DNA of 30,460 bases from a virus: IMG/VR virus record IMGVR_UViG_3300028895_000054, positions 1 to 30,460 of that record. One strand, given 5' to 3'. The notes under the pieces were generated by a model, which saw nothing but the letters and a program-made list of their open reading frames with translations, made no database searches and had not been told where the DNA came from. Shown here piece by piece: positions 1 through 30,460 of the stretch. Positions within the stretch are counted from its first letter, which is position 1. Every line of letters begins with the position of its first letter. Both the position numbers and the translations under genes were made by a program.

Positions 1-13
1 GCTCTTCCGATCT
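1..13 (+). other. Illumina adapter remnant at contig edge
   Basis: The first 13 bases, gctcttccgatct, are identical to the 3' end shared by both standard Illumina TruSeq adapters. They run in frame into the sheath gene only by chance. This marks a library or assembly artefact, so these bases should be trimmed and the left edge treated as a contig end. Confidence 0.93.
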
Positions 14-2463
14 TTAATGCTGCATCAATTACTGGTGTATCAGCATTTGTTCAAAATGGTAAATTAAGCATTTATGCTGAATCAGGCGCAGGCGATGATT
101 TTAGTTCAGTTGATGTTAGTGTAACTATTTCAGGTACTGGTACAGTATTAGATGATTTAGGTATGGCAGCAGGCACATATAATGCACCAATCTTAAACTA
201 CTCAACTCACACAAATGTTCCACGTTGGAGATCAACAGATATTAGCCCACGTCCATCAGGTTCTGTATGGATTAAAACAACAGCGGTTAATTCAGGTACT
301 GATATTATTGTTAAACAGTATAACGCAGCATCAGCAACATATTCGGATAAAACTTGTCCTGTATATGAAACAGATGCAGAAGCAAATTATAAATTAGATC
401 CAGCTAATGGTGGTGCTAATATTGCTAAAGGTTCTGTTTACGCTCAGTATGATGTACAAAACAATGATACATCGACATTAAAATTACTTGAACGTATTGC
501 AACTGGTAACACTGTAATTGTTGGTGCATCAACAGCACCAAGTTTTACAGCAGGTGATCAATTTTCTGTTTCAGCAAGTGCAGCAGGCTCATCGGCTATG
601 ACAAGTGTTACAACGGTAACAATCAATGGCACAGAAGCTGAAGATTTTGTTACTGCATTTTTATCAGCAGGTGTTGATAATGTTACAGCTAGTGTACAAG
701 CAACAGGCGCAATTGCAATTGAACATACACAAGGCGGCGTAATTTATATTAAAAATGTTACAGGTACTCCAATTGATGATGCAGGCTTTGTTGACTCGAT
801 TGACGGTGTTCGCCCATTGGTTGAAGCAGGTACAATCACAGGCTTATCATTATCGAACTGGAATACATTGGTTTACACAGCAAGTAATAACCGTCCAGGA
901 CAAGATCCATTACCAGGTACTAAATGGTACTACTCAGTAATTGACGAAGTTGATATTATGATTCACGACGGTCAAGGTTGGGCAGGTTACCGTAACGTAT
1001 CAAATGATATCCGCGGAATGGATTTAACATTAACTGACCCTGAAGGCCCACAAGTTGGCGCAACTGCTCCATCAACACAGGCATCAGGCGACCCACTTGT
1101 ATATGGTGACTTATGGTTAGATACTTCAGACTTAGATAATTATCCGATGATTTATCGTTGGGAGAATCCAGAAGGTATTGATCAATGGGTTCCAATCGAT
1201 AATGCTGATCAAACAAGCGTTAACGGTGTTGTGTTTGCAGATGCGCGTTGGGACTTAGATGGCACAACTGACCCAGTATCAGACCCATTGACTGCAATTA
1301 CAGATTTATTAACTAGTGATTACATTGATCCAGACGCACCTGAAGAATCATTATACCCAACAGGTACATTATTATTCAACACACGTCGTTCAGGATACAC
1401 TGTTAAAGAATTTAGAACAAATTACTTCAATGAATTTGACTTTGACTTTACTTCAAACCCACAACCAGCAGAAACAAATGCTTGGGTTACTGTAAGCGGT
1501 AACAAAAACGATGGTTCACCTTACATGGGTCGTCAAGCGCAACGTGCAATGGTTGTTGAAGCAATGAAGGCAGCAATTGACACAAGCACAGAGATCCGTG
1601 AAGAACAACGTTACTTTAACTTAATTGCATCACCTGGATATCCAGAGTTACATGCTAACATGGTACGTTTAAATAACGATCGTAGACAAACTGCATTCGT
1701 TATTGGTGATACACCAATGCGTATGGATGACAGTGGCAATTCAATTCTTGAATGGTCTTCGAACAACGGTGGATTAGGTTTACCGACTGGTGATGGATTA
1801 GCAGTAACTAATCCTTACTTAGGTGTTTTCTACCCATCAGGTCAAACAAACGATTTAGAAGGCAACCCAATTGTTGTTCCACCATCACATGCTATGCTAA
1901 GAACAATTATCCGCAATGACCAAATTGCTTATCCTTGGTTTGCACCAGCAGGTACACGCCGCGGCACAATTGACAACATGTCGGCATTAGGTTATGTAGA
2001 TAATGGTGAGTTTGTACAAGTTGCAAACCGTAATACAGTACGTGACACATTATACGAAAACAATGTAAACCCATTAACATTTATTCAAGGAACTGGATTA
2101 GTTAACTATGGTAATAAAACTACACACAGTGGTTCAGCATTAGATCGTATTAACGTTTCTCGTTTAGTTGCATATATGCGTAGACAAATTGAATATATTG
2201 CTAAGAACTACTTATTTGAACCAAATGATAAATTAACTCGTGACGAGATTAAAGGTCAAATGGAACAATTATGTAACGATTTAGTTGCTAAACGTGCATT
2301 ATATGACTACTTAGTTGTTTGTGATGAATCAAACAATACACCATACAGAATAGATCGCAACGAGCTTTGGGTTGATATCGCTATCGAACCAGTTAAAGCA
2401 GTTGAATTTATCTATATTCCACTTCGTATTAAAAACACAGGTGAAATTAGTGGTGCAGCATAA
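14..2463 (+). CDS. 18: Tail sheath protein gp18, 5'-truncated
   Basis: This is the contractile tail sheath subunit, which polymerises around the tail tube and contracts to drive injection. The reading frame is open to the left edge, upstream of the first ATG at 163, so the N-terminus is missing. About 815 residues remain, longer than T4 gp18 (659), as in other marine T4-like phages with enlarged sheath insertions. The C-terminal 110 residues carry the conserved sheath-polymerisation domain, including IEYIAKNYLFEPND, YDYLVVCDESNNTP, RIDRNELWVDIAIEPVKAVE and a final beta strand. The middle part has the GxxWYYSVIDEVDIMIHDG stretch. An intrinsic terminator follows directly, so sheath transcription ends before the tube gene. 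The identification rests on recognised family motifs. Confidence 0.95.
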
Positions 2464-2480
2464 TAGCTAACGCTAATAAA

Positions 2481-2504
2481 AAAGCCCCGCAAGGGGCTTT
2501 TTTT
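2481..2504 (+). terminator. Intrinsic terminator after sheath gene
   Basis: AAAGCCCC (2481-2488), loop GCAA, GGGGCTTT (2493-2500), then a T run to 2504. The 8-bp stem with a GNRA-type loop lies 17 bases after the sheath stop codon. Confidence 0.9.
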
Positions 2505-2530
2505 ATGGCTTTTTTTCGGTTGTCAATGAA

Positions 2531-2538
2531 GATAAATA
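2531..2538 (+). promoter_or_regulatory. T4-type late promoter box before tail tube gene
   Basis: GATAAATA matches the T4 late consensus TATAAATA at 7 of 8 positions. It lies 39 bases before the tube start. A Shine-Dalgarno AGGAGAG (2564-2570) follows before the ATG, so this transcript would have a normal leader. Confidence 0.65.
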
Positions 2539-2577
2539 ATAATACATTTAAAATAGAATTTTTAGGAGAGACATATT

Positions 2578-3195
2578 ATGTCAGTTTCATCTTTAAATAG
2601 AATGACAGTACCTTTAAGTGGTGATCAATCATCATCAACTCAAGGTTTGTTAATGCCTAAGTTAGCATATCGTTTCCGCGTTATCTTTGAAAACTTTGGT
2701 GTATCAACTCCACGTTCGGAGTTAACAAAACAAGTAATTGACGTGTCAAGACCACAGTTAACACACGAACCAATCACTCTTGATGTTTATAACTCTAAAG
2801 TACATTTAGCAGGTAAACATTCATGGAATGATATCACTGTTAACTTACGTGATGATGCTACAGGTGCAGTTGCACGTTTAGTCGGCGAGCAAATGCAACG
2901 TCAATTAGACCATATGGAACAAGCGTCAGCTTCATCAGGTATTGATTACAAATTCACAATGCGTGTTGAAGTATTAGACGGTGGTAACGGTGCTCATGAA
3001 CCAACAGTTTTAGAAACTTGGGAATTATACGGTTGTTTTGTTACAGGTGCAGAATACTCAGGTATGGCATACGGAACGAACGATGTTGCTACAGTTGGCT
3101 TAACAGTTAAGTACGATAACGCATTACAAACTCCATTAGGATCAGGTATTGGTACAGACGTTGGTCGTACATTAGGTGACGTTGTAACAGGCTAA
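2578..3195 (+). CDS. 19: Tail tube protein gp19
   Basis: This is the inner tail tube subunit through which DNA passes. It has 205 residues, against 163 in T4. The N-terminal third shows the tube-fold pattern (KLAYRFRVIFENFG, then a strand-rich stretch ITLDVYNSKVHLAGKHSWNDI, then VNLRDDATGAVARLVGEQMQRQ) typical of T4-like gp19. The start ATG has a strong AGGAGAG ribosome site at 2564. It follows the sheath gene, as in T4 where 18 and 19 are adjacent, but here it has its own late promoter after a terminator, which would allow separate dosage. The stop overlaps the next start (TAATG at 3193-3197), implying translational coupling with the following tube-fold protein. Confidence 0.92.
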   Translation: MSVSSLNRMTVPLSGDQSSSTQGLLMPKLAYRFRVIFENFGVSTPRSELTKQVIDVSRPQLTHEPITLDVYNSKVHLAGKHSWNDITVNLRDDATGAVARLVGEQMQRQLDHMEQASASSGIDYKFTMRVEVLDGGNGAHEPTVLETWELYGCFVTGAEYSGMAYGTNDVATVGLTVKYDNALQTPLGSGIGTDVGRTLGDVVTG

Positions 3196-4511
3196 TGGCA
3201 TTTGGAAGTTTCCTTAGTGGGCTTGTCGGTGGTAATTTTGTTGATGACTTCACCGGCGGCCTACTAGGTTCAGATTATTTCAAAGACTATAAACACGCCA
3301 GTAAAGTTTTTACAGGCGACAGTTATGCCAATGCGCCACAGTTCAAATTCCTCTTTCATGTTTACTTTACGTTAAACACAGGAGAGATCGAAGGTTTAGC
3401 TAATGTAATGCCATTGAGCGATAATGCCACAATTGGTGTATTAGTTAAAACAGCAGAATTACCTAGCTACTCAGCTCAAGTAAAACCATATAATCAATAT
3501 AATCGTAAACGTTACGTTCAAACAGGTATAGAATACCGTCCGGTTAACATTCAATTCCATGACGACGGATCAGATTTAGTTCGTAGTATGTGGTATAATT
3601 ACATGACATACTATTATTCAGATTCAAGACATACATACGATGGTAGGTCATTGGGGTATGAAGAAACTAAGTTTGATTTTAACAAGCGTGATATCTATGA
3701 TAATCTAAGATCAGTGAATGATTGGGGTTTCAATGGCGATAACGCCAATGGATCATATAAGCCTAACTTCTTCAAAGATATTAAGATTTATGGATTGAAT
3801 CGTGGTAACTTTGTACAATATACATTAGTTAATCCTATTATCACAGATTGGCAACACGATACATTTGATTATGCTCAAGGTGCTGGTACTATGACAAATA
3901 ATATGACGTTGCAGTACGAAGCAGTAAAATATCAACGTGGTAACATTGGAAGTTTAAATACTACAGAAGTACTTGGCTTTGGTGATACAGCTCACTATGA
4001 TAGAGAACCGAGTAAACTATCTAAAGCAGGATCGACTAATTCGATATTAGGACAATCGGGTCTATTAGACGCAGGTTCTAGTATTGTTGAAGATTTAGTA
4101 CCAGGTGGTGACGGTAAGATTAATATATTAGGTGCAGCATTAACAGCGGGTAGAACAGCATATACGTGGAAAGATGGTGGTTTAAGTGATGCATTCAAAG
4201 AAGAAGGCACAGCATTAGTTGGTGGATTAGCATCAACGGCATTAAGATCAAATGTTGTTACTAATGCGTTAAATGGATTTAGTTTTCCTAAGTCAACATC
4301 GAATAATACAGACGCTACTACAACTAATAGCAATAGTAATGCAACTAGCGCATCTAATAGATCAAGTGTTAGAACAACATCTGCACCAGTTAACACACAA
4401 AACAATGGTTCGGGTGTAACATCAAATGGGTCAGATGTTACTTACGGTCAAACTGCAAGTGGGTTAAATAGACAAGCTGACCCAACATCAGTTATAACGA
4501 AGTTGAAATAA
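3195..4511 (+). CDS. Baseplate-tail tube initiator-like protein (gp54-like, gp19 fold)
   Basis: 438 residues. A short Gly-rich N-terminus is followed by FKFLFHVYFTLN (about 50-61), LVKTAELPSYS, YNQYNRKRYVQTGIEYRPVNIQFHDDG and RDIKIYGLNRGNFVQYTLVNPIITDWQHDTFDYAQGAGTM segments, the pattern of marine T4-like tube-fold proteins at the baseplate/tube junction. The C-terminal 120 residues are low complexity, rich in Asn, Ser and Thr. In T4, gp48 and gp54 are gp19 relatives that nucleate the tube, and this gene is coupled to gp19 by a one-base overlap. The assignment to gp54 rather than gp48 or another tube-like structural protein is inferred from recalled marine homologues and is less certain than the fold. 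Confidence 0.7.
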   Translation: MAFGSFLSGLVGGNFVDDFTGGLLGSDYFKDYKHASKVFTGDSYANAPQFKFLFHVYFTLNTGEIEGLANVMPLSDNATIGVLVKTAELPSYSAQVKPYNQYNRKRYVQTGIEYRPVNIQFHDDGSDLVRSMWYNYMTYYYSDSRHTYDGRSLGYEETKFDFNKRDIYDNLRSVNDWGFNGDNANGSYKPNFFKDIKIYGLNRGNFVQYTLVNPIITDWQHDTFDYAQGAGTMTNNMTLQYEAVKYQRGNIGSLNTTEVLGFGDTAHYDREPSKLSKAGSTNSILGQSGLLDAGSSIVEDLVPGGDGKINILGAALTAGRTAYTWKDGGLSDAFKEEGTALVGGLASTALRSNVVTNALNGFSFPKSTSNNTDATTTNSNSNATSASNRSSVRTTSAPVNTQNNGSGVTSNGSDVTYGQTASGLNRQADPTSVITKLK

Positions 4512-4512
4512 A

Positions 4513-4860
4513 ATGGCAGAAATACAAAAAGCAGAATCAGTTACAAGAATAAGTGATAGGTTTTATGAATTAGATCTTGTTGTAGATTCCAACGAGTGGG
4601 ATACAGTATATTCTTATTTTAAAAAAATAATGAATGATCCTGACATTGCTAATAATTTTGCTACTATTGTATTTCGTATATCTAAAAAGAATGATGTTAA
4701 TGCATTAGAGTTATTAGAAAGTCTAAAAGGTCAGGACGGTATGTCGTTAACAATGTCAATGGCATACATGATGAATAACGATCGTTCTAATTCTGTATTA
4801 CTTGGTGTGGGCAACATTATCACACCAGACTATTATGCAGCAAGAAATGTAATACAGTGA
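4513..4860 (+). CDS. Conserved T4-like structural-module protein, function unknown
   Basis: 115 residues, starting one base after the preceding stop. The sequence is alpha-helical in character (EWDTVYSYFKKIMNDPDIANNFA, then ALELLESLKGQDGMSLTMSMAYMMN) and ends in ITPDYYAARNVIQ. Small proteins with this helix pattern and a YYAARN-like C-terminus occur in tail or head modules of marine T4-like phages, but I know no assigned role. There are no membrane segments and no cysteines. Its position between a baseplate/tube protein and the head-completion nuclease suggests a virion or assembly role. It could be an assembly chaperone. Confidence 0.8.
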   Translation: MAEIQKAESVTRISDRFYELDLVVDSNEWDTVYSYFKKIMNDPDIANNFATIVFRISKKNDVNALELLESLKGQDGMSLTMSMAYMMNNDRSNSVLLGVGNIITPDYYAARNVIQ

Positions 4861-4861
4861 C

Positions 4862-5287
4862 ATGGCAGCTAATTTCGCTAAAGGCAAATATCAAGTAAAA
4901 AATAAAAACAAGTATGTAGGCAAAGGCCAACCTACATATCGTAGCTCGTGGGAGATGACATTTATGAACTTCTGCGACAACAATCCAAACATTATACAAT
5001 GGGCTAGTGAGCCTATTGCTATTCCGTATAGACATCCATATACAAACAAACGCACTAATTATGTACCAGACTTCTTTGTGCTTTACAAAGATAAAGCAGG
5101 AAGACAAGTTGCAGAAATGATCGAAATCAAACCTTACGGCCAAGCCGTATTAAAAGAAGGCATGAATGAACGTCAGAAGCAAACATTAGCAATTAACATG
5201 GCTAAGTGGGAATCTGCTAAAGCCTGGTGCAAACAACAAAAAATGAAGTTCAGAGTCGTAACAGAAAAAGACATTTACCGCCAATAA
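4862..5287 (+). CDS. 4: Head completion nuclease-like protein gp4
   Basis: 141 residues, about the size of T4 gp4 (150), which acts in finishing the DNA-filled head before tail joining. The fold is the TnsA-like/PD-(D/E)xK nuclease type. Visible elements are YRSSWEMTFMNFCDNNPNI (E31), WASEPIAIPY, the catalytic-type PDFFV (D70) and IEIKP (E88-x-K90), so the active site looks intact. The gene starts one base after the previous stop. Its stop is followed by a late-promoter box overlapping the start region of gp16. The identification is strong from the order of motifs; nuclease activity is inferred from the conserved acidic and lysine residues. Confidence 0.88.
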   Translation: MAANFAKGKYQVKNKNKYVGKGQPTYRSSWEMTFMNFCDNNPNIIQWASEPIAIPYRHPYTNKRTNYVPDFFVLYKDKAGRQVAEMIEIKPYGQAVLKEGMNERQKQTLAINMAKWESAKAWCKQQKMKFRVVTEKDIYRQ

Positions 5288-5291
5288 CACT

Positions 5292-5299
5292 AATAAATA
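5292..5299 (+). promoter_or_regulatory. T4-type late promoter box close to gp16 start
   Basis: AATAAATA ends 5 bases before the ATG at 5305. T4 late transcription starts about this far downstream of the box, so the transcript would begin at or next to the start codon with no room for a Shine-Dalgarno. Confidence 0.6.
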
Positions 5300-5304
5300 G
5301 TGTT

Positions 5305-5787
5305 ATGACTAAAAAATTAGAAGAATTGTTCAACCTTCCAGACGACGACGAGAACGAACCAGCTCATCCTCAAAAGCAATATGAGGTAACAGACATAATC
5401 GACGCCAAAGAAGATTTATCTATTGTTGAGAAAATAGATGAAGCATTACCGCGTGTTAAAGGTCTTGAAGCAAGTGATACCGAAATGGACGAACTTGCTG
5501 ATTTAGCTAAAGATGCATTTAAAGATTTAATGGACACTGGTATGAATGTAGAAGCTCGTTTTGCTAACGAGATATTTTCTAGTGCTAGTTCATTCTTAGG
5601 ACATGCCATTACAGCCAAGACAGCTAAGATGAATAAAAAGTTGAAGCAGGTAGAGCTACAACTTAAAAAAGCAAAGTTGGATATGGACAGAGGTGACGGC
5701 CCAGAAACTGCAAATGGCACTATGCTTGATCGCAATGAACTCATTGAAAAATTATTAAATCAAAATTCTAACAAAGATAATAAATAG
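5305..5787 (+). CDS. 16: Terminase small subunit gp16
   Basis: 160 residues (T4 gp16 has 164). The start is set at the ATG at 5305; an upstream in-frame ATG at 5227 lies wholly inside gp4 and is rejected. An acidic N-terminus (FNLPDDDENEP) is followed by a central helical domain MDELADLAKDAFKDLMDTG, FANEIFSSASSFLGHAITAK and a coiled-coil-like NKKLKQVELQLKKAKLD, matching the layout of T4-like small terminases. The protein recognises DNA and stimulates gp17 ATPase during packaging. Unlike T4, where 16 and 17 overlap, the large subunit gene here lies about 3.6 kb further on, after a block of putative head proteins. A second late box overlaps its 3' end. Confidence 0.82.
   Translation: MTKKLEELFNLPDDDENEPAHPQKQYEVTDIIDAKEDLSIVEKIDEALPRVKGLEASDTEMDELADLAKDAFKDLMDTGMNVEARFANEIFSSASSFLGHAITAKTAKMNKKLKQVELQLKKAKLDMDRGDGPETANGTMLDRNELIEKLLNQNSNKDNK
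5779..5786 (+). promoter_or_regulatory. T4-type late promoter box overlapping the end of gp16
   Basis: AATAAATA lies over the last codons of gp16, 21 bases before the ATG at 5808. A GGAG Shine-Dalgarno at 5798-5801 sits between, so this promoter leaves a conventional short leader. Confidence 0.6.
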
Positions 5788-5807
5788 TATTATAATTGGA
5801 GTTTAGA

Positions 5808-6317
5808 ATGAAATCCTTACAAGAATACTTAACCGAGTCTAAAAAAGACTACGAATACCGCATTAAAATTGCAGGCGAACTATCTAAAGAGCAAATCGAC
5901 GAAATTAAGCGTGGGTTTGCACAGTTTGATATGACACAGATTAGTGAGATAGCAAAAACACCTGTAACAAAATCACCATATGATTTTCCAAACTTGGAAA
6001 ACGTTGAAGTTAGCATTTTTGATGTTAAGTTTAACTATCCAGCAGGCCAACAAAGCATACAACAAATTGCAGAAACAGCAGGCGTAAACATTGATCATGT
6101 TGTTGTTACAGGAACAGCATTTGATGAATCAATGAGTGCTGAATTAGAAATGCAAGCAGATAATTCAGGTGATGAACCATTACTAGAAAAGGATTATCCA
6201 GAACAAGATGCCGAGCAAAAGAAAGCAAGTGAAGCTTACGGTGACAGTTTCTTAAGTATGGTCAAAGAGTTAGAAACTCGCAAATACGAAATAGAAAAGG
6301 GCACCGACAATGGATAA
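5808..6317 (+). CDS. Putative internal head protein with capsid-targeting-like N-terminus
   Basis: 169 residues. The start is the ATG at 5808, preceded by GGAG at 5798-5801; an in-frame TTG at 5796 would overlap that ribosome site. The N-terminus MKSLQEYLTE-S closely resembles the capsid targeting tag of T4 IPII and IPIII (MKTYQEFIAE-A), which the gp21 prohead protease removes after the Glu. The body, about residues 15-110, reads as a mixed alpha/beta domain with YEYRIKIAGELSKEQIDEIKRG and VEVSIFDVKFNYPAGQQSIQQIA. The C-terminus is acidic. It overlaps the next gene by 8 bases. The role is inferred: a protein packaged in, or scaffolding, the prohead. Confidence 0.8.
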   Translation: MKSLQEYLTESKKDYEYRIKIAGELSKEQIDEIKRGFAQFDMTQISEIAKTPVTKSPYDFPNLENVEVSIFDVKFNYPAGQQSIQQIAETAGVNIDHVVVTGTAFDESMSAELEMQADNSGDEPLLEKDYPEQDAEQKKASEAYGDSFLSMVKELETRKYEIEKGTDNG

Positions 6318-7779
6318 TATCTACAAAGTATTAGAAACACTCAAGAACGTTGAAGAAGAAAAAGACGATAAAATCGAAAACGCTGAAGTAGTATCTGAGG
6401 CAAAAGGCGGACCATTCCAAACACGCGAAAAAGCAGAAGCTGATGCACGTTCAGAAATCGGCGGCGGCGATGAAGGCACTAATTATCGAATCGAAAAGAA
6501 AGACGATGGTTATTACTGGGACGAGAAAATTAATGAATCTAACTTATATCACATCTTAGATACTTTGTATTACAAAGTATCTGAAGAACAATTAAACGAA
6601 GGACCAGAAGATTTAATAGCTAATTTAAAAGACCGTCGCAAAACATTTAGACAAGCGGCAGCAGATAGCGGGTTAGCAGATAAATCAATGAAGACTCCAC
6701 AACAAACAGCACAAGCTCCACAACAACCAGAAAAGAAAGATAAAGGTTGGTTCAGTTCTTTATTTGATGATGTAGTCTCAGAAAATAATGATCAATTAAC
6801 TGATAATGTAGCAGCAAGAATTATTAGATACTTAGAAAGAGAAAACCCAGACGTATTCAAACAACACGGTAGCGAATACGTTTACGATATCGCACATCAA
6901 AATGCACACGACTTATGTTATGATTGGCCAGAAGGTGAAGGCTTTGGATCAAGCGATGCCTACGGTGCTATTCAAGGCACATTACGTGACTTAGGATTAA
7001 ACGAAGAAGGCACTCGTGTACAGCAAATGGGTACTAAAACAGTTGTAAACACACAAGATGGTGATAGACACGAATTTGATGATCCAGCAATGGCACAAGA
7101 ATTCATTGCACAAAAAGATATGATGGACAGTAAAGATATGAGCAAATTAAACGATAAATTTGAAAAAGTAATGGAAAACTTAAACGAAGACATTACAGTA
7201 ACACAAATGGATCCACAAAACCCAGAAGGCGATACTGTTACAGTAACATCAAACGTAAACAATATTGACGCCTTACAAGGCTTATTAAGCAACGCAGGCT
7301 TAGGCAATGCAGCAAGCATGGAACCATACGCACCAGAGATTGATCCTGGTATGGACGCTGAATTAGACGGCGGTCCTGTAATGGGCATGGGCGGCAACGA
7401 TTTAGCAGGCCCTACAGACTTACCAGCAATGGATGAGCCAGTCGGCGACGAAATGGGCGGAGACGATATGTCGACGTTTATGTCTATTGTTGATAAAGGT
7501 ATGGAAGAACCTGACATGGACATGGAACCAGAAGTAGATATCGAGCCTCCAATGGAAGAGCGCGACATTGAACATGCTAATACTCCAGACGAAAAATTAG
7601 GCACAACTGATACATTAGTTAACAAATTATCAGGTGGCTTAAACGGTCCTAAAGATATGCCATATGCACCAGCTAACGGCGGAGACAATCCTCGTGCAGG
7701 CAAACGTGTATATGAAGATTCAGAAGACGCCGACGTATTACGTGGCTTAAACGATTTATATCAAAAATATAAAGGCTAA
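6310..7779 (+). CDS. Large acidic protein, possible prohead core/scaffold
   Basis: 489 residues, very acidic and modular. An N-terminal helical segment (MDNIYKVLETLKNVEEEKDD) is followed by an EAKGGPFQTREKAEADARSE-type segment, a Gln/Pro linker near 140, a central domain, then DTVTVTSNVNNIDALQGLLS, and a Met/Asp/Gly/Pro-rich low-complexity tract around 345-420. Comparable acidic, modular proteins lie near the head genes of marine T4-like phages, and T4 core proteins (gp22, gp67, gp68) are also acidic and proteolysed. Several internal L-N-E-type sites resemble gp21 cleavage sites. No homologue with a proven role is recognised; scaffold or internal protein is an inference from composition and context. 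Confidence 0.75.
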   Translation: MDNIYKVLETLKNVEEEKDDKIENAEVVSEAKGGPFQTREKAEADARSEIGGGDEGTNYRIEKKDDGYYWDEKINESNLYHILDTLYYKVSEEQLNEGPEDLIANLKDRRKTFRQAAADSGLADKSMKTPQQTAQAPQQPEKKDKGWFSSLFDDVVSENNDQLTDNVAARIIRYLERENPDVFKQHGSEYVYDIAHQNAHDLCYDWPEGEGFGSSDAYGAIQGTLRDLGLNEEGTRVQQMGTKTVVNTQDGDRHEFDDPAMAQEFIAQKDMMDSKDMSKLNDKFEKVMENLNEDITVTQMDPQNPEGDTVTVTSNVNNIDALQGLLSNAGLGNAASMEPYAPEIDPGMDAELDGGPVMGMGGNDLAGPTDLPAMDEPVGDEMGGDDMSTFMSIVDKGMEEPDMDMEPEVDIEPPMEERDIEHANTPDEKLGTTDTLVNKLSGGLNGPKDMPYAPANGGDNPRAGKRVYEDSEDADVLRGLNDLYQKYKG

Positions 7780-7784
7780 TAACA

Positions 7785-7994
7785 ATGGCAGCCAATGGTA
7801 TATCAACATTACCAACTAAACGTGAACGCCAGGATGCTAAACTAGCATTAGCAGCAACAAAACGAGCCACCAACGGTAGACGTTCTACATTAGATGTTAC
7901 AGAATTACCTACACGTTATACAGCCGGCGATAATACAAGTGTTGACGACAATCCAAATGCAGGCGGATTAGTCGAAGGTCGTCCGTGGAAGTAA
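7785..7994 (+). CDS. Small conserved T4-like protein
   Basis: 69 residues. The sequence GISTLPTKRERQDAKLALAATKR, then LDVTELPTRYTAGD, ending in GGLVEGRPWK, is a pattern I recall from small conserved proteins near head genes of marine T4-like phages. The role is unknown. No signal peptide or membrane segment is present. It starts 5 bases after the acidic protein and stops one base before the next gene, so it is part of the same operon. A minor virion or assembly role is likely from context only. Confidence 0.75.
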   Translation: MAANGISTLPTKRERQDAKLALAATKRATNGRRSTLDVTELPTRYTAGDNTSVDDNPNAGGLVEGRPWK

Positions 7995-7995
7995 T

Positions 7996-8337
7996 ATGAG
8001 AGCTAAAGAGTTTATAACAGAAAATAAGCATGGTGATTTACCAGGCACTTTTGCGGACTCTTTAACACATGCAGGATACACTGCTGACAAGTATTACGAC
8101 ATGTATCGTTTGTCTATGTTAATTGGACGTATGCCGGATGATGCAGATGATATAGATTTCTATTCATGGATTGGACAAACACCATACATTGGTGCATATA
8201 GTAAAGAAGAATACGAAATGATTCAAAAAGCAGCTAAACAAGTTGGCATTCCTTTTGGAACTCATGTGCCTTCAGAAAGTAAAGAACACGAAGCCGTTAA
8301 CATAAAATCAATAACAAAACCATTTAAGGGATATTAA
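7996..8337 (+). CDS. Small putative internal head protein with targeting-like N-terminus
   Basis: 113 residues. The N-terminus MRAKEFITE-N fits the internal-protein tag pattern (M-K/R, four residues, two hydrophobics, x, E). The body contains YYDMYRLSMLIGRMPDDADD and AYSKEEYEMIQKAAKQVGIP, a helical pattern seen in short marine phage proteins of unknown function, and ends in a basic tail ITKPFKGY. It starts one base after the previous stop and ends one base before the next start. If the tag is processed, the mature protein would begin at about residue 10. The function is unknown. Confidence 0.75.
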   Translation: MRAKEFITENKHGDLPGTFADSLTHAGYTADKYYDMYRLSMLIGRMPDDADDIDFYSWIGQTPYIGAYSKEEYEMIQKAAKQVGIPFGTHVPSESKEHEAVNIKSITKPFKGY

Positions 8338-8338
8338 A

Positions 8339-9274
8339 ATGAAATCACAAGATTTTTTAGCTGAAGCTACACCGGGCATGGACGAGATTAACGTTCCTAA
8401 GAAACTAGCAGCGGCAATTGCAAAAGAATATGATATTGAACATACTAAAGTTCCAGAGCCGTTAGAGAAAGCACCATCTAAAGCAGAAGCACAGAATAAC
8501 TTAGTTATATTTGTAAAAGATGATGGTACTGCTTATGCTGTACACCAACGTAGAGATTCATACTGGCATTTCTGGACTTATAAGAACGGTGAAATAAAAT
8601 ACGCCGATAAGAAAAACATCGGCGATGTTAAAAAATTAATCGGCGCTACTAAAAAGAACGGACACTGGTATGCAGTCGAAGGCGGATGGGATGGAATCCG
8701 TTACCGCGATGAGAAACCAGCGAGTGATGTTGACAGTGTTAGAAAACGCGAAGAAGTAGGTCAAGGCGAAGTTTGGTACGATTATATGGACCGTGTATTT
8801 CTTCCTAAAATACAAGACAAGTTAAATGGCTATGCTGATGCTATCTATGCAGGCTTGCGTGAAATCCCACGTGACTATGACAAGTATGGTGACCATAACC
8901 CAGGCGGCATTAGACGTAATATTGTTGGTAATCGTGACAGACAAAGTGCTCGCGAAGCAGCATTAATGGCTGCCGAAGCAATTGAAAGCATTGCAGAGCA
9001 TGGCTTTACTAAAAAGACAGTTGCTAAGTTCATTGAAACATACGGTACATTGCATCATGGGTATGGTAGTATTCCAGATAATGAAGCTGAGTTTCAAAAG
9101 TTAATGCAAGAAGAACCAGCAGCCCGAGCTAAGTTTGCTAAAACATTATTACAAATGGGTAAGAAAGAATACGAAAAAGTCCAAGAGCTTAAAATGTCTA
9201 TCTTAAAAGATAAGATGCAGCCTAAAGAAAGCGAAGATCTTAACGACATTAAAATATTAGGTGGTATTAAATAG
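8339..9274 (+). CDS. Putative internal head protein with targeting-like N-terminus, unknown function
   Basis: 311 residues. The N-terminus MKSQDFLAE-A is an almost exact parallel of the T4 IPII/IPIII tag (MKTYQEFIAE-A). Residues about 50-130 form an aromatic-rich domain (NNLVIFVKDDGTAYAVHQRR, YWHFWTYKNG, HWYAVEGGWDGIRYRD). The C-terminal half is helical and charged (AALMAAEAIESIAEHGFTKK, KMGKKEYEKVQELK-like). No catalytic motif is recognised. It is the last gene before the hairpin cluster and terminator that precede gp17, so it closes the gp16-to-internal-protein operon. It could be a DNA-associated core protein or an injected effector. Confidence 0.78.
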   Translation: MKSQDFLAEATPGMDEINVPKKLAAAIAKEYDIEHTKVPEPLEKAPSKAEAQNNLVIFVKDDGTAYAVHQRRDSYWHFWTYKNGEIKYADKKNIGDVKKLIGATKKNGHWYAVEGGWDGIRYRDEKPASDVDSVRKREEVGQGEVWYDYMDRVFLPKIQDKLNGYADAIYAGLREIPRDYDKYGDHNPGGIRRNIVGNRDRQSAREAALMAAEAIESIAEHGFTKKTVAKFIETYGTLHHGYGSIPDNEAEFQKLMQEEPAARAKFAKTLLQMGKKEYEKVQELKMSILKDKMQPKESEDLNDIKILGGIK

Positions 9275-9279
9275 TTTTT

Positions 9280-9350
9280 ATACCTTAGGACCATAAGGTA
9301 TGGCTGGCGCTTACAGCCTTAGAACTTCCCTCGCTACCTCTAAGTTCTAA
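9280..9350 (+). ncRNA. Candidate structured RNA: three tandem hairpins before gp17
   Basis: Right after a stop codon come three perfect hairpins. The first is ATACCTTA/TAAGGTAT (9280-9287/9294-9301, loop 6), the second GGCTG/CAGCC (9302-9306/9314-9318, loop 7), and the third TTAGAACTT/AAGTTCTAA (9319-9327/9342-9350, loop 14). They are spaced 0-1 base apart and a fourth hairpin, a terminator, follows at 9359. No ORF covers the region. The compact order looks like a small RNA or structured 3' UTR. I recognise no Rfam family. Confidence 0.5.
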
Positions 9351-9358
9351 AAAGTAAG

Positions 9359-9385
9359 AAAACCTGCTTCGGCAGGTTTTATTTT
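9359..9385 (+). terminator. Intrinsic terminator before gp17
   Basis: AAAACCTGC (9359-9367), UUCG-type tetraloop TTCG, GCAGGTTTT (9372-9380), then ATTTT. The 9-bp stem with a very stable loop ends the upstream late operon and the hairpin cluster. Confidence 0.9.
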
Positions 9386-9393
9386 GTTAAATA
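9386..9393 (+). promoter_or_regulatory. T4-type late promoter box 7 bases before gp17
   Basis: GTTAAATA, followed by CAATATT and then the ATG at 9401. The extended form TAAATACNATATT resembles the T4 late consensus TATAAATACTATT. No Shine-Dalgarno fits between box and start, so a leaderless transcript is predicted. Confidence 0.6.
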
Positions 9394-9400
9394 CAATATT

Positions 9401-10969
9401 ATGTCGAAGTCACTTGAAGGCGTCTTAGTTAAAAAAGCACACGCCAAACTTACATATACAGATGATGAACTTAAAGAGTTCATAGCTTGTGCCGATCAAG
9501 AGACCGGCCCTATGTTCTTTATGAGCAACTTCTTTCATATTCAGCATCCTAAAAAAGGTAAGTTGTTGTATGATCCTTTTGATTATCAAAAAGGACTAAT
9601 TGATTCATATCATCATCACCGCTTCTCTATTAACTTATTGTCTAGGCAAACAGGTAAAACAACCACAGCCGCAGGATACTTACTTTGGTATGCTATGTTT
9701 AAAGCAGACTCTACTATCCTTATTGCAGCTCACAAATACTCTGGTGTACAAGAAATTATGCAGCGTATTCGTTATGCATACGAACTATGCCCAGACCATA
9801 TACGAGCAGGTGTTACATCATATAACAAAGGTAGTATAGAGTTTGACAACGGCAGCCGATTGGTAGCCCAAGCAACCACTGAAAATACTGGACGTGGTAT
9901 GTCTATTACACTTCTATACTTAGACGAATTTGCATTCGTACGTCCTAACATTGCGAAAGAGTTCTGGACTTCAATATCACCTACACTAGCAACTGGTGGT
10001 AGTGCAATTATTACTTCTACTCCGAACTCGGATGAGGATCAGTTTGCTTTACTATGGAAAGGCGCAAATAAAACAGAAGATGAATTCGGTAACACAACAG
10101 AATTAGGTGTTAACGGATTTAAGGCATACGAAGCTGACTGGCGCTGTCATCCAGATCGCGATGAACAGTGGGCAGCAGATGAAATGGGCCGTATCGGTGA
10201 AGAACGTTTTAGACGTGAGCATTTAAATGAGTTTATCATCAATGACGAAACATTAGTAGCAGCAACAACGTTAATTGACATGGAAGGGTCAGAACCAGCA
10301 TATAAAGTAGGACAAGTGCGTTGGTGGGAAAAGCCAAAGAAAGGACATATCTATACAGTAGCATTAGATCCTAGTTTAGGTACAGGTGGTGATCCATCAG
10401 CAATACAAATATTTGACGCTACAACCACAACACAAATAGGCGAATGGAAACATAATAAAACGCCAGTGCAAATGCAAGTTAGAATCCTAGCAGACATTGT
10501 TAGAGAAATTCATGACCAAACACAAGACCCATTGAGCATCTATTATAGTATTGAAAACAATACACTAGGCGAAGCAGCATTAGTGTCCTTAGATAACTAT
10601 GGCGAAGATAATATTCCTGGTATGATGTTAAACGATACACAAGGTCCTAAAACACCTGGGCGTAGAAGTCGTAAAGGATTCAACACAACAAACAAAGCAA
10701 AACTTACAGCTTGTGCTAAGTTCAAGCACTTGGTAGAATCAAAACGAATGACTATTAAGAGTGCTAGTTTAATATCAGAGCTTAAAAACTTTGTAGCAGT
10801 TGGTAATAGTTATGAAGCGAAGCCAGGCGAGACAGACGATTTGGTTATGGCAACATTATTAACAACTAGAATGCTAAACGTTTTAAAAGATTATCACAAA
10901 GAATTAAGTGATCAAATAACAGACTTCAATGATGAGATTATAGCTCCGATGCCGTTTATCGTGTTTTAG
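9401..10969 (+). CDS. 17: Terminase large subunit gp17
   Basis: This is the packaging motor ATPase and headful nuclease, with 522 residues. The ATPase domain has Walker A SRQTGKTT (81-88; T4 has SRQLGKT), and further on Walker B LLYLDEFAF and coupling motif ITSTPNSDEDQF. The RNase H-fold nuclease domain shows ALDPSLGTGGDPSA (first Asp), SIENNTLGEAAL (Glu) and PGETDDLVMA (last Asp pair), so all catalytic positions are present. It is shorter than T4 gp17 (610). Its partner gp16 lies 3.6 kb upstream. The gene has its own late box and is insulated from upstream transcription by a strong terminator. A homing endonuclease gene follows. Confidence 0.97.
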   Translation: MSKSLEGVLVKKAHAKLTYTDDELKEFIACADQETGPMFFMSNFFHIQHPKKGKLLYDPFDYQKGLIDSYHHHRFSINLLSRQTGKTTTAAGYLLWYAMFKADSTILIAAHKYSGVQEIMQRIRYAYELCPDHIRAGVTSYNKGSIEFDNGSRLVAQATTENTGRGMSITLLYLDEFAFVRPNIAKEFWTSISPTLATGGSAIITSTPNSDEDQFALLWKGANKTEDEFGNTTELGVNGFKAYEADWRCHPDRDEQWAADEMGRIGEERFRREHLNEFIINDETLVAATTLIDMEGSEPAYKVGQVRWWEKPKKGHIYTVALDPSLGTGGDPSAIQIFDATTTTQIGEWKHNKTPVQMQVRILADIVREIHDQTQDPLSIYYSIENNTLGEAALVSLDNYGEDNIPGMMLNDTQGPKTPGRRSRKGFNTTNKAKLTACAKFKHLVESKRMTIKSASLISELKNFVAVGNSYEAKPGETDDLVMATLLTTRMLNVLKDYHKELSDQITDFNDEIIAPMPFIVF

Positions 10970-10987
10970 TACTATTCATCGTGTTTG

Positions 10988-10995
10988 TATAAATA
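10988..10995 (+). promoter_or_regulatory. Consensus T4-type late promoter box before HNH gene
   Basis: A perfect TATAAATA, preceded by G, ends 5 bases before the ATG at 11001. No Shine-Dalgarno is visible, so the transcript would be nearly leaderless. Confidence 0.65.
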
Positions 10996-11000
10996 AATGT

Positions 11001-11621
11001 ATGTACAAACAAAACAAATATACTACCTGGTATTATAATATAATTTCTACTGCTCAAAGCAGGTCACTGACAGAAGGATATGCTGAAAAGCATCACATTA
11101 TTCCACGTTCGTTAGGCGGAACAGATGACAAAGATAATTTAGTTGTATTAACTGCAAGAGAACACTTCGTCTGCCACCTACTACTCCCTAAGATGCTTAA
11201 AGGTTCCAACAAGAAAAAAATGTTATTTGCATTATGGGCAATGTCTAATCAACGTTCTGATGGTCAAGAGCAACGATATACTCCAACCGGAAGAATATAC
11301 GAGCAGATAAAACAACAAGCAGTAGAAGCTATTAGAGAAGCATCCTTAAAGCAAGATAAATCACATCTTAAGGGCCGCAAGATAACCTGGGCAGACAAGA
11401 TAAGTGAAACACTTAAAGGTCGTAAACCATCTGTAGAACGCAATGCTAAAGTAAGTAAATCACTTACAGGAAGAAAACGTTCCAAAGCAGAGTGCGAAGC
11501 AATTAGTAAAGGTCAACAAGGGTTTAAGTGGTATAACAATGGTACCAAAAATATTAAATGTCGACCTGAAGATGTGCCAGCAGGCTATACTCCAGGAATG
11601 TTTAAAACCTGTAAAAAATGA
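11001..11621 (+). CDS. HNH homing endonuclease with NUMOD3 repeats
   Basis: 206 residues. An N-terminal HNH nuclease has EKHHIIPRSLGGTDDKDNLV (H31, H32, N46) and TAREHFVCHLLL (H55, H59). The C-terminal half holds NUMOD3-type DNA-binding repeats (SETLKGRKPSVERNAKVSKS, SLTGRKRSKAECEAISKGQQ), then a basic WYNNGTKNIKCRPEDVP tail typical of phage endonucleases. Free-standing enzymes of this kind cut alleles lacking them and spread next to conserved genes, here just after gp17. It has its own late box. The stop overlaps the next small ORF (ATGA). The active site looks complete. Confidence 0.92.
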   Translation: MYKQNKYTTWYYNIISTAQSRSLTEGYAEKHHIIPRSLGGTDDKDNLVVLTAREHFVCHLLLPKMLKGSNKKKMLFALWAMSNQRSDGQEQRYTPTGRIYEQIKQQAVEAIREASLKQDKSHLKGRKITWADKISETLKGRKPSVERNAKVSKSLTGRKRSKAECEAISKGQQGFKWYNNGTKNIKCRPEDVPAGYTPGMFKTCKK

Positions 11622-11779
11622 TAAATCTAAATCTCAAGGATAAGTCAAAAGATGAGTTGCAAAAGCTCATTGAAGAGTTAAACTATAAAACAACAATAGC
11701 CCCATCACATCTAAGGCCATTAATAGTTCGTAATTTAAATATGGTAATAAAAGAATTTAAAAGTCGAAATCCAGACTAA
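11618..11779 (+). CDS. Small ORF coupled to HNH endonuclease
   Basis: 53 residues, starting in a four-base ATGA overlap with the HNH stop. It reads MINLNLKDKSKDELQKLIEE, then a basic segment (SHLRPLIVRNL, VIKEFKSRNPD). It is charged and helical, with no membrane segment. No family is recognised. It may be an accessory to the endonuclease or a small DNA/RNA-binding protein. The evidence is the coupled start and a complete short frame only. Confidence 0.5.
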   Translation: MINLNLKDKSKDELQKLIEELNYKTTIAPSHLRPLIVRNLNMVIKEFKSRNPD

Positions 11780-11794
11780 ATAGATTTGTATGTT

Positions 11795-11875
11795 ACAGTG
11801 CAGGATAGCAAGTCTAAGTGTAAAGTCCAAGAAGTGAAATTGATATGCTAACACTACTCACTATCCTGACACTGT
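11795..11875. repeat. Imperfect inverted repeat in intergenic region
   Basis: ACAGTGCAGGATAG (11795-11808) pairs with CTATCCTGACACTGT (11861-11875) over 14 pairs with a single bulged base. An inner AGTGT/ACACT pairing (11817-11821/11851-11855) is possible. No T run follows, so it is not a standard terminator. The 206 bases between 11779 and 11986 hold no convincing gene; besides this repeat they contain a late box at the end. A structured RNA or homing-associated site is possible. Confidence 0.5.
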
Positions 11876-11970
11876 GATATACCCCATTTTGTACTATTAT
11901 TTATGTAAAAGTTTTACATACTTAAATAAATTTCTCTAATAGAATGCCATTTATTGTATTTTGATTTAGT

Positions 11971-11978
11971 CATAAATA
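11971..11978 (+). promoter_or_regulatory. T4-type late promoter box before amidoligase-like gene
   Basis: CATAAATA, then CGATATT, then the ATG at 11986. Box and 7-base spacer are nearly identical to those of gp17. No Shine-Dalgarno is possible in this gap, so a leaderless transcript is predicted. Confidence 0.62.
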
Positions 11979-11985
11979 CGATATT

Positions 11986-14229
11986 ATGCGCTTATCAAAT
12001 TTATTAAAAGAATTTACACAACGCAAACCTGTCTTAGAAAAAGATATGGCGCCTTCTACACTTTCAAAAGAAGTACAACAAATTATCAAAAGTGGTAACA
12101 CACCAATGATTGGTGTAGAAATTGAAGTATGTATTCCTCGTGAAGATCACGAAGGATATGATCCAGAAGATGATCCGGATGTACCTAGCATCGATAATGA
12201 CACTACATTAGATGATTTAAAATACTTCTTCGATCAAAACAGCAGTGATGACTGGATGGATTTTTCTCAAAGCTATGATGAGTGGGTATGGGAAAAAGTA
12301 TCAGACCATCATTATGATAATGTAGAGAAAGCAAAAGATAATCCAGAACTATACAGCGGTGTAAAACAACGCTACATGCAAGAAGAAATTGATGCCGAAG
12401 GATTCAGAAGTCTATTAGATCAATTAAACATGGATGATGATTTTACAAACGAAGTTGTAGAAGAGATATTCGCAGATGCAATGAAAGCTCGTAAAAATAT
12501 TGGGCCAGCAAGTACTTGGGCTTATGAAGACGAGACTAACATGAAGGTTAACTATCCTGGCGCTAACTTATACTTAGAAATTTTTTATGAAGATGGCGAC
12601 TTTGACCATTATATGTATGAGTTCTTATCACAACAAGCAGAAGAAGAATATTGGGATCCATACGAAGAATTTACAGCAGGTATGTACATTAAAGATTATT
12701 ATGGTGGCGCCCATGGCACAATGTATGACTTCTTTTTAGACAATACAGATTGGTTATATTGGCCACTTGGTAGCTTAGGTAACGAAGGTTATGACATGGA
12801 TTTAGCCATGCAGATTAAAGATGCTATAGAAGGTGTTAGTGAGTATGATGTTATAGTATCATCGGATTATCATGGTGGCAGTGGACGCGGGCATAAGTGG
12901 ATCATTGAAGAAGATAGTTCAATTGAAGTTGATGACGAAAATGATACAGCATACGAAATTGTTGGTCCTGCTATACCTTATACAGACATACATGAAATTG
13001 AAGCAGTGTTCCATTTATTAAGAACTCAGTTTAATGCATACACAAATAATTCAACAGGCTTACATGTTAATGTTAGCATCGAAGGTGTTGATCATAAGAA
13101 AGTAGATTATACTAAACTTGCTTTATTATTAGGTGACGAGCATATATTAGACAAGTTCGACAGACTTGGTAATGGATATGCTGCACCTGCATTAGATAGA
13201 ATTGCAAGAGCAATGAATGATGCAGCAAATAAAACCAATCCATTTACAGGTCAACCTGCAGACAAGTATGCAAAGTTTATGGATAGTATTCGTTCTAAAA
13301 TGAATACAAGTGTGCATGATTTATTGGGTGAATTAACAATTGACAAATATACCTCAATTGGTTTAAAAAATAATAGAATTGAATTCCGTTCTCCAGGTAA
13401 TGCAAACTACTTAGACGATTGGGGCAAACTACAACAAACAATAGATCGGTTTGTTAGTACATACGCCATTGCAGCAGATCCAGAAGCACATAAACAAGAG
13501 TATGCTAAAAAGTTATACAGATTATTACAAGAGCCCAAAGATAAGGCACCAGTATATTCTAACGAAGTAATTAAATTATTCTCATTATATTCGTCGGGCA
13601 AAATTGACAAGCAAAGCCTAGTGCAAGGACTAAAAGGTGTACGTGGTGATCGTAATAAAGCAAAAGAAGAAAAAATAAAAGCACAGCAAAAACAAGAGTA
13701 CACGCAAGCAAAGAATGATTTAATTGAATGGATAAAATATAATTCACCAGACCAAGCGATACATGCCGTTGACCCGATGTTACAATTTGCTTTACGAACA
13801 GAGCGTGGTAAACTTATGAAACAGCCAGGTGCAGAAGAAAAGTATGGAGATACTTCTAATCATCAATTTAAAATGGATGTGTTGGCTATAATTAAATCTA
13901 ACTTATCTAAGAATATGGATTATTATAAAGAGTTAGCAGACAAAGAAAATCCAGACGGGCCAGCAGAGATGCCAAGCAATGCACCAGACATGAGTGATAA
14001 GTTTAATAATGCTGTAATGTTGATACATCAAAATTATAGATTAGCTGGTCGCGGCAACGAAGTAACAGAATATGATATTAAACCTGTCTTATTTCATGCA
14101 ATACAACAAGAAAAAGCTCGTGGCAATGAAGATGAACAAGCATTAAGAAATGCATTTAGACGCTTATCGGCAGATATTAATTATTATAGAGATACAGGAA
14201 TAGTAAACGTAGAAGCAGGATTTTCATAA
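11986..14229 (+). CDS. Amidoligase-like (COOH-NH2 ligase) protein with capsid-targeting-like N-terminus
   Basis: 747 residues. The N-terminus MRLSNLLKE-F fits the internal-protein tag pattern. The catalytic signature resembles the glutamine-synthetase/GCS-fold amidoligase family: IGVEIEVCIP (Glu45 and Glu47), GLHVNVS (His360) and RIEFRSPG (Glu466, Arg468), in the usual order. The family joins carboxyl and amino groups with ATP. A very acidic, aromatic insertion fills residues about 55-340, and a Lys/Gln-rich coiled segment near 560-590 leads into a helical C-terminus. Its stop overlaps the next start (TAATG). The substrate is unknown; cell wall or protein modification is an inference. A packaged, injected enzyme is also possible given the tag. 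Confidence 0.75.
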   Translation: MRLSNLLKEFTQRKPVLEKDMAPSTLSKEVQQIIKSGNTPMIGVEIEVCIPREDHEGYDPEDDPDVPSIDNDTTLDDLKYFFDQNSSDDWMDFSQSYDEWVWEKVSDHHYDNVEKAKDNPELYSGVKQRYMQEEIDAEGFRSLLDQLNMDDDFTNEVVEEIFADAMKARKNIGPASTWAYEDETNMKVNYPGANLYLEIFYEDGDFDHYMYEFLSQQAEEEYWDPYEEFTAGMYIKDYYGGAHGTMYDFFLDNTDWLYWPLGSLGNEGYDMDLAMQIKDAIEGVSEYDVIVSSDYHGGSGRGHKWIIEEDSSIEVDDENDTAYEIVGPAIPYTDIHEIEAVFHLLRTQFNAYTNNSTGLHVNVSIEGVDHKKVDYTKLALLLGDEHILDKFDRLGNGYAAPALDRIARAMNDAANKTNPFTGQPADKYAKFMDSIRSKMNTSVHDLLGELTIDKYTSIGLKNNRIEFRSPGNANYLDDWGKLQQTIDRFVSTYAIAADPEAHKQEYAKKLYRLLQEPKDKAPVYSNEVIKLFSLYSSGKIDKQSLVQGLKGVRGDRNKAKEEKIKAQQKQEYTQAKNDLIEWIKYNSPDQAIHAVDPMLQFALRTERGKLMKQPGAEEKYGDTSNHQFKMDVLAIIKSNLSKNMDYYKELADKENPDGPAEMPSNAPDMSDKFNNAVMLIHQNYRLAGRGNEVTEYDIKPVLFHAIQQEKARGNEDEQALRNAFRRLSADINYYRDTGIVNVEAGFS

Positions 14230-14675
14230 TGTCAAAATATTTAGAAGAACACAAGTCAGCAATACAAATGATAATAGCCGCTGGCGCTTTAATTACTGCT
14301 ATTGCTGCGCCAATCGGGTTATGGTTAACATTTACAAATTATGTCGACGGTGTAGCAACAAAATTACAAGCAGATTATGTTGAGCGTGATCAATCTGTAT
14401 TACAGAACACTGGTACAGCAATCGGTGTAAGAACAAAGATGCTTAAAGCGATTATTGAAGAATCTAATCTAGGTGGCTATAAAGCAATACAAGAAATATT
14501 AGAGCAACGTGCAGAGTTATTAAGTAAACGACTAGCAGACATGCAAGACTTGCCACATACAAACTATAAGAAAGGTTTAGTTCTTGATGAACTTAAACGT
14601 GTTGATGACATTTTAGAAGATGTAGAGAGGTTAATTAAAAAGGTAGATAAGATATGGGATCCAAACTTAGAATAA
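14229..14675 (+). CDS. Single-pass membrane protein with coiled coil (i-spanin- or holin-like)
   Basis: 148 residues. A short charged N-terminus (MSKYLEEHK) is followed by a hydrophobic segment at about 12-35 (IQMIIAAGALITAIAAPIGLWLTF), then about 110 charged helical residues with heptad character (EILEQRAELLSKRLADMQ, LDELKRVDDILEDVERLIKK). This resembles the layout of inner-membrane spanins (one N-terminal anchor plus periplasmic coiled coil). The next gene, encoding an exported Pro-rich protein, starts inside its 3' end, as in Rz/Rz1 pairs. It is coupled to the amidoligase-like gene by a one-base overlap. A holin or a generic membrane protein is the alternative. Confidence 0.65.
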   Translation: MSKYLEEHKSAIQMIIAAGALITAIAAPIGLWLTFTNYVDGVATKLQADYVERDQSVLQNTGTAIGVRTKMLKAIIEESNLGGYKAIQEILEQRAELLSKRLADMQDLPHTNYKKGLVLDELKRVDDILEDVERLIKKVDKIWDPNLE

Positions 14676-15031
14676 TAGCGTTAATGTTTTTAGTAACGCC
14701 TGTTTATGCAATGGGCCCAACAAAGCATCCAGAATATGATCAAGCATTTGATCAATATATTCAAGAAGCAGAACGCCCTATACCCCAAAGCAGTATTCCA
14801 AAACCGACGGCACCAAAGCAAAGTTCTGTTATGCCAGCACCGGAACCTGTGTTAATAGTTCCTGCAGAGGTTGTGTCTGTACCAGACCGCAAGATTGCGA
14901 CAGAAAAAGATATTTATATTCCGAAGTACTTTAAGTACCTACCGCCTAAGTATCGCGAAAAACTAATAGAAAAAAGAATAAAAAAAAAGCAGGCGGAGTT
15001 CGATAACCAACCAAGAGATGTAGAATTATGA
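14654..15031 (+). CDS. Exported proline-rich small protein (possible o-spanin analogue)
   Basis: 125 residues. A signal peptide is clear: MGSKLRIIALMFLVTPVYA with an A-x-A-like end (VYA-M) and no lipobox cysteine. The mature part is proline-rich (RPIPQSSIPKPTAPKQSS, APEPVLIVPAEVVSVPD), then basic (KYREKLIEKRIKKKQAEF). The start lies 22 bases inside the upstream membrane-protein gene, recalling overlapping spanin genes. However, classical o-spanins are lipoproteins and this one lacks the cysteine, so the spanin assignment is tentative. It could instead be another periplasmic phage protein. Confidence 0.62.
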   Translation: MGSKLRIIALMFLVTPVYAMGPTKHPEYDQAFDQYIQEAERPIPQSSIPKPTAPKQSSVMPAPEPVLIVPAEVVSVPDRKIATEKDIYIPKYFKYLPPKYREKLIEKRIKKKQAEFDNQPRDVEL

Positions 15032-15279
15032 TGTACTCAGAAGAAGAAGCCAAAAGAAAATATTGCCCGCATATTAATAACCCATGTTTGGGCAAAGAAT
15101 GTATGATGTTTTCGTTTGTGGTTAGAGAGTATAGATCACAAGAGCCTGTTAGATTAGGCGGTGCAGCAGCACTAGAAACTCATGTTACAACTAGACAAGA
15201 CAAGTTAAAAAATAATACATGCTATGATAAAATTGATTTATATCATTGCGGATTAACAGCAAAGCCGGAAGTTAAATGA
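15028..15279 (+). CDS. Small cysteine-rich protein, probable metal binder
   Basis: 83 residues. Cysteines are clustered as KYCPHINNPCLGKECMMF, and two more occur near the C-terminus (TCYDKIDLYHCG). The CP-x-C-x-C arrangement resembles small phage proteins with C-x-G-x-x-C-M-type motifs that may bind Zn or Fe-S. It starts with ATGATG overlapping the previous stop by 4 bases and ends in an ATGA overlap with the next gene, so it is translated within the same tightly coupled operon. No enzymatic function is recognised. Confidence 0.65.
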   Translation: MMYSEEEAKRKYCPHINNPCLGKECMMFSFVVREYRSQEPVRLGGAAALETHVTTRQDKLKNNTCYDKIDLYHCGLTAKPEVK

Positions 15280-16646
15280 GATTATCTACTATATTAAATG
15301 AAGGAACTGATAATTTATATCATGCAACATCACCACATGCTGCATTAAAAATCCTTGTTGACAAACAATTCAAACTTACATCTAATATAGGCAATGATGT
15401 CGAAACAGCTAAACAGTATAAAGATTACGAATACTATTTGTCTACTACACGTTCTAAAGTAGGTGATTATCACCAACGTGTGTATAAGCAAGGCTTAATA
15501 ATGAATTTAGACGGGCGTTGGATTAATCAACGATATCCTGTTAAACCAATTGACTACTGGGATCGTATGTGGTTTAATAAAGAAACAGGTGCTACTCACA
15601 CAGATAGAACAAGCGAAGCCGAAGATCGTGTATTCAGTAAAGAGCCCACAATGCCAATTACTCCGTTGCAGGAAATACATGTATTCTGGCAAGAAGATGC
15701 AAATCCAGACTGGAACTTTATAGTACGCAGAATTTTCATCGAAGCTAAAAAGCAAGGCATTGGCATTTGGTTATACGATGACCCAAAACAATGGATGGCA
15801 CAAAACAAGGCAAAAGCAATATCTATTGCTGATGCTAAAGAAAGATTACAAGGACAAGAAAAGCCAAGCTGGGGTATGAAGCGCGAAGACAAATATCTTA
15901 ATGCGTGGCTTGAGTTATATTATAAAAAGTCTACAGCAGAGTTAAGTGACTACGGTAAAAAACAATACCGCGAGTTATGGGGCTGGGGCGATTTATCACA
16001 AGGCTTTGGTAATGATTTACGAAATGCATCAAAACCTAACTCGCATGGTTACGATGCAGCAACAAAGATTAGACAAATAATGCGTCAACAACGTTTACAA
16101 ACGCCTGCGGACTTTATAGAGTTTATAAAGAAAAAGTGGGAGCCTATAAAAGACCGCGAACATGAAGCAGAGATGGCTGCATGGCGTAAAAAGAAAGAAC
16201 AAGAAAAGCAAGCAGCCAACGAAGATTATGACTGGGAACAGGATGAAGGTATGGACTTTGTTAACCCATTACCTACAATTAAAGACACAACTATATGGGA
16301 CGTTGTTGATAAAGTTGATGAGGTATTAATGGATAAGTCTGGACAAGGATATGAGTCATCAGAACAATATGCTAAAACTATGACTGCGATGCGTAATAAG
16401 TATGGTGTAATTAGACATATACCATTGAGCCAAGTTATTTGTACAGAGAAATATCTAGACCCAGAAAAAATTGATGCTGTGCGACAGGGAACGAGTGCCA
16501 GATCTTCTAGTGAATATCCTGTAGTAATCAAATACAATAACAAATACTATGCAGTTGATGGTAATCATCGTATTGTTGCAGCATATTTAAATGGCACCGG
16601 CACAGTTGAAGTTCAAATTTTAGACGCCGATAGGTTATTACAATGA
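15276..16646 (+). CDS. ADP-ribosyltransferase-like/ParB-like fusion with capsid-targeting-like N-terminus
   Basis: 456 residues. MRLSTILNE-G matches the internal-protein tag pattern. Residues 13-120 look like an ADP-ribosyltransferase-type fold: NLYHATSPHAALKIL (His16), YYLSTTRS (53-60) and SEAEDRVFS (Glu114/Glu116 as possible catalytic Glu). A long helical, Lys/Glu-rich middle follows. The C-terminal 80 residues resemble a ParB/sulfiredoxin-type domain: HIPLSQVIC, then EYPVVIKYNNKYYAVDGNHR and IVAAYLNG (DGNHR at 428-432). T4 packages an ADP-ribosyltransferase (Alt) with its DNA, so this could be an unrelated analogue. Domain assignments are from motifs only; the ParB-like end is clearer than the transferase. 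Confidence 0.68.
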   Translation: MRLSTILNEGTDNLYHATSPHAALKILVDKQFKLTSNIGNDVETAKQYKDYEYYLSTTRSKVGDYHQRVYKQGLIMNLDGRWINQRYPVKPIDYWDRMWFNKETGATHTDRTSEAEDRVFSKEPTMPITPLQEIHVFWQEDANPDWNFIVRRIFIEAKKQGIGIWLYDDPKQWMAQNKAKAISIADAKERLQGQEKPSWGMKREDKYLNAWLELYYKKSTAELSDYGKKQYRELWGWGDLSQGFGNDLRNASKPNSHGYDAATKIRQIMRQQRLQTPADFIEFIKKKWEPIKDREHEAEMAAWRKKKEQEKQAANEDYDWEQDEGMDFVNPLPTIKDTTIWDVVDKVDEVLMDKSGQGYESSEQYAKTMTAMRNKYGVIRHIPLSQVICTEKYLDPEKIDAVRQGTSARSSSEYPVVIKYNNKYYAVDGNHRIVAAYLNGTGTVEVQILDADRLLQ

Positions 16647-16894
16647 GAGCAACAGAATTTATAATAGAAAGTGTATTAACCGAAAGTCAAATAATCTCAT
16701 TGTTTGAACTTGAAGAATTAGATCGTAACACTATTTCTAAATTATTTCGCACAATGGATCATTATTTTTGTAAAGCAGCATTAGATAAGGATACAGAAGC
16801 AATAACAATAGTTGATAAATTAAAAAAGATTTTTGCCGCACATGATTTAGATATGGTGTACGGTGATTTAAGTGTAGATCGTTGTATGACATAA
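16643..16894 (+). CDS. Small protein with capsid-targeting-like N-terminus
   Basis: 83 residues, starting in an ATGA overlap with the previous gene. The N-terminus MRATEFIIE-S, followed by VLTE-S, offers two possible gp21-type cleavage points. The rest is a short helical domain (QIISLFELEELDRNTISKLF, AITIVDKLKKIFAAHDLDMV). No family is recognised. Tag and position suggest a small head-packaged protein. It is the last gene of the coupled run that starts at 11986. Confidence 0.7.
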   Translation: MRATEFIIESVLTESQIISLFELEELDRNTISKLFRTMDHYFCKAALDKDTEAITIVDKLKKIFAAHDLDMVYGDLSVDRCMT

Positions 16895-16923
16895 AGTATA
16901 GTTATTAAAATAAAAAATAGGCC

Positions 16924-16931
16924 ATTAAATA
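16924..16931 (+). promoter_or_regulatory. Possible T4-type late promoter box before metacaspase
   Basis: ATTAAATA, 23 bases before the ATG at 16955, with an AAGGA ribosome site at 16940-16944 in between. It matches the consensus less well than other boxes in the window. Confidence 0.45.
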
Positions 16932-16954
16932 TTGTAATAAAGGAAAATATTTCA

Positions 16955-17953
16955 ATGGCAAAAAAAGCATTTCTAGTAGGTATCAATTATCCAGATACAG
17001 ATCACGCATTGCGTGGTTGTGTTAACGATGTTTTAATGACAGAATCGGCATTAACTACACATTTTGGTTTTGATGAAAATGATATTGTTGTGTTAACTGA
17101 CAATAAAGCAACAGCAGCAAATATCAAAAACGGTCTTAGAGACTTAGTAAAAGATGCAAAAGCAGGAGATATATTATATTTCCATTTCTCGGGGCATGGC
17201 TCACAAATTCCAGATTCATTGTACGACACAGATTACGAAGCCGACGGCATGGATGAAATCTTATGTCCGATTGACTTAGATTGGTATTCTCGAGTTGTTA
17301 AAGATGATGACATCCGAGAGATTATTAAAGATGTTGATCCGGCTGTAAATTTAACAATGGTATTAGATTGCTGTCACAGTGGTTCGGGCACAGATGCTGA
17401 AAGTCAACATAATGTATTAACAGAAGAAGAAGCAGTTCCGGCAACCGACGATCCAATGAAATCACGTCAATTACCTATGCCAGATCACCTACAAGAAAGG
17501 CTTGTTGAAGGTAAAACAAGACATTTTGTAACAAGAGATGCAAGTGAACCGGGTGTTATTGTAACAGGGTGTCAAGAATATCAAACAAGTGCAGATGCTT
17601 ATATTAACGGTCAATGGTGTGGTGCAGCAACATATCATTTATTAGAAGCCTTAAAGACTAATAAAAACTTAGTAACATATAAAACGTTAGTTCAAACAAT
17701 GAACGAGAATTTAACACAACGTGGTTATACACAACGTCCGCAATTAGGTGGTGATGCATCGTGGCACCAGGAAAACTTTTTAAGTTTTAAAGAAGTTAAA
17801 CCAGAAGTTGTCGAAGAAGAAATAAAACCAGATTTAGAGGATGAAGAATTATTCTTTGAATCGATTGACGATACCAATGATGAATCGAAAAAAACATTAT
17901 TAGTAGCCGGAGCAGCGATTGTTGGATTTTTATTAATAATTGCAAATATGTGA
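16955..17953 (+). CDS. Metacaspase-like (C14) protease with C-terminal membrane anchor
   Basis: 332 residues. The caspase-fold p20 domain has AFLVGINYPDTDHALRGCVN near the N-terminus, YFHFSGHGSQ with catalytic His81, YEADGMDEILCPID (substrate-pocket region), and LDCCHSGS with catalytic Cys140. This His/Cys pair and the DGxDE motif are those of metacaspases and related bacterial C14 peptidases, which cut after basic residues. A charged acidic linker (PEVVEEEIKPDLEDEELFFE) leads to a hydrophobic C-terminal tail (LLVAGAAIVGFLLIIANM), giving a tail-anchored protein facing the cytoplasm. It has a good ribosome site and sits just before a lysis-type peptidase. Its target is unknown: host proteins, phage proteins or its own release are all possible. 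Confidence 0.92.
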   Translation: MAKKAFLVGINYPDTDHALRGCVNDVLMTESALTTHFGFDENDIVVLTDNKATAANIKNGLRDLVKDAKAGDILYFHFSGHGSQIPDSLYDTDYEADGMDEILCPIDLDWYSRVVKDDDIREIIKDVDPAVNLTMVLDCCHSGSGTDAESQHNVLTEEEAVPATDDPMKSRQLPMPDHLQERLVEGKTRHFVTRDASEPGVIVTGCQEYQTSADAYINGQWCGAATYHLLEALKTNKNLVTYKTLVQTMNENLTQRGYTQRPQLGGDASWHQENFLSFKEVKPEVVEEEIKPDLEDEELFFESIDDTNDESKKTLLVAGAAIVGFLLIIANM

Positions 17954-17960
17954 ATAAATA
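17953..17960 (+). promoter_or_regulatory. T4-type late promoter box before M15 peptidase
   Basis: AATAAATA directly after the metacaspase stop codon, 19 bases before the ATG at 17980. An AGAGGT ribosome site lies at 17967-17972. Confidence 0.6.
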
Positions 17961-17979
17961 TATTCTAGAGGTTAGAATT

Positions 17980-18396
17980 ATGTCTGACATATATAAATGC
18001 GAACACTTTGCTATTCATGAATTAGTCCCGCGCAAAGTTTATGAGGATCGTGGCGAAAAAGCCTGGCAACTATTAGATTTACGTTTATTAGTAACACTAG
18101 ATAGATTAAGAAAACGTTATGGCTCTATAACAATTAATAATTGGTATTGGGGCGGCGACAGAGAATGGTCTGGGTTACGCACACCAGATAGTCCTTATTA
18201 TTCTGCGTATAGCCAACACACATTTGGCAGAGCAGCGGATTGTTTATTTACAATTCCGTCAGAAAATATTAGACAAGATATTTTAGCAGATCCAACACAC
18301 CGTGATTTTGAATTAATCGGAAGTCTCGAACTTGGGGTAAGTTGGTTACACTTTGACGTTCGTAACTGTGATCGTATTATGACTTATTACCCATGA
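17980..18396 (+). CDS. M15 family zinc peptidase, probable endolysin
   Basis: 138 residues. The start ATG at 17980 has AGAGGT upstream; an in-frame ATG at 17950 lies before the ribosome site and overlaps the metacaspase end. The zinc-site motifs of peptidase family M15A are present: YSQHTFGRAADCLF with His80 and Asp87, and SWLHFDVR with His124 plus Asp126. Such phage enzymes cut peptidoglycan cross-links or stem peptides. No signal peptide is present, so a holin or other export route is needed. Together with the upstream membrane and exported proteins it suggests a lysis region. A virion-associated wall hydrolase is the alternative. Confidence 0.87.
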   Translation: MSDIYKCEHFAIHELVPRKVYEDRGEKAWQLLDLRLLVTLDRLRKRYGSITINNWYWGGDREWSGLRTPDSPYYSAYSQHTFGRAADCLFTIPSENIRQDILADPTHRDFELIGSLELGVSWLHFDVRNCDRIMTYYP

Positions 18397-18397
18397 T

Positions 18398-19975
18398 ATG
18401 TTTGAATATGAGATACAGAGGCTAACAGAAAAGTTTTTAATAGTGGGAGAACCACTATACCTATCAACATTTTTCACCGTCGGCGGAAAGAAAGAAATAT
18501 TTAAGCAATTGCAAATGTATCGTAAAGATGTGTTTGATAACAACGAACGAATCATTATAATACAAGATTGTATTGATGAATATAGATTTAGAGACCATCC
18601 AGGACAAGCTCTAACATTCATACAAGAATCATTACAACTAATTGATATATCGAATTTTTTTGTATTAGTTGTTACAGGGAATTCTAATATTAAAGAAGAA
18701 TTAGAATGGTTACAACAACATTGTTCTACAGACCATAATCCTATACAATCTCAACTAATAGATGCACCCTATGAAAAAATAACCCAAACACGAGATACTT
18801 TCTGCATGTTGCCGTGGATTCATTTATATTCACAATCTGATGGCGCACTTAATCCTTGTTGTACAGCAGATTATACAATTGACATGGGTAACATTAAAGA
18901 TCCAGAATTCTTTAATAATAAGCAAGCAACTAATCTAAGATACGAAATGCTAAATGGGTATATACCTAAGGTTTGTAACAGATGCTTCCGAGACGAAGAT
19001 AAAAATCAAGTTAGTAGAAGGCAACGTGAAAATAATAGATGGGGAAAGTATAAAGAAGAAGTCGTTAGTAAAACCAATGATAACGGTTCATTGAATGAAT
19101 TTACACCAAGATTTCTTGATATTAGATATAATAACTTATGTAACTTAAAATGTCGAACTTGCAGCGGAATGAGTAGCAGTAGAATTGCAGTTGAAGAAGA
19201 TGAGTTGTTTGGAAATAGTTATCACAAAAATTTACCAAAAGTAAAACAATTTGAAATAGTCGAACAATACTTCAACAATGTTGACGAAGTGTACTTTGCT
19301 GGTGGTGAACCATTATTAATGGATGAGCATTACAAAACTCTTGATGCATTGATAGCCGTCGGTAAAACAGACATACAGCTTAGGTACAATACTAACTTTA
19401 GTATATTACAATACAAAGACAAGAATCTAATAGATTACTGGAACCAATTTAAACGAGTTCAACTTGGTATTAGTATAGATGGTGTTGGTGATCAACTTGA
19501 GTATTGTCGCAATGGCGTATCCTGGCATAAAGTTGAATCTAATTTAGAAGCACTCAATGAATGCCCGCATGTATTAGTTAAAGTTACATCGGTTGTAAGT
19601 ATTCTATCTATTTTAAGTCTAATAGAATTGCAACATAAATGGATCTCAGAGAATAAAATAGAACCAGAAAATTTTATAATGAATGTAACATTATCGTCAA
19701 CAGAATATTTATTTGACACGTCTTATAATATTCAAATGTTAACACTAAAACAAAAGAAAGAAGTCTCAGCACAAATAAGAAATCATTGCGAATGGTTAGA
19801 ATCCATTGGTGCTGAATCGTTAGTCGAAAAGTGGAAAGATATTAGAACGTATATGTTTGCAGAAGATAAAAATTATCAAATTGATCAATTCAAAGACATT
19901 CATAATATGCGTGACAAATATCGTAATGAGGATTTTAATAAGGTATATCCAATGTTTGCAGGATTATTTGATTAA
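18398..19975 (+). CDS. Radical SAM protein with twitch-like cysteine-rich domain
   Basis: 525 residues. The radical SAM cluster motif CNLKCRTC is at 248-255 (C248, C252, C255), followed by VYFAGGEPLLM (the GGEP motif), RYNTN and LGISIDGVGD, all in family order. Upstream is a cysteine-rich stretch (TFCMLPWIHLYSQSDGALNP then CCT, and KVCNRCF) typical of twitch/SPASM-like regions that bind another Fe-S cluster. The N-terminal 130 residues are unassigned. Twitch-type radical SAM proteins occur in marine myoviruses with unknown substrates. It starts one base after the M15 stop. A peptide or nucleotide modification is likely from the family; which one cannot be told. Confidence 0.88.
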   Translation: MFEYEIQRLTEKFLIVGEPLYLSTFFTVGGKKEIFKQLQMYRKDVFDNNERIIIIQDCIDEYRFRDHPGQALTFIQESLQLIDISNFFVLVVTGNSNIKEELEWLQQHCSTDHNPIQSQLIDAPYEKITQTRDTFCMLPWIHLYSQSDGALNPCCTADYTIDMGNIKDPEFFNNKQATNLRYEMLNGYIPKVCNRCFRDEDKNQVSRRQRENNRWGKYKEEVVSKTNDNGSLNEFTPRFLDIRYNNLCNLKCRTCSGMSSSRIAVEEDELFGNSYHKNLPKVKQFEIVEQYFNNVDEVYFAGGEPLLMDEHYKTLDALIAVGKTDIQLRYNTNFSILQYKDKNLIDYWNQFKRVQLGISIDGVGDQLEYCRNGVSWHKVESNLEALNECPHVLVKVTSVVSILSILSLIELQHKWISENKIEPENFIMNVTLSSTEYLFDTSYNIQMLTLKQKKEVSAQIRNHCEWLESIGAESLVEKWKDIRTYMFAEDKNYQIDQFKDIHNMRDKYRNEDFNKVYPMFAGLFD

Positions 19976-19985
19976 TGTTGTTAAA

Positions 19986-19993
19986 GATAAATA
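19986..19993 (+). promoter_or_regulatory. T4-type late promoter box 7 bases before the 1321-residue gene
   Basis: GATAAATA, then CTACATT, then the ATG at 20001. It has the same box-to-start geometry as gp17 and the amidoligase-like gene, predicting a leaderless transcript. Confidence 0.62.
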
Positions 19994-20000
19994 CTACATT

Positions 20001-23000
20001 ATGGATATATCAAAAAGTCTTTTCAATTTATTAGTTGGTAAAAACTTCACAATTAAAACATTAGATGCCAAAGGCAAGCCAGTTCTTAGCCCAGAAGAAG
20101 CAGAAATGTTTTCTTTTGATTATGAAGTAGGTAGCAATAACTATGGCACAGTAGTTATTCTTTTAAATGATGAACAAGCATTCGAAGTTTACTATGGTGA
20201 TAACGTTGGTAAACGTATGGAAGAAGGTGATAAAGGAGATTGGTATGATTTCTTATATCATTTAAGAATGTTTGCTAAACGTAACTTATATAACTTCTCA
20301 CTTCGTAACATCAACCAATTAAAATATTCAATGCAAGGTATGTCAGCAATCAAAGAAGGTTTATTTGAAGGCTGGAACGGTACAAGCAAAACATCATATA
20401 ACAACAAGCGCGGCACAACACGTTTAAAAATTCAACATAGTAAACAGATGCACGAAGGTGATCAACGCTGGAGAGCCATTGAAAAATTATTTGTTGAAAC
20501 TGCCGATGGTGAACGATTTAAACTTCCTTTTAAATCATTACAAGGTGGCCGAGCAATGGCACGCCATGTACAAGAAGGTGGTAACCCTTATGATGTATTT
20601 GGTGAACATATTGTTGAAATGGTTCGTGAGATTAATACGTTAAGTAAGTTTGTACGAGCTACTAAGAATATTACAGAAGACGACACACAGTATCCAGTGG
20701 TAGAATCAGGACGTTCTCGTTATAAAACATTACGTCAAAAAATAAAACAAGTACAAGGTAAACGCGGTTACCATAGTTATATCAATGACTGGTCTCCAGA
20801 ACAAGTAGATGATAAAGAAGAAGTTGTAAATGAACTACGTGGTCAATTTACACAACAATCGTTAGACACACGCATCGAAGAAGCATTGCCTATATTAGCC
20901 AAAATACAGGATAACAACATGAAAGAATTAAACGAATTTGAGAACTGGGCAGATCAAGTTACAGAAGGTACTTGGGCAATTCCAGACACTGAGCAAAAAA
21001 TACAAGAATTAAATCGCATTATGGGTCAAACACTTGAAGTTGGTATTGATGCTGAAAATGCAACTAATGTATTATACGATATTATAGGCGATGATGATCT
21101 ATTTGATAGCCTAGAAGAATTAGCACAGAAAAATCCACGTGCAGATGCTCGTCCACTTATTGTTTCGTGGATTAACGCAAACACACATGATGAAGCTATT
21201 CAACGTGTTAAACAGAGTATGTCTCAAACAGAGTCAGATGATGTAAACGAAGCAGCAGAATCACCTTTGATGAAAGTAATTAAAGGATTTAAGCCAGTGG
21301 AAATTCAAGCATGGTTAGATGGAAAAGTTGCTCCAGAAAACGATCAAATTACAAGAGCTATTATGCGTGTAGATGCTCGTCCATCATCACGTGTAGAATT
21401 TAATGCTAGTAATTATCGCTCACAAGCAGCCGATCAAGTTCGTAAATATTTAAAAAGTATAAACGAAGTTAAAGACATTGACACAGGTGAAGAGTGCAAA
21501 CCAGAAAAACGTGATCCTATGTTAGAAATGTCTAAGTTAGCTGGTCTTGAAGAAGATACTGTAATGGAAAAAGTTAAAGTAGAAGAACCACTCGATGGAT
21601 GGAAACGCTCTGTAGAACGCGAGTATCCGGACGTACAATTTAGATTACGTCAAGACGGTGATACTGAAGCATTTGTATTAGGTGGCGCATTTAATACAGA
21701 GATTGCAGTAGGTGATTATATGGCACAAGGTGGCTATGGTTACAAATACGATAAGCCGAATGTACGTGGTCGTAAAACTGCAAACGAAGAACAAATAAAC
21801 GAAATGGGTTCTAGTGTACAAGAAAAATTAGAAGCATTAAAACTGTTAATGTTAGACCCAGGATTAGATAAAGAAACTAAATTAGAAATCAAACGTAGAT
21901 TTGCTGAATTAAGAGCAGAATTAGCAGCAGGTAATGTTAACGGTGTGACAGAAGGGTTAGATCAGCTTTTAGAAACATATAAAGCATCTGTTGAATATAG
22001 AGATAAAGATGGACGCTTCTTAGTATTGTTTGATCAAAAAACTCGTGCATACATTGTTAAAGGTCAAGGCGATTATAGAATGGAAATTAGCCCACAACCG
22101 TTTGACAAATTAGATGATGCTATTCAACATGCAGAAATGGAAATTCAAGGTGCTGATGAATACTGGAACAATCTTGACGTTCCAGACTTAGAGCACGACA
22201 TGGATAGAGATGATTTCTTTAGCGAAGCAGCACCAACTAAATTAACACCAGTTCGTAAAGTTGTAGCTCAGGTGTTAGGTGATAAGTTTACTTGGGAGCC
22301 TGGGTACAGTAAATCGTATAAGAACACCAGACGTTCAAAAACACAAAAAGTTGACGATTATGTATTAAAAGGTGTTAAAGTTGATGGTATACCAAAAAGT
22401 AAAATAGATTTCTCTGCCAACGAAGGTGATAAAATGGCGGTAGCTCTTAAGAATGCATTAACACAAGCTGGTTATGATATTTACGATGATTTATTAATAT
22501 TCCCTCATCAAATTATGTTCCAAGTTAGAACACCAATTTCTGTAAGTGAAGAAATTGTAAGTCTTGATGATTTTCACAATAAAGAAGGTTCTACTTACGA
22601 ACCAGGTGATTACAAAGACGAACGTACTGGCGAAGATTATAAATGGATTGATGATGAGACTGGTGAGTTATTCTTTGACAAACCAGAAGATACAGAAAAC
22701 GGACATAAAAAATTAAGTTATAAAGACTTTGTCAAAGGAGCCCGCAAGTCTAAACCATATGGACTTGATGCAGTAGGTATCTTCGGTGACATCGCAGCTG
22801 GTGGTGGTGACCCAATTGATTACTTAATGACTATGAAAGGTATGAGCATGGAAGAGATTGATGCGTTAGCACAGTCGCAAGGATTTGATGATGCTTATGA
22901 TTGGGCAGAAAGTTATCAAATGGAAGAAGCAAAAGGTGATAGCTTTCGACGTAAGTTTAACAAAGCAATGTTTTGGGATTACAGCAACCCAAAAGAAATG

Positions 23001-23966
23001 ATGCAAAAACTACAAGACTATGATGATGATACATTAATGAGTTTGTTAGGCAGGCCAGAAGATGATGAAAGTACATCTGGTAGTCCTCGCAATGCACAAG
23101 TTAAAATGATTAAACGTGAATTACGCAGACGCGGTCACCGTGACTTTGAAAAGTACATGACTGATGATGTTAACGAAGCAATGGATGATCCAGCGGGTGA
23201 AATCAACTTACCACCATTCTTACAAGAATTCTTATCTAGTGTATTGGGTGTGTATTGGAAAGCAAACGGACAAGGTGGTCCGCGTATGGGTTCTAGCACA
23301 GAGTTTGTTTATACAAGTCATCCAAGTGCTGGCCCAGGTAACACAGAAGCAGCATTAAAACAGAACAAGTATGTAACAGCAATGACTCGTAACGGAGATA
23401 CAATCACCGGTGACATTAGTGGTCCTAATATGGAAGATTATAGATTCCAAGTTAGTTATCGTGGTCAAAGTTTTGACTTGCATCAATCTTGGCAGTTTTA
23501 TGATCAAAACAAAAATGAATCTGTAGAAGAAGTAGTTACAGAAAAAGCACCGCCAGGAATGGAAAAATGGATTAAAGACCGTAAGCCAGAATTTAAGAAA
23601 CGTTACGGTGATAAGTGGCAAGAAGTATTATATGCTACAGCATGGAAACAACACAATAAAAACGAATCGTTAGAAGAGGCAGCAGAATCACCTCTTATTA
23701 AGGTAATTAAAAACTTTGATCCTGACCAAATCCAAGCATGGTTAGATGGTAATGTAGACCCAGAAAATGATGAAATTACACGAGCACTTATGAAAATTGA
23801 TGCCCGACCATCATCTCGCGTTGACTTCAATGCTCGTAACTATCGTAGCCAAGGTGCTGACCAAGTTCGCAAATACTTAAAACGTGTTTCTGTTGAATCA
23901 GTAGAAGAAGATGCAGAAGCAGACGCAGCAATTGATCGAGTTCGCAACCTAGCAGGTTTAAAATAA
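20001..23966 (+). CDS. 1321-residue modular protein with internal duplication, unknown function
   Basis: The start is the ATG at 20001, placed 7 bases after a late box; an earlier in-frame ATG at 19857 lies inside the radical SAM gene. The N-terminus (MDISKSLFNLLVGKN) is followed by an alpha/beta segment and many acidic, helical stretches separated by NE-, EE- and EAA-rich linkers. A 68-residue module occurs twice, at 418-485 and 1227-1294. Near 1184 a KAPPGMEKWIKDRKPEFKKR then YGDKWQEVLYATAWK segment resembles short modules I recall from other marine phage virion-type proteins. It ends in DRVRNLAGLK. A role as a large head-internal or scaffold-like protein fits its late promoter and composition, but no homologue of known function is recognised. 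Confidence 0.8.
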   Translation: MDISKSLFNLLVGKNFTIKTLDAKGKPVLSPEEAEMFSFDYEVGSNNYGTVVILLNDEQAFEVYYGDNVGKRMEEGDKGDWYDFLYHLRMFAKRNLYNFSLRNINQLKYSMQGMSAIKEGLFEGWNGTSKTSYNNKRGTTRLKIQHSKQMHEGDQRWRAIEKLFVETADGERFKLPFKSLQGGRAMARHVQEGGNPYDVFGEHIVEMVREINTLSKFVRATKNITEDDTQYPVVESGRSRYKTLRQKIKQVQGKRGYHSYINDWSPEQVDDKEEVVNELRGQFTQQSLDTRIEEALPILAKIQDNNMKELNEFENWADQVTEGTWAIPDTEQKIQELNRIMGQTLEVGIDAENATNVLYDIIGDDDLFDSLEELAQKNPRADARPLIVSWINANTHDEAIQRVKQSMSQTESDDVNEAAESPLMKVIKGFKPVEIQAWLDGKVAPENDQITRAIMRVDARPSSRVEFNASNYRSQAADQVRKYLKSINEVKDIDTGEECKPEKRDPMLEMSKLAGLEEDTVMEKVKVEEPLDGWKRSVEREYPDVQFRLRQDGDTEAFVLGGAFNTEIAVGDYMAQGGYGYKYDKPNVRGRKTANEEQINEMGSSVQEKLEALKLLMLDPGLDKETKLEIKRRFAELRAELAAGNVNGVTEGLDQLLETYKASVEYRDKDGRFLVLFDQKTRAYIVKGQGDYRMEISPQPFDKLDDAIQHAEMEIQGADEYWNNLDVPDLEHDMDRDDFFSEAAPTKLTPVRKVVAQVLGDKFTWEPGYSKSYKNTRRSKTQKVDDYVLKGVKVDGIPKSKIDFSANEGDKMAVALKNALTQAGYDIYDDLLIFPHQIMFQVRTPISVSEEIVSLDDFHNKEGSTYEPGDYKDERTGEDYKWIDDETGELFFDKPEDTENGHKKLSYKDFVKGARKSKPYGLDAVGIFGDIAAGGGDPIDYLMTMKGMSMEEIDALAQSQGFDDAYDWAESYQMEEAKGDSFRRKFNKAMFWDYSNPKEMMQKLQDYDDDTLMSLLGRPEDDESTSGSPRNAQVKMIKRELRRRGHRDFEKYMTDDVNEAMDDPAGEINLPPFLQEFLSSVLGVYWKANGQGGPRMGSSTEFVYTSHPSAGPGNTEAALKQNKYVTAMTRNGDTITGDISGPNMEDYRFQVSYRGQSFDLHQSWQFYDQNKNESVEEVVTEKAPPGMEKWIKDRKPEFKKRYGDKWQEVLYATAWKQHNKNESLEEAAESPLIKVIKNFDPDQIQAWLDGNVDPENDEITRALMKIDARPSSRVDFNARNYRSQGADQVRKYLKRVSVESVEEDAEADAAIDRVRNLAGLK
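21252..21455 (+). repeat. Internal protein repeat, copy 1
   Basis: Encodes residues 418-485 of the 1321-residue protein, from AAESPLMKVIKGF through IQAWLDGKVAPEND to RPSSRVEF and ADQVRKYLK. The second copy lies about 2.43 kb downstream. The protein match is close while the codons differ, so the duplication is not recent. Confidence 0.88.
23679..23882 (+). repeat. Internal protein repeat, copy 2
   Basis: Encodes residues 1227-1294 of the same protein: AAESPLIKVIKNF, IQAWLDGNVDPEND, RPSSRVDF, ADQVRKYLK. It aligns with copy 1 without gaps over 68 residues. Confidence 0.88.
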
Positions 23967-23971
23967 AATTC

Positions 23972-24000
23972 AAAAGCGGCTGTAAAGGCCGCTTTTTTTT
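23972..24000 (+). terminator. Intrinsic terminator before gp32
   Basis: AAAAGCGGC (23972-23980), 7-base loop, GCCGCTTTT (23988-23996), T run to 24000. It separates the late 1321-residue gene from the gp32 promoter. Confidence 0.92.
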
Positions 24001-24013
24001 GGTAAAATTAAGT

Positions 24014-24043
24014 TTGACACTAAATAACTTTATACGTTATACT
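24014..24043 (+). promoter_or_regulatory. Sigma-70 type promoter of gp32, overlapping a late-type box
   Basis: TTGACA (24014-24019), 18-base spacer, TATACT (24038-24043). Within the spacer, ACTAAATA (24019-24026) also resembles a late box, so early and late transcription of gp32 are both possible. Confidence 0.7.
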
Positions 24044-24050
24044 GTTATCA

Positions 24051-24104
24051 GTTAGCGTATTTTTGTTCGCAGCATCGGAAGAGATGTATGCGTTCTAGGC
24101 TAAT
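24051..24104 (+). promoter_or_regulatory. Folded 5' leader of gp32
   Basis: GTTAGC (24051-24056) pairs with GCTAAT (24099-24104, one G-U), enclosing a hairpin CGCA.CATC-GGAAGA-GATG..TGCG (24068-24092). The structure ends 18 bases before the AGGAG ribosome site at 24123. T4 gp32 represses its own translation through a leader structure, so a similar role is plausible but not shown. Confidence 0.45.
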
Positions 24105-24135
24105 AAAATTAAGGCATAGTACAGGAGAAAAAACA

Positions 24136-25128
24136 ATGGCATCTTTAGCAGATATTCGTGCTCGTTTAGCAGCACAAGACAACAAATCACAAACCAATTC
24201 AGGTTTCAAAGGCGACAACGCAGTTTACCCACACTGGAATATTAACGAAGGCGATACAGCAGTAATACGCTTCTTACCAGATGGCGACACTTCAAATCCA
24301 TTCTTTTGGGTTGAACGTCAAGTAATTAAACTTCCTTTTGCAGGTATCAAAGGCGAAGAAAATAAACAGGTTGTTGTGCAAGTACCTTGCATTGAAATGT
24401 GGGGTGAGACTTGCCCGATTCTTACAGAAGTTCGTACCTGGTTCAAGGATAAATCACTTGAAGACATGGGTCGTAAGTATTGGAAAAAACGTTCATATAT
24501 TTTCCAGGGTTTTGTACATCAAGATCCTCTCAAAGAAGAAGAAACTCCAGAGAATCCAATCCGTAGATTTATTATCTCTCCACAGATCTTTACAACTATT
24601 AAAAATAGCTTAATGGATCCAGAGATTGAAAATCTTCCAACAGATTATGACGCTGGTCTTGACTTCCGTATCAACAAAACTATGAAAGGCGGTTATGGCG
24701 ATTACTCAACATCAAGTTGGGCTCGTAAAGAAACAGCTATTTCAGCAGAAGAAGCTGAAGCAATTGAGAAGAATGGTCTTTTCGATCTTAAAACATTCTT
24801 ACCAAACAAACCAAGCGAAGTAGAGCTTAAAGTTATGTTTGAAATGTTTGAAGCATCTGTAGATGGTAAAGCATACGATCCAGAAAAATGGGGTCAATAC
24901 TTCCGTCCAGCAGGTATGCAGGCTCCAGCAAGTTCTGATAGTAAACCAGCAGAAGCAGAAGCTCCAAAAGCAGAGGAATCAGCTCCGGCTCCTAAGCCAG
25001 CAGAAGATACTCCTCCATTTGAAGTAGATACAGCGGCTACTAAGGTTGAAGAACCAGCAGAAGAAAAAGCTGAAGGTTCAAGCAAGGCAGAAGACATCCT
25101 TGCAATGATTCGTTCAAGACAATCATAA
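24136..25128 (+). CDS. 32: Single-stranded DNA-binding protein gp32
   Basis: 330 residues, coating ssDNA in replication, recombination and repair. The start is the ATG at 24136 with AGGAG at 24123-24127; an upstream in-frame ATG at 24088 lies in the folded leader. The N-terminus MASLADIRARLAAQ is followed by the gp32 core: INEGDTAVIRFLPDGD, KYWKKRSYIFQGFVHQDP, RRFIISPQIF, TDYDAGLDFRINKT. Only two cysteines occur in the zinc-knuckle region (C85, C93), so the T4 His-Cys3 site is incomplete. The C-terminal 55 residues are Ala/Glu/Pro-rich and acidic, the partner-binding tail, but end in a basic DILAMIRSRQS. It has its own promoter, leader and terminator. Confidence 0.93.
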   Translation: MASLADIRARLAAQDNKSQTNSGFKGDNAVYPHWNINEGDTAVIRFLPDGDTSNPFFWVERQVIKLPFAGIKGEENKQVVVQVPCIEMWGETCPILTEVRTWFKDKSLEDMGRKYWKKRSYIFQGFVHQDPLKEEETPENPIRRFIISPQIFTTIKNSLMDPEIENLPTDYDAGLDFRINKTMKGGYGDYSTSSWARKETAISAEEAEAIEKNGLFDLKTFLPNKPSEVELKVMFEMFEASVDGKAYDPEKWGQYFRPAGMQAPASSDSKPAEAEAPKAEESAPAPKPAEDTPPFEVDTAATKVEEPAEEKAEGSSKAEDILAMIRSRQS

Positions 25129-25154
25129 TAACTCCAATTTAGTATGGCAATTTA

Positions 25155-25186
25155 CCTACACCTCTTAATCGGGGTGTAGGATTTTT
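25155..25186 (+). terminator. Intrinsic terminator after gp32
   Basis: CCTACACC (25155-25162), 10-base loop, GGTGTAGG (25173-25180), then ATTTTT. It lies 26 bases after the gp32 stop. Confidence 0.85.
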
Positions 25187-25207
25187 ACTTTATGGAGAAT
25201 ATTATGA

Positions 25208-25282
25208 ATGACAGAATTATTATTATATGTAATAATATCAATATCAGTTGGACAAATAATATATAATATTATTAAGAACTAG
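25208..25282 (+). CDS. Possible 24-residue membrane microprotein before UvsX
   Basis: The short frame MTELLLYVIISISVGQIIYN, then IIKN, is almost wholly hydrophobic and would form one membrane helix. A GGAG site (25194-25197) precedes it by 10 bases; a competing ATG at 25204 gives an unlikely 20-residue frame. The stretch GGAGAATATTATGA before it recurs exactly before UvsX (25282-25295). It is a weak candidate. Confidence 0.35.
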   Translation: MTELLLYVIISISVGQIIYNIIKN

Positions 25283-25291
25283 GAGAATATT

Positions 25292-26377
25292 ATGACGAAA
25301 CCGTTCGACGTTTCAAAATTTAGAAAAGATATCACTAAGTCAATTGACGGACTTAGTATTGGATTTAACGATCCTACAGATTGGGTTAGCACAGGTAACT
25401 ATGCGCTAAACTATCTTATCAGCGGAGACTTTCACAAAGGTATTCCGCTAGGCAAAGTAACAGTATTTGCTGGTGAATCTGGCGCAGGTAAATCATATTT
25501 TGCATCAGCTAACATTGTAAAGAATGCACAAGAGCAAGGCATTTTTGTTGTATTAATTGACTCAGAAAATGCACTAGATGAAGCCTGGCTTCATGCACTT
25601 GATGTAGACACAAGCGAAGACAAATTACTTAAATTATCAATGTCAATGATTGATGATGTTGCTAAAACAATTTCAACATTCATGAAAGACTACAAATCAC
25701 TAGACGAAGAAGATCGTCCTAAAGTATTATTTGTCATTGATTCACTAGGTATGTTACTTACACCTACTGATGTTGATCAATTTGACAAAGGTGATATGAA
25801 AGGTGACTTGGGTCGTAAGCCAAAAGCATTAACAGCATTAGTTCGTAACACTGTTAACATGATTGGAGCCTATAATGTCGGCATTGTTGCAACGAATCAT
25901 ACATACGCATCCCAGGACATGTTTGATCCTGATGATAAAATTAGCGGTGGTCAAGGTTTCATTTATGCTAGTTCTATTGTTGTTGCTATGCGTAAACTCA
26001 AACTAAAAGAAGATGAAGATGGTAATAAGATATCAGATGTTAAAGGTATCCGTGCCGCGTGTAAAGTAATGAAAACACGTTATGCAAAACCATTTGAATC
26101 AGTACAGGTTAAGATTCCTTATGAAACTGGCATGAATCCTTACAGTGGCCTAGTCGACCTGGCAGAGAAAAAAGGGCTTCTATCAAAACAAGGTAATCGC
26201 CTAAAATTTGTAGTACGTGAAACAGGTGAAGAATTGTTAGCATTCCGAAAAGCATGGGAGCGCAATGATGATGGTTTGCTTGATAAGTTAATGCAAGATT
26301 TCGCTTTTGAAGATGAGATGATAAGTAATGAAGCAGAAGATACTGCTGAACTTACAGAGGAATTAGAAGAAGTATGA
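25292..26377 (+). CDS. uvsX: RecA-like recombinase UvsX
   Basis: 361 residues, a strand-exchange ATPase that forms filaments on ssDNA for recombination-dependent replication. The Walker A motif is GESGAGKS (61-68), followed by VVLIDSENALDEAWL, Walker B-type KVLFVIDSLGMLL, VGIVATNHTYASQDM and the GGQGFIYASSIVV loop region, as in T4 UvsX. The C-terminus is acidic (EDTAELTEELEEV). A ribosome site GGAG sits at 25282-25285. The following gene overlaps by 4 bases (ATGA), forming an operon with UvsY two genes on. It lacks any feature suggesting inactivity. Confidence 0.96.
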   Translation: MTKPFDVSKFRKDITKSIDGLSIGFNDPTDWVSTGNYALNYLISGDFHKGIPLGKVTVFAGESGAGKSYFASANIVKNAQEQGIFVVLIDSENALDEAWLHALDVDTSEDKLLKLSMSMIDDVAKTISTFMKDYKSLDEEDRPKVLFVIDSLGMLLTPTDVDQFDKGDMKGDLGRKPKALTALVRNTVNMIGAYNVGIVATNHTYASQDMFDPDDKISGGQGFIYASSIVVAMRKLKLKEDEDGNKISDVKGIRAACKVMKTRYAKPFESVQVKIPYETGMNPYSGLVDLAEKKGLLSKQGNRLKFVVRETGEELLAFRKAWERNDDGLLDKLMQDFAFEDEMISNEAEDTAELTEELEEV

Positions 26378-26610
26378 ACGTAGATACATTTGCAGAACTT
26401 TGGGAAGCAATGCGCCCGCATTTTGCTGGCGGTTATGACAGCGCAGCGGAAGACTTTGTTACAGTATTGTCAGACCATGGCGTAGAACTTGAGGATTTTC
26501 GCGAACATATATCAGATTCAAATCTTGTTAAAGCATTAGCTGAATACGTCGAAGTTAACGACGAAGATATTGAAGATGAGTTTGCAGACTTTCACGCAGA
26601 AGATTATTAA
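26374..26610 (+). CDS. Small acidic protein between UvsX and UvsY
   Basis: 78 residues, strongly acidic (VEVNDEDIEDEFADFHAEDY at the C-terminus), helical, without cysteines or membrane segments. It overlaps the UvsX stop by 4 bases and the UvsY start by 1 base, so it is translationally coupled to both recombination genes. No family is recognised. A modulator of the recombinase or a DNA-mimic-like protein would fit the charge and place, but this is only inference. Confidence 0.72.
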   Translation: MNVDTFAELWEAMRPHFAGGYDSAAEDFVTVLSDHGVELEDFREHISDSNLVKALAEYVEVNDEDIEDEFADFHAEDY

Positions 26611-27062
26611 TGTGGTATAATAAAGTAACACAAAACCTAGCGAACATAGCACCTTTCATTGATCATTATAATGATGAATTACAAGAAGCTAAAAAAGAAG
26701 TTAGGGTCAACGGTAACTTAGAGACCAACATCAAAGAGTTACCGGGTGTTACTGAACATCGTTATAATCAATTACAAGAAATAGAAGCAGTATTAGAATT
26801 TTTAAACAAAGAATTAAGACGTATCAAACATAAACATTATAAGAAATACTTAGAAAGTTATGGCAGGGCATTAACAAGCCGTGACGCAGAAAAGTATGCA
26901 GATGCCGAGGATGAAGTAATCGACTTTGAAATGATTGTCAATGAAGTTGCATTATTGCGTAATCGTTGGTTAGGTATAATGAAAGGGTTTGATGCAAAAC
27001 AATGGCAAATGGGCCATATTGTGCGATTGCGTACAGCAGGAATGGAAGATATTACATTATAA
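26610..27062 (+). CDS. uvsY: Recombination mediator UvsY
   Basis: 150 residues (T4 UvsY 137). UvsY loads UvsX onto gp32-covered ssDNA. Recognisable parts are LQEIEAVLEFLNKELRRIKH, KHYKKYLESYGRALTSRDAE, DFEMIVNEVALLRNRWLGIM and KGFDAKQWQMGHIVRLRTAG near the C-terminus, the marine T4-like UvsY pattern. It is coupled through TAATG overlaps to the acidic protein before it and to the methyltransferase after it. With UvsX and gp32 just upstream, the full T4 presynaptic set is present within 3 kb. Confidence 0.9.
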   Translation: MWYNKVTQNLANIAPFIDHYNDELQEAKKEVRVNGNLETNIKELPGVTEHRYNQLQEIEAVLEFLNKELRRIKHKHYKKYLESYGRALTSRDAEKYADAEDEVIDFEMIVNEVALLRNRWLGIMKGFDAKQWQMGHIVRLRTAGMEDITL

Positions 27063-27808
27063 TGTTTGGATCAGATGAAGACAGTCATAATCATTCTCTA
27101 GAGGTGTTAAACATACTTGAAGGGTATAATACATTTATGGAATCCATTGACACCTTGTGTGACATGGGTTGCGGTAATGGTAGAGATTTAGAATGGTGGG
27201 CAACTAGAACAGTTGAAGATGATACTGGCCGCAATATTCCACTTAACATTAAATGTACTGGTGTGGATCTTAAAGAAAAGATTTCGATTGCAAGTAAGTA
27301 TGAAAATATAGAATACTTAACACATAATATGGAAGAAACTATATCTAATCGTAAATTTGATATTATATGGTGTCATAATAGTTTTCAATATGTTACTAAT
27401 CCACTTGAAACATTAAAGAAGTGGTGGTATATGTTAACCGACGGCGGAATGCTTGCGTTAGTTGTTCCATCGACAACAGAAGTACAATATAATAAGTTAC
27501 ATTATACTCAACCTGACTACCATTATTTTAATTATACTATTCCAGGATTGCTTCATATGCTTGCGGTAAATGGGTTTGATTGTGCATTTACTCATAAAGA
27601 TACAGATGATCCTTGGATTAAAATGGTTGTTTACAAAAGCGAACATGAACCAATGGACCCAAAAATCACACGCTGGTATCATTTAGCAGAAAAAGAATTA
27701 CTACCAAAAACAGTGATTGATAGTATTAACAAGCATGGCGAAGTTTGGCAAGAAGAACTTACATTAGAATGGCTTAATCATAGTTTGAAATGGTATGGCT
27801 CGGATTAA
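27062..27808 (+). CDS. Class I SAM-dependent methyltransferase
   Basis: 248 residues. The start is the ATG at 27062 in a TAATG overlap with UvsY; an earlier in-frame ATG at 27002 lies within UvsY. Motif I is SIDTLCDMGCGNGRDLEWW, followed by the acidic strand end KCTGVDLKEK, motif IV-like FDIIWCHNSFQYVTNP and a post-motif MLTDGGMLALVVPS. The last 80 residues may give substrate specificity (HYTQPDYHYFNYTIPGLLHM). The substrate is not evident; small-molecule or O-methyltransferases have this motif form, and it lacks the DPPY/NPPY of DNA adenine enzymes. It is co-transcribed with the recombination genes. Confidence 0.85.
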   Translation: MFGSDEDSHNHSLEVLNILEGYNTFMESIDTLCDMGCGNGRDLEWWATRTVEDDTGRNIPLNIKCTGVDLKEKISIASKYENIEYLTHNMEETISNRKFDIIWCHNSFQYVTNPLETLKKWWYMLTDGGMLALVVPSTTEVQYNKLHYTQPDYHYFNYTIPGLLHMLAVNGFDCAFTHKDTDDPWIKMVVYKSEHEPMDPKITRWYHLAEKELLPKTVIDSINKHGEVWQEELTLEWLNHSLKWYGSD

Positions 27809-27828
27809 GTGCGAAAGAATACATTTTG

Positions 27829-27836
27829 AATAAATA
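27829..27836 (+). promoter_or_regulatory. T4-type late promoter box before fibre-like protein
   Basis: AATAAATA, 40 bases before the ATG at 27877, with a TAAGGA ribosome site at 27861-27866. Confidence 0.6.
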
Positions 27837-27876
27837 AGAGTATAAAATTTTATTTAAACATAAGGAATCGATTACT

Positions 27877-28605
27877 ATGTCTTTAAGAACAGTTAGAATG
27901 ATAGGCACAGCCTATTCAGAAACCGGTGATGTAACATTAAGTGTGTTAGTCAACGGTCAAGAAACACACGGATTAACAGTTCCAACACATGCAGGTGAGA
28001 TGCCAGCATATGATCCAGATAATCCAGCACCACTGGAAGTATTAATGACTTTTGGTGTGGATCATACTGAGTTTGCAGCGGGATCATTACCCGTCGAGAT
28101 TAGACCAACTGGCGGTGACATTATTTTTGCATACTTTGATATGAACTATCTTCGTCCAGAGATTTCTGGACCAAACACTTCTTATACAATAATTAATCCA
28201 CCAGCAGATACATATCGTGATGTTAATTCTAATTCATTAACAACAGACGGTAAAGAGAATGTAATGGTTGATGGTGTTGCACAAACTCGCGAAGCCACTG
28301 CTGAATTAGTAGGCGATTGGCATTATACCGTAAAAGATGGCGAAGTTATGACATTAGATTATATAGTTGATGATGTTCCGTACATACAGATGTTTGAATT
28401 TACAGGTGATGGATTAACAACTACATTTACAGTTTCTGGACCATTTGATGGAATTTATAAAGTTGGCATAGATGGCGATTTTACTGCTAGTCCAAAAGCT
28501 GAAAGAACATATGATTTACCAGGAAAAACAATTACATTTGCTACTGCACCTGCAGACGGTGCTGTAATTCATGTTTTTACTACAGCAGATTCAACAACTC
28601 CATAA
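27877..28605 (+). CDS. Beta-rich virion protein, fibre- or surface-type
   Basis: 242 residues, beta-strand-rich throughout. The N-terminal 95 residues (TVRMIGTAYSETGDVTLSVL, then DIIFAYFDMNYLRPEI) resemble a carbohydrate-module-like sandwich seen in marine myovirus structural proteins. The C-terminal 70 residues (FEFTGDGLTTTFTVSGPFDG, then YDLPGKTITFATAPADGAVI) match the repeated beta-domain common in phage tail fibres. It stands alone between a late box and a strong terminator. A virion surface or fibre role is likely; no receptor specificity can be read. Confidence 0.78.
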   Translation: MSLRTVRMIGTAYSETGDVTLSVLVNGQETHGLTVPTHAGEMPAYDPDNPAPLEVLMTFGVDHTEFAAGSLPVEIRPTGGDIIFAYFDMNYLRPEISGPNTSYTIINPPADTYRDVNSNSLTTDGKENVMVDGVAQTREATAELVGDWHYTVKDGEVMTLDYIVDDVPYIQMFEFTGDGLTTTFTVSGPFDGIYKVGIDGDFTASPKAERTYDLPGKTITFATAPADGAVIHVFTTADSTTP

Positions 28606-28620
28606 TTATTAATTTAATTA

Positions 28621-28651
28621 AAAAATAGGGCATCAGTTGCCCTATTTTTTT
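28621..28651 (+). terminator. Intrinsic terminator after fibre-like protein
   Basis: AAAAATAGGGCA (28621-28632), loop TCAGT, TGCCCTATTTTT (28638-28649), T run to 28651. The 12-bp stem is symmetrical enough to work on both strands. Confidence 0.93.
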
Positions 28652-28652
28652 G

Positions 28653-28660
28653 ACTAAATA
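28653..28660 (+). promoter_or_regulatory. Possible late promoter box 6 bases before small ORF
   Basis: ACTAAATA, then TTCTTA, then the ATG at 28667. The same short box-to-start geometry is seen at gp16, gp17 and others in this window. Confidence 0.45.
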
Positions 28661-28666
28661 TTCTTA

Positions 28667-28900
28667 ATGCATGAATATCTTTTCGAGACATTAAAACTTG
28701 CTGATGTGGATTGTATTAAGTATAGTCTAAATCAGGCCCTATATAACTGGCACGTTTCACCTGCTGGACAATTCTGCTCCGAAAATGCAATAGACTTACA
28801 CTACACTTCATATGACAAAGATTACCTATATTTCGTTGAAATTACAGGAAAAATGACAAAAGATCATTATCTTTTTTATAAACTTATGCAAAATCAATGA
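28667..28900 (+). CDS. Small protein of unknown function
   Basis: 77 residues, aromatic-rich: MHEYLFETLKLADVDCIKYS, LHYTSYDKDYLYFVEITGK, and KDHYLFYKLMQNQ at the C-terminus. No signal peptide, membrane segment or known motif is present. It is bounded upstream by a terminator and a late-type box and downstream by the sigma-70 promoter of the next unit, so it is a single-gene unit. A second in-frame start is not evident. No family is recognised. Confidence 0.6.
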   Translation: MHEYLFETLKLADVDCIKYSLNQALYNWHVSPAGQFCSENAIDLHYTSYDKDYLYFVEITGKMTKDHYLFYKLMQNQ

Positions 28901-28930
28901 CTTATATCGCCTGATTTTCGCAAAAAAAGG

Positions 28931-28959
28931 TTGACCTTTTGGCTCAGATCTCCTATAAT
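28931..28959 (+). promoter_or_regulatory. Strong sigma-70 promoter with palindrome over the -35 box
   Basis: TTGACC (28931-28936), 17-base spacer, TATAAT (28954-28959). A perfect dyad AAAAGGT-TG-ACCTTTT (28925-28940) covers the -35 box, like an operator. It drives the microprotein at 28990 and probably the ATPase gene. Confidence 0.85.
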
Positions 28960-28989
28960 ATGCACATAGTTAGGAAAAAGGAGCACAAA

Positions 28990-29094
28990 ATGATCGAAAT
29001 GCTTACATACATATTAATTGTATCCACAATTTTAGCAGTAGGTTGTATGTTTGAAAAGGTTATGCTTGCTCTATTTCCGGTTGACAATTCATAA
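28990..29094 (+). CDS. 34-residue membrane microprotein
   Basis: The frame MIEMLTYILIVSTILAVGCM, then FEKVMLALFPVDNS, has one hydrophobic helix (about 4-20). An ideal Shine-Dalgarno AAGGAG (28978-28983) sits 6 bases before the ATG, and a strong sigma-70 promoter lies just upstream, which makes a real gene likely despite its size. Its end overlaps the -35 box of a second promoter. Small early membrane peptides in T4-like phages often act on the host membrane or superinfection, but the role here is unknown. Confidence 0.6.
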   Translation: MIEMLTYILIVSTILAVGCMFEKVMLALFPVDNS

Positions 29095-29109
29095 ATTATC
29101 AAATATAAT
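29081..29109 (+). promoter_or_regulatory. Perfect-consensus sigma-70 promoter before AAA+ ATPase
   Basis: TTGACA (29081-29086), 17-base spacer, TATAAT (29104-29109): all 12 consensus bases with optimal spacing. The start codon of the ATPase lies 30 bases downstream with a GGAG site (29130-29133). Confidence 0.88.
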
Positions 29110-29139
29110 TCACTTATAATTAATAAATTGGAGTTCAAT

Positions 29140-30129
29140 ATGGGATTTGTAAAAATCTTAAACGGTACTTACAGAGGCGAAACTGTAAGTCATCAGGAAT
29201 TTGAATTAGTTAAAGATATCACCCACGGTAAGAAAGGTTCCTTTATTACTGTTAAACCAAATGAAACATTTGGTGTTGGTCGTAACACTCTCCGTATTAC
29301 CGTTGAAGAAGGTGATTACGAAATCATCGGTGCTACTCCTGCAAAGGAAGAATCCGATGAAGAAGTTATGGATCGCATTGAAAACCGTTTCAGCATTCTG
29401 GATGACATGACTAAGGCTTCTATCGACGGTAATTGTCGTGCAATGATTGTTGTGGGTCCTCCAGGTGTTGGTAAATCATATGGTGTTGAACGCCAGCTCG
29501 AAAAAGCATCACTTTTTGATCGTATTCAGAAAACTAAACTGCATTACGAAGTTATTAAAGGTGCAATGACTCCAATTGGACTGTATGCTACTCTGTACAA
29601 TTACAGTGACAAAGGTAATGTTCTGGTATTTGATGACTGTGATAGCATTTTGCTTGATGACTTGTCGCTGAACGTGCTGAAAGCGGCACTGGATTCAGGT
29701 AAACGTAGACGAATCTACTGGAACTCAGATAGTTCATACCTGCGTAAGGAAGGAATTCCGGACAGTTTTGACTTTAAAGGTTCTGTAATCTTTATTACTA
29801 ACCTGAACTTTGACAACCTGAAGTCAAAGAAACTCCAGGATCACTTGGAAGCTCTGCAATCACGTTGTCATTACATTGACTTGACTATGAATACCATGCG
29901 CGATAAGTTCTTGCGTATTAGACAGATCCATCGCACTGGTGATTTGTTCCAGCATTACTACTTTAAAGGTGATGAAGGCGATCAGGTCATTGAGTTCATG
30001 GAAGAAAACAAACATAATCTCCGCGAAATGTCATTGCGTATGGCATTGAAACTTGCGGATTTGATTAAGATCAGTCCAGACCGCTGGAAACACTTAGCGG
30101 CAGGAACTTGTTTGAAGAATAGTTTCTAA
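29140..30129 (+). CDS. AAA+ ATPase, early gene
   Basis: 329 residues. The start is the ATG at 29140 with GGAG at 29130-29133; a TTG at 29128 overlaps that site and is rejected. The N-terminal 65 residues are beta-rich (GSFITVKPNETFGVGRNTLR). The ATPase core has Walker A GPPGVGKS (106-113), Walker B NVLVFDDCDS (Asp165/166) and sensor-1-like VIFITNLNFDNL, then QSRCHYIDL. The C-terminus is helical. Leucine is often CTG (for example in the stretch 29570-29830), while neighbouring genes use mainly TTA. Two strong sigma-70 promoters precede it. AAA+ proteins of this layout are known from marine phages without a firm role. Confidence 0.85.
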   Translation: MGFVKILNGTYRGETVSHQEFELVKDITHGKKGSFITVKPNETFGVGRNTLRITVEEGDYEIIGATPAKEESDEEVMDRIENRFSILDDMTKASIDGNCRAMIVVGPPGVGKSYGVERQLEKASLFDRIQKTKLHYEVIKGAMTPIGLYATLYNYSDKGNVLVFDDCDSILLDDLSLNVLKAALDSGKRRRIYWNSDSSYLRKEGIPDSFDFKGSVIFITNLNFDNLKSKKLQDHLEALQSRCHYIDLTMNTMRDKFLRIRQIHRTGDLFQHYYFKGDEGDQVIEFMEENKHNLREMSLRMALKLADLIKISPDRWKHLAAGTCLKNSF

Positions 30130-30197
30130 TGTTTAAGTCCGTTATCATAATGTTAAGCCATTGTTGAACTCCCTTAGGCATTAACTATTTAAACGGC

Positions 30198-30232
30198 AAA
30201 GCACAAGTTGAAAAATACTTGTGCTTTTTTTT
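30198..30232 (+). terminator. Intrinsic terminator before UvsW
   Basis: AAAGCACAAG (30198-30207), 10-base loop, CTTGTGCTTT (30218-30227), T run to 30232. The bases 30130-30197 after the ATPase gene hold nothing else I can identify. Confidence 0.9.
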
Positions 30233-30237
30233 ATTTA

Positions 30238-30246
30238 TGCTATAAT
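30238..30246 (+). promoter_or_regulatory. Extended -10 sigma-70 promoter before UvsW
   Basis: TGCTATAAT is a perfect extended -10 element; no good -35 is seen. It sits 7 bases before the ATG at 30253, so an RNA starting here would be leaderless or begin at the start codon. Confidence 0.55.
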
Positions 30247-30252
30247 TAATAG

Positions 30253-30460
30253 ATGCGAACAGCCACATTAATTATAAAAGACGAAGTAAACCTAAAAATA
30301 GCAGGACTAGATTTAGACACTAGAAAGTACCTAGTAAAGAAATTCAAATACGAAATACCTTACGCAAGACACATGCCAGCAGTAAAATTAGGACGCTGGG
30401 ATGGTAAGGTAGCCTTCTTCCAACTTGGTGGTAGTACCTACATTAACTTACTACCAGACA
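30253..30460 (+). CDS. uvsW: UvsW-type helicase, 3'-truncated N-terminus
   Basis: The first 69 residues run off the right edge. The segment IPYARHMPAVKLGRWDGKVA, then FFQLGGSTYINLLPD, matches the N-terminal DNA-binding domain of T4 UvsW, where the corresponding FRYGNWDGRIRLLD occurs. UvsW is a superfamily 2 helicase that unwinds R-loops and recombination intermediates and helps switch from origin- to recombination-dependent replication. The helicase motifs lie beyond the window. It has its own promoter after a strong terminator. The ATG start has no clear Shine-Dalgarno. Confidence 0.82.
   Translation, partial: MRTATLIIKDEVNLKIAGLDLDTRKYLVKKFKYEIPYARHMPAVKLGRWDGKVAFFQLGGSTYINLLPD

Follow-up and report, generated by a model that had tools for sequence, protein, structure and literature searches.

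Does a bacteriophage carry an intact metacaspase, and what might such a protease be doing at the membrane of its host? The question is raised by one gene on a viral DNA stretch of 30,460 nucleotides (IMG/VR record IMGVR_UViG_3300028895_000054), referred to here as the window. An earlier note on this DNA had read the gene as a tail-anchored metacaspase encoded by a phage, and this reading is borne out by the sequence, the predicted structure and the relatives of the protein. That the gene encodes a complete metacaspase is well supported by sequence and structural model, and we consider the combined reading of enzyme plus predicted anchor likely to be correct.

The ORF (16955..17953, + strand) is intact, begins with ATG and specifies 332 residues, with a ribosome-binding-site-like AAAGGA (16939..16944) located 10 nt 5' of the start codon. 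Its product matches Pfam Peptidase_C14 (PF00656; E=1.9e-30, far above chance) and, by sequence, solved metacaspases of the PDB (E down to 3.9e-37). An AlphaFold2 (AF2) model of the protein, based on 75 sequences, had a pLDDT of 85 and a pTM of 0.80. AtMC9 and AtMC4 were the best PDB folds found by Foldseek (E=1e-25, TM-score 0.67), followed by yeast and trypanosome metacaspases; the comparison with C14 peptidases that had been proposed as a check returned a caspase fold and not the foreign fold that would have spoken against the reading. The His/Cys dyad lies in the SGHG and D-x-C-H-S-G settings that define metacaspases (MEROPS C14B), as His81 (codon 17195..17197) in FSGHGSQ, which begins at residue 78, and Cys140 (codon 17372..17374) in DCCHSGS, which begins at residue 138. 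Both residues are invariant in the 75 aligned homologues, and these two motifs, together with DGMDEIL, are located where they had been claimed to be. Pfam, AF2 and Foldseek agree on a p20 + p10 C14 fold in which both halves align, the second being a p10-like stretch, QTSADAYING...QRPQL (residues 197-276; 17543..17782), that aligns with plant and yeast metacaspases. The presence of this half rules out an orthocaspase, the prokaryotic form that consists of p20 only. Between the halves lies a conserved linker residue, Arg171 (17465..17467), which is Arg or Lys in 74/75 homologues and is a candidate self-cleavage site.

The acidic S1 pocket that accepts Arg/Lys in TbMCA2 is formed by C92, D95, S156 and D211 (PMC4357240), and the equivalent residues of the window protein are C22, D25, S79 and D138. 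Dyad and pocket are conserved in all 11 members of the phage clade described below (alignment), and cleavage after Arg/Lys is predicted for the phage metacaspase. The Ca2+ ligands of Candida glabrata MCA-I (G196, D198, D214, T242 and D245; PMC9622860) align to G98, D100, D117, S144 and D147. The first two of these putative ligands, aligning with G196/D198, are part of the DGMDEIL motif (residues 97-103; 17243..17263), and Asp147 (17393..17395), which lies seven residues past the catalytic cysteine (Cys+7), is by its alignment position a predicted ligand of eukaryotic type. Asp occupies Cys+7 in 6/6 phages of the anchored clade and in 4/4 aligned eukaryotic metacaspases, whereas bacterial homologues have Arg/Lys there in 138 of 142 cases and Asp/Glu in none of the 142. 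A simple motif reading also gives Asp at Cys+7 in the distant viral sequences L110, L124 and L126. The full putative ligand set appears to be present in the window protein, which is predicted to depend on Ca2+, with Asp147 as the residue that would confer gating. A biochemically studied prokaryotic orthocaspase, which lacks p10, processes itself with no activator added (PMC5756287), in keeping with the view that not all prokaryotic forms are Ca2+-gated.

The acidic linker and hydrophobic C-terminal tail that had been noticed are likewise present. The linker (residues 278-309; 17786..17881) contains 14 D/E and 3 K/R among its 32 residues and is disordered in the model, with low pLDDT. It leads into a predicted transmembrane tail (residues 310-331; 17882..17947), seen both as an AF2 helix and by hydropathy, with KK at its cytoplasmic side. 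Tail hydropathy peaks at a mean Kyte-Doolittle value of 2.32 over 19 residues, a value that 125 of 20,000 whole-protein shuffles also reach. The modeled helix stops one residue short of the protein end (332), and prediction yields the form expected of a tail anchor, a single helix at the very C-terminus with no N-terminal signal. The anchor as such is well supported by prediction; it would sit in the host inner membrane, and the catalytic part would be cytoplasmic, given that there is no signal peptide and that KK precedes the helix. Five of the six clade phages have the linker and the hydrophobic tail, with basic residues preceding the tail in most of them; the sixth, L003, is without a C-terminal anchor. 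A genome scan of 74 close bacterial relatives, sampled by sequence patterns, found a C-terminal membrane helix in none. Metacaspases with a C-terminal transmembrane helix have been described in seven cyanobacterial species (PMC3501461), so it is not the anchored architecture that is unique to phages but the lineage.

The record had been taken to be of phage origin, and its genes for a tail sheath, tail tubes, head closure, a terminase, a gp32-like SSB and UvsX confirm this. This gene set identifies the window as a piece of a T4-like jumbo phage. The terminase shares 52% identity with those of PA5oct-like Pseudomonas phages (~287 kb) and 74-75% with that of L132, a 344 kb IMG/VR contig with which the core of the window is collinear. 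Site comparison with relatives delimits an accessory island of ~9 kb (10970..20000, + strand) that contains the metacaspase gene and lies between the terminase and a virion gene (19857). In L132, the terminase and the homologue of the 19857 gene are only 36 bp apart and the island is missing, as it is at the same site in L133, L134, L135, L137, L140 and L142 (7/7 spanning relatives, L132 included). A search across the 344 kb of L132 found no metacaspase. The absence of the island from relatives marks the metacaspase gene as accessory cargo. An HNH endonuclease gene (11001..11621, + strand; Pfam HNH, E=1.2e-5) forms the left edge of the island. The late-promoter sequence TATAAATA has a single + strand match, at 10988, shortly before the island. 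Late-promoter matches in the window number 2 versus 4.7 expected by chance, and are thus below chance, while sigma-70 sites are at chance level. The assignment of the gene to a late operon was not substantiated, as there is no significant promoter signal and the gene sits in the accessory island. At the contig end, positions 1-13 of the window (GCTCTTCCGATCT) resemble an Illumina adapter remnant, and the first bases are therefore probably an artefact.

Several genes of the window, some of them in the island, share a kind of start. The N-terminus M[KR]x(2-4)[FLIY][ILV]xE is found in 6/32 window genes (at 5808, 7996, 8339, 11986, 15276 and 16643, one of these being an internal start), compared with 0/256 internal Met codons in the window and 1/1256 in related loci. 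This motif resembles the capsid-targeting sequence of injected T4 internal proteins. Injected anti-restriction proteins of T4 carry such N-termini (PMC3012670). The window proteins concerned include a ParB/VapB-like protein, an amidoligase-domain protein (11986..14229, + strand; Pfam Amidoligase_2, E=4e-8) that has a homologue near the L003 metacaspase, and a small protein encoded directly 5' of the metacaspase gene (16643..16894, + strand; MRATEFIIE). Injected effectors may thus be encoded in the island. The metacaspase itself starts with MAKKAFLV and has no targeting N-terminus, and the reading as a T4-type packaged internal protein was rejected on this ground. The p20 part matches the PADLOC 'caspase' model PDLC02987 (E=8e-23); a caspase-effector defense system was rejected, no sensor or partner having been recognized among the neighbors scanned. 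The same island encodes a twitch-domain-type radical SAM protein (18398-19975; NF033640, E=3.5e-103) with weak likeness to prokaryotic viperins (E=1e-8). Two overlapping genes at 14229-15031 encode a protein with an N-terminal TM segment and a coiled-coil-like region (14229-14675) and a small secreted protein; the pair is arranged like spanins but is without a lipobox.

Only 1 of 50,697 GenBank phage records, the 485 kb megaphage LR745208, has a match to the metacaspase. A scan of viral contigs with the window protein as single query gave no match; with alignments as queries, two scans of IMG/VR brought up ~50 metacaspase-bearing contigs, the weakest of them marginal. The broadest tree comprised 58 bacterial, 30 phage and 4 eukaryotic rows. 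In it, the window protein belongs to a phage-only clade of six with L003, L004, L005, L088 and L093 (support 98/93), near which lies a second phage group of five members, bringing the two to 11 phages. T4-type portal genes are present in the contigs of L004, L008, L088, L091 and L096; the L004 contig also has a terminase, and L003 a DNA polymerase, both of T4 type. A portal and terminase search of the L005 and L093 contigs gave no match, and the phage nature of these two rests on their IMG/VR classification and on PHROG matches of neighbor genes. The window protein belongs to a small and apparently undescribed phage family of metacaspases.

The surroundings of the gene differ from phage to phage. 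L003 has HExxH-like and amidoligase genes as neighbors, the latter shared with the window, L004 a LamG-like gene and L088 a glycosyltransferase gene. An Hsp20 gene lies 3' of the metacaspase in both L005 and L093, and L093 further has a YkuD L,D-transpeptidase gene and a ClpS-like gene (PHROG ATP-dependent protease family). These differences suggest that the metacaspase acts without a dedicated partner. The genes flanking the L003 metacaspase (7200-8864 and 9139-10938) comprise one with an HExxH-like motif and, at an internal start, the capsid-targeting-like sequence MKIADIITE, and one for an amidoligase related to that of the window. Elsewhere, the metacaspase of L011 (4801-6792) is split just past the active-site SGHG by an intein that includes an HNH endonuclease. 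Two large phages, L090 and L096 (9998-10858 in each), have a soluble metacaspase gene between SSB-like and UvsX-like genes, so that the two share a place among replication genes.

The 11 phage and 4 eukaryotic sequences group together at 90/94 in the broadest tree, which is suggestive, although not starred, and the inner order is unsettled. The eukaryotic sample consists of four sequences joined from printed aligned segments, and long branches and thin sampling are concerns. Plant enzymes fell inside the phage six in a first tree with the four eukaryotic sequences and beside it with a broader bacterial sample; the exact branching is therefore not trusted. In an AU test, a clade of the 11 phages that excludes the eukaryotes was not rejected (p=0.34). 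On the strength of Cys+7 Asp, present in no sampled bacterial homologue, and of the grouping with plant and yeast enzymes, the anchored phage metacaspases might be the nearest sampled kin of the eukaryotic ones, and eukaryotic metacaspases and their Ca2+ gating might have come from, or been exchanged with, a phage-borne lineage; we regard this as possible but doubtful.

As to function, the gene is optional cargo in a jumbo phage and therefore most likely serves host takeover or conflict (counter-defense, competitor exclusion) and not virion assembly, and the capsid-targeting-like N-termini on neighboring island genes favor this view. We tentatively propose, with a little less than even confidence, that the protein would act as a Ca2+-gated Arg/Lys endopeptidase tethered to the cytoplasmic side of the host membrane, and that the phage would carry it for takeover or conflict. 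For the takeover or conflict role by itself our confidence is much lower than for enzyme plus anchor. An inactive chain would be made and inserted via its tail. By analogy with related enzymes, it would be switched on by Ca2+ at G98/D100/D117/D118/D147 and by cleavage within the p20-p10 linker at basic residues, with R171 as the candidate, and would then cleave one or more proteins located in or close to the membrane. Such a gate would keep the enzyme silent in the intact cell and let it fire on a membrane leak, as caused by a rival phage, a membrane-active defense or lysis. It counts against this proposal that the anchorless L003 belongs to the same clade, and that an endolysin gene adjoins the metacaspase gene and keeps a lysis role in view.

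That adjoining gene, described earlier as encoding a peptidoglycan peptidase, indeed specifies an M15-like endolysin (17950..18396, + strand; PHROG 894, E=7e-18), ~45% identical to M15 peptidases of Vibrio and Sulfurimonas phages. Its likely start is the ATG at 17980, so the two genes are probably 26 bp apart, with no overlap. Coupling to lysis would mean that a holin or other membrane damage admits Ca2+, whereupon the anchored enzyme would cleave membrane-bound proteins of host or phage and, in concert with the endolysin, accelerate lysis or set its timing. The complete predicted Ca2+ ligand set suits this role, as do the TM and coiled-coil protein 2.3 kb 5' of the metacaspase gene and the YkuD gene that adjoins the L093 copy. 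However, a search of the remaining ten contigs of the phage clade of 11, several of them fragments, found no endolysin homologue; the neighbors in L004, L005 and L088 are non-lysis genes; and the close relative L132 does without the metacaspase and the entire island. A fixed lysis cassette is not supported, given the outcome of that search in the ten contigs, and a coupling to lysis we judge rather unlikely.

Chlamydomonas CrMCA-II functions at the membrane independently of its proteolytic activity, and yeast and Chlamydomonas metacaspases have roles in quality control and membrane fluidity (PMC10896300); proteolysis may thus not be what matters in the phage protein. The anchored protein might instead steady the membrane or remove damaged proteins during infection, as the Hsp20 genes of L005 and L093 and the ClpS-like gene of L093 would suit. 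An invariant dyad and S1 pocket across the clade would be unexpected were catalysis dispensable, and no Hsp20 link was seen in the window, L003, L004 or L088, which leaves a proteostatic role improbable. Prohead-protease-like trimming of virion or internal proteins would agree with the position of the L011 gene after tail sheath and tail tube homologues, and with island neighbors that resemble packaged, normally trimmed proteins. T4-type phages possess a prohead protease of their own, the metacaspase is missing from a relative that shares the virion genes, and a membrane anchor fits such a task poorly, making it very improbable. Recent capture of a host gene without phage function, or an assembly chimera, would agree with the absence of the gene from close relatives and with the adapter remnant at the left end of the contig, but hardly merits belief given that the six-member phage-only clade has starred support and has kept the catalytic residues, that the gene lies 17 kb from the adapter end, and that its third-position GC of 0.22 is within the range of the phage core genes (0.22-0.29).

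Searches of open-access literature turned up no bacteriophage metacaspase, an absence that is no proof, and a comparative jumbo-phage survey of 2021 (PMC7824862) leaves caspases unmentioned. Metacaspases as such are a familiar protease family; what is new, to the extent that this could be checked, is the anchored lineage in phages with its Ca2+ position of eukaryotic type. Membrane-tethered, apparently Ca2+-gated phage metacaspases would represent a death-type protease used as a phage weapon or trigger. Phage metacaspases would also be small enzymes for probing Ca2+ gating by a single residue (Asp vs Arg at Cys+7), and the eukaryotic link, if true, would bear on the origin of eukaryotic metacaspases.

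Among known systems, the p20-p10 metacaspases of bacteria and archaea (Desulfobacterota, Pseudomonadota, Bacteroidota, Methanothrix and others) share the R-x-LPxP linker with the phage protein at up to ~44% identity over the catalytic part, but differ in having Arg/Lys at Cys+7 and, in the 74 close relatives, no C-terminal membrane helix. The helix-bearing cyanobacterial metacaspases have the same architecture but are chromosomal (PMC3501461), and the cyanobacterial sequences sampled fall outside the phage clade and mostly read Arg at Cys+7. Strong matches in a viral structure library all came from viruses of eukaryotes, including giant viruses; the metacaspases of Fadolivirus, Clandestinovirus and Medusavirus are virus-encoded C14 folds too, but have eukaryotic hosts and at most 36% identity. 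Yca1 and C. glabrata MCA-I resemble the phage protein in Ca2+ ligand positions and S1 pocket, and differ from it by an N-terminal extension before p20 and, in the aligned chains, by having no tail anchor. AtMC9 and AtMC4 are like the phage protein in a p20 at or near the N-terminus, the dyad, the S1 pocket and Asp at Cys+7, at ~25-30% identity. Type II metacaspases are defined by having no prodomain and a long p20-p10 linker; the phage protein has no prodomain, but its linker of ~50 residues is shorter than that of AtMC4, and it has a C-terminal anchor.
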